Below, piece after piece: positions 1 to 64,000 of a stretch of DNA of 64,000 nucleotides. Below the pieces are notes generated by a model that was given only the letters and a program-made list of their open reading frames with translations, ran no database searches and was not told the origin of the DNA. The DNA is taken from positions 248,001 through 312,000 of the forward strand of contig JANWWC010000004.1 in the NCBI GenBank assembly GCA_025056215.1. Direction: 5' to 3'. Every line of letters begins with the position of its first letter. Position 1 is the stretch's first letter. The stretch is from Cytophagales bacterium (GTDB taxonomy: Bacteria; Bacteroidota; Bacteroidia; Cytophagales; Flammeovirgaceae). The translations under genes and the position numbers were made by a program.

Positions 1-2162
1 ATTTCTTCGCCAAATTGGTCGATGTATCCGTCAGTAGCTAAGAAATAGTGAGCTTTTTGGATTGGTAGTTCATGTTGGGTAAAAGATATTTCGTTAGAAT
101 CTGCATTTGCTCCAATTCTGTATTTGTCACCTTTGATTTGGGTAAGAGTGTTTTCTGTAATATAAAAAAGGTCCATTTTGGCACCCGCGTATGATATTTT
201 GCGATAGCTTCCAAAGATTCCCCTTTCTAATACACAGATGCCAATTTCTATGCTGTCTTGATGTTCGGTTTTATGTTGTTGTAAGAGAATTTTGAGTTCT
301 TGATGAAGTTTTCTTAAAATAATATTTGGCTGATAAGTTTGATGTTGAACAATAATTTCGTTAAGAAGGTTATGCCCGATTAAGCTCATGAAAGCACCTG
401 GTACGCCGTGTCCTGTACAGTCAGCCAAGGCGATACAAGTGGTTTGACTCCCATCGGCATGCAACTCGTGATGAAACCAATAAAAATCACCGCCTACAAC
501 GTCGCGCGGCTGAAAAAAAGCGAAATAAGAGGGTAATACTTTACGAATTTGTGCTACCTGTGGCAAAATGGCTTGTTGAACGCGTTGAGCGTAATAAATA
601 CTCTGTTGGATGTGGCGCAAGGTAGCTTTTATTTGTTTTTTTTGATTTTCAATTTGCTCGATGTAATGTTTTTGTTTTTCTGTTTCTTCTAAGAGTTCTT
701 TTAAATGCTGATGAGCTTTCGCGAGTTTCTCGCGTTGATTTTCAATTTCGAGGTGTTGCGCATGAAGCGTTTTTGCCATATTGTTGAAGGCTTTTGCTAA
801 GTTATGGATTTCATGTTGGTCATTTTCTGGTACGCTGATGTGGAAATTTCCTTGAGCTATCGCTCTTACTCCCTCTGAAAGTTGGCGAATAGGCTGGGTA
901 ACATTCTGAGCAAGTAAGACTATAGCGCCTATCATGGCTGCAAATAAGGCTACAATCCAAATGATCCATCGTTTTTGTAAAGTTTCTAAGTAAGAGAATA
1001 TTTCATCTATGTGTATTTGGGCTACCACTACCCAATCTACATCAGGAATTTTTAAAAATGTAGAAGACATCAACACTGATTTTCCGCGATAATCTACTCC
1101 CAGTCTTACAGTATCATTGAGGAGATCATGCGCAAAAGGTAGCAGTCGAATGCACGTTTTATGGAGTTGAATAGTGCGGATAGTAGTTTCAGGCAATCGC
1201 TGTTGTCGGAGAGTTTCTAAAAATTTTTGAGGATGCTCTAAAAATAATCTCGCATCGCTGCGAAAGGTACCATCATTTCCTACTAAGAATACTTCTCCAG
1301 TGAGTCCCATGCCTTGTTGTTGCCATTCCATGTTTCCTGTAAGTACAGCATTGATTTCATCTGGCGAGAGTTGCAGCACAAGGGTAGCTATTTTTACATT
1401 TTCATCGTAAATGGGAGCAGCCAAAAAAGCTGCAGGTGCGTCAAAAGAAGGCAGGTATAATTGAAAATCTGTCATTTTGACAGCTTCGCGCGTATGAGTT
1501 TGTTGGATTTCGCGCCACACCTGGGCGAGATGCGTATCTTGAAAATTTCCTTTTACCAAATTAGTAGCATAGTCGATTTCTTTGGTGAGCGAGTAGACAA
1601 TGTATCCTGTTTGATTATCGATAATGTACAAATCGTAATATCCGAAATGGTCGAGTAAACGTGCAAATTCTGCTTGGTATTTGTCGTGTACTGCTTTGTA
1701 GCGCGATGCATCTACTGCATTTTTTCGATTAGTTTTGTAATAGTATTGAAAATAAATGGTTTTGAAGTCTGTAGGAATAGCTGCCAGAAGTTCATTAGAT
1801 TGTGTTTGATAGATTTGTATTTTTTGTAGATTTTGTTTATAGAAATTTTCAATGCTCTGCCACATCTCGGCCGATACATCAGCATTTGTGATTGTATGAA
1901 AACTACTAATCAGTTCTTTTGCAGCAGTTTTTATTAATTCGGATTGAGCCAAATAAGAAATTTCACTTCTGCAATTTAAAAAGTAGTTTTGTAGTCGTTC
2001 TCTTTTGGTTTCTTTGAGAGCATTCAGACGGTTTTGAGCTTGTTGTAAAAGTTCTTCGCGTGTAGAGCGATACTGAATATACATCCAAACAATACACGGC
2101 GAAAGGCTGACAATAAGAAAGTAAGTAAATATTTTGTGGCTTATTTTTTTAAATTTTATCAT
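1..2162 (-). CDS. Membrane sensor PP2C/SpoIIE-type serine phosphatase (3' end off window)
   Basis: About 720 codons read leftward from ATG at 2162 and run off the left edge without a stop. Order seen in the translation: a membrane segment near residues 10-27, a long extracytoplasmic sensor region of about 300 residues resembling a dCache-like fold, a second membrane segment (WIIWIVALFAAMIGA), a HAMP-like linker (TQPIRQLSEG), a coiled coil, then a SpoIIE/PP2C phosphatase domain. Metal-binding phosphatase motifs are visible: VVGGDFYWF, ADCTGHGVPGAF and, close to the edge, ATDGYIDQF. In this family such proteins dephosphorylate a serine on an anti-sigma antagonist-like partner. The gene is divergent from a SiaB-type kinase (128-base gap), which suggests a phosphatase/kinase partner switch like SiaA/SiaB of Pseudomonas. 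The ligand is unknown. Confidence 0.9.
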   Translation of the reverse strand, partial: MIKFKKISHKIFTYFLIVSLSPCIVWMYIQYRSTREELLQQAQNRLNALKETKRERLQNYFLNCRSEISYLAQSELIKTAAKELISSFHTITNADVSAEMWQSIENFYKQNLQKIQIYQTQSNELLAAIPTDFKTIYFQYYYKTNRKNAVDASRYKAVHDKYQAEFARLLDHFGYYDLYIIDNQTGYIVYSLTKEIDYATNLVKGNFQDTHLAQVWREIQQTHTREAVKMTDFQLYLPSFDAPAAFLAAPIYDENVKIATLVLQLSPDEINAVLTGNMEWQQQGMGLTGEVFLVGNDGTFRSDARLFLEHPQKFLETLRQQRLPETTIRTIQLHKTCIRLLPFAHDLLNDTVRLGVDYRGKSVLMSSTFLKIPDVDWVVVAQIHIDEIFSYLETLQKRWIIWIVALFAAMIGAIVLLAQNVTQPIRQLSEGVRAIAQGNFHISVPENDQHEIHNLAKAFNNMAKTLHAQHLEIENQREKLAKAHQHLKELLEETEKQKHYIEQIENQKKQIKATLRHIQQSIYYAQRVQQAILPQVAQIRKVLPSYFAFFQPRDVVGGDFYWFHHELHADGSQTTCIALADCTGHGVPGAFMSLIGHNLLNEIIVQHQTYQPNIILRKLHQELKILLQQHKTEHQDSIEIGICVLERGIFGSYRKISYAGAKMDLFYITENTLTQIKGDKYRIGANADSNEISFTQHELPIQKAHYFLATDGYIDQFGEE

Positions 2163-2290
2163 GCGCAAACATATTTAAAACGAAAATTAGAATTTTTTAT
2201 TTAGCAAATAAAAATTACACAAAACACAATCTATCAAATCGTTTTTGCGTAATATAAAAAAATGGTCTTTACTTAAAATTTTTTTTACTT

Positions 2291-2851
2291 ATGGAATTGG
2301 ACATTCGTTTTACGAAATCGATTTTGGATTTTTACGAAGAAATGACCCGAAGTGGAATGTCACTCGTATATTTTGGTGATTTTTCTCAGCAAATTACCAA
2401 AATGTTTACCTCCATGGCAGAAGATATGATGGAAATTAACAATGAAAGCAAAAGTGTTCAAAGAAAAATGTATCATGCCATGGTAGAAATTTTGCAAAAT
2501 CTTCAAAAGCACTCTGAAGAGTTTGAAGATAGAAATGCAGGAAGAGGGCTTTTTATTATCGGAAAAGACGAAGAAAATTACTATATTATCACATGTAATA
2601 AAATCGCAAAAGAAGACGTAGATGCTCTTTCTTTGAGGATTAACAAAATTAACATGGCTACCAAAGAAGAGCTTAAACAAATGTATATGGACCAACTCAA
2701 ATACGGCTCTTTATCTTCTAAAAATACTGCTGGATTAGGATTGATAGATATTGCAAGGAAAACAGGACAAAAGTATTCTTTTCACTTTCTTCCTTTGGAT
2801 AAGAAGTACAGTTTTTTTATTTTAAAAGTGCAAGTAAGTTTACTCTCTTAA
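2291..2851 (+). CDS. SiaB-family (DUF6272-like) protein kinase
   Basis: A 186-residue soluble protein without signal peptide or membrane segments. It resembles the SiaB/DUF6272 family, a GHKL-type fold whose Pseudomonas member phosphorylates the DUF1987 protein SiaC. Visible GHKL-like features are the helix MYHAMVEILQNLQKHSEE, the segment GRGLFIIG and the later NTAGLGLIDIARKTG. The N-box and glycine motifs are weak, as is usual for this family, so the assignment rests on overall pattern. It is divergent from a membrane SpoIIE-type phosphatase, the expected antagonist. No DUF1987 (SiaC) gene is in the window; it could lie beyond the left edge. A rho-independent terminator follows directly. Confidence 0.72.
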   Translation: MELDIRFTKSILDFYEEMTRSGMSLVYFGDFSQQITKMFTSMAEDMMEINNESKSVQRKMYHAMVEILQNLQKHSEEFEDRNAGRGLFIIGKDEENYYIITCNKIAKEDVDALSLRINKINMATKEELKQMYMDQLKYGSLSSKNTAGLGLIDIARKTGQKYSFHFLPLDKKYSFFILKVQVSLLS

Positions 2852-2861
2852 AAGAAAATCA

Positions 2862-2891
2862 GAGGCTGTTTATAGAACTGTCTCGTTTTTT
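2862..2891 (+). terminator. Rho-independent terminator after the SiaB-like gene
   Basis: GAGGCTGTT (2862-2870), loop TATAG, AACTGTCTC (2876-2884) pair with one mismatch and one G-T wobble, then a T-rich tract GTTTTTTG. It overlaps the 3' end of the convergent gene that stops at 2870. Confidence 0.65.
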
Positions 2892-3238
2892 GTTTTATGA
2901 ACATTTTCCTCAATTTCTGAGAAAATAATTCCTGAGCGATAACAAATTTCATTGAGATCTAAGACATACTTTGCACCACTCAAAAGTTCTTGTAGAAGAA
3001 TAATTTGAGCAATAGGTACTTTGAAGTTGAAGCCTTTGCAAGCAATTATCAAGTAATCAGACTTTTGCGAAACATCGAGCAACATCTCTACAATGTTAGC
3101 GCGACTAACTTGCTTACACAGCAATTTAAACTGGGTAACGCATGTTTTACAAGAAAAACAACTTGTTTGAATGGAAATCGCTCGTTCGTTATCGTCTTGA
3201 TAAATTTTCCCTAAAGCGTTTTCAAACAAAAGTATCAT
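2870..3238 (-). CDS. Small hypothetical protein with CxxC motif
   Basis: I do not recognise this protein firmly. It is 122 residues from ATG at 3238 (an in-frame TTG at 3253 would add five residues). It has no signal peptide. A CFSCKTC motif near residues 27-33 and a further Cys (LLCK) suggest a small metal- or redox-sensitive N-terminal part. The rest is alternating hydrophobic. It vaguely resembles the small Bacteroidota DUF6686 family, which I cannot confirm. It converges with the SiaB-like gene and is followed leftward by that gene's terminator region. Confidence 0.6.
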   Translation of the reverse strand: MILLFENALGKIYQDDNERAISIQTSCFSCKTCVTQFKLLCKQVSRANIVEMLLDVSQKSDYLIIACKGFNFKVPIAQIILLQELLSGAKYVLDLNEICYRSGIIFSEIEENVHKTKNETVL

Positions 3239-3309
3239 CTGACGGGTTTTCAAAAATCTAAAAGCAAAAATGAAAATAATTTAGATTAAATCAAAATAAA
3301 ATTAAAAAT

Positions 3310-3891
3310 TCATTTCAGGGAACACGTCCAGTTGAGCAACATTTCTAAGCCAAATTCAGTAAGGGCTGCTTCGGGGTGAAATTGAATTCCGCAAATGGGC
3401 AAATGAGCATGTTCAAATGCCATGAGTTCGCCTTCATCGGTCCAAGCGGTAGGAATTAAAGTAGGAGGCAAATTTTGTAGAATCAAAGAGTGATAGCGAA
3501 CTACTTTTATTTCAGTGGGGAGATTTCGGAACAGAGTACTATTAGGTTCACATGTAATTTTAGAAATTTTTCCGTGCATCGGGCGGCGCGCTTTGCAAAG
3601 GGTAGCCCCAAAATACAAGCCTAATGCTTGATGTCCCAAGCAGACTCCTAAAATAGGAAGACAATTTGCGTATATCTCAAGAATATTCATTAGCTGATTC
3701 GCGTCTTGGGGGCGAGAAGGACCCGGTGAGAGTACTATTCCATCGTATCTTTCAGTTTGATAGTCGGATAACGCTAAATTATTGCGAAGTACTTTGCACG
3801 TAACCCCTGTTCTGAGTAGATAATCGGTGAGTAAGTAGGTGAAGGAATCAAAATTATCTATCACAAGAATTTTTTTTTGACTTCTTATCAT
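3310..3891 (-). CDS. pabA: Aminodeoxychorismate/anthranilate synthase glutaminase subunit
   Basis: Class I glutamine amidotransferase of 193 residues from ATG at 3891; the longer frame to 3924 adds residues upstream of the usual ILVIDNFDSFT start and is less likely. Catalytic Cys84 lies in GVCLGHQALG and the His/Glu pair in QFHPEAA. LSPGPSRP forms the usual oxyanion-side loop. The protein supplies ammonia from glutamine to a chorismate-using synthase. It stands alone, with no trpE, trpD or pabB next to it, so folate (pabA) or a dual trp/pab role is more likely than a dedicated trpG; sequence alone cannot separate them. It is divergent from glmM with about 80 bases between. Confidence 0.85.
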   Translation of the reverse strand: MIRSQKKILVIDNFDSFTYLLTDYLLRTGVTCKVLRNNLALSDYQTERYDGIVLSPGPSRPQDANQLMNILEIYANCLPILGVCLGHQALGLYFGATLCKARRPMHGKISKITCEPNSTLFRNLPTEIKVVRYHSLILQNLPPTLIPTAWTDEGELMAFEHAHLPICGIQFHPEAALTEFGLEMLLNWTCSLK

Positions 3892-3939
3892 TGTATATTT
3901 AGGGATGTCGAATCCTTTTAACAATTTTACGGAGATTTT

Positions 3940-3947
3940 TATATTTG
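3940..3947 (+). promoter_or_regulatory. Bacteroidota -7 element (TATATTTG) before glmM
   Basis: TATATTTG matches TAnnTTTG and lies 26 bases before the glmM start codon. I see no good TTG element 19-20 bases upstream, so this is only a partial match. Confidence 0.45.
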
Positions 3948-3972
3948 CAACTTAAAACAACCAAATAAAACT

Positions 3973-5373
3973 GTGGCTCTTATAAAGTCTATTTCTGGAA
4001 TTCGTGGAACAATAGGAGGACGTCAAGGCGAATGTCTTACTCCCATCGACGTAGTTAGATATACGGCCGCTTTTGCTGAATGGATTATTCGCTCTGAAAG
4101 AAGAAAGCGAGTTGTGATTGGGCGAGATGCGCGCATCTCGGGTGAAATCTTGGCAGAATTGGTCAGTGCCACTTTGCGAGGCATGGGGCTTGATGTGATT
4201 AATTTAGGACTTGTTCCGACACCTACAGTAGAATTAGCAGTAATAATGGAGCAAGCAGGTGGCGGAATTGTTCTTACGGCTAGTCATAACCCAGCTAATT
4301 GGAATGCTCTTAAATTACTGAATGAAAAGGGAGAGTTTATATCTGATGAAGACGGTAAAACAATATATGAAATTGCTCAATTTGATAATTATGTTTTTGC
4401 GCCTAACAAAGATTTAGGCGAGGAATATACAGATGATAGCTACATCGATAAGCATATCGAAAAAATTCTCGAACTGCCATTAGTAGATGTAGAAGCCATT
4501 CGTAGAAAACAATTCAGAATCATTGTAGACGCTGTAAATTCAGTAGGAGGCAAAGCAGTCCCTAAACTTCTTAAGGCATTAGGTGTACTACAAATAGAAG
4601 AGCTTTATTGTGAACCTAATGGAAGGTTTGCCCACAATCCTGAGCCGCTTCCCGAAAATCTGACGGTTATTTGTTCTAAACTCGAAATGGGCAATTATCA
4701 TTTGGGCATAGTAGTAGATCCTGATGTAGATAGGTTAGCTTTTATTTGTGAAGATGGAACTCCTTTTGGAGAAGAGTACACCTTAGTAGCAGTAGCAGAT
4801 TACGTTTTGCAGAACAGACCCGGGAATACGGTTTCTAATCTTTCTTCTACGCGTGCCCTTGCAGATGTTACTCGCAAATACGGCTATGAACATTATCAAT
4901 CGGCAGTGGGAGAAGTAAATGTAGTTCAAAAAATGAAAGAAGTAGGAGCGGTTATTGGAGGAGAAGGAAACGGCGGAGTTATCTATCCAGAGCTTCACTA
5001 CGGTCGCGATGCACTGGTAGGGATTGCTCTTTTCCTATCGCACTTGGCAAAGTTCAACGGCTCTGCTAAGATGTTGCGCTTGCGCTATCCGAATTATTAT
5101 ATCTCTAAAAACAAAATAGAACTTTCGCCAGAAGTGGATATCGACCATATTTTGTTCAAAATTCAGGAGCGCTACAAACAACAACCCCAAAATACAATAG
5201 ACGGATTAAAAATAGAATTTCAAAAAGAGTGGGTGCATTTGAGGCGTTCTAATACAGAGCCTATTATTAGAATTTATGCTGAGTCTGAATCGGTAGTTAC
5301 AGCAGATAATTTAGCTAAAAAGCTTATGCTCGATATCAAAGAGATTCTCAACGAGCCGATTTCTCTAAAGTAA
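3973..5373 (+). CDS. glmM: Phosphoglucosamine mutase
   Basis: A 466-residue alpha-D-phosphohexomutase starting with GTG at 3973. Active-site features in order: the phosphoserine loop TASHNP (Ser104), the metal-binding loop DPDVDR, the sugar-binding loop GEGNGGV and the C-terminal phosphate-binding loop RRSNTEPIIRIYAE. The family converts glucosamine-6-P to glucosamine-1-P for UDP-GlcNAc, feeding peptidoglycan and LPS. The GRDAR segment and overall length fit the GlmM-type group found in Bacteroidota and archaea; phosphoglucomutase/phosphomannomutase activity cannot be excluded. The gene stands alone, downstream of a TATATTTG element and 64 bases before yqgE. Confidence 0.9.
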   Translation: MALIKSISGIRGTIGGRQGECLTPIDVVRYTAAFAEWIIRSERRKRVVIGRDARISGEILAELVSATLRGMGLDVINLGLVPTPTVELAVIMEQAGGGIVLTASHNPANWNALKLLNEKGEFISDEDGKTIYEIAQFDNYVFAPNKDLGEEYTDDSYIDKHIEKILELPLVDVEAIRRKQFRIIVDAVNSVGGKAVPKLLKALGVLQIEELYCEPNGRFAHNPEPLPENLTVICSKLEMGNYHLGIVVDPDVDRLAFICEDGTPFGEEYTLVAVADYVLQNRPGNTVSNLSSTRALADVTRKYGYEHYQSAVGEVNVVQKMKEVGAVIGGEGNGGVIYPELHYGRDALVGIALFLSHLAKFNGSAKMLRLRYPNYYISKNKIELSPEVDIDHILFKIQERYKQQPQNTIDGLKIEFQKEWVHLRRSNTEPIIRIYAESESVVTADNLAKKLMLDIKEILNEPISLK

Positions 5374-5437
5374 TGTATGAAACTGTTATGGAAATGTTTT
5401 CGTACTTATTTCATGTATAAAGTCTTTTCTTTTCAAT

Positions 5438-6019
5438 ATGAAAGAATTATTTCCTGGAAGGCTTAATAAAAGTAATTACGTTACAAAAGGCGATCTTCTT
5501 TTAGCATCTCCTTTTTTAGAAGATCCTTACTTTGAACGTTCTGTTGTATTGTTATGTGAGCATAGAGAATCGGAAGGTAGCTTTGGGCTCATTCTAAATA
5601 AAGTGGCTACCATCGATATTTCCACTCTTGAAGAATCAGAACATTTAGAAAACAATCTTTTCATGGGAGGTCCCGTAGAACGGAATACACTTCATTTCAT
5701 TCATCGTTTTGCTGATATCAAAAATTCTATTCCTGTAAAAGATGGAATATTTTGGGGAGGAGATTATGAGCAACTTAAATCTTACCATAATTTAGGATTG
5801 GTTAATTCATCGAACTGTCGTTTTTTTGTAGGTTATAGCGGTTGGGCACCCGGGCAACTCAAAGAAGAAATCGAGCAAGAAACTTGGATTATTGCTCGAA
5901 ATCAGCTTTCTCTTCTTTTCGAACTTCCGGCTCAAGAACTATGGCAACGCATCTTAAGAGAAATGGGTGGAAAGTATCGTGCAATGTCTCATTTTCCTGC
6001 AAATGCTCAACTTAACTAA
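5438..6019 (+). CDS. yqgE: YqgE/AlgH family protein
   Basis: 193 residues, matching the usual length of the YqgE/AlgH (DUF179) family. Conserved blocks are visible: GDLLLASPFLEDPYFERSVV near residues 20-37, GSFGLILNK, FMGGPVE, and GYSGWAPGQLKEEIEQ in the C-terminal half. The family is cytosolic and has no firmly established biochemical role; AlgH was first described as a transcriptional regulator in Pseudomonas. The gene is read in the same direction as glmM, and a strong hairpin follows its stop codon. Confidence 0.92.
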   Translation: MKELFPGRLNKSNYVTKGDLLLASPFLEDPYFERSVVLLCEHRESEGSFGLILNKVATIDISTLEESEHLENNLFMGGPVERNTLHFIHRFADIKNSIPVKDGIFWGGDYEQLKSYHNLGLVNSSNCRFFVGYSGWAPGQLKEEIEQETWIIARNQLSLLFELPAQELWQRILREMGGKYRAMSHFPANAQLN

Positions 6020-6062
6020 AATGCGCGTTTCTGTAGGAATGAGAATCGCAGAAAGCGCATTT
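6019..6062. terminator. Strong hairpin between convergent yqgE and the transaldolase gene
   Basis: AAATGCGC (6019-6026) and TTTCTG (6028-6033) pair with CAGAAA (6049-6054) and GCGCATTT (6055-6062), a 14-bp stem with one bulged base. It overlaps the yqgE stop codon. Position between convergent genes suggests a bidirectional terminator, although neither side carries a long T-run. Confidence 0.6.
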
Positions 6063-6084
6063 CAAAAATAAGAGCAATATTCTT

Positions 6085-6741
6085 TTACTCCATCTTTTTG
6101 GCGTCCTCCAAAAATTTGGACAATCCTACATCGGTAAGTGGATGCTTGAGAAGCTGCAAAATAGGAGTAAGCGGACATGTAACGACGTCAGCACCTATTT
6201 TGGCGCATTCTATAATATGCATTGGATGTCGAATTGAAGCTGCAAGCACCTCTGTTTGGAAGCCATGTACTTCGTAGATATTTACAATATCTTCAATGAG
6301 AGAAAGTCCGTTAGTAGAGACGTCATCTAAACGTCCGATAAAAGGAGAAACGTATTTTGCGCCTGCTTTCGCTGCTAAAATAGCCTGTCCTGCCGAGAAA
6401 ACGAGAGTGCAGTTTGTAGGAATCTTGTGATCTGCAAAATACTTAATAGCTTTTACGCCGTCTTTTATCATGGGTACTTTTACTACAATATTAGGAGCAA
6501 TTTTAGCGAGCTCTTCTCCTTCTTTTACGATGGATGCAAAATCTGTAGAAATCACTTCTGCACTTACATCGCCATGTTTTACAATGTCGCATATGGCTTT
6601 ATAATGGGCTATAATATTTGCCTTTCCTTTAATGCCTTCTTTTGCCATCAAAGAAGGATTGGTAGTTACGCCATCTAAGATGCCGAGTTCGTGTGCTTCT
6701 TGAATCTCTTTTAAATTAGCGGTATCAATAAAGAATTTCAT
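6085..6741 (-). CDS. fsa: Fructose-6-phosphate aldolase / transaldolase-like protein
   Basis: 218 residues, the length of the short TalC/FSA transaldolase group. Seen: the N-terminal MKFFIDTANLKEI, the GVTTNPSLM motif, the Schiff-base lysine in VVKVPM (about Lys88), TLVFSAGQAILAAKAGA and FIGRLDD. Members act either as transaldolase (pentose-phosphate pathway) or as fructose-6-phosphate aldolase; short proteins of this type in Bacteroidota often provide transaldolase activity, but the sequence does not decide between them. It is cytosolic, transcribed alone and converges on yqgE. Confidence 0.9.
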   Translation of the reverse strand: MKFFIDTANLKEIQEAHELGILDGVTTNPSLMAKEGIKGKANIIAHYKAICDIVKHGDVSAEVISTDFASIVKEGEELAKIAPNIVVKVPMIKDGVKAIKYFADHKIPTNCTLVFSAGQAILAAKAGAKYVSPFIGRLDDVSTNGLSLIEDIVNIYEVHGFQTEVLAASIRHPMHIIECAKIGADVVTCPLTPILQLLKHPLTDVGLSKFLEDAKKME

Positions 6742-6837
6742 CTGAACTGAGGATTTTAATACTTCAATTGCGAATTAAATAGAAAAAACTTAGTGGCTAA
6801 AAAAATTTGTATGAAACTTCTTAAGAGATTGTTCAAT

Positions 6838-8382
6838 TCAATATTCCATGGTAGTGATTCTGAGTCTTCGTTCGGTGGTGGCAGCGGTTTCTTGCACAGG
6901 CTTGAACCCGCGCGTTTTGACAAGCGTATTTTTAAAATCTTCTCGAATAAATTTGTAACCATAGATAGTTTCGGTCTGCAAAGGTTCAAAAGCTTGAGTT
7001 TGAGCATTGAGTTGTAAGGTTTCTACGCCAAAAGGCTCAGAGCATTCGAATTCGTAAGGCAACTCATAAACTTTATTAACATTTTCAGGGGAAACATAAT
7101 AGTTGTCCAACAAGAGCACTTTTTCTCCATCTGCTAAGTGATAAATTACTCTCAGGAAACATTCGCGATTAGCTTTTACGTACAGTTTCATGCGTTCTCC
7201 TTTTACGAAGATTAGGTTACTTTCTCCTTTATTGGTCCAAATTTGTACTTGTAATCCTCCTCCTGAGATTTGTCCTTTTTGAAATTCTTTAGCTTGATTA
7301 TAGATTTCATCAAAGTTCTCGGGTTTAAATTCTATTTTGTTCTGAGCAAGATAGGACAAAGGAATGCGAGCTTCAGCAGCTGCGATGGCTTGTTTGGATT
7401 GGGATTCTCTCAAGACTACTTTGATTTTGAGAGAATTATTTTCATCGCGATACGTACCTGTGAGCGTATATTCTTCTTTATAAGTTCCTGAAGAAGGAAT
7501 CGCTTGAGAAGATACGCGAAATCCTCCTACAGTAACTAATTTATTTTCTAATTCAGTTTGAAATCTTCTCGAGAAATGACTGGCAATTTCAGAGTCTGCA
7601 TACGTAAGAGGCAACAAGCGAATGGTTCCTTGTAATCCATTTTCTTTTTGGAGTTTTAAGCTGTTTGCAATAAAAAAGGCGGCATCTTCGAGATCTTCCA
7701 TTTCGCTTTGGGCAAGCATTTCAATTTCTGAACGCACTTTTTCCTTCTCTGCTTGATACTGTTCAATCCCTAAATCGTTATTGCGCGCGCCTAAGGCGAT
7801 AAGCAAGGTGTGAAGATTTTCAATTTCTGCATATAGTGGATAAATTTCCATGTAAGTTTTGAGAGCGAGTTGTTTTTGACCCTTTTGAGCAAAATTCTGA
7901 GCAGTAGCTATTTTTTGCTGCATGGCAGAGAGGTAATTGCTTAATTTGGCATAAGTAGATTCGCGTACTTGCATTTTTTTGGCGTAACAAAAGGCGTACG
8001 CAATGCCTTTTTTTTCGTCGTAATATGTTTCTGTTTTTAGCCCAGCAATATCTACATTAGTGTAAGCGCTGCTAATGTTTTGAAAATATTCATGGGTTTT
8101 TGCATCGAGATTTTCGATATTCATCATAGAGATACTTTTGATGTTGACTTGCACAGACTGTGATAGCTCAGTGCGCGCTGCTGCTTTTTGTTTGTCTAAA
8201 AATTGATGTAAATCTTCTCCTTTAGGAATGACTTGTGCCGAATAACCTATTAAATACTGTGATTCAGGATAATTAGCGAGACGTTCTCGATAGTCGATCC
8301 AGTTGGGTTTTTCATCTCGTTGGGCATAATTTTGCCCTATTAAAAACAGCATGAAAGCTATAAAGTTATGTATCTGTTTCAT
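6838..8382 (-). CDS. Secreted LPP20-like protein with C-terminal DUF4384-like domain
   Basis: 514 residues with a signal peptide (MKQIHNFIAFMLFLIG, cleavage near NYAQ). Residues about 20-160 resemble the LPP20 lipoprotein fold: a PNW start, YLIGYSAQ, AARTELSQSVQVNIKS and a later YAFCYAKK segment. There is no lipobox Cys, so it is probably periplasmic. A middle coiled region follows, then a region reminiscent of curli-biogenesis-type secretion domains. Residues about 395-480 (FVKGERMKLYVKANRECFLRV, then LLDNYYV and the ETIYGYKF block) resemble DUF4384, often found in envelope-associated Bacteroidota proteins. Function unknown. It is transcribed divergently from the glucosaminidase. Confidence 0.7.
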   Translation of the reverse strand: MKQIHNFIAFMLFLIGQNYAQRDEKPNWIDYRERLANYPESQYLIGYSAQVIPKGEDLHQFLDKQKAAARTELSQSVQVNIKSISMMNIENLDAKTHEYFQNISSAYTNVDIAGLKTETYYDEKKGIAYAFCYAKKMQVRESTYAKLSNYLSAMQQKIATAQNFAQKGQKQLALKTYMEIYPLYAEIENLHTLLIALGARNNDLGIEQYQAEKEKVRSEIEMLAQSEMEDLEDAAFFIANSLKLQKENGLQGTIRLLPLTYADSEIASHFSRRFQTELENKLVTVGGFRVSSQAIPSSGTYKEEYTLTGTYRDENNSLKIKVVLRESQSKQAIAAAEARIPLSYLAQNKIEFKPENFDEIYNQAKEFQKGQISGGGLQVQIWTNKGESNLIFVKGERMKLYVKANRECFLRVIYHLADGEKVLLLDNYYVSPENVNKVYELPYEFECSEPFGVETLQLNAQTQAFEPLQTETIYGYKFIREDFKNTLVKTRGFKPVQETAATTERRLRITTMEY

Positions 8383-8581
8383 ACCTTTTTGTATTTTCTT
8401 ATAACAACTTAATTCTTATCATGACGATGCTACAGTGCGAAAAATTCCATAAATATTTACAATTTTTTTAATGTTTTTTTACAAAAGCTTCAAGTTTTAT
8501 TTTTTCCGAGTGTTTCGTTTATCTAATCAGTATTTTCTCGCTATTGCATGCATCAAATAAAATTCTGAAGCTGAAAAAGGG

Positions 8582-8625
8582 GTTCTCTATGTCTTTAGAG
8601 AACTTAGTTTATTTTTTTATTTTTT
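8582..8625 (+). terminator. Orphan terminator-like hairpin between divergent genes
   Basis: GTTCTCTA (8582-8589) and TAGAGAAC (8596-8603) form a perfect 8-bp stem with a 6-base loop, followed by TTAGTTTATTTTTTTATTTTTT. It reads as a plus-strand terminator, yet no plus-strand gene lies upstream: 8383-8581 holds no gene I can see and starts at the divergent gene on the other strand. On the minus strand the stem is followed by CCCCTTTTTC. Confidence 0.6.
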
Positions 8626-8648
8626 GATTAAAAAATTAAACATTTTTG

Positions 8649-8678
8649 TTGAATTTTTTGTAATAATTTGTAACTTTG
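8649..8678 (+). promoter_or_regulatory. Bacteroidota housekeeping promoter for the glucosaminidase gene
   Basis: TTG (8649-8651), 19 bases, then TAACTTTG (8671-8678), an exact match to the consensus with correct spacing. Transcription would start near 8683, giving a leader of about 38 bases before ATG at 8721. Confidence 0.7.
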
Positions 8679-8720
8679 TTTCATAAATCAACATTGTTTG
8701 TATTTTAATTTAACAAAGTT

Positions 8721-9632
8721 ATGAATACTCGAGATTTTCTACCTTCCTTAAGCGGCGATGTTGCGGTAAAAGTTTATTTTCAAAGTGTGTATCGAATTTT
8801 TTTTATTCCCAGTCGGGCGGTTGTGATTTTGGCTCTCTTGTTCTTGGTGTCGATTTTTTGGGTGCTGAGTGGAAAGAGTTTTTTTATAGAAAAAAAACTC
8901 GATAATTCGTCAGTACAGAATTGTATTCTGAGTGCTCATGAGTTTTTTGCTCTCCAAAAAGAGAAAGTATTGTCATTTTATTGTGAAAAATATAAAGTAA
9001 AAGATGTAAGAAGACTTAGCGATTATCAAAAATTAGAGCTGTCTAAAGCTCTTTCCGACTTATACATCACAAGTTTACTTCCTTTTTTAGAAGTACCGAT
9101 GCATGTTTATTACTTTCTTGTAGATACTACTCAAGTGAATAAAATCCAAACAGCTCTTATGGAACAAATGAAATATAACATTCCTGCTTCTGTTACTTTG
9201 GCGCAAGCAGCGATAGAAACCTCCTATGGTAGAAAGGTAATAGGAAACAATTATTTTGGCATTAAAGCTAAGACTCAAAAAAATAATCAATTTCTTACGC
9301 AAGAATTTTTTACAGAAAAAGAACTACAACAAAATCGTCATCGCGTTCTTCGATACAAAAAAGTTAGACACGATTTGTACGAATGTACTGTTCAAGATAG
9401 ATTTGAGATATATGCTACGGCTTGGGAATCGTTTCGGGCGCGCTCTGAGTATCTAACCCAAAATCCTCGCTATGCATCTTTATTCGAAAAGAAAAATTTT
9501 CATTATTCGATTTGGGCAGAGAAATTAGGTTCAGTACATCGAGGAGGATTAGGTTACGCAACAAATCCTAATTATGGAAATCTTATGAAAGAATTGATTG
9601 AGCGTTACGCATGGTATCTACTCGATTTCTGA
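8721..9632 (+). CDS. Membrane-anchored glucosaminidase (Bax/FlgJ-type, GH73-like)
   Basis: 303 residues. One membrane segment near residues 33-53 (AVVILALLFLVSIFWVLSG) anchors the protein with the C-terminal domain in the periplasm. The C-terminal half has the GH73-like glucosaminidase pattern: NIPASVTLAQAAIETSYGRK with the proposed catalytic Glu in AAIETS, then GNNYFGIKA, a YATAWESFRARSEYL helix and YATNPNYG near the end. Such enzymes cleave the glycan strand of peptidoglycan and help remodel the wall. No LysM or SH3 domain is visible. It has its own promoter and is followed 135 bases later by a terminator. Confidence 0.88.
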   Translation: MNTRDFLPSLSGDVAVKVYFQSVYRIFFIPSRAVVILALLFLVSIFWVLSGKSFFIEKKLDNSSVQNCILSAHEFFALQKEKVLSFYCEKYKVKDVRRLSDYQKLELSKALSDLYITSLLPFLEVPMHVYYFLVDTTQVNKIQTALMEQMKYNIPASVTLAQAAIETSYGRKVIGNNYFGIKAKTQKNNQFLTQEFFTEKELQQNRHRVLRYKKVRHDLYECTVQDRFEIYATAWESFRARSEYLTQNPRYASLFEKKNFHYSIWAEKLGSVHRGGLGYATNPNYGNLMKELIERYAWYLLDF

Positions 9633-9766
9633 AGGTATCTGTAAAAATACGTATACACTAAGGTAAAAATACTGATTGTATCCGTGTTCATGAAGTTGCA
9701 ACTTTACGATATTATTAACCAATAAACAAACGAATATATACTTAATTAATAGGTTTTAGTGGAGGC

Positions 9767-9800
9767 AATCCCGGACAATGTTCGGGATTTTGCTTTTATA
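9767..9800 (+). terminator. Rho-independent terminator downstream of the glucosaminidase
   Basis: AATCCCG (9767-9773) pairs with CGGGATT (9783-9789) around a 9-base loop, followed by TTGCTTTTAT. The stretch 9633-9766 before it holds no gene I can support. Confidence 0.65.
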
Positions 9801-9891
9801 AAAGTCGTTCGTTTTTTTGCTTTGAGCCATCGAGTCATCTTTGTTGTATCTTAATCCCAGGCCTGCTTTCTCGTTGAGGCATTTTTTACTC

Positions 9892-9955
9892 TGTCATTTT
9901 GTTATGTCTTTTAGGAATTATTTAGAAATAATAATGAAGAATTGTCATTTTGTCA
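9892..9955 (+). promoter_or_regulatory. Repeated TGTCATTTTGT elements upstream of the groES promoter
   Basis: TGTCATTTTGTTA begins at 9892 and TGTCATTTTGTCA at 9943, 51 bases apart. The second copy is a tandem TGTCATTT/TGTCAGTT with an 8-base period. They lie about 50-110 bases upstream of the predicted start site, where an enhancer-binding activator of sigma-54 would sit. Their role as activator sites is inference. Confidence 0.5.
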
Positions 9956-9977
9956 GTTTTTTTTGTATTAAAAGGAA

Positions 9978-9992
9978 TGGCACGCTACTTGC
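9978..9992 (+). promoter_or_regulatory. Sigma-54 (RpoN) promoter of groES-groEL
   Basis: TGGCACG CTAC TTGC matches the -24/-12 consensus TGGCACGN4TTGC completely. The diagnostic GG (9979-9980) and GC (9991-9992) are separated by exactly 10 bases. A start near 10003 gives a leader of about 60 bases to the groES ATG. No TAnnTTTG element is present in the leader. Confidence 0.8.
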
Positions 9993-10063
9993 CTATCTAA
10001 AAAGTGAAACCTTTTCGCTTTTGCATAATTGGTTTTATAGTTTCACATCAAACGTTTAAAAAT

Positions 10064-10339
10064 ATGGCAGTAAAAGTAAAACCTTTATCCGACCGAGTAT
10101 TAGTAAAACCGGCACCTGCTGAAGAAAAAACAGCGTCAGGCATTATCATTCCTGATACTGCTAAAGAAAAGCCGCAACGCGGTGAAGTAGTAGCAGTCGG
10201 AACAGGCAAAAAAGATGAGCCTATGACTGTAAAAGTAGGAGATACTGTATTGTATGGCAAGTACTCTGGAACAGAAATCACTATTGATGGAGTAGAATAT
10301 CTCATCATGCGTGAGTCTGATATTTATGCAGTTATTTGA
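10064..10339 (+). CDS. groES: Co-chaperonin GroES
   Basis: 91 residues from ATG at 10064 ([18 protein letters not shown]); an in-frame ATG at 10004 would place the start inside the predicted transcription start region and adds non-homologous residues. The mobile-loop region ([18 protein letters not shown]) and the C-terminal [13 protein letters not shown] match GroES. It caps the GroEL folding chamber in the cytosol. It is the first gene of groES-groEL, 44 bases before groEL, behind a sigma-54 promoter. Confidence 0.97.
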
Positions 10340-10344
10340 TTTAA

Positions 10345-12018
<1,674 letters not shown>

Positions 12019-12038
12019 TCGCAAACTGCTCTAAAGAG

Positions 12039-12072
12039 GTCCCGATGCGTCGAGCATTGGGACTTTTTTATT
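12039..12072 (+). terminator. Rho-independent terminator of groESL
   Basis: GTCCCGATGC (12039-12048) pairs with GCATTGGGAC (12054-12063) around loop GTCGA with one G-T pair, followed by TTTTTTATTTT. It ends where the convergent gene's stop codon begins. Confidence 0.85.
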
Positions 12073-15000
12073 TTAGTCCTCTTTTACGACTTTGACAACG
12101 TACTTCTTGTTTTCAATTATTAAGTGAACAAAATAAACACCCCTAGGAAGAGTTTTGAGATTCAACTCTGTCGAACGCGCACCCTCTAAAATAGTTTTTC
12201 CGTGAACATCTGTTAGAAAAATATCAGAGATTTCGCTATTGGTTAAGATGGTAATTGCATTTTTTGTAGGATTAGGAAATATTGTAAAAGGAAGTAGAGA
12301 GGTGGAGCGTTCTGCTAATAGTCGCTCTACATTTATAAAAAAAGATTTTTCAAAAGAGAGTCCACCTTTGTCTGTCACTCGAATCCGTATCGAATAAGAA
12401 TTTTTGATGTCGTAATGAAATCTTTCAGAAGTTTGGAGTGAATTCCCTGAGATATAAAATGACAAATTGTCAGAATCTCCAGAGCCAGGAACTAAGCTAA
12501 AAGTAAAGTTTTCTAAAGTATCTACGTCAACAGCTGTGAGAGTTCCTACAATAGTAGGAATCGGGTTGTTTTCTGTAACAGACGTAGAAGAAAGGTGTAT
12601 GTTAGTAGGAATTTCGTTGATATCTGTAACTTGAATGAAAAAAACTTTTTCAAAAAATAATCCGCCTACGTCGGTAGCCCTTATCCGAATTGAGTACTGT
12701 TTTTTAGTTTCATAGTCGAAAATATGATTTGCTAAAAGTTGGTTTCCGCTAATTGTGAATTTAGAGTTATCTTCGCCTCCAACGCCGTTGACTAAGCTAA
12801 ACACAATTGTGTGCTGGTTAGTGTCCGTAGCAGTGAAAGTGCCAATTACTTGATTGACAGCATTGTTTTCGGAGATCGTAGCATTGCTTAGTATAATATT
12901 TGTAGGAGGTAAATTTATTTGGAACGATAGAAGTTTATCGTAATATCCTCCTTTGTTATCATCTCCTCGCACAAAGATTCGCCAGTGAAGATTTTCTGAT
13001 GCGGTGATTATGCGTCTGGTGTAGACAGAGTCTCTCGAGATACGGAATGCGTGGTTTTCCTGATTGCATTTTCCTGCCGAGTCGTACAACATAAATCGAT
13101 AAAAATCATTATCAGAATCGCTTGCAGATAATTTTCCTACGAAAGTATTTGCGGGCACACTATCTTGTAGAAGATGATGGGTCAAAAGAATATCAGTAGG
13201 CAACGCATTTGGAGTACCACAAGTAGAAAAAATGGGTGCGCTGCCGGTGTAATCGACTTTATAGCAATTTCCTGCACTATCGTTGATAAGCAATATACTA
13301 TTTTCGAGTTGAACGTATTTTCCTTTGAAAATAGCGCGCTGATAAGCATTCATCGGAACGCTATTGACGGTCCAAGTAGCCAATCTTCCGTTAGGGATTC
13401 CGTTAGGGAAAGTAGGTTGTATAAAAGGAGGAGATTTAGGAATAATTTGTTGAGTAGTAGGTCCATATCCCCAATCAAACATCGGCTCAGTAAAAGTTCC
13501 ACTTGGTTGATACTGTACTTGTAGCGTATCTCCTGCATAAGTGTAATACGTAATTTGATTAGAGCTTACTTGAGACTTATCTAATGAAATTTTAGGCAAA
13601 ACTTTTGTTTTAAAGTCGGTATAACCTGCAAAGTCTTCTGCATTGAATACTTCTACGACGAACCCAATAAGATTTCCTGTCGTTGCTGTATCTCGAAAAT
13701 AGTTGTACTGGGAATGAGAGGTGGTAACGATTGGCAAATTTTGAAATATGGATTTGACAGTAACGTACACTTTGGCGTACTGAATAATAAGCGTATTAGA
13801 AGAGTTATCTATTTCGAAGGTGGGAGGATTTGCGATATCTTTTCGATAACTAATAAAACTATGATTTCTGTTTAAAGAATTTGGCACTGCAATATTTACA
13901 GGGTTGGTGTTATCACCAGTTGGAAATCGTTGAACAAAGTCGTTGAACCAATTGCTTTGCCACGTCGTAAAAATGGATTGAATTGCGGATGTGTTGGGGG
14001 TTGTAGGTACTTTTGTCATTTGAACAAGTACATTTTTATATTGAGCAAATTGCTCAAAGGGTAAGCGCCTTTGTCCATCGAGATTAGTAGGATGTCCGCC
14101 GCTAATATTATATCCTCCATTTCCAGTTAAGATTTGAGCGGAATTGTTGCTCACGGTTCCCGATGAATCTACGCGCACTACTAACTTCCAGTTTAGAATT
14201 TGAGTGCTTCCACCGCCCCAACCCCCGTAGGGTGTATAAGCTGTTCCGAGCGTAAAATTTCTGTCTATATAGAAATCTGCTTGTACGTAACCGATACTAT
14301 CGAGCAAATAAGTAGGATAAGCTATCTTAAAATGAGCTTGTAAGCTTCTTTTTTGTGCTAATCGAACAACTGCCATCGGAGGGCGATAGGTACTAGTTGC
14401 AAAAAAGGCAGTAGGTAAAGGTAAATTAGAGCCTGGTGTAACAAAGCCAGGAAGTGCGTAGTTCCTAGGCGAATCGTCGAACCAGAGCCATCCTAAAAAA
14501 TCGGCTTCTCGATTGAAACTAAGCACTGAACTTCCGCGGCTACTGGCACCTCCGGTAATGCCTTGTGTGTAATAAATGGCTAGTTCTGTAGCATAATAAT
14601 CTAAAACTGCTTTAGCTGCTTGTTTGACTGCGGAGTCTCTAGCAAAATCGTATAGATTCACCCAGCCATGAATGTTGTAAGGATGATAAGTGTTCGAATT
14701 CCACTCACCTGTTCCAGCTTCATAAATTCTTTTGGCGAAGTAGAGTATCCATGTCTTCATTTCAGCCATGCGTAGAGAAGCGGTTGGATAGTCGTTAGGA
14801 TAGTGTTGAAGAGCATATTGGGCAAACAGATAGCCGCTTGTGCGGTTCATGTTTACATGGTTTTCTGTTCCTTCTCCTGTAAATGCATTGTATCTATCAT
14901 TGCGATTAAAAACTAAATTAAGATATTGACGTTTGACATTGTCCGTGAATCCAGGATTGCAAGGATATAAGTAAAGGAGTCGGATGAGTCCTGGAAAATT

Positions 15001-15300
15001 AAAGTGGAATAAGTCGCAATTTACTGCATAAAAAATCATTCTATTAGCAACGACGGTATCCATAGGATTTTGGTTGAGCCTTCCCATAAAGGCAGGATGA
15101 AAGAACTTTCCGTAGTCTCCTGCTCCAGTGCAGGTAAAGCCACTGCTGCCAGGTTGCTGTCTTCGGGAAAGGGTGTCTAACAAAAGCCTAGCGCGGAATT
15201 GGAAACCTGTCTCATAATCTTGTGCGTTTGTACAGATGCTTCCAAAGAGTATAGAAAAAAATAAAAAATGCGCTTTCCTCATCAGATTTTTCATTTTCAT
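12073..15300 (-). CDS. Large secreted protein: toroid-like N-domain, cadherin-like repeats, T9SS tail
   Basis: 1075 residues with a signal peptide (MKNLMRKAHFLFFSILFG, ending near TNAQ). Residues about 90-290 are helical with motifs such as GTGEWNSNTYHPYNIHGW and FLGWLWFDDSPRNY, resembling an alpha/alpha-toroid as in heparinase/alginate-lyase-type enzymes; a catalytic set cannot be assigned. A beta-rich stretch follows. Residues about 790-985 hold two cadherin-like repeats, each with the pattern ENN...VGTxTAxD then SIRIRxTDxGGLxFEKxFFI. The last ~75 residues (FPNPTKNAITI ... LPRGVYFVHLI) are a T9SS type A sorting domain, so the protein is exported across the outer membrane by type IX secretion. 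It is probably a polysaccharide-active or adhesive surface protein and shares a leftward cluster with a TPR protein. Confidence 0.75.
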   Translation of the reverse strand: MKMKNLMRKAHFLFFSILFGSICTNAQDYETGFQFRARLLLDTLSRRQQPGSSGFTCTGAGDYGKFFHPAFMGRLNQNPMDTVVANRMIFYAVNCDLFHFNFPGLIRLLYLYPCNPGFTDNVKRQYLNLVFNRNDRYNAFTGEGTENHVNMNRTSGYLFAQYALQHYPNDYPTASLRMAEMKTWILYFAKRIYEAGTGEWNSNTYHPYNIHGWVNLYDFARDSAVKQAAKAVLDYYATELAIYYTQGITGGASSRGSSVLSFNREADFLGWLWFDDSPRNYALPGFVTPGSNLPLPTAFFATSTYRPPMAVVRLAQKRSLQAHFKIAYPTYLLDSIGYVQADFYIDRNFTLGTAYTPYGGWGGGSTQILNWKLVVRVDSSGTVSNNSAQILTGNGGYNISGGHPTNLDGQRRLPFEQFAQYKNVLVQMTKVPTTPNTSAIQSIFTTWQSNWFNDFVQRFPTGDNTNPVNIAVPNSLNRNHSFISYRKDIANPPTFEIDNSSNTLIIQYAKVYVTVKSIFQNLPIVTTSHSQYNYFRDTATTGNLIGFVVEVFNAEDFAGYTDFKTKVLPKISLDKSQVSSNQITYYTYAGDTLQVQYQPSGTFTEPMFDWGYGPTTQQIIPKSPPFIQPTFPNGIPNGRLATWTVNSVPMNAYQRAIFKGKYVQLENSILLINDSAGNCYKVDYTGSAPIFSTCGTPNALPTDILLTHHLLQDSVPANTFVGKLSASDSDNDFYRFMLYDSAGKCNQENHAFRISRDSVYTRRIITASENLHWRIFVRGDDNKGGYYDKLLSFQINLPPTNIILSNATISENNAVNQVIGTFTATDTNQHTIVFSLVNGVGGEDNSKFTISGNQLLANHIFDYETKKQYSIRIRATDVGGLFFEKVFFIQVTDINEIPTNIHLSSTSVTENNPIPTIVGTLTAVDVDTLENFTFSLVPGSGDSDNLSFYISGNSLQTSERFHYDIKNSYSIRIRVTDKGGLSFEKSFFINVERLLAERSTSLLPFTIFPNPTKNAITILTNSEISDIFLTDVHGKTILEGARSTELNLKTLPRGVYFVHLIIENKKYVVKVVKED

Positions 15301-15338
15301 ACTTTTGTTTTTCTTATTTATCTAATCAAATTTTTGTA

Positions 15339-16625
15339 TTATTCAAATAATCCCCAAAACTTTTTTTGTTTTGTTTCGTTTTGTTTTTCTGGCTCTTTAG
15401 ACTTTTTTACTATTTCTTTCCACTCTTTTTTATTTTGCGCTTTGTATTTTTTAGCTTCCTGATAAGTAGCGTGGTCTTTATCGGCATGTTCTAAAATTTT
15501 ATTAAAGTAAAACACAGCTTCTTCGTTTTGGTTTTCTTGAATGGCGATTTTAGCGAGCGCTTGCAAGGAGTAGAGATAGTAGCCAGATTTGAAATTTTTG
15601 AGTTGTTCAGCGAATTGAACGCTTTTGGTATAATAGAATTTTGCTTTAGGAATATCTAAATACTTGTTTTTGTAAAGTTCTGCTAAGAAAAAAGACGCAT
15701 AACGTCCACTGTTGGCTTCGTAGCCTGTTTTTGATGAGTCGATAGCTGCAAGAATTTCTTTGCATTCTATTTCTAACAAATCTGCAATTCCTAAAGTATA
15801 GAGCACGCGTGCATAGTAGCGATGAAAAAATGGATTGTTAGGAAATTCGCGATGCAGATTTTCTGCAATTAGCAAGGCTTTTTGAGGTTGATTTTCTTCT
15901 GTCAAATAGATTCGCATGAGATTGGTTTGAGCTTCAATGCGGCTATAGAACGCTTCGCGGCTTGCTTTTTCAAGTTGTTGCAGTCCTAAATGTTTGTCTC
16001 CTTTTTCAAAAAATAACATAACGGGTTTTAAGAAAGGATATTCTTTCGGAATCCAAACGGAATAATAGTTATAAATGCCGTCGCCAAACAGAAGTTCAGG
16101 GCTCAAGTCTGTCATAGGGCGAGCGTATTGCATGTATTTAATAGCGTTTTTTCCCGCCAAAGTTGCTTTGGTCCATTGCTCTCGATAAGCATAAAGTTGT
16201 CCCTTTAGTCCGTAAGAGATTGCTAAAAAGAAAGAGGCTTCAAAATTCTTTTTATCTTTATCAAACATTTTTTCTGCAAGCTCTATGGCTTTATCTATAA
16301 ACTTTAATAGAGGTTCGTCATACTGAGTGTTATCAAAGTTGGGCATAATTTTCCACCATTGGCTCAGTCCAAATAGAAAATAGGGCAAAGGGTGCTGCGG
16401 ATAATGTTTGAGCAACCAACGAAACTGACTTTCTGCACGCTCAAACTTAAAATTGTACATATCGTTAATACCTTCTGTAATTTCGATTTGAATTGTCATA
16501 TCAGGCAGTAAATACTTGATGCTGTCTAATTTGGGCATTTGTTGTGCTTGCAAAGAATTGTATAAAACTATCCAGCAAGCTCCCCAAAAGGTATATTGAT
16601 GGAATAAGTTTACTTTTTTGGGCAT
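15339..16625 (-). CDS. Periplasmic TPR-repeat protein
   Basis: 428 residues from ATG at 16625 with a signal-like N-terminus (YTFWGACWIVLYNSLQAQQ). An upstream in-frame GTG at 16655 overlaps the dacB stop codon as GTGA and could be the true start if translation is coupled. The body is helical with TPR-like repeats: FERAESQFRWLLKHYPQHPLPYF near residues 60-85, ISYGLKGQLYAYREQW, and a C-terminal AKAKFYY/AVFYFNKILEHA series. It ends in a Lys-rich tail. TPR proteins act as scaffolds; the partner is unknown. It lies between dacB and the T9SS-secreted protein, 38 bases before the latter, probably in one operon. Confidence 0.75.
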   Translation of the reverse strand: MPKKVNLFHQYTFWGACWIVLYNSLQAQQMPKLDSIKYLLPDMTIQIEITEGINDMYNFKFERAESQFRWLLKHYPQHPLPYFLFGLSQWWKIMPNFDNTQYDEPLLKFIDKAIELAEKMFDKDKKNFEASFFLAISYGLKGQLYAYREQWTKATLAGKNAIKYMQYARPMTDLSPELLFGDGIYNYYSVWIPKEYPFLKPVMLFFEKGDKHLGLQQLEKASREAFYSRIEAQTNLMRIYLTEENQPQKALLIAENLHREFPNNPFFHRYYARVLYTLGIADLLEIECKEILAAIDSSKTGYEANSGRYASFFLAELYKNKYLDIPKAKFYYTKSVQFAEQLKNFKSGYYLYSLQALAKIAIQENQNEEAVFYFNKILEHADKDHATYQEAKKYKAQNKKEWKEIVKKSKEPEKQNETKQKKFWGLFE

Positions 16626-16651
16626 ACATTGTAGGTGTTTTAAACAAAGAT

Positions 16652-18103
16652 TCACAAATTTACTAAGGATAATAAAATTTTTTCGATTCTTTTATTGGCA
16701 GCTGCTATATCTCCTTGAAAATTGTTGAACATAATCGCAAAAGCAAGTTCTTTTTCTGACTTAGTTTTAAGATATCCAATCATACAACGAGCGCGCTTCA
16801 TATAACCTGTTTTTGCAAATACTCTTCCTTCGAGAATAGAACCCATCCCGAATTTGCGAAGTGTTCCACTAAGCCCTGCAATCGGTAAGGAGTTTAAAAA
16901 GTCCCGGTAAACGGGTTCTTTTGTTATCTTAAGAAGGATATCAGTAAAAGTTTTGGCGCTGATAGCATTAAATCGCGAAAGTCCGCTTCCGTCTTCTATC
17001 ACCATACTTTCCGATGAGATTCCTTTGTTTTTCCAAAATTCAAGAATAGCTTCTATTCCGTTTTCAGTAGTTCCTTTCCCTTTTTCTTGTTTACCAATAA
17101 TGCGTAAAATGGCTTCTGCATACAAATTGATGCTTTCTAGATTTGTTTGCCTCACAATAAAGGCTAAAGGGGCTGATTTGTGGGAATGAATGAGAGTAGG
17201 CGTAGTTTCTCGAATTATTTTGTTTTGAAGTTTAGCTAATCGAAAAGTTGTAATTCCTCCATTGATAGAGATTCCTTTTTTTCGCAGAGTGGTTTCTAGT
17301 TGTTGCACCAGGAAAAAAGGGGGGTCAGGCATTGCTCCTCGAATCATGAAGATAGGTACGCCTGCGGGAATAGTACCGCGCAAACTGCGCTCATAGGAAT
17401 AAGGTGCTCCAAAAATATAGCCATTATCACCAGAGTTAGGAGCACCCGTTTTCATTTCATTATAGAATTGAAGCCCTGTGATTTCTGGCTCAGTGCGTAA
17501 AACCATGACGCTTCCTCCTGCCATGCCTGCAGGTTTGAGAAATAATTTGTATTCATTCCCTTGAAAGTTGAGTCCACTGCACAGCGTTCCGTAATAGTTG
17601 CCGATGTCTTCCCAAATCCACGTGTTGGGCAAAGGATGTATATCGAAAATGCGTTCGTCTGCGATGAGTTGTCCTTGTATTTTTTTGATGCCTTTGCTTT
17701 GAATGATATTTGACCATTCCTCTAACAACGCTTCAGGGGTTTCCACGCCGAGAGTAGGGTCGCCACCACCGCGAATGTACAAATTCCCTGAAATGACACC
17801 ATTACTTAACATGCCATCGTATTCTATCCGAGTTTCAAATGTAAAGTTGCTTCCTAACAAAAGAAGTCCTGTAGCTGTAGTAATAATTTTAAGAGCAGAG
17901 GCAGGTGCTAATGCAAGATATGGATTGTATTCTATAACAGTTTCCTGTGTTTGGGTATTGACTACTGAAATACCTATAGAAGCAAATTTCATCTCTTTTT
18001 CGGCAGCAATTTCTGTTATTGTTCTGCGCAATTGTTCAATGGATTGTGAAACAGCGGTGGTTGATAAACAGATTCCGAAAATAATTTTTAGTAACTTGTA
18101 CAT
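16652..18103 (-). CDS. dacB: D-alanyl-D-alanine carboxypeptidase/endopeptidase (PBP4 type)
   Basis: 483 residues, the usual size for class C low-molecular-mass PBPs. A signal peptide (MYKLLKIIFGICLSTTAVS) leads to a periplasmic enzyme. The acylation motif SALK is at residues 69-72, the second active-site segment is EDGSGLSRFN, and the third motif is AKTGYMKRA. The long insertion between the first two motifs, with GNLYIRGGGDPTLG, is typical of DacB/PBP4. It trims or cleaves peptidoglycan crosslinks. Its stop overlaps the possible GTG start of the TPR gene. Confidence 0.93.
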   Translation of the reverse strand: MYKLLKIIFGICLSTTAVSQSIEQLRRTITEIAAEKEMKFASIGISVVNTQTQETVIEYNPYLALAPASALKIITTATGLLLLGSNFTFETRIEYDGMLSNGVISGNLYIRGGGDPTLGVETPEALLEEWSNIIQSKGIKKIQGQLIADERIFDIHPLPNTWIWEDIGNYYGTLCSGLNFQGNEYKLFLKPAGMAGGSVMVLRTEPEITGLQFYNEMKTGAPNSGDNGYIFGAPYSYERSLRGTIPAGVPIFMIRGAMPDPPFFLVQQLETTLRKKGISINGGITTFRLAKLQNKIIRETTPTLIHSHKSAPLAFIVRQTNLESINLYAEAILRIIGKQEKGKGTTENGIEAILEFWKNKGISSESMVIEDGSGLSRFNAISAKTFTDILLKITKEPVYRDFLNSLPIAGLSGTLRKFGMGSILEGRVFAKTGYMKRARCMIGYLKTKSEKELAFAIMFNNFQGDIAAANKRIEKILLSLVNL

Positions 18104-18261
18104 AAGTGGTTTTGTTTTGAAATCTAAGCAAATTTCGAAGGTGAGAATTTTGTAAAAATCTTTAAAAATTCGAAGAAATTGTATTTCTTACTCTTAACAA
18201 CATTTTCGAAATGTTTTTCGTTATCAGTGTAGAGTTGTAAAATGGAATCTGAAATTCTTTG

Positions 18262-21200
18262 ATGATGGAAAGATTACTAAGAACTTTGAAAACTTTAATA
18301 TGGTTGCTTTCTTTTGGTGTGAGTGCCCAGACTCGTTTTTTACCACTTCCTGACGAGCCTATTCAACCAGAAAAAGTTCAACCAGGCAAAGTAGTAGCTT
18401 ACTTTACGGAAGAACCGAACGACAACATTATACAAGTTCTTTCTCAATATCGTGTAACGCAACTCAGGCAACTATTCCCTCCTGATAAGCGTATCAATGC
18501 TCCTAAGCCTCCCCAACATCTTAGAAGAATTCATCAGTGGTATGAAATCAGCTACGAGAGCAGTATTTCTCCGCATGAATTTTCGGCTATTCTAATGAAG
18601 TATTGGTTTGTAGAATATGCGGAGCCGCGTCCATATGTTCGAGTTTTAGGTGTAGAAGATATCCAAGTTTCTCCTCCGAACGACCCTCACAAAGGATGGG
18701 GACTAGACTCTTCGCGCGTTTACGATGCATGGGATGCTTCAATGGGCGATTCTAATCAGGTAATTGCTGTTTTGGATTATGGAATTAATGTAAATAGCCC
18801 AGACTTTACGCAACAACTTAAACGAAATTGGGCCGAAATCAATGGTATAAGTGGTGTAGACGATGATTTAAACGGTTACATAGACGACACAGTAGGCTAC
18901 AACGTAGCTTCTAATTCTCCTAATGTAAATGATGTAGCGCCAGGACACGGCACTGAAGTAGCAGGCGTAGCCTTAGGGTGTATCAACAATAACTTTGGAG
19001 TTGCGGGAACTTGCCCAGAGTGTCGCCTATTGCCTGTTGCTATTTTTAGCTACACTAATACAGCTATCGAAGAAGGAATTTATTATGCAGCGCTGAATGG
19101 CGCTAAAATTATCAATCTTTCTTTCGAAAATGTAAACGTGTACACTGCTGACTATCGCCCGGGCTATTATCAGTTTCAACAAGATTTAATTACATATCTT
19201 ACAGAAACTTATGATATTTTGTTTGTAGCTGCTGCAGGAAATACGTATTGGTTTCGAGATACTTACCCAGCAAGCTATAAAGACGTAGTATCTGTTACGA
19301 TGGCACAGCAAGATAAAAACGTTTATACTTTTAACGGACAAATTGGCGCTTTTGGAGGAACTAACAGCTACTACGTGGATTTGTTAGCACCTGGAGCAAA
19401 TTTACCTTTGCTTCAAAAAAATGGAACGGTTATTTATGGAAACGGTACTTCTTATGCATCGCCTTTTGTAGCGGGCATAGCAGGATTGTTAAGATCTAAA
19501 TATCCAACTCTTAAAGCAAGGCAAATTGCAGAACTTCTTCGCATCACAGCAGACACGTCGGTTTATCAACTCCCTAACAACGCAGATAAGCGCGATCGTT
19601 TAGGATATGGATTTCTTCGCGCTGATAAGGCTATTGCTCAAGCCTATCCGTCGCCAGCAGTGCGAGCCGATGAAATTTTCATTCGAAATCTTTCTAAACC
19701 GCTTTATGGAAGCCAACTCTTTCCAGGTGATACATTTTTGATTAGTGCTAAGTTTATCAATTATCTTGGTTCAACATCCGATAGTATTACGCTCAGGCTA
19801 CGGAGTACTACTCCTTACATGGTATTAATTGACAGCGTTTTGAAGATAAAACCTTTGAATACATTAGATACTGCTTACTCTGGCTTTTTCAAAGCCAGGT
19901 TGCTTACAGCAGATACTGTTAATAAAATTTTATTTTATACAAGAATTGGCTACGAGTCGGGTACTTATAAAGATTGGCAATATTTTGATTTTCAAGTAAC
20001 TCCTGCTCATTACGTTCCTCGCGTGCAAGGCTCAGGACAAATTATTAAATATGCTGTATTTTTTAGTGAGTTGTATTATACAGGGCTTCGCATTATGGGC
20101 GATGGAACATTAGGCTATTTTGACAGCACTTATACAGGCAATGAAAATGGCTATCGTTGGGCAATTGGTTATTCAGGTACTACTCCTCCTACTTACCCCA
20201 TCACTCAATGGGGGCGCCAATGGCTCTACAAAAGTGGTTTGATGATAGGAAAAAGCCCTTCGCAGGTTTCTGATGCTGTGTATTTTACAAATGGAAGTGT
20301 TCAAAAAGATTTTCGTAGAGTGCGCTTCCCTAAACAGTATAGAAATGATTATAAAGAAGTCAGCGTAATTTCTGTTTACGATGATTCGGTTGCCTCCAAT
20401 CCGATTGGTGTAGAAGTTACGGAAAAGCTAGTGGCGCTCAACGAAGGGCATTTAGCTAATAGCGTCGTCATAGAATATGATGTAAAAAATATTTCCACCG
20501 TGCCTTTCGATTCGCTTATGATAGGTCTTTATACTGACTGGACATTCCCCTCAGGAGATAGTATTGCCCGTTGGGACAGCGCAGGAAAATTCGGATTTTC
20601 GCGCGGCTCTCACTTTTGGGCAACTGTTAGACCTTTAGCAAGAGAGTATCAGTACTTTGCTTTGGATAAACCTAATGTAGGAGGGGATAATATCAACATC
20701 ACAGATAATTTTTCTGATGCAGAAAAATTTCATTCTCTTACTACTACAAGAGCACAAGCAGGTGTGGGAGATGTAGCCATGATTACCACTATAAAAGTTC
20801 GCAATCTGGCACCAGGCGAATCGCAGCTTGTAGTTTTTCATGTGAATTTAGATTCTATTCATTCTCAAATGATAGCTGCTAACAACAGTACTACGCTGCA
20901 AAATCGCTATAAAAGCGATAAGCCAGTAGTTTCTAAGCGCACTTTTTGCCCGATAGGCTCTACTATTTTGCAGACCGACAATAAAAAACGATTTGAACTT
21001 TATGACCATCCATCTCTTTTACAGCCTATTTATGTAGGAAGTCAGTTTGCTTTTACTGCCGCAGATACTTCCAAAACGTTTTATATGCGCGCTATTACGA
21101 GTGCTCTTCCGAGTGATACACTCATTTTAAAACTTAAATTAGATACATCTGTTTGTGAAAACATATGGAACGGCACTTTATGGAGCTTAGGTGTCAATCC

Positions 21201-22671
21201 TACTGACAAAATGAAGGTGATTCTCAATCATAACTACCCAAACAATCAACCGGGCCAAGGTTCTTTTTCTTGCAATAAGTTGATTATTACTCCTTCAGCC
21301 ACACTTACAATTTTGCCACATCATACCATTTTGGTAAAAGACACTTTGAGAAATAACGGGAGCATTGTAGTAACAGACTCAGGCTCTTTAGTGCAAACCC
21401 AAGGAAGTGTCTACACAGGGACAGGTAGTTTTACAGCTTTAAAAAGGGGATTTACAGGATTGCGATATAACTATTGGAGTAGTCCTGTACAAAACGCACC
21501 ATTATCACTTTTTACAAAAGTCTACTGGTATAATGAAGCATTAAATGTAGATTTTGAGAAAGACTGGATTGTGCCTACTGGAAATATGGTTTCTGGAAGA
21601 GGATACGCTGCCGTTGGTGCTGGATTGAGAACTTTCAGCGGATTGCCTCATAATGGAAACATTAGTATTCCAGTAACTCATACTCCTACAAGTCCCATCA
21701 ATATTCCTGCTCAAAATGGTTGGAATTTGGTAGGAAATCCGTATCCTAGTGCTATTCGAGTGGATAGTTTTATTTTACATAATTTGCCTTTGTTAACTTC
21801 TGGGGCTCTCTACTTTTGGGACGATGACAATTCTGGCGGAGGGTATTCTTCTGCAGACTATGCTGTTCGGACAATTGCTACAGGCTTGAGCGGCGCAGGA
21901 GGGCGAACTCCAGGCATTACTATTGCTTCGTGTCAAGGATTTTTCTTGCAGACTCACTCAAATGGAAGCATACAATTTACGAACGCAATGCGAACAAGCG
22001 GAGGAAATAGTCAGTTTTTTAGAACTGAATCCCAATCGCAAGAAGAACTCCTTATTCGCCTTTCGAACGCTGATCAAGTAGTTTCGCAGACTCTTGTGCT
22101 TCTGCGCGACGATGCAACAGATAGTTTTGATATCTTATTGGATGCTCCTAAATTTCTGACTACCTCCAAACATCATATTTACACTTTGTTAGATACTCAG
22201 CGCTTAGCTATTCAAGCGTTTTCCCCTCAAATAGAAATGATTCCGTTAGGAATAACTGGAAACGCAGGTATATATCAACTTAGCCTTATAACTCAAAATT
22301 CTTCTCGGAGGTGGTCTTTGTTTGATGCTAGAAATGGCAGCAGATTAATTCTCCCAGAAAATCAAAGCATTACTATTTATCATCCTGGCAATACATTAGA
22401 GAACAGGTTATTTTTGCGAGTGGAAACAACTGAAAGTGTGTTAAAGGCAGAGCATTCTTCGTTTGTGCCATTGTTGGCATATGTCAGCCAAGAGCATTTA
22501 ATAATTGAAGTGCCTTGCGGTACAGAAGTTCGTATGTACGATATTGCTGGAAGGTTGATTACTGCTGCAACAGCCCAGGAGAACTTTGCTAAAGTTCCGA
22601 TCGCTACTCTTCCATCGGGTGTTTATTTGATTAAATCAGCAGATGGAAGAACTGCAAAATGGCAGAAATAA
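18262..22671 (+). CDS. Secreted subtilisin-like protease with T9SS sorting domain
   Basis: 1469 residues from ATG at 18262 (TTG at 18259 and ATG at 18265 are alternatives). Signal peptide near residues 1-22 (ending SAQ). A propeptide-like region (VQPGKVVAYFTEEPNDN) precedes an S8 subtilase domain. The catalytic triad is visible: Asp172 in IAVLDYGI, His229 in PGHGTEVAG and Ser397 in GNGTSYASP, with the oxyanion Asn in AAAGN. A long beta-rich region of about 1000 residues follows, including GNxxSG-type strand repeats. The end (MYDIAGRLI ... LPSGVYLIKSADGR) is a T9SS type A sorting domain. It is a cell-surface or secreted protease and may degrade extracellular protein. It is followed by two genes for exported carbohydrate-active-like proteins. 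Confidence 0.92.
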   Translation: MMERLLRTLKTLIWLLSFGVSAQTRFLPLPDEPIQPEKVQPGKVVAYFTEEPNDNIIQVLSQYRVTQLRQLFPPDKRINAPKPPQHLRRIHQWYEISYESSISPHEFSAILMKYWFVEYAEPRPYVRVLGVEDIQVSPPNDPHKGWGLDSSRVYDAWDASMGDSNQVIAVLDYGINVNSPDFTQQLKRNWAEINGISGVDDDLNGYIDDTVGYNVASNSPNVNDVAPGHGTEVAGVALGCINNNFGVAGTCPECRLLPVAIFSYTNTAIEEGIYYAALNGAKIINLSFENVNVYTADYRPGYYQFQQDLITYLTETYDILFVAAAGNTYWFRDTYPASYKDVVSVTMAQQDKNVYTFNGQIGAFGGTNSYYVDLLAPGANLPLLQKNGTVIYGNGTSYASPFVAGIAGLLRSKYPTLKARQIAELLRITADTSVYQLPNNADKRDRLGYGFLRADKAIAQAYPSPAVRADEIFIRNLSKPLYGSQLFPGDTFLISAKFINYLGSTSDSITLRLRSTTPYMVLIDSVLKIKPLNTLDTAYSGFFKARLLTADTVNKILFYTRIGYESGTYKDWQYFDFQVTPAHYVPRVQGSGQIIKYAVFFSELYYTGLRIMGDGTLGYFDSTYTGNENGYRWAIGYSGTTPPTYPITQWGRQWLYKSGLMIGKSPSQVSDAVYFTNGSVQKDFRRVRFPKQYRNDYKEVSVISVYDDSVASNPIGVEVTEKLVALNEGHLANSVVIEYDVKNISTVPFDSLMIGLYTDWTFPSGDSIARWDSAGKFGFSRGSHFWATVRPLAREYQYFALDKPNVGGDNINITDNFSDAEKFHSLTTTRAQAGVGDVAMITTIKVRNLAPGESQLVVFHVNLDSIHSQMIAANNSTTLQNRYKSDKPVVSKRTFCPIGSTILQTDNKKRFELYDHPSLLQPIYVGSQFAFTAADTSKTFYMRAITSALPSDTLILKLKLDTSVCENIWNGTLWSLGVNPTDKMKVILNHNYPNNQPGQGSFSCNKLIITPSATLTILPHHTILVKDTLRNNGSIVVTDSGSLVQTQGSVYTGTGSFTALKRGFTGLRYNYWSSPVQNAPLSLFTKVYWYNEALNVDFEKDWIVPTGNMVSGRGYAAVGAGLRTFSGLPHNGNISIPVTHTPTSPINIPAQNGWNLVGNPYPSAIRVDSFILHNLPLLTSGALYFWDDDNSGGGYSSADYAVRTIATGLSGAGGRTPGITIASCQGFFLQTHSNGSIQFTNAMRTSGGNSQFFRTESQSQEELLIRLSNADQVVSQTLVLLRDDATDSFDILLDAPKFLTTSKHHIYTLLDTQRLAIQAFSPQIEMIPLGITGNAGIYQLSLITQNSSRRWSLFDARNGSRLILPENQSITIYHPGNTLENRLFLRVETTESVLKAEHSSFVPLLAYVSQEHLIIEVPCGTEVRMYDIAGRLITAATAQENFAKVPIATLPSGVYLIKSADGRTAKWQK

Positions 22672-22730
22672 TTTTTTGAAAAACGTGAACAATTTTATAA
22701 AGTTGTTGATTCGATGAACAAATTTAGAAG

Positions 22731-25343
22731 ATGAATCAACAGCGAAGAGACTTTCTTAAAAAAGTAGCCTTTTCTGCCACCGCTGTCAGTTTTTCACCAT
22801 GGTTTTTTTTGCGTGCTCAAGAAAGGTGTGTGAGTGAGAATCATCCGCTATTTTCTTTTATCAATCAAAAGAGCGGAGAACGTCCTGTATATAGCTGGCT
22901 AAATTGTGAAGATTTGTATTATCACGAAGGAAGTATTCCAGAAAAATGGGCTTCTGCACCAGAGTTTGTAGCCTTATTAGGCAAAAATCATACTTTTAAT
23001 AAATCCTTTCGATGGATTCGCCATTCGCCTAATATTCTTGCTTATTCCGAAGGAGATTCGCTTTATCTGACGGGTGAACAACGCGCAAGTGAATGGTTCT
23101 CAGATGAAAAAAACAACATTTTACATAAAAATCGAATATGCATTTGGCAAAAGAGAAGCAATTGCCGCGCAAAAGATGGTATCGTGTTGCCTACTTTTCA
23201 AATCTGCTTGTTGCAGCACCCTGTTTTAAAGCTATCTGTTCAAGCATCATCTCAAACCGAGTGGCAATTTTCGATAGCTTTAAAAGGGCGCGCCGGATTG
23301 CCACTCATTGTATCGGAATGGCAGAAAGGTTCACAGAATCTTACTTTTGAAATTGCGAAAACCTTACAAAAAAAGGGCTATACTCTTCATTATGCAGAAC
23401 TTCATTTTGCTTTGTGTGTATGGACAGAAAAGCCTGAAAAAAATGCTGAAATTCAATTTGTTGCTTATTTCCCTACTCAAATGGCTCTTGTGCCCTGCTT
23501 GCCTGTTATTGTTCAACAAAACCAAGAAATTCCATTAAGTGCTATCTTAGCAGATAAAACGGGCAAACCAATTTCCTCTCGAAGTTTATTAGTAACGATT
23601 CAAGAAAAAACACAAGTTTTACAGTTTCGGAACGGGTTGTATGCTGGTCGTTTTGAGAGTTTGCCAGTTGGCAATTATGAAGCTGTTTTTTCAGCAGAAG
23701 GCTTGGCGCCTGTCAAACAGATAGTTAGAGTAACTGACGGAATTTTTTGTACATTTGATAAATCGCAAAATATTATTTACAAAGCCAATACTCCTATTTC
23801 TCCTCTAACGGGCTCCTTTCAAGGAATTGTATATGTCCGAGAAGTGGGAACAGAAAATGAAAAAATTATCAATACACAAGAAGAATACCAGCAGTGGAAA
23901 GAAACAGATAAGCACTATCATTATTGGGAATCTCTGACAGAAAAAGAACTTGCTTATCGTTTTAAATATTTACAAATGTGTGGCTGGAACGTTTTACATA
24001 TCTGTCAGCATTGGTCGAGTTGGATACGCTTTGATGCGGGTGGAAATATATCTCCTTTTGCAACTGAACAATTGGCATTATACATTCGTACTGCTGAAAA
24101 ATATGGATTGCGCGTGATGATAGCTCTGACGCATTATCCGTATTATGATAATCAAGTATGGAAAACGTACAAGGAAACTGGTTATCAAGAAAAACTTCAT
24201 TGGCAAAATCCCCAAACAAATCCTGCATTTGAGAAACTTTTTGAGCAATATCTTTCTGATATTGGAATATTTTTAAAATACGAAACGAATATTTTAGCTG
24301 TTTCTGCTTCGGGAGAAGGCGACCATAACGAAGCTACGGGGCTTTTGCGCGCACAACACATCATTCAACATTTTAAAAAGCAAGCGCCTTATCACCTTGT
24401 AATTGGAGAACCCATTTGGTACTATTTTGAGCGAGGCTTACCAGCCACCCAAATTGAAGGTTGGCAAATGCAGGACATTCTCGGCTCTCGAACTTATGGA
24501 CTCGGAAAGACCTTTGCGCCTGAATTAGAAATAGGCGTTTATTTTCGCCTTAATCAGATGTTTCCTAATATCAACATGTTAGAGGGTTCTTTTCCAGCTC
24601 CCGAGATTTATTCGCGGTTTTATTATCCGTCTGACTCAGACTTACATCGCTCTTGGATAGGCACGCGTATGCATCGCCTTAATTTGCGCGATAGCCTTTA
24701 TATCGGGCTTACCCGAAAACCAGCTCTCTTGATGACATGGGAAGAATATCTGACAGAAGACGAAAGAATCGTGATGCACGAATTAAAAAAAATCATCAAA
24801 TTTCATTTACCCATTTATCCCACAACCGTAGCAGTTTGCATTGTGCCAGAGCACCAAACTTTCCGATTAAAAGAACTGACCGACATTGAAGAGCAGTTTA
24901 CTCAAAAACAAATTATGAATTATCGCTATATTACTTCTCCTGAGGAGGCGCGCCCTGATGAATTTTTGCTCGATATCAGAGAAAAGTTTCAGTGGGCAGG
25001 TTTTCAATCGGAAGGGGGAATAATGCCAGATAGTTTCAGAGATAGAATCCCAATGTTTGTAAGCAATGGTTATGCGGTTTCTTTTGCAGAGAACGATGAA
25101 CACTTATGGGCGTATTGTTATAATGTAAGAGGTTATAAAAAACATGAGGCTCTTTATGCGCGTTTTCATCGGAATCCGCTTCCAGAAAATTTGGAAATTC
25201 GTTTTAAAGCATCTCTTGAAGGAAGAAAGTTTTTATTATTTAGTTTGAATCAAAAACAGATTTTTTTGGAGGGAGTTGTAGGCAAAACTCCTGTTCGTTG
25301 CGAGCAAAGCACCGATGATTTTGTGTTGGTTGTAATTAAATAA
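22731..25343 (+). CDS. Tat-exported protein with glycoside-hydrolase-like barrel
   Basis: 870 residues. The N-terminus QQRRDFLKKVAFSATAVSF is a twin-arginine signal, so the protein should be exported folded. Residues about 30-330 look like beta-sandwich ligand-binding domains. Residues about 395-700 look like a TIM barrel: YLQMCGWNVLHICQHW, YGLRVMIALTHYPYYDNQVW, FLKYETNILAVSASGEGDHNEA (a candidate acid/base Glu in GEGDHNE) and NINMLEGSFPAPEIY, with a late WEEYLTEDER. It resembles GH2/GH5-like enzymes, but I cannot place it in a family. It stops 3 bases before the GH59-like gene, so both are probably one transcript and may act on the same glycan. Confidence 0.7.
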   Translation: MNQQRRDFLKKVAFSATAVSFSPWFFLRAQERCVSENHPLFSFINQKSGERPVYSWLNCEDLYYHEGSIPEKWASAPEFVALLGKNHTFNKSFRWIRHSPNILAYSEGDSLYLTGEQRASEWFSDEKNNILHKNRICIWQKRSNCRAKDGIVLPTFQICLLQHPVLKLSVQASSQTEWQFSIALKGRAGLPLIVSEWQKGSQNLTFEIAKTLQKKGYTLHYAELHFALCVWTEKPEKNAEIQFVAYFPTQMALVPCLPVIVQQNQEIPLSAILADKTGKPISSRSLLVTIQEKTQVLQFRNGLYAGRFESLPVGNYEAVFSAEGLAPVKQIVRVTDGIFCTFDKSQNIIYKANTPISPLTGSFQGIVYVREVGTENEKIINTQEEYQQWKETDKHYHYWESLTEKELAYRFKYLQMCGWNVLHICQHWSSWIRFDAGGNISPFATEQLALYIRTAEKYGLRVMIALTHYPYYDNQVWKTYKETGYQEKLHWQNPQTNPAFEKLFEQYLSDIGIFLKYETNILAVSASGEGDHNEATGLLRAQHIIQHFKKQAPYHLVIGEPIWYYFERGLPATQIEGWQMQDILGSRTYGLGKTFAPELEIGVYFRLNQMFPNINMLEGSFPAPEIYSRFYYPSDSDLHRSWIGTRMHRLNLRDSLYIGLTRKPALLMTWEEYLTEDERIVMHELKKIIKFHLPIYPTTVAVCIVPEHQTFRLKELTDIEEQFTQKQIMNYRYITSPEEARPDEFLLDIREKFQWAGFQSEGGIMPDSFRDRIPMFVSNGYAVSFAENDEHLWAYCYNVRGYKKHEALYARFHRNPLPENLEIRFKASLEGRKFLLFSLNQKQIFLEGVVGKTPVRCEQSTDDFVLVVIK

Positions 25344-25346
25344 AAA

Positions 25347-27593
25347 ATGAAGAAATTTGTTTTGTTCTATTGCTTTTTTCAATTCTATCGAGTGGGAATA
25401 AGTCAGACATTGCCGCATATAATTCCGATAGATTTTCAGGACAGCGGTCGCATGTTTTTAGGAATTTGCGGGGTGAATGCAGGAGGGTGCGTAGGGCGTT
25501 TGCTTCCGCATTATCCCGAACCTCAAAGAAGTCAAATTTTAGATTTGTTATTTAAGCCTTATTACGGTGCATCACTTCATGCCTATAAGGCTGAGATTGG
25601 GGGAGATTACAATTCTACCGAAGGTGCGGAGCCTTCTCACGCGCGTTTTCCTGAAGACCGCAATTTTCAACGTGGGTTTCAATGGTGGTTCATGAAAGAA
25701 GCCAAAAAAAGAAATCCGAATATTCAACTTTATGCGTTGGCTTGGAATTATCCGTCTTGGCTTGGGGAAGTTAATTCAGAAGCCACTGTTAACTATTTGA
25801 TTGACTATTTAAAGGGCGCCAAACAGCAACATGGCTTAGAGATTGACTACATCGGCATTTGGAATGAAACCAAAGTAGATTATCGCTTTATTAAGTTGCT
25901 CAAAAAAAAAATTATAGAAAACGGACTTAAAACCAAAATCATTGCAGACGACTTAGTAAATTGGTGGGCAATCGCCGATAGCATGATGATAGACAAAGAG
26001 TTGTACGACGCTGTGGATATTGTTTCAACCCATTATCCTGTTTTTCAGAGTTCAGAAACTGCCAAGCGACTCGGAAAACCTCTTTGTGCGAGCGAGGATG
26101 GTCCTTGGGGAGATGAGTGGGGTATTTCTGGCAGAGTATCTGCTCCGTTAGCCAAATTGTTGAATAGAAATTATATAGAAGGAAAAATCACTTCTACACA
26201 TATTTGGAACATGGTCTCAGCGTATTATGATGTTTTAGAGCTTCCTCGCTCTGGATTGTTGCGAGCTATGTCTCCATGGTCAGGGCACTATGAGCCTATG
26301 TCTGGTATGTGGGTAGTTGCTCATACGACGCAATTTTCGAAAATAGGGTGGTATTACGCAGATAACGCTTGCGGTTATTTGCCAAAGGGAGGAAGCTACG
26401 TAACCCTGCACGATAGGAAAAAGCATTTTTCTACCATTTTTGAAACACTTGATGCTGCAGATACTCAAACTGTCGTGCTTCGCGTACCCGCTAAGGTGCG
26501 TAAAATTTATGTATGGCAAACCACTCCTTCTGAGTATTTCCAAAAAATAGCTACTTTGTGTCCTAAAGACCAGCAAGTCACTTTTAAAATTTCGCCGAAC
26601 GCTGTTTATACTTTTTCTACCACTACAGGGCAACGCAAAGGTAGTCCGCCTCCTCCTCCTTTAGATACTATGTTAGCACTTCCTTATGAAGATGATTTTG
26701 AAGCTTATTCGTTAGGAAACACTTTGCCAAAATATTTTATTGAGCAAAATGGCTCTTATGAAATTCATCGCGCTCCTCAAAGAGAAGGAAAGTGCTTAAG
26801 ACAGGTGGTCAATACGCATGCTATTCCTTGGATTTATGGAAAAGATTCATACCGATTCGGCACATTGAGCATTATAGGAGATAGAAGATGGAACAACTAC
26901 GCAGTAAGCGCAGATGTGTTTTTAGAAGAAAAAGGGTATGCGAGTGTAGTAGCTCGCCTTTCTTCATCTTCTTCTGATGGAATTATGCGAGCGTATCAGT
27001 TGAGGCTCTACGACGACGGCACTTGGAAACTCTTGACTGGTAATGAACTTCCTGCTCTAGATTCAGGAAATGTTTCTTCTGCTCTCTTAAATTGGAGGAA
27101 ACTTCGTTTAGAATGCGAAAAAAATAGAATTCGTGCATTTATTGACAATACAAAAGTAACAGAAATAGAAGATAAAACGCATGTGTATGGATTGGCAGGT
27201 ATCGGGAACGATTTCAATAAAGGTTGTTATGATAACTTTAAGGTAGAGCCCTTAGAGGGAGTTCCTGTAGTAATGCCCGACTTGTTGGCGGGTTATTATG
27301 CTGAATATGCGCCAGAGACTCCTACACTTTATATTCCGAATCCGTCGGAAGGGAAGGTTAGATTGGCGTGGAGCAAGGTCGAAAATGCAGCAGGATATAA
27401 AATTGCAATTGGTACAGAAGAGAATAAATTCGATAATATATTCGATGTCGGAAACAAAACGGAGTATACAGTATGGACGCTTTCTCAAGATAAAACTTAT
27501 TGGTTTTATGTAATTGCTTACAATTCTAAAGGGGAGAGTGCTCCTTCTAACAAAATGCAAGCTACCATAGGCAGAGATGTGCCGACTCGATAA
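25347..27593 (+). CDS. Secreted GH59 galactocerebrosidase (GALC)-like glycoside hydrolase
   Basis: 748 residues with a signal peptide ending near GISQ. Residues about 35-430 follow vertebrate GALC closely in pattern: RLLPHYPEPQRSQILDLLFKP, GASLHAYKAEIGGD, GAEPSH, FMKEAKKRNPNI, IDYIGIWNE and ASEDGPW, then WSGHYEPMSGMWVVAHTTQF and GWYYADNACGYLPKGGSYVTL. The acid/base candidate is Glu174 and the nucleophile Glu250, 76 residues apart, as I recall for mouse GALC. Residues about 440-635 are a concanavalin/LamG-like domain, also present in GALC, and about 655-745 an FN3 domain not found in GALC. No T9SS tail is seen. Expected activity: retaining beta-galactosidase on galactolipid-like or other beta-galactosides; the substrate is inference. 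Confidence 0.88.
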   Translation: MKKFVLFYCFFQFYRVGISQTLPHIIPIDFQDSGRMFLGICGVNAGGCVGRLLPHYPEPQRSQILDLLFKPYYGASLHAYKAEIGGDYNSTEGAEPSHARFPEDRNFQRGFQWWFMKEAKKRNPNIQLYALAWNYPSWLGEVNSEATVNYLIDYLKGAKQQHGLEIDYIGIWNETKVDYRFIKLLKKKIIENGLKTKIIADDLVNWWAIADSMMIDKELYDAVDIVSTHYPVFQSSETAKRLGKPLCASEDGPWGDEWGISGRVSAPLAKLLNRNYIEGKITSTHIWNMVSAYYDVLELPRSGLLRAMSPWSGHYEPMSGMWVVAHTTQFSKIGWYYADNACGYLPKGGSYVTLHDRKKHFSTIFETLDAADTQTVVLRVPAKVRKIYVWQTTPSEYFQKIATLCPKDQQVTFKISPNAVYTFSTTTGQRKGSPPPPPLDTMLALPYEDDFEAYSLGNTLPKYFIEQNGSYEIHRAPQREGKCLRQVVNTHAIPWIYGKDSYRFGTLSIIGDRRWNNYAVSADVFLEEKGYASVVARLSSSSSDGIMRAYQLRLYDDGTWKLLTGNELPALDSGNVSSALLNWRKLRLECEKNRIRAFIDNTKVTEIEDKTHVYGLAGIGNDFNKGCYDNFKVEPLEGVPVVMPDLLAGYYAEYAPETPTLYIPNPSEGKVRLAWSKVENAAGYKIAIGTEENKFDNIFDVGNKTEYTVWTLSQDKTYWFYVIAYNSKGESAPSNKMQATIGRDVPTR

Positions 27594-27638
27594 GGTTAAA
27601 AATATGTGAAATTCAAAAAAGATTTCTGCAAATGTGTT

Positions 27639-27646
27639 TACCTTTG
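27639..27646 (+). promoter_or_regulatory. Bacteroidota -7 element (TACCTTTG) before carA
   Basis: TACCTTTG lies 21 bases before ATG at 27667. It overlaps the region after an in-frame GTG at 27634, so transcripts starting near 27652 exclude that codon and support the ATG. A matching TTG upstream is not obvious. Confidence 0.5.
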
Positions 27647-27666
27647 TTAGCTTAACACAACAACTT

Positions 27667-28779
27667 ATGCAGACGATAAAATTCTTAGAGCGAAAAAAAG
27701 CAGTTTTGTTACTCGAGGATGGAACTACTTTTTACGGAATCTCTATCGGAAAGAAAGGAACCACTAGCGGAGAGTTATGTTTTAATACAGGCATGACAGG
27801 CTATCAAGAAATCTATACTGACCCTTCTTATTTTGGGCAAATTGTGATCAATACTACTGCTCATATTGGAAACTATGGAGTGAAAGCAAACGAAGTGGAA
27901 TCAGATTCTGTAAAAATTGCTGGATTAGTAGTAAAAAATTTTTCTCATGTCTATTCGCGATATGAGGCAGCGAGTAGCTTGCAACAATACCTTGAAGAAT
28001 TTCATATAGTTGGAATTGCAGAGATTGATACGCGAATGTTAGTGCGCCATATTCGGCAAAAAGGTGCTATGAACGGAATTATCTCATCGGAAGTGTTTGA
28101 AATAGAAGAACTTAAAAAAATGCTTGCAAAAGTACCGAGTATGGCAGGATTAGAACTTTCTTCTAAAGTATCTACTCGACAAATTTACGATGTTGGAGAG
28201 CCTTCTGCTCCGTTACGCGTAGCAGTATTAGATTTGGGAATTAAAAAAAATATTCTTCGCAATTTAGTGAGCCGCGGCGTGTATTGCCGTGTTTTTCCGA
28301 TGGATACGCCTTTTGAGGTCATCCAAAATTTTCAGCCCGATGGTTATTTTATTTCAAATGGTCCTGGAGATCCTGCTGCTATGCCTGCCACTACTCAAAA
28401 AGTAAAACAGATGCTCATGACCGAAAAACCACTTTTTGGGATTTGCTTAGGACATCAGATTTTGGCACAAGCTGTCGGGGTTTCTACTTATAAAATGCAT
28501 CATGGTCATAGAGGATGTAATCATCCAGTAAAAAATTTGCTTACAGGAAAAGCAGAAATCACTTCTCAAAACCATGGCTTTGCTGTTTCTGCAGAAGATA
28601 TTCAAAAAAATCCTGATGTAGAAGTTACACATATCAATCTAAATGATAACACTATTGAAGGAATTCGCTTAAAAAGAAAGCGCGCTTTCTCAGTGCAATA
28701 TCACCCTGAATCTGCACCAGGGCCTCATGATTCGCGATATTTATTTGATTCTTTTGTAATGATGATGAAAGATCAATAA
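27667..28779 (+). CDS. carA: Carbamoyl-phosphate synthase small (glutaminase) subunit
   Basis: 370 residues from ATG at 27667. The N-terminal CPSase small domain (KKAVLLLEDGTTFYG, GYQEIYTDPSYFGQIV, NYGV) precedes a class I amidotransferase domain with catalytic Cys in GICLGHQILAQ and the His/Glu pair in YHPESAPGPHD. It releases ammonia from glutamine for carbamoyl phosphate synthesis (pyrimidines and arginine). The large subunit carB is not in the window. It is followed after 3 bases by an unrelated M23 peptidase gene. Confidence 0.96.
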   Translation: MQTIKFLERKKAVLLLEDGTTFYGISIGKKGTTSGELCFNTGMTGYQEIYTDPSYFGQIVINTTAHIGNYGVKANEVESDSVKIAGLVVKNFSHVYSRYEAASSLQQYLEEFHIVGIAEIDTRMLVRHIRQKGAMNGIISSEVFEIEELKKMLAKVPSMAGLELSSKVSTRQIYDVGEPSAPLRVAVLDLGIKKNILRNLVSRGVYCRVFPMDTPFEVIQNFQPDGYFISNGPGDPAAMPATTQKVKQMLMTEKPLFGICLGHQILAQAVGVSTYKMHHGHRGCNHPVKNLLTGKAEITSQNHGFAVSAEDIQKNPDVEVTHINLNDNTIEGIRLKRKRAFSVQYHPESAPGPHDSRYLFDSFVMMMKDQ

Positions 28780-28782
28780 GCT

Positions 28783-29670
28783 ATGAAGAGAACAAAACTT
28801 AATTTTGCAACGATTTCGCAGTTTCTTACGAATCCATATGTGCTCATCATTCGCGATGAAATGAATCTTGCTGAAAAAGGTAATTTTCATTTCAATTTCT
28901 TAAAAGCGATTTTAGCCATCATCACACTTTTTACTTTGACTTTGATTTTTTGTTTTGTGTTAATCACGACAGCTCTTAAAAATATATTTGACCCGCGTGT
29001 GGAGCGCATGCGTTCTGAGATTCAGCTCATTTTTTTGGAAAAATCGTTAGATTCTCTTCGTTACGAAATTGAATTAAGAGATAAGTATTTGCAAAACTTA
29101 AAAGAAATCTTACTCGGAGATACTACTACATGGATAGCATCTGCTGAAAAAAATCCTTCTAAACTCAAAGTTAATACGACAGAAGCATTAGCTAATTTGG
29201 AAAAAATTGATCCTATAGATACTATTTTTCGCAGACAGTTTGAAGATATTCCAGCAGAGCCTCGCGCTTATGTGAGAAATCAAACACCTTCTTTGGCGCA
29301 ACAGTTCTTTTTTCCTCCTATTATAGGAATTGTTTCTTCTAAGTTCGACATTTCTAAAAAGCATTACGGTGTAGATATTGTTTCAAAACTTAATGAGCCT
29401 ATTAAGAGCATTGCCGAAGGAACAGTAATTTTAGCTTCTTGGACTCAAGACGGAGGCTATACTATTAGCATCCAGCATCAGAACGATTTAGTTTCTGTAT
29501 ATAAGCACAATGCTGTTCTTCTTAAAGAAGTAGGAGATTTTGTAAAAGCAGGCGACCTTATCGGAATTTTAGGAAACTCTGGTGAACTGACCGATGGCCC
29601 TCACTTGCATCTTGAAATTTGGCATCAAGGCAATCCTGTAGACCCACAAGATTTTGTTTATTTCAACTAA
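28783..29670 (+). CDS. Membrane-anchored M23 (LytM) peptidase
   Basis: 295 residues. One membrane segment near residues 43-65 (AILAIITLFTLTLIFCFVLITT), then a coiled coil (RMRSEIQLIFLEKSLDSLRYEIEL), then a C-terminal LytM/M23 domain. Zinc-ligand motifs are complete: HYGVD near residue 199 and GPHLHLEIW near residue 275, with the GxGNSG-like GILGNSGEL before it. It can cleave peptide crossbridges, or act as a murein-hydrolase regulator as in the mepM/envC types. It starts 3 bases after carA, so it may be co-transcribed. Confidence 0.9.
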   Translation: MKRTKLNFATISQFLTNPYVLIIRDEMNLAEKGNFHFNFLKAILAIITLFTLTLIFCFVLITTALKNIFDPRVERMRSEIQLIFLEKSLDSLRYEIELRDKYLQNLKEILLGDTTTWIASAEKNPSKLKVNTTEALANLEKIDPIDTIFRRQFEDIPAEPRAYVRNQTPSLAQQFFFPPIIGIVSSKFDISKKHYGVDIVSKLNEPIKSIAEGTVILASWTQDGGYTISIQHQNDLVSVYKHNAVLLKEVGDFVKAGDLIGILGNSGELTDGPHLHLEIWHQGNPVDPQDFVYFN

Positions 29671-29681
29671 GATTGACGTAA

Positions 29682-31898
29682 TCAATTTTCTAAAATCTTA
29701 GGAAGTGCTTTTTCGTATAGTTGTTTGGCTTTTGAGGCGTAACAATACTCGATGCCATCTACTACAAAACCAGTCGAATCTGTAACTTCGCCCAACAGTA
29801 TGAAATCGACCTTGCATTCTTTTTCAAAAAGCTCCTGATTTTCAGGCAAAATACTCACTACAATTCGACTTTGAGATTCTCCAAACAAAAAAGCATCTTT
29901 TCGAATGTGGCGAGGAGTTTCAATATGAAAACCAAATTTGTAATGAATGGCAGACTCTACTAAAGCAATCCACAAGCCACCGTCTGATACATCGTGTGCC
30001 GATACAAACAAACGCATAGAAGCCAATCGCCTGAATTCTTGTTGGAGTTGATATTCGTATTCTAAATCGAAGGCAGGAGCAGGAGAAGCTTTGATGCCTA
30101 TATAAGAATACAAGTACTCTGATGAAGCGATGTCGTTGTGCGGTTTGCCAAGCAAGTAAATTAGGTCTTTGCGATGCTTAAAGGGAATAGAAATCCGATT
30201 TTCGATTCCTGTCATGAGACCAAGCATGCCAATAGTAGGAGTAGGCAATACGGACGTTCCGTCAGCAGATTGATTATAAAAGCTCACATTTCCACCTGTC
30301 ACAGGGGTTTGGAATTTTTCGCAGGCTTTTTTCATGCCCATGATAGCGCCTACAAATTGCCAATATACTTCAGGGTTGTACGGATTTCCAAAATTAAGAT
30401 TGTTAGTAATGGCTAAAGGCTCTCCTCCGCTTACAGTGACATTGCGCGCTGCCTCAGCAACGGCGATTTGTGTGCCAACCTCTGGGTCTGCATTTACGTA
30501 GCGCGCGTTGCAATCTAATGAGATCACTAAAAATTTGTTTGTTCCTTTCACATGAACGACGGAAGCGTCGCACGGTTCTACAGAGTTTGCATTGGCTGTG
30601 CCTACCATGCTATCGTACTGTTCGTATACCCATGCTTTAGAAGCTATATTAGGATGTGAAATAAGATATTCTGCAATTTTGATACATTCTTCCTCTGAAG
30701 GCTCTGCGACTTGATTGATATCAAATTTTTTGAATTCTTGGTAATATGCTGGTTCTTTGTATTCTCGGTAATACACAGGAGCACCTCCGCCGAGCACCAA
30801 GCTTTCTGCTGGTACATCGGCGACAAGTTCGCCGTGATAATAAAACTGCAATCTTTTTGTATCTGTTACTTCGCCGATTTGTGCGCAAAGCAAATCCCAT
30901 TTTTCGCATATTTGCTTTACAATGTGTTCTTTTCCTTTTTTAACAACAACAAGCATGCGTTCTTGTGATTCAGAAAGTAAAATTTCCCATGCTTTCATGT
31001 TGGGTTGGCGCATCGGCACTTGATCTAAATGAATTATCATGCCGTGCTTACCTTTCGCACTCATTTCGGAAGTAGAACAGATGATACCAGCTGCACCCAT
31101 GTCTTGCATTCCGATAACACAGCCGCTCTCGATAATTTCGAGAGTAGCTTCTAAGAGTAATTTTTCTAAAAATGGGTCGCCTACTTGTACTGCTGGAAGG
31201 TCTTTTTCTGCATCCTCTGATAGGTCGTCAGAAGCGAAGGTAGCGCCGTGAATTCCGTCTTTACCTGTTGCAGCTCCTATGATCATTACAGGATTGCCTA
31301 CGCCGTAAGAAATAGCAGAAACTGTTTTGCCTATTTTTACGATACCTGCAGAAAAAGCATTCACTAATGGATTTTGTTCGTAGCGTTCGTCGAAAAAAAC
31401 TTCTCCTCCTACCGTAGGTACGCCAAAAGCGTTTCCATAATGACTAATCCCTTTAACGACACCTTTCATGATTCGCTTTGTGCGTTCGGAATGAGGATTG
31501 CCAAATCGCAAAGAGTTTAGTTGGGCGATAGGCCGAGCGCCCATGGTAAAAATATCGCGGTTAATACCTCCTACTCCTGTAGCAGCTCCTTGAAAAGGCT
31601 CTATAGCAGAAGGATGATTATGACTTTCTATTTTAAAACTACAAGCTAAATTATCTCCGATATCGACTAAACCTGCATTTTCTTCCCCTGCTTTAGCGAG
31701 CAATCTAGGAGAGTCTTTGGGAAGCTTTTTGAGCCATGCGATTGAGTTTTTGTAGCAACAATGCTCTGACCACATTACAGCATAAATGTTGAGTTCTACC
31801 AAATTAGGGATTCTTCCTAAATGCTTTTTAATTTCGTCGAACTCCTCGGGGAGCAAACCAAGTTCTTGAGCAATTTCGTAGTTAGCGGGTGATTCCAT
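29682..31898 (-). CDS. purL: Phosphoribosylformylglycinamidine synthase subunit PurL
   Basis: 738 residues, the length of the small-type PurL that works with separate PurQ and PurS. Visible blocks: EHCCYKNS near the start, FKIESHNHPSAIEPFQGAATGVGG (nucleotide/metal region), VGNPVMIIGAATGKDGIHGA, GMQDMGAAGI and the C-terminal VSAHDVSDGGLW with FGESQSRIVVS. It converts FGAR to FGAM in purine synthesis using ATP and ammonia from PurQ. It converges with the M23 gene, with 11 bases between stops. No purQ or purS is in the window. Confidence 0.96.
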   Translation of the reverse strand: MESPANYEIAQELGLLPEEFDEIKKHLGRIPNLVELNIYAVMWSEHCCYKNSIAWLKKLPKDSPRLLAKAGEENAGLVDIGDNLACSFKIESHNHPSAIEPFQGAATGVGGINRDIFTMGARPIAQLNSLRFGNPHSERTKRIMKGVVKGISHYGNAFGVPTVGGEVFFDERYEQNPLVNAFSAGIVKIGKTVSAISYGVGNPVMIIGAATGKDGIHGATFASDDLSEDAEKDLPAVQVGDPFLEKLLLEATLEIIESGCVIGMQDMGAAGIICSTSEMSAKGKHGMIIHLDQVPMRQPNMKAWEILLSESQERMLVVVKKGKEHIVKQICEKWDLLCAQIGEVTDTKRLQFYYHGELVADVPAESLVLGGGAPVYYREYKEPAYYQEFKKFDINQVAEPSEEECIKIAEYLISHPNIASKAWVYEQYDSMVGTANANSVEPCDASVVHVKGTNKFLVISLDCNARYVNADPEVGTQIAVAEAARNVTVSGGEPLAITNNLNFGNPYNPEVYWQFVGAIMGMKKACEKFQTPVTGGNVSFYNQSADGTSVLPTPTIGMLGLMTGIENRISIPFKHRKDLIYLLGKPHNDIASSEYLYSYIGIKASPAPAFDLEYEYQLQQEFRRLASMRLFVSAHDVSDGGLWIALVESAIHYKFGFHIETPRHIRKDAFLFGESQSRIVVSILPENQELFEKECKVDFILLGEVTDSTGFVVDGIEYCYASKAKQLYEKALPKILEN

Positions 31899-31950
31899 AA
31901 TCCAAATAAAATATGTTGCTAAAGTAGCAAAACTTCTAAGATTCTAAAAA

Positions 31951-32847
31951 CTATTCCCACTCTAAAGGAGGAAGGCGCAAAAAACTGTTGGTGAACATAT
32001 CGTAAATATCGAGTCGAGAGCTTACTTCTAAATAAGGGCGTAGCCAAGAGTAGTAATTTCGCCATTCTTGAGCATTCATAATACCCCATTCTCCGTCTTG
32101 ATTCAAGTATAAAAGAGAGGCTTTTTGTTGTGCTTCATATAAAAAATTCAAAGAATAGTTTAAATGATATTTTTTACATTCTTCCTCCAACATAAGAGCT
32201 GCTTCTTTCGGATGTTGAGCCGCATAACGAAATCCTAAAGCAGTAGCTTCTATAAAACGGTGAAAGGCGTTTTGATGAGCGCTCAAAAATGGTTTGCTGC
32301 TTACTAAAAGAGGAGAAGGTAAATAAGGAATTTGGACATCAGCAGGGTAAATTTTGCGAATAGCTATGTTAGATTTTGTTGCTTCTATTCCTTGCCATAT
32401 GTCAAAAATCCATACTGCATCTGCCTGACGTTGCTTAAACACTTCCCAGGTATTCAAACGACCAGGAGTTAAAAAAGTGATGTCACCAAATACTGAGCGT
32501 ACTGTCGCTTGTTCATAAGGAATTTGAAGAGATGCGTAGTTTTTAGGAACTGTTACATCGCTATGGATTGCCCAGCAACTTGTGCTTACTTGAAAAACAG
32601 AGGCTAAGGCTATGAGTTGACTATTCCAGCGGTCGTGGTTTTCAAATAAACTTTCAACGGGTGTCAAGGCGAAGTGGGCAATCTCTGCAATTACTTTTTT
32701 GGCTGGCAATTGCTTGCCGTTGTCACTCATTGGATAAATTCGTTCGATTTGTAGAAACCTATCGTCGTAGTATCCTAATTTTTCGGCTGCTAAAAATCCA
32801 GTATGAGCAGCATTAGGAAACCAATCTAATGCTAATTTGATATTCAT
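31951..32847 (-). CDS. NMT1/THI5-like substrate-binding-type protein lacking a signal peptide
   Basis: 298 residues. It starts directly with IKLALDWFPNAAHTGFLAAEKLGYY, the first strand and helix of the NMT1/THI5 periplasmic-binding fold, and has no leader or lipobox. Later blocks (AHFALTPVESL, RSVFGDITFLTPGR, WIFDIWQGIEA and FLSAHQNAFHRFIEATALGFRYA) fit the fold. Related proteins bind thiamine-pyrimidine or other small ligands for ABC importers. The CCCFC motif of yeast-type HMP-P synthases is absent. No ABC ATPase or permease lies next to it, so it may act in the cytosol as an enzyme or ligand-binding protein. Ligand unknown. Confidence 0.75.
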   Translation of the reverse strand: MNIKLALDWFPNAAHTGFLAAEKLGYYDDRFLQIERIYPMSDNGKQLPAKKVIAEIAHFALTPVESLFENHDRWNSQLIALASVFQVSTSCWAIHSDVTVPKNYASLQIPYEQATVRSVFGDITFLTPGRLNTWEVFKQRQADAVWIFDIWQGIEATKSNIAIRKIYPADVQIPYLPSPLLVSSKPFLSAHQNAFHRFIEATALGFRYAAQHPKEAALMLEEECKKYHLNYSLNFLYEAQQKASLLYLNQDGEWGIMNAQEWRNYYSWLRPYLEVSSRLDIYDMFTNSFLRLPPLEWE

Positions 32848-32899
32848 GCGCTCATTTTAGAAAAAACACAATGTGGGCAAAAGCCTTATTTATCGAGTT

Positions 32900-33217
32900 T
32901 TAATATTGAGGAATAGAGCTATCTATTTCGCGAGAGTAAGCTAAAATTCCTCCCTTTAAGTTATAAAGATTTGTAAAACCGAAATGTTTTTCGAGTTGCT
33001 GAATAGCGTTTGCACTTCTGGCACCGCTTCTACAATGAATTACAACCTTTTTGTCTTTTGAAATTTTATCGGCATGGTCAAGAATTTCATCTAAAGGAAT
33101 AAGTTCTCCTCCTAAGTTGCAAAAATTATATTCATCAGGGCGACGTACATCAATTAGTTGAAAATCTTCTTTATTGTCTATCATAGCCTTGAGCTCCTGT
33201 ACACTAATTTCTTTCAT
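32900..33217 (-). CDS. Single-domain rhodanese-like sulfurtransferase
   Basis: 105 residues from ATG at 33217; the longer frame to 33253 overlaps a TATATTTG promoter element and is unlikely. The rhodanese fold is visible: LIDVRRPDEYNFCNLGG, and the active-site loop HCRSGARSAN with catalytic Cys62. It resembles GlpE/YgaP-type single-domain proteins that move sulfane sulfur. Cytosolic. The partner is unknown. It is on the same strand as the DUF4476 gene upstream. Confidence 0.92.
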   Translation of the reverse strand: MKEISVQELKAMIDNKEDFQLIDVRRPDEYNFCNLGGELIPLDEILDHADKISKDKKVVIHCRSGARSANAIQQLEKHFGFTNLYNLKGGILAYSREIDSSIPQY

Positions 33218-33250
33218 GGTCGTGAGTATTTTCGAAAAAAGTTTGTAAGG

Positions 33251-33258
33251 CAAATATA
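33251..33258 (-). promoter_or_regulatory. Bacteroidota -7 element (TATATTTG) before the rhodanese gene
   Basis: TATATTTG read on the minus strand lies 34 bases before ATG at 33217. It argues against the upstream start at 33253. A TTTG about 24 bases further upstream is too far for the usual spacing. Confidence 0.45.
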
Positions 33259-33294
33259 AACTTCTGGTTAGAATTTACATATCAAAAAAATGTA

Positions 33295-34032
33295 TTACTT
33301 TATATTCTGAGAGACGATGTTTCGAATAGATTCTGGATATTGCGTCAAAGCAATTTGAAAGCTCTTCTTATCTGTATAGAAATGTGCAAACGATAAAAAA
33401 TCTGCAATTGTATTTTCATGGTAAAATAAACGCGCAATAGCTTCTATTTGACTTATAGAAATGCATTGTTTATCTTTTATCATTTGCTTGGCAAGGCTTA
33501 GGCGAGCACTCTCGAAAGCATTGCGTGAAAGCAACAAATACATTTGTTCGAATTCTACATCAGGAATCGAACAATTAGCAGAGATAGATGTATTTGCAAA
33601 AGAAGAATTTGCAGAAGAAGGCTTTGTAGGGCGCTCTACGAGTTGTTCTGAGAAATTTTTTGCAGCGCTAGTGCTATCAAATGCTATTGTTTGATGATAA
33701 ACTCGAAATGCAGCAGAAAGGGAGCGAAATTGTTCGAGCACTTCAAAATAGTTCCATTTGTCAAGGGTCCGAGAATAGGCTCGAATGGCAATGTCGGCTT
33801 TTAAGACTTCATTTGTTGTAATTAGCCTCAGCAATTCAGATACCTGAACAGATGTGAGACAGTGATGATCTAATACGTTTTGGATACCAAACGGAATTTT
33901 TTCGATGTCTAATTGCCGTATTTGCAAAACTTTTTGGCTAAAATCGCTATCGCTCAAAGCGTTTACACACGGACTTTGGGCTTGAGTTTGCCAGAAATGC
34001 AATATCCACAATACTGATGCCAAATATTTCAT
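33295..34032 (-). CDS. Secreted protein with two DUF4476-like domains
   Basis: 245 residues with a signal peptide (MKYLASVLWILHFWQTQAQ). The sequence repeats: DFSQKVLQIRQLDIEKIPFG ... HHCLTSVQVSELLRLI near residues 30-70, and EFEQMYLLLSRNAFESARLS ... KQCISISQIEAIARLF near residues 160-205, each followed by an aromatic-rich YFEV/FLSFAHFY tail. This is the DUF4476 pattern, duplicated, with a Ser/Ala/Asn-rich linker between copies. The family is common in Bacteroidota and its role is unknown. Confidence 0.78.
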   Translation of the reverse strand: MKYLASVLWILHFWQTQAQSPCVNALSDSDFSQKVLQIRQLDIEKIPFGIQNVLDHHCLTSVQVSELLRLITTNEVLKADIAIRAYSRTLDKWNYFEVLEQFRSLSAAFRVYHQTIAFDSTSAAKNFSEQLVERPTKPSSANSSFANTSISANCSIPDVEFEQMYLLLSRNAFESARLSLAKQMIKDKQCISISQIEAIARLFYHENTIADFLSFAHFYTDKKSFQIALTQYPESIRNIVSQNIK

Positions 34033-34147
34033 TGACTAATCTCGATAATTTCTTTCGTTTACAACGTTATCTACCCCAAAAAATTATTTTAAGAGATGCT
34101 AAATCTTAAACTTTCTTTATGTTTATGCAGTAAAAAGAGCTAAAGCT

Positions 34148-35047
34148 ATGCGGATTGTTTTTATGGGAACGCCAGAGTTTGCAGTTCCTTCTTTGCAAAT
34201 TCTGATAGAGAATCATTACAACGTAGTGGCTGTAGTAACAGCTACCGACAAACCATCTGGGAGAGGAAAAAAAGTTCAAGAAAGTGCTGTCAAGAAATTT
34301 GCAAAACAACATCAAATTCCTGTTTTACAACCAGAGAAACTTAAAAGTCCTGAATTCATAGAAAAACTCGCTTCTTATAAAGCCGATTTACAAGTCGTTG
34401 TTGCTTTCCGAATGTTGCCAGAAGTAGTGTGGAAGATGCCTCCTTTAGGAACTTTCAATCTTCACGCATCTCTTTTGCCAAACTATCGTGGAGCTGCTCC
34501 TATTAATTGGGCTATTATCAATGGAGAAACAATTACGGGAGTTACAACGTTTTTTGTTCGCCATGAAATTGATACGGGTGATATCATTTTGCAAGAAAGC
34601 GAACCTATTTTCCCTGATGATGATGCAGGTTCTTTGCACGACCGACTCATGGTAAAAGGAGCGCAGCTTGTATTAAAAACTGTTCAGATGATTCAAAAAG
34701 GAAATGTTGTGACTGTACCACAATCTTTTTCAAGCGACTTGAAAACAGCACCTAAGATCTTTAAAGAAACTTGTCAATTAGATTTTCAGAAGGAAGCTTC
34801 TTATTTAGTTAATTTTGTCCGAGGACTTTCGCCAGTTCCTGGTGCGTGGACTACTTTTTTAGGACATCATCTCAAAGTATTTCGGGCAGAAGTATCTTAT
34901 CGAACAATTCTAGAAGATTTTTGTACGGATAAAAAAACATTTCTCGAATTTAAAACAGCTCGCCACGCTTTGCGTCTACTTGATGTACAATTGGAAGGAA
35001 AACGCCGCATGAACATCGAAGAGTTTTTAAGAGGCTTTCGTTTTTGA
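34148..35047 (+). CDS. fmt: Methionyl-tRNA formyltransferase
   Basis: 299 residues. The start MRIVFMGTPEFAVPSL and the signature SLLPNYRGAAPINWAIINGE identify Fmt, with ATDKPSGRGKK as the early loop and DTGDIILQ after it. It transfers a formyl group from 10-formyl-THF to initiator Met-tRNA. The C-terminal OB-fold is present up to about residue 299. It is divergent from the DUF4476 gene and converges with nnr. Confidence 0.95.
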   Translation: MRIVFMGTPEFAVPSLQILIENHYNVVAVVTATDKPSGRGKKVQESAVKKFAKQHQIPVLQPEKLKSPEFIEKLASYKADLQVVVAFRMLPEVVWKMPPLGTFNLHASLLPNYRGAAPINWAIINGETITGVTTFFVRHEIDTGDIILQESEPIFPDDDAGSLHDRLMVKGAQLVLKTVQMIQKGNVVTVPQSFSSDLKTAPKIFKETCQLDFQKEASYLVNFVRGLSPVPGAWTTFLGHHLKVFRAEVSYRTILEDFCTDKKTFLEFKTARHALRLLDVQLEGKRRMNIEEFLRGFRF

Positions 35048-35068
35048 GAAACTGAAAACATCAAGTTA

Positions 35069-36589
35069 TCAAAGATTGGACAAGCCTTTTATAATTTGCA
35101 AGGCAGTAACGTAATCCTCTCCGTATTTAGAAGCGGATTTTTGACCTGCTAACCCATGCAAAAATACGGCGAAGGAGACGTTTTCAGGAACATCTTGAAA
35201 GCGTTTGTCAGCTAATTTAGCTCCTATAATTCCCGAAAGAACGTCTCCGCTTCCAGCTGTAGCCATCGCTGGTGAACCAGTGCTATTGAATATTACGCGC
35301 CCATCAGGGTAGGCGACTGCTGTATGAGCTCCTTTCAGCACGATGCGAACGTTAAGCTGAATTGCTTGATGCATGAGAACTTCTAACCTTTCTTTATCAG
35401 AGTGGGTTTTACCGAACAATCTTTCAAATTCTTTGAGGTGAGGAGTTAGTACACTATTGGTTGGAAGCAAAGTATGAAATTGGTGTTTAGCAATTAAATT
35501 AAGGGCATCAGCGTCGAGAACTAGATTTTTAGGGCGAGACATTAGCAATTTTTTTAAAGCGAGAGCAGAAATTTCTTGAGTATCCATGCCCATTCCTGCA
35601 ACGATTGCATCAAAATATTCGATTTCAGGGATGTCTGTGAGAAAATAATTGTTTTCATCTACCAGGCACATGGATTGTGGAACGCTAGTTTGTACAATTT
35701 CATATCCGCATTTAGGTACGTATACTGTTACTAAGCCTGCGCCGCTGTGAAGAGCAGCGCGAGCGGCTAACACGGTAGCGCCTATTTTGCCATAGCTTCC
35801 TCCCCAAATCAAAACATGTCCATAAGTTCCTTTATGAGAAAATTTGGGGCGACTGACTTTCCAGAAGTTGGCAGATTCTTGAGTAAAGTAAAAATAAGAA
35901 GTTGGCAGTTCTTGAATCACCTCTTGACTTAGCTGAATGGGTACAATTTCCCATTTTCCTACAAACGCTTCATTTTCAGGAAATAGAAAAGCTAATTTAG
36001 GAAGTTCGAAACTAAGTGTATAATGAGGTTGTATCGCTATCGATGTGCTAAAGTTCATATCTGCCGATAGACCTGAAGCAATATCGATTGAAATTACGAG
36101 ATTGTAATTTCTCAAAGTATTGATTTTCAGAATAGTTTTTCCTAATAAAGTATCTTTTTCAATCGGGCGAGAGAGTCCTGAGCCTAACAAAGCATCTATA
36201 ATGATACTATTTCGCAGGTTATTGAGTAGTTCGTCAAGTTGTTTTTCTTCTTGAATGAATGTATATGGAATTTTATCATGCAACCTTTTTTTGTTAGTTT
36301 GACAATCTTCTGAAAATGTGCTGCTATGTGCAATTTGTATTACGGAAACTGAGTATCCCTTCTCAAAGAGCATGCGAGCTATAGCGAGTCCATCTCCTCC
36401 ATTGTTACCCATGCCTGCTATTACTAAAAACGGGGTATCGTAAGAAGATGCATAAGAAATGATTCTTTTAAATGCCTCAGAGGCGGCACGTTCCATCAAA
36501 TCGATAGATCTGATTCTTTGGTTTCGAATGCTTTGAGAATCTAATTCTCTTATTTGGGGAGTTTTGAAAATCTTAGTAAGAGGAATCAT
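35069..36589 (-). CDS. nnr: Bifunctional NAD(P)H-hydrate epimerase/dehydratase
   Basis: 506 residues combining two repair activities. Residues 1-215 are a YjeF_N epimerase domain (DLMERAASEAFKRI, IAGMGNNGGDGLAIARML, IIDALLGSGLSR, IDIASGLSAD). Residues about 230-506 are a ribokinase-like ADP-dependent dehydratase (KFSHKGTYGHVLIWGGSYGKIGA, LDADALNLI, LTPHLKEFERL, and the catalytic-loop motif ATAGSGDVLSGIIG). It restores damaged NAD(P)HX to NAD(P)H. It follows the terminator of the ribosomal operon. Confidence 0.95.
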   Translation of the reverse strand: MIPLTKIFKTPQIRELDSQSIRNQRIRSIDLMERAASEAFKRIISYASSYDTPFLVIAGMGNNGGDGLAIARMLFEKGYSVSVIQIAHSSTFSEDCQTNKKRLHDKIPYTFIQEEKQLDELLNNLRNSIIIDALLGSGLSRPIEKDTLLGKTILKINTLRNYNLVISIDIASGLSADMNFSTSIAIQPHYTLSFELPKLAFLFPENEAFVGKWEIVPIQLSQEVIQELPTSYFYFTQESANFWKVSRPKFSHKGTYGHVLIWGGSYGKIGATVLAARAALHSGAGLVTVYVPKCGYEIVQTSVPQSMCLVDENNYFLTDIPEIEYFDAIVAGMGMDTQEISALALKKLLMSRPKNLVLDADALNLIAKHQFHTLLPTNSVLTPHLKEFERLFGKTHSDKERLEVLMHQAIQLNVRIVLKGAHTAVAYPDGRVIFNSTGSPAMATAGSGDVLSGIIGAKLADKRFQDVPENVSFAVFLHGLAGQKSASKYGEDYVTALQIIKGLSNL

Positions 36590-36591
36590 AG

Positions 36592-36637
36592 TATTAAAAA
36601 CAAAAAACCTGCGAAGGATTTTAAGACTTCACAGGTT
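36592..36637 (-). terminator. Rho-independent terminator of the rplM-rpsI-rpsB operon
   Basis: On the minus strand AACCTG-T-GAAG (36627-36637) pairs with CTTC-G-CAGGTT (36606-36616), one mismatch, then a run of T's with TTTTTTGTTTTTAA. It lies between the 56-residue gene and nnr. Confidence 0.8.
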
Positions 36638-36661
36638 GAATTTAAAAAAGTATCCACATTC

Positions 36662-36832
36662 CTATTTAGTTTTAGAGCGATAAATTTTTCTAGCTTGTTG
36701 TTTCAACTCGTTGAGCTCTTTGCGAATCGCTTCTACTTCTTGATAGTTTCGCTCTGCTTTTTTCTTCTTAAAAAAGTCAGACTGCTTTGCTTTTAGAGCG
36801 ATAATTTTGCTTTCTATTTCTTTGATATCCAT
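36662..36832 (-). CDS. 56-residue charged coiled-coil protein in the ribosomal operon
   Basis: ATG at 36832, stop TAG at 36662-36664. The product starts MDIKEIESKIIALKAKQ and is almost entirely Lys/Glu-rich amphipathic helix (ERNYQEVEAIRKELNELKQQ), predicted coiled coil, with a basic tail. It lies 30 bases downstream of rpsB and just before the operon terminator, in the place where tsf usually follows rpsB. I do not recognise it; it could be a ribosome-associated or nucleic-acid-binding peptide. The position inside the operon and heptad-like pattern argue that it is a real gene. Confidence 0.65.
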   Translation of the reverse strand: MDIKEIESKIIALKAKQSDFFKKKKAERNYQEVEAIRKELNELKQQARKIYRSKTK

Positions 36833-36862
36833 GTTTGTGTGTTTTATTAAATACCTTCCTAC

Positions 36863-37693
36863 TTATTCTTCATCTTCGTTTCCTGCTACCTCCTCGAGAA
36901 GCTTAGAACGTTTCCGTTTTTTGCGAGCTTCCTCGTCGAATTCATCGTCTTCTTCTCGCTTTTCTGCTTCGATTTCAGCAAGCTTTTGCTCATCGCGTTC
37001 CCGTTTGCGCTCTTGGATACCTTCTTCAATAGCTTGTCCGATATAAGAAGTAATCAAATGAATAGATTTATAAGCATCGTCGTTAGCGGGAATTACGAAA
37101 TCTGCTAAGTCTGGGTCAGAGTTAGTATCTACAATAGCATACACCGGAATATTCAAACGACGCGCTTCCTGAACAGCGATAGCTTCTCGCTTTACATCTA
37201 CTACAAACAAAGCGGAAGGAAGACGCGTTTGATCAGCTACTCCTCCTAATACTTTAGCTAACTTTTCTTTTTCTCGCATTAAGCGTGCCACTTCTTTTTT
37301 AGGAAGATACTTGACAGTGTTTTCGTCTTTTAACATTCGCTCGATGGATTGCATTTTTTTGAGCGATTTGCGAATAGTAATAAAGTTAGTGAGCATGCCT
37401 CCTAGCCATCGCTCTGTGACGTAAGGCATTTTTAAGCGAGTAGCCTCTCTAGCTACGATTTCTTTAGCTTGCTTTTTGGTCGCTACAAACATTACCTTTT
37501 TACCAGACCTCACAAGGCTTTTAAGAGAAGCAGCTGCATCTTTAAGTGCTGCTAATGTTTTATTCAAATCAATGATGTGAATGCCATTGCGCTCCATGAA
37601 GATGTAACTCGCCATCTTCGGATTCCATTTGCGCGTAAGGTGTCCAAAATGACACCCAGCATCAAGTAAGTCTTTGTATTCTATAGTAGACAT
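36863..37693 (-). CDS. rpsB: 30S ribosomal protein S2
   Basis: 276 residues. The S2 core is clear: LLDAGCHFGHLTRKWNPKMASYIF, GIHIIDLNKT, WLGGMLTNF and IPVYAIVDTNSDPD. The C-terminal 50 residues are an acidic and Arg/Lys-rich extension (ERDEQKLAEIEAEKREEDDEF and beyond), longer than in E. coli. Third gene of the rplM-rpsI-rpsB operon. Confidence 0.97.
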   Translation of the reverse strand: MSTIEYKDLLDAGCHFGHLTRKWNPKMASYIFMERNGIHIIDLNKTLAALKDAAASLKSLVRSGKKVMFVATKKQAKEIVAREATRLKMPYVTERWLGGMLTNFITIRKSLKKMQSIERMLKDENTVKYLPKKEVARLMREKEKLAKVLGGVADQTRLPSALFVVDVKREAIAVQEARRLNIPVYAIVDTNSDPDLADFVIPANDDAYKSIHLITSYIGQAIEEGIQERKRERDEQKLAEIEAEKREEDDEFDEEARKKRKRSKLLEEVAGNEDEE

Positions 37694-37734
37694 TTACTTT
37701 ATGTTTTGGAATGAAAATTATACAAAAATAAATA

Positions 37735-38121
37735 TTACCGTTTGCTAAATTGAAATCTTCTTCGTGCTTTTCTACGCCCGTATTTTTTACGTTCTACCAT
37801 GCGAGGGTCTCTTGTAAGAAAACCTTCGGCTCGCAACGGTGCGCGAAATTCCTCATTGATTTTCACAAGAGCACGTGCAATTGCTAAGCGAATAGCTTGA
37901 GCTTGCCCTGTAATTCCGCCCCCTTTAACGTTCACGCGAATATCATATTTCCCTAACTCGTTCGTTACTGCAAGAGGCTGATTTACTACGATTCTCAATA
38001 TTTCAGAAGGAAAATAATCCTCAAAGGGCCTGTTATTGATGACGATATTGCCCTTTCCGGGCTTCATGTAAATTCTAGCAACAGATGTCTTACGCCTTCC
38101 TATCGTGTTAATCACTTCCAT
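37735..38121 (-). CDS. rpsI: 30S ribosomal protein S9
   Basis: 128 residues. Matches S9: [18 protein letters not shown], the [19 protein letters not shown] core and the C-terminal [17 protein letters not shown] tail that reaches the decoding centre. It follows rplM by 6 bases in the same operon. Confidence 0.98.
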
Positions 38122-38127
38122 GATACT

Positions 38128-38574
38128 TTATAGAATTTTAATTTCTTTTGGCTGTTGTGCTTGATGAGGATGTTCGGTACCAGCATATACGCGAAGGTTT
38201 CGAAAGAGCGAACGTCCTAAACGATTTTTAGGCAACATTCTTTTTACTGCCATTTCTACTAAGCGCGTAGGGTGTTTAGCTAAAATCTCTAAGGGGGTAC
38301 TGAATCTTTGCCCTCCTGGATAACCTGTGTAACGAACATACTGTTTTTTAGTCATTTTATCGCCTGTAAGAATTACTTTAGAGGCGTTAATAACAATTAC
38401 ATTATCCCCACAATCTACGTGAGGAGTAAAGTAGGGTTTATGTTTACCGCGTAAAATGCGCGCTATTTGACTAGCTAACCTCCCCAAAATTTTTCCTTGA
38501 GCGTCTACTATCACCCATTCTTTTTGTACAGTGGCTTTGTTTGCCGAAACTGTTTTATAACTCAAAGTATCCAC
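38128..38574 (-). CDS. rplM: 50S ribosomal protein L13
   Basis: 148 residues. L13 features: WVIVDAQGKILGRLASQIA, LRGKHKPYFTPHVDCGDNVIVINA, YTGYPGG and AVKRMLPKNRLGR. First gene of the operon, behind a well-spaced Bacteroidota promoter, with a leader of about 57 bases. Confidence 0.98.
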   Translation of the reverse strand: MDTLSYKTVSANKATVQKEWVIVDAQGKILGRLASQIARILRGKHKPYFTPHVDCGDNVIVINASKVILTGDKMTKKQYVRYTGYPGGQRFSTPLEILAKHPTRLVEMAVKRMLPKNRLGRSLFRNLRVYAGTEHPHQAQQPKEIKIL

Positions 38575-38637
38575 TTTTTTAACGCTTTTATACTTTTACA
38601 AGCTAAACTTCTGCTTAAGTTCCTATTAAACGGAGCG

Positions 38638-38669
38638 CAAACTTATACGATTGATTTTCAATTTACAAA
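38638..38669 (-). promoter_or_regulatory. Bacteroidota housekeeping promoter of rplM-rpsI-rpsB
   Basis: Minus-strand TTTG (38666-38669), 20 bases, TAAGTTTG (38638-38645): both elements match the consensus with correct spacing. Transcription would start near 38631, 57 bases before rplM. Confidence 0.75.
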
Positions 38670-38749
38670 TTTTATACCCATAAATCTTCATAAAAGTTCT
38701 ATAAACTTCTCCAAAATATTCTGCAATTTTGTAAGAAAGAAATTTTTGT

Positions 38750-40510
38750 ATGATTCGAGAGCTTGCCTCCTTAAACCGATACCTTTGGCGATATAAAAAA
38801 TATCTATTCTGGGGTGTTTTTTTTACTGCTATCTCTAACATTTTTGCAGTAGTACCTGCTCAGCTTGTTCGGAATTCTTTCAATTTCATCATTCAAACTC
38901 TTCAGCAACATCCTCCTACCCAAAAACTTTCTCAACAGCTTTTGGAATACGGATTGCTTATCGTCGGAATGGCTATTATGCGCGGAATATTCTTGTTTTT
39001 TATGAGACAAACTATCATTGTAATGTCTCGAAAAATAGAATACGACCTTAAAAATGATATTTATCAGCATTATCAAACCTTGCCGATGAGTTTTTATCGT
39101 TGCAACAATACAGGGGATTTGATGGCAAGGATTTCAGAAGATGTGAGCCAGGTAAGGCAATATTTAGGGCCTGGAATTATGTATGGTTTCAACATGATAA
39201 TATCGAGTATTATTATTGTTACGTATATGTTTATAGTGGATGCAACACTTGCTCTTTGGGCGTTGCTCCCATTGCCTGTATTATCAATCGGTATTTACTG
39301 GGTGAATAGCAGCATTAGCAAGCGCTCTGATGAAATTCAGCAAAATATTTCAGCTCTTTCTACTTTTGTGCAAGAGGCTTTCTCTGGAATTCGAGTGATT
39401 AAAGCTTTTGCAAGGGAAAAAGATTCGTTTCATAGTTTTCAGAAAATTTCTAATCTTTATAAACAAAAAGCAATTGCTCTTGTAAAAGTAGAAAGCTTTT
39501 TCTTCCCTGTTATCTTGAGTATGATAGGAATCAGCATTGTTTTAGTAGTATACATAGGAGGCTTACAAATTATTGCGGGGAAACTTACTGCAGGTCATAT
39601 TGCGGAATTTATTATTTATATCAATTTGCTTACTTGGCCTGTTACTTCTATTGGTTGGGTTACGAGTGTTGTGCAACGGGCAGCCGTTTCCCAGAAAAGA
39701 ATTAATGAGTTCTTAAAAACAAAGACAACTATTGTTTCAACTCGGAACCTAAAAAAAATTTTGCAAGGAAACATCGCATTTGAAGATGTAAGTTTTACCT
39801 ACCCAGATTCTGGAATTCAAGCAATTAAACATCTTTCTTTTTCAATTCAAGCTGGAGAGAAAATTGCTATTATTGGAGCAACTGGCTCTGGAAAAAGTAC
39901 AATAGCTCATTTGCTTTGTCGTATGTATGATACTACCCAAGGTCGTATCTTAATCGATGGAATTCCTATCCAGGATTACGAAATTTCGTTTTTGCGCAGT
40001 CAGATAGGATATGTTCCACAAGACGTATTCTTATTTTCGGATACTATATACAAAAATATCACTTTTGGAATGGATGATACTGATTATCAAAAGGTTGAAA
40101 AATTTGCTCGCGATGCAGGAGTATATGATAACATCATGGATTTTCCAGAAAAATTTGAAACTGTAATCGGTGAAAGAGGAATTACACTCTCAGGCGGCCA
40201 AAAACAGCGCATTTCTATCGCTAGAGCACTCATTCGAGAGCCTAAAATTCTTATTCTTGATGATTCACTTTCAGCAGTAGACACCAAAACAGAAAATCAA
40301 ATTTTAACTGCTCTCCAGGAGAATATGAAAGGAAAGACTGCAATTATTATTTCGCATCGCATTTCATCAGCTAAGTTGGCTGATAGAATTATTGTACTGG
40401 AGGGCGGGCAAATCGCTCAAATAGGAACGCATAACGAGCTCATTGCTACAGAAGGGATTTATAAAGAGTTATGGGAGAAACAGCAATTGCATTTAATGAC
40501 TGCATTATAA
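38750..40510 (+). CDS. ABC exporter, fused membrane and ATPase domains (MsbA/MDR-like)
   Basis: 586 residues: an N-terminal six-helix ABC transmembrane domain (residues about 15-310) and a C-terminal nucleotide-binding domain. Walker A GATGSGKST, Q-loop GYVPQDVFLF, signature LSGGQKQR, Walker B ILILDDSLS, and H-loop IISHRIS are complete. Half-size exporters of this type dimerise and export lipids, peptides or drugs; the substrate is not shown by sequence. It is divergent from the ribosomal operon and converges with the susD gene. Confidence 0.93.
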   Translation: MIRELASLNRYLWRYKKYLFWGVFFTAISNIFAVVPAQLVRNSFNFIIQTLQQHPPTQKLSQQLLEYGLLIVGMAIMRGIFLFFMRQTIIVMSRKIEYDLKNDIYQHYQTLPMSFYRCNNTGDLMARISEDVSQVRQYLGPGIMYGFNMIISSIIIVTYMFIVDATLALWALLPLPVLSIGIYWVNSSISKRSDEIQQNISALSTFVQEAFSGIRVIKAFAREKDSFHSFQKISNLYKQKAIALVKVESFFFPVILSMIGISIVLVVYIGGLQIIAGKLTAGHIAEFIIYINLLTWPVTSIGWVTSVVQRAAVSQKRINEFLKTKTTIVSTRNLKKILQGNIAFEDVSFTYPDSGIQAIKHLSFSIQAGEKIAIIGATGSGKSTIAHLLCRMYDTTQGRILIDGIPIQDYEISFLRSQIGYVPQDVFLFSDTIYKNITFGMDDTDYQKVEKFARDAGVYDNIMDFPEKFETVIGERGITLSGGQKQRISIARALIREPKILILDDSLSAVDTKTENQILTALQENMKGKTAIIISHRISSAKLADRIIVLEGGQIAQIGTHNELIATEGIYKELWEKQQLHLMTAL

Positions 40511-40542
40511 AAAAGTAGAGAGGAGCAAATATTTCTCCTCTC
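40511..40542 (-). terminator. Rho-independent terminator of the susD gene
   Basis: GAGAGGAG (40535-40542 on the minus strand) pairs with CTCCTCTC (40518-40525) around a 9-base loop, then CTACTTTTTTATAA on the minus strand. It overlaps the susD stop codon. Confidence 0.8.
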
Positions 40543-42487
40543 AGCGGATAGCATTTCGATTGGTATTTTCTTCTTCTAATGGAACACGGCTATAATATAA
40601 ACGCGGATCATCCCAACTGATATTTCCAGGAAAAGAGCCTGGCTGAATTTTGTTTTTGTCGGGGAACGTAATAGGAGCACCATCTGCCTGATTTCGAATC
40701 ATCATATAAAACAAGCGGTCTTCTTCGAAAGCTAGTTCTATCATGCGTTCTCGGTCGAGAGCATCTAATCCAGTAGCGTTATAGAGTGGCTGTCCGTCGT
40801 CGTAGCGTGCGGCGCGCAACGGATTAAGATAATACTCGATTGAATTTTTTCCAGTCTTAGTAGCACAATACGCGGCGGTCAGATAGGCTTCTGCTATTCT
40901 GAACAAAGGATGATTGAAACATCTTGATTGACCTGCATTAGCAGGATAGCGAATATATCCTTTAAAATTTTCATTGTATTTCATGCACCAAATAGCTGCT
41001 GGACGAGAGCCAACACGTGAGTTTTCAGTATTAAGAAATGCCTGATGTGGATTAGGGTTATCTACTATGCCGTCTTCTCTATCGCCGAGCCAATCAATGT
41101 AGTAAATAGGATCGTGGAAAGCAGTGTCTGGAGAGCTGTTATCGTATCTTTGCCATAATCCGTTGCTTATCCAAGCGCGATCATAGCCTTTTACATTCAC
41201 TTGCTGCCCGTTGATAGTAAGCGTTCCGCCTAAAATTCCATCTCTATCGTCTCCTGCAATAAGGTCGTTAGCTGGCTGATTTTCTCTTTTGGCAAATAAG
41301 TCATAAAAGCGAGTAAGAGTATATTTTCCATATCTTTTATCTTTTGTGGCGCGTTGATGAGCTACAACACTTTTCAAGTCTGATACATCGCCCCAGCCAG
41401 AGAGTTCTAAAAATTTGTTGCTAAGCGCTAAGATTTTATCTCGATTAGAAGGTTGTGGTGGTTTTCGGTTGGGCCAATAATACCACGGGTAGCGATATAC
41501 GGTGCCTAAGGCATTAAATTGCAGGTCATTGATAAGGCGCGTAGAAATGCGCGTGTGTTGAGCAAATTGAAAAACTACCTCGCGAGAGCGTCCGTTAGCG
41601 CGCCCGAAGCCTGTTACTTCATTTGAAGCTGTAAAAGCGTCATTCACATCATCTTCAAAGCCGTAGTTTCCGCTTGAAATTAAAATATCGGCTTGTTCTT
41701 GAGCTTTTGCCCATTGCCCCATATGAAAATAGACGCGCATGGCTAAAAATCTTGCAGCATCTTTATTAGCTCTGTCGCGGTAGGAGTTAGGTCCATATTT
41801 GGCAGTATTAGTAATTTGTTCGCGAAGGTCTGGCAATAGCTCAATAGCTTTTTCTACGTCTTCTACAATTTGTTGATAAGCTCTCCCAACAGTTACGCGA
41901 GGAGAATTTAAAGAAGTAGAAGTGCGAAGAATAATAGAGGGTTGTCCTTCGTTATTAGCGGGATTGGTAAAATCGTAAGGTCTTCCGAACATTCTTACCA
42001 AATTAAAATGGCAAAAGGCGCGATAAAAATAAGCTTCTCCTAATATGCGAGGTACCCAACTTCGGTTGGCATCATCAAATCCTTGAAAATTGGTAGAAGC
42101 TAATATTTCAATTGCTTTATTGGCAGTTGCTAACATCATATAATGAGAAAACCAAGCGTCTTCTACAGTTGTTCCAGTATTGTTATTAGTATTTCCAAAA
42201 TACATGTTGCGAATATCTTCATCTGCTTTTTCTACATACAAATAACCTTCGTCAGAGGCTAAAACAGCGCGGTGATGAAAATGAGAAATGCTTTGTTTGC
42301 TGTTTCCTGTCATTAAAAAGTATGTACCAGCTACTAATTGATCTACATCGGCATTGCTTCGCCAACTATCTCCTCGAAGGCTCGATTGCCCTTGTGCGTC
42401 GTCAAAGAATTTTTGTTCTTTACAGGATGTTGTTGCTAATAAAAGCAAGCCAACTGTTCCTACAACTTGAATGAAGTTCATTTTCAT
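40541..42487 (-). CDS. RagB/SusD-family outer-membrane lipoprotein (orphan)
   Basis: 648 residues. Lipoprotein signal with the lipidated Cys22 (LLLLATTSCKEQ). SusD-type TPR architecture: DAWFSHYMMLATANKAIEIL, AYFYRAFCHFNLVRMFGRP, and a C-terminal FRIAEAYLTAAYCATKTGK ... REEMIEL-like RERMIELAFEEDRLFYMMI. SusD proteins sit on the outer membrane and cap a SusC TonB-dependent channel, delivering glycans or other nutrients. No SusC gene adjoins it, and the next gene upstream is an unrelated CBS-domain protein, so its channel partner is elsewhere. Confidence 0.92.
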   Translation of the reverse strand: MKMNFIQVVGTVGLLLLATTSCKEQKFFDDAQGQSSLRGDSWRSNADVDQLVAGTYFLMTGNSKQSISHFHHRAVLASDEGYLYVEKADEDIRNMYFGNTNNNTGTTVEDAWFSHYMMLATANKAIEILASTNFQGFDDANRSWVPRILGEAYFYRAFCHFNLVRMFGRPYDFTNPANNEGQPSIILRTSTSLNSPRVTVGRAYQQIVEDVEKAIELLPDLREQITNTAKYGPNSYRDRANKDAARFLAMRVYFHMGQWAKAQEQADILISSGNYGFEDDVNDAFTASNEVTGFGRANGRSREVVFQFAQHTRISTRLINDLQFNALGTVYRYPWYYWPNRKPPQPSNRDKILALSNKFLELSGWGDVSDLKSVVAHQRATKDKRYGKYTLTRFYDLFAKRENQPANDLIAGDDRDGILGGTLTINGQQVNVKGYDRAWISNGLWQRYDNSSPDTAFHDPIYYIDWLGDREDGIVDNPNPHQAFLNTENSRVGSRPAAIWCMKYNENFKGYIRYPANAGQSRCFNHPLFRIAEAYLTAAYCATKTGKNSIEYYLNPLRAARYDDGQPLYNATGLDALDRERMIELAFEEDRLFYMMIRNQADGAPITFPDKNKIQPGSFPGNISWDDPRLYYSRVPLEEENTNRNAIR

Positions 42488-42586
42488 ACTTTTATTTCAA
42501 TCAAAACATTATGCAACTTATAAAACATCCATTCAAATTGCAAAAAATATTTTTTTAAAAGCACATCGTTTGGGGAGAAGCATAGC

Positions 42587-43876
42587 TTATTTTTTGACTA
42601 CTTTAATCCATCCCAAACGCGGGCCGGACTTTGTTTCTATATGAAACTCGTGAAAATTATCAGTTACAACTTCTCCTAATTCGGGTAAGTTGTCGTTTAA
42701 AGAAATAATGTAGCCTCCTAATGTGTCATATTCTCCTTCTGGAATATCCATATCTAGTTTGTGATTGAGATGTTCAATTTTCATGCGGGCGTTCACTCGG
42801 AAAGTGTTGTTATCAATTTTAATGTAATCAAAGTCTTCAGTGTCGTGCTCGTCTTCGATGTCTCCAAATATTTTTTCCATAATGTCTTCCATCGTAACTA
42901 AGCCTGAGGTGCCTCCGAATTCGTCTGTAACGATAGCGAGACTTTTGTGTTCGTTGATAAATCGGATGAGCAATTGATTAGCAGGCATAGTTTCAGGGAC
43001 TTCAATCACTTCTCGCATAATTTGGCGAATATCAGTAGGTTTTCTGTAGAGTCCTAACGAATGGCAATACCCAATTACATTGTCAATCGTATCTTTATAG
43101 ATAGGAATTTTAGAATGTCCTGACTCTATGAACGTTTTTTTAAGAACCTCTATGCCATCTGAAATGTCTACGGCGACCATTTCTTTGCGAACACGCATAC
43201 AATCGCGTACCTTTATTTTTTTGAATTCAAGTGCGTTATTGAGAATTTCTTTGCTTACCTCGTCTGTACTTCCATCGTGGGAAGTTACATTTCGAATAAA
43301 ATTGTTGAGGTCGGTAAGCCCAAAGCGTGGTTTGTCTTCTTGATAAGGTATTCTTAAAATGAAATTAAAAATAAACTTAGTGGTCTTGACAATTATCCAT
43401 ACAATAGGATAGCTCACAGTATAAATGATGTGTAGGAGTCCTACTGAAAAGCTCAAAAATCTATCAGGATTGATAAGCGAAAGACTTTTAGGAATGAATT
43501 CAGCTGTAATCAGTACAATGATGGTAGAAATAATAGTTTGTATGCTCATAGCAATACTATCGCGCATTACATCACCAGTGTTAGGGAAAAAGTAGCTAAT
43601 AAACTGATATAAAGGAGGTTCCATTAAAAGAGCCATGTAAAAACCATATACGACCAAAGCAATGGTGTTTCCTACGAGCATCGTTCCGATAAAATAAGAA
43701 GGATTGTGTAAAAATTTGGACATAATGCGCCCGTAATAAGTACCTTTTTTTCGCTGGATTTCAATATGAAGTTTGTTAGCAGACAAGAAAGCCATCTCAG
43801 AAGCCGAAAAAAAGGCAGAAAGTACTAAACTTATCAATATTAATCCTATATGTTCCGTTATTTCGTCGTTTCCCAT
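42587..43876 (-). CDS. CNNM/CorC-like membrane protein (DUF21, CBS pair, CorC domain)
   Basis: 429 residues. Residues 1-190 are a DUF21/CNNM membrane domain (about four helices, with FSASEMAFLSANKLH at the start and LITAEFIPKSLS). A CBS pair follows (residues about 215-340: VRDCMRVRKEMVAVDI, GHSKIPIYKDTIDNVIGY, FGGTSGLVTMEDIMEKIFG), then a CorC_HlyC domain to the end. Such proteins are linked to magnesium/cobalt transport or efflux; Bacteroidota GldE belongs to this group but is normally next to gldD, which is not seen here. Confidence 0.9.
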   Translation of the reverse strand: MGNDEITEHIGLILISLVLSAFFSASEMAFLSANKLHIEIQRKKGTYYGRIMSKFLHNPSYFIGTMLVGNTIALVVYGFYMALLMEPPLYQFISYFFPNTGDVMRDSIAMSIQTIISTIIVLITAEFIPKSLSLINPDRFLSFSVGLLHIIYTVSYPIVWIIVKTTKFIFNFILRIPYQEDKPRFGLTDLNNFIRNVTSHDGSTDEVSKEILNNALEFKKIKVRDCMRVRKEMVAVDISDGIEVLKKTFIESGHSKIPIYKDTIDNVIGYCHSLGLYRKPTDIRQIMREVIEVPETMPANQLLIRFINEHKSLAIVTDEFGGTSGLVTMEDIMEKIFGDIEDEHDTEDFDYIKIDNNTFRVNARMKIEHLNHKLDMDIPEGEYDTLGGYIISLNDNLPELGEVVTDNFHEFHIETKSGPRLGWIKVVKK

Positions 43877-43938
43877 GGGTAAAACGGAATAGTGGCGAAT
43901 TTTTAATATAATTTTAATCGCCTAACGTGTAAGTAAAT

Positions 43939-44418
43939 TTAATGCAAAAATTCTTTTCTTTTCAAGAGGGTCTCGAAAAATTTTAAATCATGTTCCGACT
44001 GAAAAATCTTAAATGGTAGGTACAGGAACTGAAATCTCGATACGAACAAATAGTAAGCGTCTTTCGTTTTTCGAACTTTTTGAATCTTATCCCATGTAAT
44101 TTGCATGCCTTCCCTTTCAGATTTTTTGATGAGAATGTGGCGAGTATCAAATTCATAAAACAATTTTTCAAAATAAGTTTTAAACTGTTCCAGTTGGGTA
44201 ACTGCTACAAACTGAATTGCCCAAAAGATTACCCATAACAAACTTAGCAAAAAAGCAGAAATCAAACACCACCAAAAAGCAGGTGCGTAAAAAATAGGAA
44301 TAATCAGAATAGCTACTGGGATGAGCCATGCCCACCAGAATTCTCTTAAGGCATTTAAAGTGGAAAGATTAATGTAGGTTTTATGGTCGAGTTGATATTT
44401 TTTTGTTCTTATAGTCAT
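43939..44418 (-). CDS. YcxB-like membrane protein
   Basis: 159 residues. Two membrane segments form a hairpin near residues 30-70 (WWAWLIPVAILIIPIFYAPAFWWCLISAFLLSLLWVIFW). The C-terminal ITWDKIQKVRKTKDAYYLFVSRFQFLYLPFKIF is a YcxB-type PH-like domain. Role unknown; Bacillus YcxB is also uncharacterised. It lies upstream of the CorC-like gene on the same strand. Confidence 0.75.
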   Translation of the reverse strand: MTIRTKKYQLDHKTYINLSTLNALREFWWAWLIPVAILIIPIFYAPAFWWCLISAFLLSLLWVIFWAIQFVAVTQLEQFKTYFEKLFYEFDTRHILIKKSEREGMQITWDKIQKVRKTKDAYYLFVSRFQFLYLPFKIFQSEHDLKFFETLLKRKEFLH

Positions 44419-44437
44419 ACGTGCTGTGGCTTTTCAG

Positions 44438-44761
44438 TCAAAAAAAGTTGATACCTGGTAAATTGGGAAGAAAATTAGCAGTTGTTTTTTGGAGTTCCTC
44501 GCGCGATTTTTCTTCTGCGTTTTGCAAGGCTTGATTAATAGCAGCAATTACCAAATCTGAGATCATTTCAGTATCTTCAGGCGTTTTGAAAAGAGATTTG
44601 TCTATTTCAAGGTGAACTACTTGCTTTAATCCGTTAACTGTTGCTTTTACGAGCCCTCCGCCAGATTCTCCATGAGCGCGCAGATGTGCTAAGTTGTCTT
44701 GCACTTCCTGCATTTTTTGCTTCATTTCTTGCAATTTGCCAAAAATTTCTTGCAAGTTCAT
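44438..44761 (-). CDS. ybaB: YbaB/EbfC nucleoid-associated protein
   Basis: 107 residues, the family length. Features: MQEVQDNLAHLRAHGESGGGLVKATVNG and the C-terminal TEMISDLVIAAINQALQNAEE helix. YbaB-family dimers bind DNA. Often found next to dnaX/recR, which are not here; instead it is 13 bases downstream of lipA. Confidence 0.92.
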   Translation of the reverse strand: MNLQEIFGKLQEMKQKMQEVQDNLAHLRAHGESGGGLVKATVNGLKQVVHLEIDKSLFKTPEDTEMISDLVIAAINQALQNAEEKSREELQKTTANFLPNLPGINFF

Positions 44762-44774
44762 AGGATTTACTTTT

Positions 44775-45650
44775 TTAAACGTTTACGTGTCTTTCCGCAT
44801 GATAGGAGGAACGAACTAAAGGACCGGCCTCTACGTATTTTAGTCCGCGTTTAAGCCCCTCTTCTTTGTACATTTCGAAAGTATCAGGATGAATAAATTC
44901 TACGACCTCTAAATGCGCTTTGGTAGGTTGTAAATACTGGCCTAATGTCAGAATATCGAGCCCATTTTCTACTAGGTCGTCCATGATTTTAAAAACTTCT
45001 TCTTTAGTTTCACCCAGTCCTAGCATCACTCCTGACTTGGTGCGCTTCCCATATTCTTTTGTGCGGCGGATTTGTTCTAAACTTCTTTGATACTTAGCTT
45101 GCGGACGAACCTTTCTGTATAAGCGCTCTACAGTTTCCATATTATGAGAAACCACTTCTTGGCCAGCGCTGATAATTCGATAGAGTGCTTCCCATGCTCC
45201 TTTGACATCGGGAATAAGAGTTTCAATTGTAGTTTGAGGAGAATACTCTTTCACCAAACGAACAGTTTGATACCAAATTTCCGCTCCTCTATCTTTGAGT
45301 TCATCTCGATTTACAGAAGTGATCACAGCGTGTTTTACTCCCATGAGCTTAATAGCTTCTGCTACACGACGGGGCTCATCGGTATCGTATTCAGTAGGAC
45401 GCCCTGTAGCAACTGCACAAAAAGAGCAGCCTCTTGTACAAATATTTCCTAAAATCATGAAGGTAGCTGTTCCTGCGCCCCAGCATTCTCCCATATTAGG
45501 ACAGTTGCCGCTTTGGCAAATTGTATGCAGTTTATAAGTATCTACAATTTCACGAACTCTCAAATATTCTTTGCCTACTGGCAATTTCACTCTCAACCAC
45601 TCTGGTTTGCGAATAGGTTCAGCATTGGTAAGCGTTGGAAGTTCTATCAT
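44775..45650 (-). CDS. lipA: Lipoyl synthase
   Basis: 291 residues. Both iron-sulfur motifs are complete: [12 protein letters not shown] (Cys45, 50, 56, auxiliary cluster) and CTRGCSFC (Cys71, 75, 78, radical-SAM cluster). The C-terminal RSSYHAE carries the conserved Ser ligand. It inserts two sulfurs into octanoyl-protein to make lipoate. It is 13 bases upstream of ybaB and 9 bases after the DctQ-type gene, so these appear co-transcribed. Confidence 0.98.
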
Positions 45651-45659
45651 CGATGGCTA

Positions 45660-46181
45660 TTATTTTTTAGCAAAGATAAGCAGCGCTTTAAGAATTTCCG
45701 AAATCCCTTGAAGGAATAATAAGAAAATACCAATAGGGGTAAAACTTTTAATGATAAAACGATAAGGAAGCCCTCCCGCATCAGGAGACCCTTCCTGAAA
45801 CCACCATGCTTGATAAGCGTAAATTGCCCCGTACACTATACAAACAATACATAAAGGAAGTAAAAACAAAATTCCACCTATTAAATTTATAAAAGCTTTT
45901 GTGCGCAAGGATTGACGCGAATACCATACATCTACACGGACATGCCTGTCTTTTTGAAAAGTGTAAGCCGTGCTCAAAAGGAAGATGGCTGCAAAAAGGT
46001 GCCATTCTAATTCTACAATGCCTGCTGAAGTAAAACTAAACCAATAGCGAGCAATTACATCCCACACAATGAGCAACACCAAAAGAGTAGTGAACCATGC
46101 AACAGTTTTTCCTATTTTTTCGCAAAGAGTATCTACTGCACAAATATATTTTTGAGCATATACAAGGAGAGTTTGTTTCAT
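45660..46181 (-). CDS. TRAP transporter small permease (DctQ-like), orphan
   Basis: 173 residues with four membrane segments. DctQ features: VVWDVIARYWF-like LIVWDVIARYWFSFTSAGIVELEWHLFAAIFLLS, RHVRVDVWYSR, and the C-terminal FLLFLQGISEILKAL helix. TRAP small permeases pair with a large DctM permease and a DctP binding protein; neither is next to it. It lies between atpB (41 bases away) and lipA, in the position where atpE normally follows atpB. Confidence 0.88.
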   Translation of the reverse strand: MKQTLLVYAQKYICAVDTLCEKIGKTVAWFTTLLVLLIVWDVIARYWFSFTSAGIVELEWHLFAAIFLLSTAYTFQKDRHVRVDVWYSRQSLRTKAFINLIGGILFLLPLCIVCIVYGAIYAYQAWWFQEGSPDAGGLPYRFIIKSFTPIGIFLLFLQGISEILKALLIFAKK

Positions 46182-46222
46182 AATTTTTAAAAGCTTTCAG
46201 AATTTTCTGAAATAAAAAAAGC

Positions 46223-47254
46223 TTAATGATGATGCTCTTCGTCGTGATGTTCGTGTTCAGCAATTGCCATACCAATAAACAATGCTGAGAGCAAAGTGAA
46301 AATATAAGATTGTAAAATAGCTACGAAGAGCTCTAAGAAAGTTAATGCTATCACTGCTGGACCTACCGCTAGAGCTAATACTGCATTTTTAAATATAAAA
46401 ATGATACTTATCAGACTTAAAATAATAATATGACCTGCAGTAATATTCGCAAACAAACGAATCATTAGAGCGAAAGGTTTTGTAAAAATCCCTACGATTT
46501 CGACGGGAAGCATAATTACTCGCAGAGGTAAAGGAACACCGGGTGTCCAAAAAATATGCGACCAGTATTCTTTGTTACCAGAAAAGTTTGTAATCAATAA
46601 TGTAAAGACGGCTAACGTGAGAGTAAAGGCAATATTACCAGAAGCATTTGCACCCGTTGGAATAAGACCAAGTAAATTATTTACCCAAATAAAAAAGAAG
46701 ATACTAATCAAATAAGGCAAATATCTCTCATAATTTTTTTCACCTAAATTAGGAATAGCTACTTCATCGCGAATAAATACTACTATCATTTCTATAAACG
46801 CCTGAAGGCCTTTTGGTGCTTGATTTTTGCGATTTTTATATGCGCCAGCTACCTTAAAAAAGATAATCATCAGGATTATTACAGAAACTATCATCGAAGC
46901 AACATTTTTGGTGATAGAAAAGTCGAGAACTTTTTTTCCTTTTAGTTCTATAATATGATTGTGTTCATCAATTTTATACTCTCTATCTCCTTTTTTGACA
47001 GTAGCTTCTCCATGGTGAAAATCTGATGACATAAAAATATCTAAATTCCCCTCGCACCAAAGAATTACAGGGAGAGGAATGGAAACGTGATGCCCATCTG
47101 AGGTGGTAAGAAGATGCCAACTATGGTCGTCAAGCACGTGATGCATAATGAGTTCATTGGTATTGAAATCTTCTGATGATTGGTTTGCTTTTGCCCACAA
47201 AAAAGAAGTTTCTAAAAACAAATATAAACCAAGGAGTGTCCAAAAGTTTATCAT
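46223..47254 (-). CDS. atpB: ATP synthase F0 subunit a
   Basis: 343 residues. A signal-like N-terminus and a long periplasmic N-terminal extension (to about residue 110), common in Bacteroidota, precede five or six helices. The proton-channel helix RLFANITAGHIIILS contains the essential Arg, followed by GNIAF, FVAILQSYIFTLLSALFI. The tail is His/Glu-rich. It forms the a-c proton path of ATP synthase. The other F0 genes do not follow it. Confidence 0.97.
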   Translation of the reverse strand: MINFWTLLGLYLFLETSFLWAKANQSSEDFNTNELIMHHVLDDHSWHLLTTSDGHHVSIPLPVILWCEGNLDIFMSSDFHHGEATVKKGDREYKIDEHNHIIELKGKKVLDFSITKNVASMIVSVIILMIIFFKVAGAYKNRKNQAPKGLQAFIEMIVVFIRDEVAIPNLGEKNYERYLPYLISIFFFIWVNNLLGLIPTGANASGNIAFTLTLAVFTLLITNFSGNKEYWSHIFWTPGVPLPLRVIMLPVEIVGIFTKPFALMIRLFANITAGHIIILSLISIIFIFKNAVLALAVGPAVIALTFLELFVAILQSYIFTLLSALFIGMAIAEHEHHDEEHHH

Positions 47255-47272
47255 TTGATGGTAATTTTAAAG

Positions 47273-47656
47273 TTATTTCTTTTTATTGCGCAAAATAGAA
47301 AGGAGCGCAATAATTTCAAACGTAGTGAATAAAAAATATAGCGCAAAAAACAAGATAGCAAAGGTCATTTGGTTTTCAGGAACGAGAAAGAAATATAAAA
47401 ATAATCCGAAGGAGGCTACAAGAATGCGCATTGCAGCATTTCCCATGAAAGCGTTATAAAAGTCGTAAGCATCTCCTTTGGCGCCTTTTAACAAAAGCTT
47501 AGCAGAAAACCAGGTGAGAAGTCCCAGGATCAAAACCAAACCTGTGCTATGCCAGGGACGAATCGCAATGATTTGCTCGGCTTGTAACCACTCTAATAGA
47601 GAGGCTAATACAACAGTTGCTAAAAAAACTCCCCAAGAAAATTGTTTAAAGTTCAT
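47273..47656 (-). CDS. Four-helix membrane protein preceding atpB
   Basis: 127 residues with about four membrane segments (VFLATVVLASLLEWL, GLVLILGLLTWF, MRILVASFGLFLYFFLV, FAILFFALYFLFTTFEIIALL). No motif identifies it. Its place 18 bases before atpB matches the small AtpI-like membrane proteins found there in other Bacteroidota, so a role in ATP synthase assembly is a reasonable inference only. Confidence 0.65.
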   Translation of the reverse strand: MNFKQFSWGVFLATVVLASLLEWLQAEQIIAIRPWHSTGLVLILGLLTWFSAKLLLKGAKGDAYDFYNAFMGNAAMRILVASFGLFLYFFLVPENQMTFAILFFALYFLFTTFEIIALLSILRNKKK

Positions 47657-47674
47657 GGTTAGGAAGGATTAAAC

Positions 47675-48550
47675 TTAAAAAAGTCCATATCCCATGTATT
47701 CAGGAATTTCATCAAATACACGCGAAAAAGCAATAGATTTAGGACGCTCCGCCCAATCTACTTGACGAAAATACGCCTTTACTTTTCGATATAGTGCGCC
47801 ATATTCTGAAAAATTTCCGTAAAGTACAAGTCTTGTATAGCGCGTAGTTAGCTCTAATTCATCTACCACCAGCAATAGAAAGTATAAAAAAGTGTTACTG
47901 TCGTGGTAAGTAAAAGCATTGCAAAATAATAAACTATTTTGTTGAAAAATAACCACTATGAAAAAATGAGCATAAATTTCTACATGGATACAACGTTCGA
48001 AAGTATGATGCTGATTATTAGTAAGTTGATTAATAAAGGACATTGTAGCATGCTGCCAACTTACAATATGTTCGGGATATACGTTTCTGAACCATGTACT
48101 GATTTGCTCATCTACATAAAAAACACACTTTAAGTTTAAAAAAGCGTTTTTATGCTCAAAGATGTGATGTAACTCCATATCGTAAGGAGTATTTAGGCGC
48201 AAAAAAGCTAGCAACGTATCTGCTTCATAAAAGTAAGCTGGCAAAATCACGAAATTTGTATCGACAATACAAATGATGACTTCTTTCCAGAAGCCTGCAT
48301 TAATACAATGATGCTGTTTCCAAAATTCTTGCAGAACTTGTTGTAAATGCAATACAGACTTGCAAGATTCAAATTCATAAAGTTCATAAAGCAATGCAAT
48401 AGAATTATCGCTATCGATAACTGCAATCTCTAGTTGAGAACTTGCTAAACGCACTTTTAAAATATATTGCCTTAGTAAATTGATATCAAATTTACTTTCG
48501 TCTTTTACCTTAAAGCGTAGCCATTCATATATGTCTGCTTCTATTCCCAA
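47675..48550 (-). CDS. DUF3822-family protein
   Basis: 291 residues, no signal peptide. It fits DUF3822, a Bacteroidota family with a divergent actin-like (ASKHA) shape: LVLYGNFSEYGALYRKVKAYF near the end and repeated beta-rich segments. The function is unknown. It overlaps the next gene by 10 bases, indicating one transcription unit with it, and is followed by the AtpI-like gene. Confidence 0.72.
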   Translation of the reverse strand: MGIEADIYEWLRFKVKDESKFDINLLRQYILKVRLASSQLEIAVIDSDNSIALLYELYEFESCKSVLHLQQVLQEFWKQHHCINAGFWKEVIICIVDTNFVILPAYFYEADTLLAFLRLNTPYDMELHHIFEHKNAFLNLKCVFYVDEQISTWFRNVYPEHIVSWQHATMSFINQLTNNQHHTFERCIHVEIYAHFFIVVIFQQNSLLFCNAFTYHDSNTFLYFLLLVVDELELTTRYTRLVLYGNFSEYGALYRKVKAYFRQVDWAERPKSIAFSRVFDEIPEYMGYGLF

Positions 48551-49212
48551 TTTCCTGAAATGGTTACTTCTTCTCTTGAACCAAAACGCAATAATCTTCT
48601 GCGCGCAATTTGATTATCATCTTTGCGAGTTTTATCCAATGGATAAGGGTCTTTTACTTCTACGTAACTCACAGGAACGCCGTTGACAGTTTTTTGAGCA
48701 GCGTATAATTCGAACTCAGGTCGTGTTTTTCCTTCTGCTTTTAGGCGTTCTTCATATAATTTGGTGGTGAGTCCTTTATAATCAGGGACGTATTTAAGTT
48801 CTTCTACTTTTAGATCAGGATATTTGTCAGGTGGGAAAATAGCAGTTTTTGCATCTATAATTCCCAAAGTGTCATATGTTACAACAACACTATCTTCTAA
48901 GCCGTACTTGGGGTCTTTCGGGTTTCTATCCATAGAGCTCATTACAATTCTTTCTTTTCGAGAAATGTTGTACATTTTGCCGTGATTAATGAAATGAAAC
49001 AAAGAATCCCACGAGCTAGCGTATTTAGTGTGAACCTCAAAATAGGCTTTTTGTGCATCTCGAATCATTTTTAGACGAGCAATTACAAGCGCCTCTGATT
49101 TTGCGATATTTTCGGCCTTATCTATTTCGCTTTTAATACCGTCAAAAAGCAACCATCCTAATAAAAGGATAATTGGAATGAGTGCTAACTGAAATATTTT
49201 TGTTTTGGTCAT
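48541..49212 (-). CDS. Single-pass membrane protein of unknown function
   Basis: 223 residues. An N-terminal membrane segment (IFQLALIPIILLLGWLLFDGI) is followed by a helical IARLKMIRDAQKAYFEVHTKYASSWDSLFHFI that resembles pseudopilin-type helices, then a soluble C-terminus with a PDYKGLTTKLYEERL region. I cannot assign a family. It overlaps the DUF3822 gene by 10 bases and lies upstream of it, so both are likely produced together; a link to pilus-like or envelope structures is only a guess. Confidence 0.62.
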   Translation of the reverse strand: MTKTKIFQLALIPIILLLGWLLFDGIKSEIDKAENIAKSEALVIARLKMIRDAQKAYFEVHTKYASSWDSLFHFINHGKMYNISRKERIVMSSMDRNPKDPKYGLEDSVVVTYDTLGIIDAKTAIFPPDKYPDLKVEELKYVPDYKGLTTKLYEERLKAEGKTRPEFELYAAQKTVNGVPVSYVEVKDPYPLDKTRKDDNQIARRRLLRFGSREEVTISGNWE

Positions 49213-49294
49213 TTTTGAGCAAAAAATTTGGATTTTTTTATCGATTGCAATAATACATTTCAGAACGAAAAAAGAAAATTTTGTTTATAATTTC

Positions 49295-51412
49295 TTACAG
49301 TTCTTTACCAATCATATAAGCTCCGAGTTTTTCGTGAGTAGCAGTGATTAAAGGATAAAACTTGAGTTCAAATTGTTTTTCAGTATCGTTTTGACGCCTG
49401 ATCAATTTAACTGTATTTATCTTTTCATCGAAAGCATTTTGAAATCCGTTAATAAAAATTTCGCGTTCATCGCGCAAAAAAAGGTTCTGAACAGGCATGC
49501 CAGGTTCTATTTCTACTCTTCCATTTGTAAGTTTGATAGCCTCTTTGTTGATAAGGGTAAGCTCCATTTCTTTATCTACTACTATGATAGGATTAGGGCT
49601 ATTGCGTATAATGCTTTCGCTAATAGCTTGTTGAGCTTGTAAGTTTTCGCGCGCTTTTTTCATGCTGATAATTGTAAATCGAATTTGTTTGTCGGCATCA
49701 GCGATTTTTTGCTCTTTTTGTTTAAGCTCTTGAAGTAAAACTTCATTTTCTTTGTTTTTCTTTTGTAGTTCTTCTTGTAAGAGAGTGAGTTGCTGAGTGA
49801 GTTGTTGGATTTGATTTTCTTTCGAGGTAATTTCTTCAGATTGTTTTTGGGCAATTTCTATAAGTTTTTTAGTTTTTTCCGCTGCTCTAGCATTATTAAT
49901 GGCCGAAGCAATGCTTTCGGCAACTCTTTCTACAAAGGTAATTTCATGATGTTCAAAGACACGCAATGAAGCAATTTCAATTATTCCTGTTACTTCATTG
50001 TTCATTTTTAAGGGAACAATTAAAATACTAGTAGGAGTAGCCCAGCCTAAGCCAGAAGTAATATAAGTGTAATTTTGAGGAATATCAGTGAGAAGCACCG
50101 TTTCTTTCTCTAAAAAGGCTTGCCCAATCACTCCTTCTCCGTAGTCTTTCCCTACATGAATGTGCTTTTGAAAAAACTTTTTGCGCTCATATGCATAACA
50201 AGCAATCATTTCCAAATACAAGTTATCTTTGTCTTCATTGTTAAGAATGAATAATCCTCCTTGGCTTGCATTTAAGTAAGTAACAAGTTGATGAAGAAAA
50301 GTATCTGCAAGTTGTTCTAAGGTCATATTGCTAGTTCGGAGAAGTTCAGAAAATTTTGCCATTCCTTCGGCTACCCAACTGCGTTGTTTATCTTCTAAGG
50401 CAATCTTAATAAGTTGTTGCCGCATTTGTAAGAGTGTATTTCCGAGCATATCGTTAGGTCCGGCAGGTTCGAAGTTTTTATCAAAGATTCCTTCTCCGAT
50501 GCTAATAGCAAATTCGCTTGCGGCTCGAAGATGTTTTTTGAGTTTTTCAGTAGCCTCTAATACGTATTTGAATTCGTTGGTAACTCCTAAAGTGTTGTCG
50601 AGAATTTCTCCTTCTGCAAGTTTATTGAGTTGTTCGATAGGTTCCTTGATAGATTTTTGTAAGTTAATCACTACAGAAGCGGCAAAAAAAAGCGTAAAAA
50701 TGATTGTTAATGCTGTTATGGCTACAAATCGGCCATTTGCTTTTTGTAAGTTAGAGAGTACTGAAGAAGCATCTTCTGTTAAATCGTATACTTGTGATTG
50801 GCTCATAGGCTCTAAAATGGCGTTAATCTGTTCTGCTAAAGGCTGAATTTCGTTGGAAAGTCGGCTAATAATTTGCTTTTGGTTATGGTGTATGCGAACT
50901 AACATCATATATTGCTCCTCTTGTGGTAAAGAATCTATAGATGATTTTGCTTCTAAGATGTTATCTGTGAAAAAGTTATCAATCTCTTGTTGTTGAATTT
51001 CATATTTAGATAGCAAAATTTCTAATGAGTCTAAACGGTGTTTATTTTCCTCGTCGGTAAAGTTATTGCGCATATTGAGCAAAGATAAAAATGCAGGCTT
51101 TACGCGACTTTCCCAAGTAGAAATTCTACTATCTTTCCAATACGGATCGCCTGTGAGCAAATAACTGTTTTGTAAACGACCTGATTCGGCTAAGCCAAAT
51201 TGAATTTCAGAGGTCGCTAATACAACTGGCATGCGCAGTTGATTGACTTTTTCACTGATCTCGGTAGCGTTATTAAACTCATGAGTGATAATGATGGTAA
51301 GCGATCCAAGGACTGTAAAAAAGAAAAAGATTAACAAGACAATTCTTCCTTGAATAGTGTGTATTGAAAGAATGTCTTTTAGAAGCGAAAGATTGAGCCG
51401 ATTGTTGAGCAT
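49295..51412 (-). CDS. Membrane GAF/PAS sensor without output domain
   Basis: 705 residues. Order seen: a membrane segment (residues about 22-42), an extracytoplasmic four-helix sensor region with coiled character (about 45-225), a second membrane segment (FVAITALTIIFTLFFAASVV), a HAMP-like linker with PNDMLGNTLLQMRQQL, a GAF domain (about 350-505), a long coiled coil (TSKENQIQQLTQQLTLLQEEL), and a C-terminal PAS-like domain (SIIRNSPNPIIVVDKEMELTLIN). There is no kinase, cyclase or phosphatase. A partner must carry the output. It is a paralogue of the gene at 55004-56875. Confidence 0.82.
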   Translation of the reverse strand: MLNNRLNLSLLKDILSIHTIQGRIVLLIFFFFTVLGSLTIIITHEFNNATEISEKVNQLRMPVVLATSEIQFGLAESGRLQNSYLLTGDPYWKDSRISTWESRVKPAFLSLLNMRNNFTDEENKHRLDSLEILLSKYEIQQQEIDNFFTDNILEAKSSIDSLPQEEQYMMLVRIHHNQKQIISRLSNEIQPLAEQINAILEPMSQSQVYDLTEDASSVLSNLQKANGRFVAITALTIIFTLFFAASVVINLQKSIKEPIEQLNKLAEGEILDNTLGVTNEFKYVLEATEKLKKHLRAASEFAISIGEGIFDKNFEPAGPNDMLGNTLLQMRQQLIKIALEDKQRSWVAEGMAKFSELLRTSNMTLEQLADTFLHQLVTYLNASQGGLFILNNEDKDNLYLEMIACYAYERKKFFQKHIHVGKDYGEGVIGQAFLEKETVLLTDIPQNYTYITSGLGWATPTSILIVPLKMNNEVTGIIEIASLRVFEHHEITFVERVAESIASAINNARAAEKTKKLIEIAQKQSEEITSKENQIQQLTQQLTLLQEELQKKNKENEVLLQELKQKEQKIADADKQIRFTIISMKKARENLQAQQAISESIIRNSPNPIIVVDKEMELTLINKEAIKLTNGRVEIEPGMPVQNLFLRDEREIFINGFQNAFDEKINTVKLIRRQNDTEKQFELKFYPLITATHEKLGAYMIGKEL

Positions 51413-51431
51413 TTGTTTGTTCTGTTTTTAA

Positions 51432-51439
51432 CAAACATA
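51432..51439 (-). promoter_or_regulatory. Bacteroidota -7 element (TATGTTTG) before the GAF/PAS sensor
   Basis: TATGTTTG on the minus strand lies 19 bases before ATG at 51412. A TTG sits 22 bases further upstream, slightly long compared with the usual 19-20. Confidence 0.45.
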
Positions 51440-51641
51440 CAGAAATTTTACCGCTTTTTTTCAAGCGACTTCGGGTTTTGACAAGAAAATTCTAACAAAA
51501 TTTAGCTTTTAAAAGTAATCCGCTCGTTTCAATAGAGAGTGTTTGCCATACCTGAATTTTTGATTTGATAAATTTGGATTTCCTGATGATTATTCTTTTA
51601 CCTTTTTGTTCTACTTTTGAAAAAATAATTTCTGTATAAGA

Positions 51642-53378
51642 ATGAAGCTATATCTTTCAGCTCCGTACCCCCATACGAATTTTATAGAAATCCAAATGCA
51701 TATCGAAGAGGTGTACGAAGATAGTTTAGAACTGCAATTGGCGGTTTGGCGTCCAGGAAGATACGAACTCCAAAACTATGTGCGCTATATTCGAAATTTT
51801 TCAGTAGAAGATGAAAATCAAAATAGGCTTCATTTTTTTAAAATTAACTCCAACCGATGGTGGATACAATCTGCTCAAGTCAAAACTGTAATTATCAAGT
51901 ATAGTTTTTATGCTAATCAGCTTGATGCAGGAGGAACATATGTAGATAATCAGCGTTGGTTTCTTAACCCGATTAACTTTGCTTTTGCTGTAGAAGGAAG
52001 AGAAAAAGAACCATACGAAATTATTTTAGAAATACCTGATAGTTTTAAAGTTGCTACTGCTCTGCAAGAAGTTGCGCCCAGGCGTCTTAAAGCGCAGGAC
52101 TATGAAGAATTGATAGATAGTCCTATTTTAGCGGCTGAGAAGCTGCAAAGCGATACTTATGTTGTCAATCAGACTCGTTTTCATATTTTTATTTTTGGAA
52201 ATGTTTCACCTGTATGGAGTGGTTTTTTAGCCGATTTTAAAGCCTTCACACAAAAACAACTCGAGCTTTTTTTAAATTATTTTCCTGTTAAAGAATATTA
52301 TTTTCTGATTCAGATACTGCCTTTTCATATTCATCATGGAGTAGAGCATTGTGCTTCTACTTCTATAGTGATAGGTCCAGAGCATGATTTTTTTGAAGAT
52401 TGGTTCTATGCTCAACTTGTAGAGTTAGCGTCTCATGAGCTTTTTCATGTTTGGAACATTAAAACAATTCGTCCTGTAGAACTTTTGCCTTACAACTATA
52501 CGGTTCCTCAATATTTTCAGACTTGTTTTGTGGTAGAAGGAGTTACTACCTATTATGGAGATTTGATGTTAGTTCGCTCTGGAGTATTTACATGGGAACG
52601 CTATTTTAAAAAGCTTTCTAAATTGATTCAGAGACATACTCATCATTTTGGACGGCTGTACAGTTCATTAGCTGAAGCCTCTTTCGATTTGTGGGTAGAT
52701 GGTTATCATAAGCAAGGAGCGGCGCCTTATCGTATGGTATCTGTTTATACAGAAGGTTGTTTGGCGGCATGGTTATTAGATTGGCATATTCGCCTTAAAA
52801 CGCAGTCTCAACACTCTTTAGATGATGTTATGCAAATTCTTTTAACTGAGTATGCCCAAAAAAACATTGGCTATACGATTAACGATTATATCAACATCAT
52901 TTCTAAGATTACTCAAGAAGATGCCTCTTGGTATTTAGAAAAATACATTTTTGGAAGAGAAAGCTTGTTTGAAGCGCTTAAAGAACTCATGTCTTCTTTT
53001 GGGTTAATATTAAAAGAATCTGATAATGAACTATATTCACAACTCTATTTCGGATTTAAATTTGAAGGAATCAATCATCAGTACTTTGTAACAGAGATAC
53101 ATCCTTTTTCTCCTGCTTATGAAGTTCTTGCCTTAGGCGATCAGATTTTATCAATTAACGATAATCCTGCCTCTCAGGCTATTGAAGCGTGGCTCGAACT
53201 CGGAAAAGAAAACATTCTTACAATCAAACGAAATTATCAGACCAAGCAAGTAGTTTTATTTGCTGACGGCAAAACACAGTATTTTGTTAATTATTCGATT
53301 TGCGTAGATAGTTATGCAGAAGAAGAAAGGATTAATAATTGTCAGTATTGGCTTTCTGGCACTAAACCAGAAATTTAA
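51642..53378 (+). CDS. M61-family glycyl-aminopeptidase with PDZ domain
   Basis: 578 residues, the usual length. The zinc motif HELFH (His265, Glu266, His269) lies in [17 protein letters not shown], the family signature, with a third ligand Glu in [11 protein letters not shown]. Residues 1-170 form the N-terminal beta domain. Residues about 460-560 are a PDZ domain ([26 protein letters not shown]). Such enzymes cleave Gly/Ala-rich peptides. No signal peptide is visible, so it is likely cytosolic. Its stop codon overlaps the convergent aminotransferase by 4 bases. Confidence 0.92.
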
Positions 53379-54487
53379 TTTTCTCGATAAGCGTTGACTA
53401 CTTTCGTAACATACTCGATTTGCTCTTGATTCATAGTAGGGTAAAGTGGCAAGCTAACTACCTCGCGATGAATTTTTTCAGTAATTGGCATTGATAAATG
53501 TCCTAATTCTTGTTGATATGCTTTTTGTTGGTAGGGAGGAATAGGATAGTGAATAGCTGTTTGAATACCTTTTTGAGCTAAATATTGTTGGAATTGTTGT
53601 CGTTTTGGGGTTCTGATCACAAATAAATGCCATACATGTGTTCCGTAGCTTGCTACATAGGGTAAACGAATATCAGGATTGCGAATGTTTTCCAAATAAT
53701 ATTGAGCAATTTCTTGCCTTCGTTGGTTTTCTTGGTCTAAGTAACAGAGTTTTACGGAAAGAAGAGCCGCTTGCAATTCGTCTAATCGAGAGTTGTATCC
53801 TAAGTAAGTGTTAAAATATTTTTGAGGTGAACCATAATTTCGATAGGCTCTTATAATATCTGCTAAGTGCTCATCATTTGTAGTGATAGCTCCTGCATCG
53901 CCGAGAGCTCCTAAGTTTTTTGTGGGATAAAAACTAAAGGCTGCAGCATCGCCTAAGTTTCCAGTTTTTTGATTTCCATGAAATGCGCCATGTGCTTGTG
54001 CTGCATCTTCTATTAACTTAAGTTGATACTTTTGGGCGATTACTTTTAGAGCATTCATATCGGCAGTTTGTCCATAGAGATGAACTGCTAAAATGGCTTT
54101 TGTGCGAGAAGTAATTTGTTTTTCTACTTCTTTTGAATTGATGTTATAAGTAAGTTCATCTGGTTCTACTAAAACAGGTCTTAACCCTGCTTTAGTAATG
54201 CTCAAAATAGAAGCAATAAATGTATTGGCAGGCACGATTACTTCATCGCCGGGCTGCATTACGCCCATTTCTTTGTAGGCTTCCATAATTAAAATAAGAG
54301 CATCCATACCGTTAGCTACTCCTATGCATTCCTTTGTGCCGCAGTATGTTGCAAAAGCCTGCTCAAAGCGCTTCACTTCTTCCCCTAACACATACCATCC
54401 TGAGCAAAGCACCCGTCGAAATACATCTTCCAGTTGTTCTTGATATTGTAAATTAGCTTTTTGAATATTTAAAAAAGACACATTCAT
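53375..54487 (-). CDS. DegT/DnrJ/EryC1-type sugar aminotransferase
   Basis: 370 residues. PLP-binding Lys lies in [18 protein letters not shown]; other blocks are [41 protein letters not shown] and [14 protein letters not shown]. It resembles FdtB/QdtB-like enzymes that place an amino group on a dTDP-keto-sugar. It lies a few kilobases from the CDP-dideoxyhexose genes on the same strand and may serve surface-polysaccharide synthesis, but genes for its own keto-sugar substrate are not seen. Confidence 0.9.
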
Positions 54488-54530
54488 CTTTAGAGTCTTA
54501 CAACTCTCGCCAAAACTTGTTGGAAAAAAA

Positions 54531-54941
54531 TTACAAATCGAGATTTGATATATTTTGCTGCGTAAGAGGCTTATTGATGTATTTCTTGACGTACTGGTAG
54601 TTTTTAGATTTATTAATATCTTGTGGATTAATTGAAGATGTTAGCATTACAATTTTACACTTGGCTTTAGTCTCGGGTTTGAGTTTATCAAAAAGATCTA
54701 AAAACTGAAAACCATCCATGAGGGGCATATCAATATCCAAAAAAATAATATCGGGCAGAATCTTAAGAGCATACTCTGGCAGTTTTTCGATATTTCTCAA
54801 AAACTCAATTGCACTTTTTGCTCCTGTGTGTACGTATACATTGCTGCATAATTGGGAAGCAGCTATCATTTTTTGATTAATGAGATTATCAATCTCATTA
54901 TCATCAATCAACATCACCGCAAAATATTTCTTAGAAGCCAT
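54531..54941 (-). CDS. Stand-alone response regulator receiver domain
   Basis: 136 residues, one receiver domain and no output domain. Acidic pair Asp13/Asp14 (MLIDDNEID), phosphoacceptor Asp69 ([13 protein letters not shown]), Thr101 (MLTSS) and Lys124 (YINKPL) are present. It lies between the sugar aminotransferase and the GAF/PAS sensor (upstream, 62 bases), whose lack of kinase domain suggests the phosphate donor is elsewhere. Confidence 0.93.
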
Positions 54942-55003
54942 TGAGATACAATTTGGTTACAGTGCAAATAATGATAAAAAAAGGAAAAGTTCAAATACTT
55001 ATT

Positions 55004-56875
55004 CTATTTTGTTGAAGGTTTGATGGGTTGCAAAAACGCAATTCTTTGCAGAGTTCCAAAATTATCTTCTATAAATTTCCCATTTTCTTGAACTATTATC
55101 GCAGTTCCATCTGGTACAATAACACGGAATTTTATTTGGTAATTTAATGACTTTTGAGTATAAACTTTTTTTACTTTTTCTAGGTCATCAGGGTGTATAA
55201 TCGGATAAAAGGATCCAAATCTTAAGATTTCATCATGATGATAATGAATAGCAGAAAAGCTGTCTCCAAAAATTTCAAGGATAGAACCTTTTTCATCAAT
55301 ACTAGCAGTGTACAGACATCCGATTAATACCTCTAATTTTTTTTCGAATTTTGCTTTTAGATGCTCAATTTCGATTTCTAGTTTGCGGTAACGCATTTGT
55401 TGAAGTTCTATTTCTCTATGATTTGCTGTTAACAATTCTTGTTGTTCTCGCATCATAGTTTGAAGTTTTTCGATAAGTTCTTTGTTGCGCGCTTCTGCTT
55501 CTTCGAGTCTTTTTTGTTTTCGCAACAATTCTTCTTGGTTTTGTTGTTGCTGGGCTAAATTAGAGCGCAATTGCTCTTCTTGTGCCTGAAGTTGCACATT
55601 AGTTAATTGTGCTTCGTAGAGTAGTTTGTTTGTTTTTTCGTTTGCTTGTACCGAAATCAAGTTCAGAGCGATATTTTCTGATACTTTTTCTAAAAGTTCA
55701 ATTTCTCGAGGTGTAAATTTTCGGAAAGATGCCAATTCGATAATTCCCGTAAGTTGTTGCTTAGCTGCAAGAGGTATAATCAGAATACTTTGCGGTTTGG
55801 CTTTTCCCAGTCCTGAACTAATGAATTCAAATTGTGGAGGAACTTCTTCCAAGAAAATAATCTGTAGTCGCTTGGCAGCTTCTCCTAAAAGCCCTTCTCC
55901 TAAGGAAAATCGTTGGTTAAGTTTTTCAGTATGTTCAGGAGCGTAATAAGCCTTTAAAATAAGATGTGGCTCCTTGTCTGATTCGTTATAAACATAAAGC
56001 GCACCGTATGGTAATTTCAAATATTTTATAATTTCATTTAGCAACTTTTCTGCCAGTATATTAATATCATCTGATTGTAATAAAATGCTGCTAATTTGGC
56101 TAATGCCTGTACTAAGCCAAGCATTTTCTTCATCTTTTTTTCGGATGGCTTTTAGTTTTTCGCGCATTTCCAAAAGAGCATGCCCCATCATGTCGTTGGG
56201 CTTTGGTGTGTAAGGTTCAAATAGGTTACCTTGCGCAATTTGTTTAGCGAGTTCTAAGTTAGATTCGATGTTAAGTTGCTCTTCTAAATAAATTGCATTT
56301 TTGGCATTTTCATAAGTTTGTTTATTTAAGTGATGTGCAAAAAATACACAAATTGCAAACTGAGAAGTAGAAATTAACAAGGGAGGTAACGCTTCTTGAA
56401 GAGAAAATTCTCCTTTATAAATAAAATACTGTTGAAGTTCTGTATTTCCTTCATAAGATGCGAAAACTCCTATTCCGTAGTAAAAAATGCCTGCCACAAA
56501 ATAAGGGATCAGTAACCTTGGGTTTTGATAAAATATCAGCACTGTCATTGTAAAAAAGAAAGTAAATTGGGCATAGAAAGAGCCTTCTGTTTGTAAAATG
56601 AACTGCAAAACGAAAACAAACATCTGAAGGCTTAGTATGAATCGCCTTACAGAGGCGGTTACTTGGAAATAATATAAAAAAAATAAAACAAGCAGGTTAG
56701 CGCCTCCCATTACAAAGCCCGTAAACCAAGAATCATGAAAAAAGGCTAATAACATGCCAAAGCCGAAGTAGCCAAACATTAAATAAATAAATAATCTATC
56801 TACACGTTCGTAGATGGCTTCTTTAAAAGCCAAGACGCGCCTTTGGGGGGGAATGAATTCTTTGACGGACAGCAC
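55004..56875 (-). CDS. Multi-pass GAF/PAS sensor without output domain
   Basis: 623 residues. An N-terminal multi-helix membrane region (residues about 28-190, five or six segments), a HAMP-like stretch (LELAKQIAQGNLF) with PNDMMGHALLEMREKL, a GAF domain (about 250-405, ending IIELASFRKFTPREIELLEKV), a Gln/Glu-rich coiled coil (LQAQEEQLRSNLAQQQQNQE) and a C-terminal PAS-like domain (EKGSILEIFGDSF, then FRVIVPDGTAIIVQENG). The cytosolic part is a clear paralogue of 49295-51412, with a different membrane sensor. No enzymatic domain is present. A receiver gene lies downstream. Confidence 0.82.
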   Translation of the reverse strand: MLSVKEFIPPQRRVLAFKEAIYERVDRLFIYLMFGYFGFGMLLAFFHDSWFTGFVMGGANLLVLFFLYYFQVTASVRRFILSLQMFVFVLQFILQTEGSFYAQFTFFFTMTVLIFYQNPRLLIPYFVAGIFYYGIGVFASYEGNTELQQYFIYKGEFSLQEALPPLLISTSQFAICVFFAHHLNKQTYENAKNAIYLEEQLNIESNLELAKQIAQGNLFEPYTPKPNDMMGHALLEMREKLKAIRKKDEENAWLSTGISQISSILLQSDDINILAEKLLNEIIKYLKLPYGALYVYNESDKEPHLILKAYYAPEHTEKLNQRFSLGEGLLGEAAKRLQIIFLEEVPPQFEFISSGLGKAKPQSILIIPLAAKQQLTGIIELASFRKFTPREIELLEKVSENIALNLISVQANEKTNKLLYEAQLTNVQLQAQEEQLRSNLAQQQQNQEELLRKQKRLEEAEARNKELIEKLQTMMREQQELLTANHREIELQQMRYRKLEIEIEHLKAKFEKKLEVLIGCLYTASIDEKGSILEIFGDSFSAIHYHHDEILRFGSFYPIIHPDDLEKVKKVYTQKSLNYQIKFRVIVPDGTAIIVQENGKFIEDNFGTLQRIAFLQPIKPSTK

Positions 56876-57010
56876 AATTATTCGAAAAATTAAAACAACA
56901 CACCAGAGATTTTTATTGCAAAAATCTAGACGTAATAATAAGAATTTGGAAAAATAAAAAAAATGTTCTGAAGTTTGAAGAATACTTTTACGGTTCGACG
57001 ACCAGGATTT

Positions 57011-58288
57011 TTATGAATGGAAAAATTTCTCAATAACTGTTACAATATAATCGTAGTGGCTTTCATTGAGCCCTGGCCATACGCCCAACCAAAATGAAAG
57101 ATTCATAATAATGTCGGTATTGTTCAAATCCCCTACCTTGCGGTGAGGAACGTCGATATAAGCGGGCTGCCGCAGAAGGTTTCCTGCAAAGAGCAAGCGA
57201 GTTCCTATTTTATTTCTTTCTAAGTGCTGAACAAGCATATGGCGGTCGTTAGCATCGCCTTCTCGCAAAGTAATCATAAATCCGAACCAACTCGGATTTG
57301 AATGAGGAGTAGGCTCATGAAGAATGAAAACATCTTCGAAACGCTTTAATTTTTCTTTGAGAATTGCATGATTTTCTCGTCGTATTTTGATGAATCGTTC
57401 TACTTTTCGCAATTGCGAAAGCCCAATAGCTGCTTGCATATCTGTAACTTTTAGATTAAAACCTATATGGGAATAGGTATATTTGTGGTCGTAACCGTAT
57501 GGCAATTTTCCAAGTTGTTGAGAAAATCGACAGCCGCATGTGTTGTCTTTCCCAGGTTCACAGTAGCAGTCTCTTCCCCAGTCTCGGAAACTTTCAGCAA
57601 TTTGTTTGAGTTCTTCATTGTTGATAATAACCGCCCCTCCTTCTCCCATCGTAATGTGGTGAGCAGGATAAAAGGAAAGAGTAGCCAGGTCTCCGAACGT
57701 GCCCGTTTTTTTTCCTTTGTATTCTGCTCCAAGAGCATCGCAATTGTCTTCGATGAGCCATAAATTATATTTTCGAGCTACACGCGTCACTTCTTCCAAG
57801 TTAAACGGATTTCCTAAAGTATGAGCAATCATAATTGCTTTGGTTTTAGGAGAAATTGCTTTTTCTAGCTGAGTTACATCGATGTTGTAAGTAGGAATTT
57901 CTTCGTCCAAAAACACAGGTATGCAGCCGTATTGAATGGCTGGATTGACCGTTGTAGGAAATCCAGCAGCTACTGTAATAATTTCGTCGCCAGGCTTGAT
58001 TCTCCTTTCGCCGAGTTTGGGGGAAGTGAGCGTATAAAAAGCGATTAAGTTAGCAGAGGAACCTGAGTTTACTAACAAACTATACTTTGCGCCGAAATAC
58101 TCTGCAAGTTCTTTTTCCATTTGTTTTGCGAAACGACCAGCAGTAAGCCAACCATCGGCTACTGCCTCTATTCCCATCATCAAATCGTCTTCTTCTATAA
58201 CTTTCCCCGTTACAGGAATATAATGCTTTCCAGGTTCAATAGGCTGAAAAGTTTTCAATTTTAAAGTACTTATGAAATCAGTTGTCAT
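57011..58288 (-). CDS. rfbH: CDP-6-deoxy-D-xylo-4-hexulose-3-dehydrase (RfbH/E1)
   Basis: 425 residues from ATG at 58288; an upstream TTG at 58318 overlaps the preceding gene. DegT-type fold, but the PLP Lys is replaced by His in [13 protein letters not shown], the hallmark of the PMP-dependent E1 enzyme. The [2Fe-2S] cysteines are in [16 protein letters not shown]. With an E3-type reductase it removes the 3-hydroxyl of CDP-4-keto-6-deoxyglucose, the committed step to CDP-3,6-dideoxyhexoses. Third gene of the prt-tyvE-rfbH run. Confidence 0.95.
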
Positions 58289-58299
58289 TGTAGTAATGT

Positions 58300-59319
58300 T
58301 TATAAGGTTTCTGTCCAATTTATCATATGCCTGATTCCTTCTTCTTTATTTACGAGAGGTTGCCATTTAAAATCTTGTTTGGCTTTGTTAATATTAGCTA
58401 CAAATACTTTTTGATCGCTTTGGCGCCACGGGAGTTGTTGGTAATTCATTTGAATATCTAATTCTTTTTCTAAAAAAGCAAATAATTCGAGAAGAGACAG
58501 ACTATTTTCCATACCTCCTCCGATATTATAAACTTGTCCTTGAGTTTTATCGATGTGTTGAATAGCTTTTTCGTAGCAGCTAATCAGATCTGAGGCGAAA
58601 AGTACATCTCGCACTTGTTTTCCATTTCCTGAAATAGTAAAAGGCTTTTGGAGTCTTTTGTGTTTTATATCGATGGCTTGCTTGACAAACCAACCAATCC
58701 AACCTTGGTCATAAGTAGAAAATTGTCTTCCTCCAAAAATTGAAGAATGCCGAAAAACGATAGTACGCAATCCGAACATGCGAGCATAATCTTGCATGTA
58801 TTGATCTATTGCTCCCTTAGAACAACCGTAAGGCGATTCAAAGCTCAGCTTTAAAGATTCATCAAAGCCATTTTCATAACCTTCAGCGACATACCTTGTA
58901 GGAGTTTCTATGAAGTGAATATCATGAAAGTTCCCATAAACTTTATTAGTAGAAGAGTAAGTAATAATAGTTTCTGGCGAAAATTTGCGAATAGCTTCTA
59001 AAACATTATGTCCACCGATAACATTGATTTCAAAATCTAAGCGCGGATTTTCTAAAGAACGAGTCATCGCTACCTGACCAGCTAAGTGGAATATTACATT
59101 GGGTTTAGCTTCTCGAATTGCAAACTCTACGTCGTTGTAAGAGCGAATGTCGGAGTGGTAAAACTTAAAATCTCCTAACGATTTAAGCCATTCCAAATTT
59201 TTAGCGGAACCTTCTCTGAATAAATTATCAAAAATAAATACTTCTTCACCTTTTTTAAGAAAATTTGCGGCCAAATTTGAACCTAAAAATCCACAGCCTC
59301 CTGTAATAAAATATCTCAT
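58300..59319 (-). CDS. tyvE: CDP-paratose 2-epimerase (tyvelose epimerase)
   Basis: 339 residues, extended SDR fold. [11 protein letters not shown] binds [28 protein letters not shown] and the [13 protein letters not shown] catalytic block match TyvE/RfbE. It inverts C2 of CDP-paratose to CDP-tyvelose. Its stop overlaps the start region of rfbH's upstream frame, and its start overlaps the prt stop by 4 bases, so translation is probably coupled. Confidence 0.93.
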
Positions 59320-60170
59320 AATAGTTCAGATTCTAGTTTAATAGTTTGTAAGATGCCTTCTTCTAAAGAATATCGAGGTTTCCATCCTAACTTTGTTAAA
59401 AAACTTGTATCTGCTTTTGAGAGCATGACTTCGTTAGGACGTGTTGGTAGTTTGCCAAAATTCAAATCTGATTTTGTGTTGTTAATCATAGACTTGCAAA
59501 GCAAAGCTAATCGTTTGAGTTGGATAGCTTGACCGCTTCCCAATTCTATGTTTTGAAAATTAGCACATTCAGAAAGATGTTTTAAAACACACAAATAGCC
59601 CTCAACGGCATCATCGATATAAATAAAATCTCGTTCTGCTAAGCATTCGCTCAGGTCTATATGTTCGTTTCTCAGCATTTTTCGGATTAGCATTGTAATA
59701 AATTTCCATTCTTCATCGCCTGCTCCATAAAAATATTCTACTATCATGTTGACAACTTGAATTTTCTCAGAGTAGAAAAAGAGCCACTGTGAAAATTGTT
59801 TTTTAGACAATGCATATGAATTAGTGAATATAGGCAATGAAGTGTCTGTATTAATAAAAGTTTTTACTCTAAATTGAATTGCTTTTTCTAGTAATTCGAG
59901 TGGAAAAATAAGATTTGTAGCAATTGTTTGAGACGCAGTTTCATTTTTGCCATAACTTGCAGCTGTATGAATAATGATATCAGGACCAAAAGTTTTGAAA
60001 ATATCTTCGAGTGATGTTTTATCTATATCAAAGCACAAATAATCTAAATTTTTTAAGCGTTTAAGAGAAGAATGGCTTCTTTTGAGAATGGCCAATTCAT
60101 AGCTCTCGATTAGCTTTTGGGCTAAATGACTTCCTAAAAAACCAGTTCCACCAGTAAGCAATATTTTCAT
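59316..60170 (-). CDS. CDP-paratose/CDP-abequose synthase-like reductase
   Basis: 284 residues, short SDR fold: [12 protein letters not shown] at the start, [23 protein letters not shown] with Tyr and Lys of the active site, and [16 protein letters not shown]. It reduces the 4-keto group of the CDP-3,6-dideoxy sugar. RfbS (paratose) and RfbJ (abequose) enzymes share this pattern; the adjoining tyvE makes paratose the likelier product, since tyvelose is made from it. Its ATG overlaps the stop of a 38-residue upstream frame (ATGA) and its promoter is at 60302-60333. Confidence 0.85.
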
Positions 60171-60283
60171 TCCGATTTGCTCACTTTAAAGTTGATAGGC
60201 TGATAACTTAAATTCAGGCGAATCGTGTGCTGATGAATAGACTCCATTACCTTTGAAATTGATTGTTTTGCTGTTGATAGCAT
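60167..60283 (-). CDS. Possible 38-residue leader frame before the dideoxyhexose genes
   Basis: ATG at 60283, stop overlapping the next start as ATGA. The product begins MLSTAKQSISKVMESI. It starts 14 bases inside a transcript from the promoter just upstream. Its composition (helical first half, then LNLSYQPINFK) is plausible but matches nothing I know. It could be a translational-coupling leader or a chance frame. Confidence 0.35.
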   Translation of the reverse strand: MLSTAKQSISKVMESIHQHTIRLNLSYQPINFKVSKSE

Positions 60284-60301
60284 CACACTTCAAACAAGTA
60301 A

Positions 60302-60333
60302 CAAATATATAATAAAAAGCATTTCACTGCAAA
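60302..60333 (-). promoter_or_regulatory. Bacteroidota housekeeping promoter of the prt-tyvE-rfbH genes
   Basis: Minus-strand TTTG (60330-60333), 20 bases, TATATTTG (60302-60309), matching both elements and spacing. It explains how these genes are transcribed separately from rfbG, which lies beyond the 1-kb spacer. Confidence 0.7.
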
Positions 60334-60602
60334 TCAGAACATATAGCCCTGCCTTCGTTAAGCTAATGTTTTTGTTGCACAACAGCTGAAAGTAAATAAT
60401 CCTTAAAACAAAAGTTGGGAGATTAGTTTTGGGAACATGCAAAAAAGAAAAAATCAATTCAAAATTTTGAATCATTTAGCTTAATAAAAATACCAAAATA
60501 CCCCAACATATATCTTTCGACTCTTTTTTGGAGCTCATTACAACCTGATATGATAGCATTAAAATTACTATCCTACAAACAAAGAACAAATACAGCCATC
60601 TA
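60334..60602. other. AT-rich spacer without recognisable gene
   Basis: Between the prt promoter and the methyltransferase remnant I see no gene in either direction; a 61-residue frame at 60290-60475 overlaps the promoter and has no recognisable pattern. Confidence 0.6.
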
Positions 60603-60931
60603 TTAAAATGCATCTAATACAGCCAATTTTGTAAAAAGGAGTTGGAAATAAAATTTTTTAAAAGGAGTTGTGCAACGGTTACCAATCTTGCACGCCATTG
60701 TTCTTTGTTTCAAAGTCAAACAGTTTTGGGCTAATATCAATGTTTGTTTTCTTTTTTCTCGCACAAATTCCAAACGGTATTCCTCTGAAATTTTACCATA
60801 ATATTTGTCGAGCGATCTTGTATCGTTTCGTAATATTCGGGGTGAAGTTCGCAAAAAATAAAATTTCTTTTGAGTTCTTTGCAAAAGATAATTTCAGAGC
60901 CACTCTCTCTAAAACAAACAAACATAATCAA
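60603..60931 (-). pseudogene. Frameshifted C-terminal remnant of a DNA methyltransferase
   Basis: On the minus strand one frame encodes CFRESGSEIIFCKELKR then NFIFCELHPEYYETIQDR. This matches the AdoMet-binding end of N6-adenine/N4-cytosine DNA methyltransferases (pattern DxFxGSGT..., then RNFIGxExxPEYYExxxxR). At about 60808-60816 the sensible reading jumps to the other frame and continues LDKYYGKISEEYRLEFVREKRKQ to a stop at 60603. A stop codon lies just before the fragment (near 60937), and 60938-61202 holds no further methyltransferase sequence, so the N-terminal catalytic part (DPPY/NPPY) is lost. Confidence 0.7.
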
Positions 60932-61202
60932 TCATGAATTCGGACATTATCAGTATTTTGAAAATGACATTGCATTTTTCCATGAGTAACTCTCTTTTCT
61001 CAAGGAAATAAGGTCATATGATAAAAAGCTCTCAAAATTTTTGGGTGATATTCAGTATTTTTCATTCTGGTGTAGTTCTTAACGATTTTTTACTTACCTA
61101 TTCGTAGTTGCTATATAGCTCCTTTCATTTCAAAGCTATTAGTGAAGGTTTCATTTTGCGAACATCGCAGAACTCATTGAGTTGTATTGCATTTCTGAAG
61201 AG

Positions 61203-62273
61203 TTAGCTTACAAATATTTCAATTTGATTTTTGGTAAAATGAGCAATTTCTGTCGGTTTTTCCGAATAAAATTTATACCAATCAATTGCCATAGCAATTG
61301 CTTGAGCAGAGTTCAACTTAGGTTTCCAGCCTAAAAGAGTCATTGCTTTGCTGATGTCGAGTTTGAGAAGTCCGGCTTCATGAGGTTGTCCGCTCAATTG
61401 AGGAGTTTGAATTCGTCCTTCTCCCCAATGTTGGATAGCGATTTGTGCTAGTTCTTTTACTGTGATGGTATCTTCTAACAAAGGACCGAAATTGTAAGCT
61501 CCTGCATACTGAAAAGGATTTTCGACTAATTTCTTGCCTAAATACAAATATCCATCAATAGGCTCAAGCACATGCTGCCAAGGTCGCACAGCGTTCGGAT
61601 TTCTGATAATTACATCTTCTTTTTTTTGCAAGGCGCGTGCGATATCTGGAATAATTCGGTCTTTTGACCAATCTCCTCCGCCGATAACGTTTCCTGCTCT
61701 CGTGATGGCGATAGCTTTTTGATGTTTATCGAATTCTTTCAGATTAAAAAAAGATTTACAATAAGAATCAATCACAATTTCAGCGCAGGCTTTACTAGCA
61801 CTGTATGGGTCATAACCTCCCAAGCGGTCATTTTCTCGGTAGGGATACACCCATTCTTTATTTTCATAAACTTTATCTGTTGTAATCATCACAGCGATGC
61901 AAGGTTTTTCTAAAAAGCGCAACGCATCTAACACATTCGCTGTACCAATTGCGTTAATCTCAAAGGTATCAATAGGGATTTCATAAGAAAGTCGCACCAG
62001 AGGTTGCGCCGCCAGATGAAACACAAAGTCAGGCTCAAATGCTAAAATTTCTTTTTTAACGCGCTCACGGTCGCGTATTTCCGCTATAACAGACTCACAA
62101 AGTGTGTCTCCCTTGATGACATTGTACAAATCATCAGGAGTTTCAGGAGCAAGTGCGTATCCTTTTACGTGTGCACCCATATGATATAGCCAATAGAGCA
62201 TCCAAGCTCCTTTAAAACCTGTGTGTCCGGTCAAAAAAACCTTTTTGCCTTTATAAGTCTGTTCGTATTTCAT
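61203..62273 (-). CDS. rfbG: CDP-glucose 4,6-dehydratase
   Basis: 356 residues, extended SDR. NAD motif GHTGFKGAWML, substrate/catalytic region TTDKVYENKEWVYPYRE and YDPYSASKACAE with Tyr and Lys, then ITRAGNVIGGGDWSKDRIIPD and RPWQHVLEP, all typical of RfbG. It converts CDP-glucose to CDP-4-keto-6-deoxyglucose, the substrate of RfbH. The partner rfbF (glucose-1-phosphate cytidylyltransferase) is not in the window. A 1-kb spacer with a gene remnant separates it from prt-tyvE-rfbH. Confidence 0.95.
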   Translation of the reverse strand: MKYEQTYKGKKVFLTGHTGFKGAWMLYWLYHMGAHVKGYALAPETPDDLYNVIKGDTLCESVIAEIRDRERVKKEILAFEPDFVFHLAAQPLVRLSYEIPIDTFEINAIGTANVLDALRFLEKPCIAVMITTDKVYENKEWVYPYRENDRLGGYDPYSASKACAEIVIDSYCKSFFNLKEFDKHQKAIAITRAGNVIGGGDWSKDRIIPDIARALQKKEDVIIRNPNAVRPWQHVLEPIDGYLYLGKKLVENPFQYAGAYNFGPLLEDTITVKELAQIAIQHWGEGRIQTPQLSGQPHEAGLLKLDISKAMTLLGWKPKLNSAQAIAMAIDWYKFYSEKPTEIAHFTKNQIEIFVS

Positions 62274-62896
62274 TGAATTAATGTTGAATGAGTTGCATAT
62301 TTAGAAATTATAAAATAGCTGGAAAAGGTTGAGGTACTTCTTTCCCAAAAAAATCATAAGCAATTTTATTGCGAATTTCTCATATTTTCATCATGACATG
62401 AGTGTTTCGTTCAATTTCCCATTGTTTCGCACTTGTTCATGCATCCTAACAAGTGAAAAGCATCTTTCTCAAACATACATGGCGTTTTAATTTTAGCTTT
62501 TGAATGAAAAATTATCTGTTATGTTGTAAACTTAAAGCGAGATAATTAAACAATCTATTTCTTCAGAATAGTCTTTTTGACCATTTTTTTATTTCATACG
62601 AAAGCAACAAAGAGCCTACTATTTTTCTTCGACGTACTGTTGTTTCTAAAAGCAACTGAGATCGTTTTTTTTATGCTCGTTGATTCGATAGCTTCTTCCA
62701 AAGCTATCTCTTTGAAAAGGTTTTGTTCATCAATAATACCATCCTTAATTACAAATTATTAACAGAAAAGCGCATTTTTTGCGTTTTTTCGCATATTGTT
62801 TGAAATACATATGTTATCGTGTAAATTTCTTTTGAATTTGGTTGATATTTAGAACCGACTCGCTTAAAATATAGATTAAAACCCACTTAAATGTGT
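62274..62896. other. Gene-free stretch with traces of decayed coding sequence
   Basis: No intact gene. On the minus strand a frame ending at about 62319 reads KQWEIERNTHVMMKI, a TGA stop, then EIRNKIAYDFFGKEVP before its end, which looks like a broken gene tail. Around 62590-62750 a second minus-strand frame (IIDEQNLFKEIALEEAIES) shows similar coding-like composition without a recognisable family. A small GCGCA/TGCG inverted repeat with T-runs lies near 62771-62790. I see no transposase or terminal repeats. Confidence 0.5.
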
Positions 62897-63490
62897 TTAA
62901 GTATCGTTTAATATCTTCTTTTTTAGTTTTGGCGACTGCTCCCAAAATTGCTCTTCTGCTTTATCGCTCATAGGTAGCTCTGTTTGCAAAAACATTTCTG
63001 CCGACCAGATACGCACAATTTCCTCATTAGACAAGAAAAATGGCGTATATCTTGGATTATCCGAGTAGCAAATAATACCTTTATCTCTGATTACCTCATC
63101 TAATATATGCATTTTAGCAAAAGCCTCTCGCTTCTTGTAGCTATTAAGTGAATATTGCCACTTCTTATTTGCCAAACCTCTTCTAAAAGCCTACAAACCA
63201 CCCAAGAGCCGTCTAAAATATACTCCTCCATACTCCTTTCCTGTAGATGAAAACACGCATAAAACCCGTTTTTGCGTAGAAACGGCAAGAAAAAATACGA
63301 CAAACTGCTTTTTCTGCCCTGGCACATACATACTCGGATTGCCTGCCATTGCTGGCTCAGGGGCTATCCATATCTTTCTGCCTGTAAACCCCTCTTCTCT
63401 AAGCCTTTGCACTGCCTCCTCACTATCAAAATTTATATCTGTTTTTAATATTAGTTGATTGTGGCAACAATTCATCACTTTTTTCGGCAT
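62897..63490 (-). pseudogene. Multiply frameshifted gene of unknown function
   Basis: Three overlapping minus-strand frames join into one sensible protein. The first (63490 leftward) reads KTDINFDSEEAVQRLREEG ... GRKIWIAPEPAMAGN. The second (from about 63300) continues FFLPFLRKNGFYACFHL ... EEYILDGSWVVCRLLEEVWQ. The third (from about 63175) continues KKWQYSLNSYKKREAF ... NEEIVRIWSAEM to a stop at 62897. Two frameshifts, near 63240-63310 and 63165-63178, break it. I do not recognise the family. It lies directly downstream of a broken XRE repressor, like an element-borne accessory gene. Confidence 0.6.
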
Positions 63491-63493
63491 CGT

Positions 63494-63720
63494 TCATTGT
63501 ATTTTTAAAGATAAATCTTTGGTTATTAAATCTTGTATTGATGTGCCAAATATTTCGGCAATCTTAATAATTTATCAATACTTGGTTCGGCTTCATTATT
63601 TTCCTAAGAACGAATAATACTTCTTTTTTTTGCCAATTTTTTTGGAAAATTCATCTTGGCTTAAATTATTTTTTAACCTTAAATGCTTGATATTCTTTGA
63701 GATAAAATTTTCTATAAAAA
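63494..63720 (-). pseudogene. Decayed XRE-family HTH repressor
   Basis: On the minus strand the frame reads FISKNIKHLRLKNNLSQDEF SKKIGKK, the first helices of a lambda-Cro/XRE HTH domain. A slip in an A-rich run near 63625 breaks it. Another frame then shows ENNEAEPSIDKLL and a third AEIFGTSIQDLITKDLSL, ending in TGA at 63494-63496. Joined, they make a normal XRE regulator of about 75 residues. It carries at least two frameshifts and is divergent from a second HTH gene at the right edge, like a phage or element control region. Confidence 0.6.
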
Positions 63721-63769
63721 ATTTTTTACCTAAAACTTGGAATTGCCGAAAAAAATAGGCTATGCAACA

Positions 63770-64000
63770 AAGTTGAAATATAAAAGCGTCATCAAACTTA
63801 CGCACAAGAAAAGTGAAATAATTTTGAATTGGCTCACCAAAAGCGATATACAAGAAATTGCGAGCATTTTAGGGTACTCTTGGCATTATGTGCGTTACGT
63901 GTTAAAAGGCGAAAGAAGTTATACAAGCCCTGGGGGTGAATAGATTGTGCGTCTCGCTATTCGCAAAGCCCGCTCAGAATTGCGTCAAACTTTTCGCAAA
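63770..64000 (+). pseudogene. HTH protein with an in-frame stop, running off the right edge
   Basis: The plus-strand frame reads KKSEIILNWLTKSDIQEIAS then ILGYSWHYVRYVLKGERSY, a helix-turn-helix of the kind found in phage and element regulators. A TAG stop occurs at 63941-63943, after which the same frame continues sensibly (IVRLAIRKARSELRQTF) to the edge. A single GAG-to-TAG type change would explain it. No good ATG is seen upstream, only TTG codons (63737, 63770 area), so the start is also uncertain. Confidence 0.5.

Follow-up and report, generated by a model that had tools for sequence, protein, structure and literature searches.

A predicted secreted bacterial family 59 glycoside hydrolase related to galactocerebrosidase, encoded beside an unclassified protein in a Cytophagales genome

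The gene at positions 25347..27593 of the forward strand in a 64,000-nucleotide stretch of a Cytophagales genome (the whole stretch is called the window here) encodes a genuine bacterial member of glycoside hydrolase family 59 (GH59), a cousin of galactocerebrosidase (GALC), which digests galactolipids in humans. We propose, with a probability of roughly 60%, that its product is a secreted retaining exo-beta-galactosidase whose substrate is most likely the beta-galactosyl end of a glycan. To our knowledge, nearly all that is known of GH59 comes from the lysosomal enzyme that is lost in Krabbe disease. Its bacterial branch is large and, as far as the open-access literature shows, biochemically uncharacterised, a search of that literature having returned no characterised bacterial GH59 enzyme.

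The open reading frame starts with ATG and encodes 748 residues. Its N-terminus, MKKFVLFYCFFQFYRVGISQ, reads by eye like a signal peptide at about residues 1-20 (KK, a hydrophobic stretch and ISQ), so that the secreted form proposed in the first-pass annotation is predicted here as well. Pfam searches showed that Glyco_hydro_59 (PF02057) matches over its whole length, profile positions 1-294 of 294, at the TIM barrel (residues 37-329; E 2.6e-96, 322.8 bits). The lectin domain follows at residues 466-634 (Glyco_hydro_59_C, E 8.8e-17), and a shortened beta-sandwich between the two is touched by a partial match to Glyco_hydro_59M (residues 341-372, E 3.2e-7). A C-terminal FN3 domain was found at 27339..27563 on the forward strand (residues 665-739; Pfam fn3, E 6.2e-6, 26.8 bits against a cut-off of 25). 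The FN3 domain is thus an addition as first described, but the "LamG" domain listed with it is the lectin domain that GH59 proteins natively carry at the C-terminus. The motif blocks quoted as GALC-like, YPEPQRSQILDLLFKP, EIGGD, IWNE and SED, are all present in the frame. A T9SS sorting tail (Por_Secre_tail) was not found in the protein by Pfam, and two large secreted proteins nearby in the window do carry one, namely an S8 subtilase (18259-22671, forward strand) and a cadherin-domain protein (12073-15300, reverse strand).

Among PDB structures, mouse GALC was the sole relative by sequence (E 3.4e-115, residues 29-634). A structure model built on 43 bacterial sequences reached a mean pLDDT of 82.6; its FN3 stretch scored only about 36, a low value that probably reflects the small number of relatives extending over it. 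The predicted fold contains the three-part architecture of GALC (TIM barrel, beta-sandwich and C-terminal lectin domain), and superposed on mouse GALC (3zr5_A) with E 2.6e-64, a TM-score of 0.89 on the GALC length, 2.4 A and 35% identity. The next-best family in the fold search was GH30 (TMt 0.54-0.80), which ranked after all GALC entries. Membership of GH59 is therefore borne out by the Pfam profile, the PDB sequence match and the predicted fold together. A GH30 identity was considered and ruled out, since GH30 structures rank below GALC and the protein has no GH30 Pfam match.

The two glutamates named as catalytic, 76 residues apart, align with GALC E182 and E258. They are E174 (codon 25866..25868, forward strand), the predicted acid/base, and E250 (codon 26094..26096, forward strand), the predicted nucleophile, and each is glutamate in 82 of 82 bacterial relatives. 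The galactose ligands of GALC, including R380 and S261, have been listed, and W291 has been credited with the preference for galactose over glucose (PMC4445328). The alignment showed that T93, W135, N181, E182, E258, W291 and W524 of GALC are kept as T91, W133, N173, E174, E250, W287 and W495. S261 is replaced by P253, as it is replaced mostly by proline among the bacterial relatives, and the 14-residue loop carrying R380 is absent from the protein and from 82/82 relatives, so that the complete set of GALC galactose ligands is not present. This comparison covered 83 bacterial sequences including the window protein, with mouse GALC as the only animal reference. The gap in all 82 relatives makes it a property of the sampled bacterial branch, beyond the window gene alone.

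A scan of one genome per species returned 441 confirmed places encoding GH59 relatives. The best 80 of these 441, which were kept, lie mostly in Acidobacteriota, and also in Verrucomicrobiota, Bacteroidota, Actinomycetota, Chloroflexota and others. A bacterial form, which had been presented as notable, is thus widespread across phyla, and a secreted multidomain bacterial GH59 protein had already been published. In a Terriglobia genome (locus L040), two GH59 genes stand back to back (9758-11884 and 11884-13887, forward strand) on separate branches of the tree. Within 395 genomes of the window's own phylum, a strong full-length match was found in only three, the window genome included; the 71 formal matches in this sample are mostly weak, and the weak ones are probably GH30-like. 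GH59 was absent from 17 other genomes of the same family, in which only FN3 matches appeared. GH59 as a lineage trait was ruled out on these two counts (0/17 and 3/395). The patchy distribution suggests that the gene was gained by transfer or lost elsewhere. In the tree, the window sequence forms a long branch (1.78) without a starred group, so no donor can be named. The protein adds a divergent new member to a known family with many bacterial representatives. It departs from the relatives at 15 of 120 near-invariant columns, the median departure being 3, and W247C, three residues before the nucleophile E250, is among these changes; its activity could therefore be altered. A weakly active or inactive protein kept for binding would fit these departures and the branch length, but we regard it as very improbable, with both glutamates, N173 and all tested galactose-facing aromatic residues intact and the frame open.

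Genes within four positions of GH59 were clustered at 76 other loci, and one representative of each cluster was scanned. The recurrent neighbours were an MFS sugar transporter (19), a DUF5107/TPR protein (17), an outer-membrane barrel (11), GH30_2 (10), a LacI regulator (10), PD40 (7), GH5 (5), a GH63-like protein (4) and a sulfatase (3). In an uncultured Bacteroidia bacterium (L043:2619-6005, forward strand), a sulfatase bearing the Ser-type motif SSPTR and GH59 are encoded in a single open frame of 1129 residues. Breakdown of glycans is favoured by these neighbour clusters and by the fusion, and targeting to carbohydrates would suit the ricin-type lectin modules found in relatives from Streptomyces and Ktedonobacteria. 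In the lysosomal sulfatide route, arylsulfatase A acts first and GALC follows; the sulfatase-GH59 pairing recalls this order, only as an analogy. Since none of the bacterial sequences compared has the R380 loop, the -1 subsite might instead accept a sugar other than plain galactose, such as a modified form of it or a related sugar in beta linkage; this would agree with the frequent proline at S261 and with the sulfatases fused to or adjoining several GH59 genes. We consider this unlikely, given that the equivalents of W291, T93 and W135 are conserved and that the window genome has a single sulfatase gene, on another contig.

In GALC, S146, R520 and T523 contact saposin A (SapA) (PMC5764952). 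The corresponding residues of the window protein, V142, H491 and P494, differ at all three contacts compared. A search of its own genome for saposin (PF03489) gave no match, the control being equally silent. The galactolipid or sphingolipid substrate suggested at first has gained no positive evidence, and the three changed contacts, the missing R380 loop and the polysaccharide-type context of the relatives tell against it. A secreted, saposin-independent hydrolase of glycolipids (galactosylceramide, psychosine, MGDG or bacterial galactosyl lipids) could still draw on the predicted GALC fold, the retained catalytic residues, the galactose-specificity tryptophan and the equivalent of lectin residue W524; we judge it unlikely, as the relatives are flanked by polysaccharide genes and no lipid genes were seen adjoining the window GH59 gene.

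No PUL was found around the window gene itself, a point against the glycan reading. Its nearest genes encode the S8 protease, an orphan protein of 870 residues, carA and, as read by eye, an M23-type peptidase. A SusD-like gene 13 kb away (40541-42487, reverse strand) adjoins an ABC transporter and a CNNM/CBS protein, and no SusC gene was identified beside it; the genome gave only one further SusD match. On the downstream side, a pattern search found a box resembling the Bacteroidota -7 element, TACCTTTG, at 27639..27646 (forward strand) before carA (27634-28779, forward strand), a pattern whose 98 occurrences in the window scarcely exceed the 83 expected by chance. The listed GTG start of carA is probably wrong, an in-frame ATG lying at 27667, downstream of the box. 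This arrangement suggests that carA has its own promoter and gives a weak indication that the transcription unit of GH59 stops short of the box.

The 870-residue protein (22731..25343, forward strand) ends three bases upstream of the GH59 start and begins, by eye, with a Tat-type secretion signal (RRDFLKK). Against Pfam it returned nothing but noise, even with the threshold at E 10, and no T9SS Por_Secre_tail; NCBIfam and the PDB gave no match either. In overlapping samples, no homologue appeared in 58 relatives, 390 genomes of the order, or 395 genomes of the phylum apart from one doubtful 134-residue stretch with stops, nor in 72,556 plasmid records. A strong homologue was found in one of 29 GH59-bearing genomes and in none of 50 further ones (1/79). 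It belongs to an uncultured Bacteroidia bacterium (the genome of L042), is full-length (E 2.1e-191, 42% identity) and sits in a same-strand run (L121/L122) with SusC, SusD, an MFS transporter and a GH63/MGH1-like glycosidase; the latter showed no match at E 1e-4 to the GH63-like proteins beside other GH59 genes. The motifs SASGEGD, GEPI and MLEGSFPAP are common to the two proteins, with ASGEGD, GEPI and MLEGSFPAP identical, and by their sequence they resemble the strand ends at which a TIM barrel carries its carboxylates, a fold that a single-sequence model (pLDDT 35) was too poor to confirm. That this protein acts on glycans and belongs to a new family is a reasonable guess; it may represent an undescribed glycoside hydrolase family. 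Within the operon that it would share with GH59, it is probably the second secreted enzyme to act on glycans. More tentatively, the pair might form a two-enzyme glycan-cleaving operon, in which the 870-residue protein founds a new glycoside hydrolase family and the entire bacterial GH59 branch, without the R380 loop, has a specificity unlike that of GALC, for glycan beta-galactosides; the former would then possibly be a TIM barrel between beta domains, with E529 and E618 as candidate glutamates.

By analogy with GALC, E174 would protonate the glycosidic oxygen, a covalent galactosyl intermediate would form on E250, and galactose would be released. The retained W287 would favour galactose over glucose. 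As the R380 loop is missing, the grip on galactose would partly be made differently, and the pocket would probably be more open. The natural substrate would most likely be the beta-galactosyl end of a plant or algal galactan, an arabinogalactan or a glycoconjugate, and a saposin-presented sphingolipid would be less likely than a glycan. We favour the glycan because the recurrent neighbours are of polysaccharide type, the R380 loop is gone, the SapA contacts are not conserved, and the homologue of the 870-residue protein sits in a SusC/SusD locus. The less ordinary features are the loop missing from the compared bacterial sequences and the unclassified gene next door; together with the fusion of a sulfatase to GH59, they merit following up. 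None of the 83 bacterial sequences has the loop with its galactose ligand, which permits a direct test of GH59 substrates outside animals; a soluble, saposin-independent GH59 could be easy to express, and the adjoining orphan could be a new CAZy family.

Compared with GALC (PDB 3zr5, 4ccc, 5nxb), the window protein has the same three-domain fold at about 35% identity, both catalytic glutamates and the equivalents of W135, W291, N181, T93 and W524. It differs by the missing R380 loop, P253 in place of S261, the changed SapA contacts R520, T523 and S146, the extra C-terminal FN3 domain, and bacterial secretion where GALC undergoes lysosomal sorting. The GH59 proteins of Acidobacteriota, Verrucomicrobiota, Bacteroidota, Streptomyces and Ktedonobacteria have the same domains over residues 26-634 at 35-44% identity and likewise lack the R380 loop, whereas some of them carry ricin-type lectin, T9SS tail or sulfatase modules rather than FN3, and the window protein stands on its long branch without a close relative. 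Protein 4665 of Paenibacillus sp. JDR-2 (GH59/CBM6/BIG4/BIG3/3SLH, annotated as a beta-galactosidase), compared by its description rather than its sequence, is likewise a secreted multidomain bacterial GH59 protein, with SLH domains and CBM6 where the window protein has FN3 (PMC4765114).
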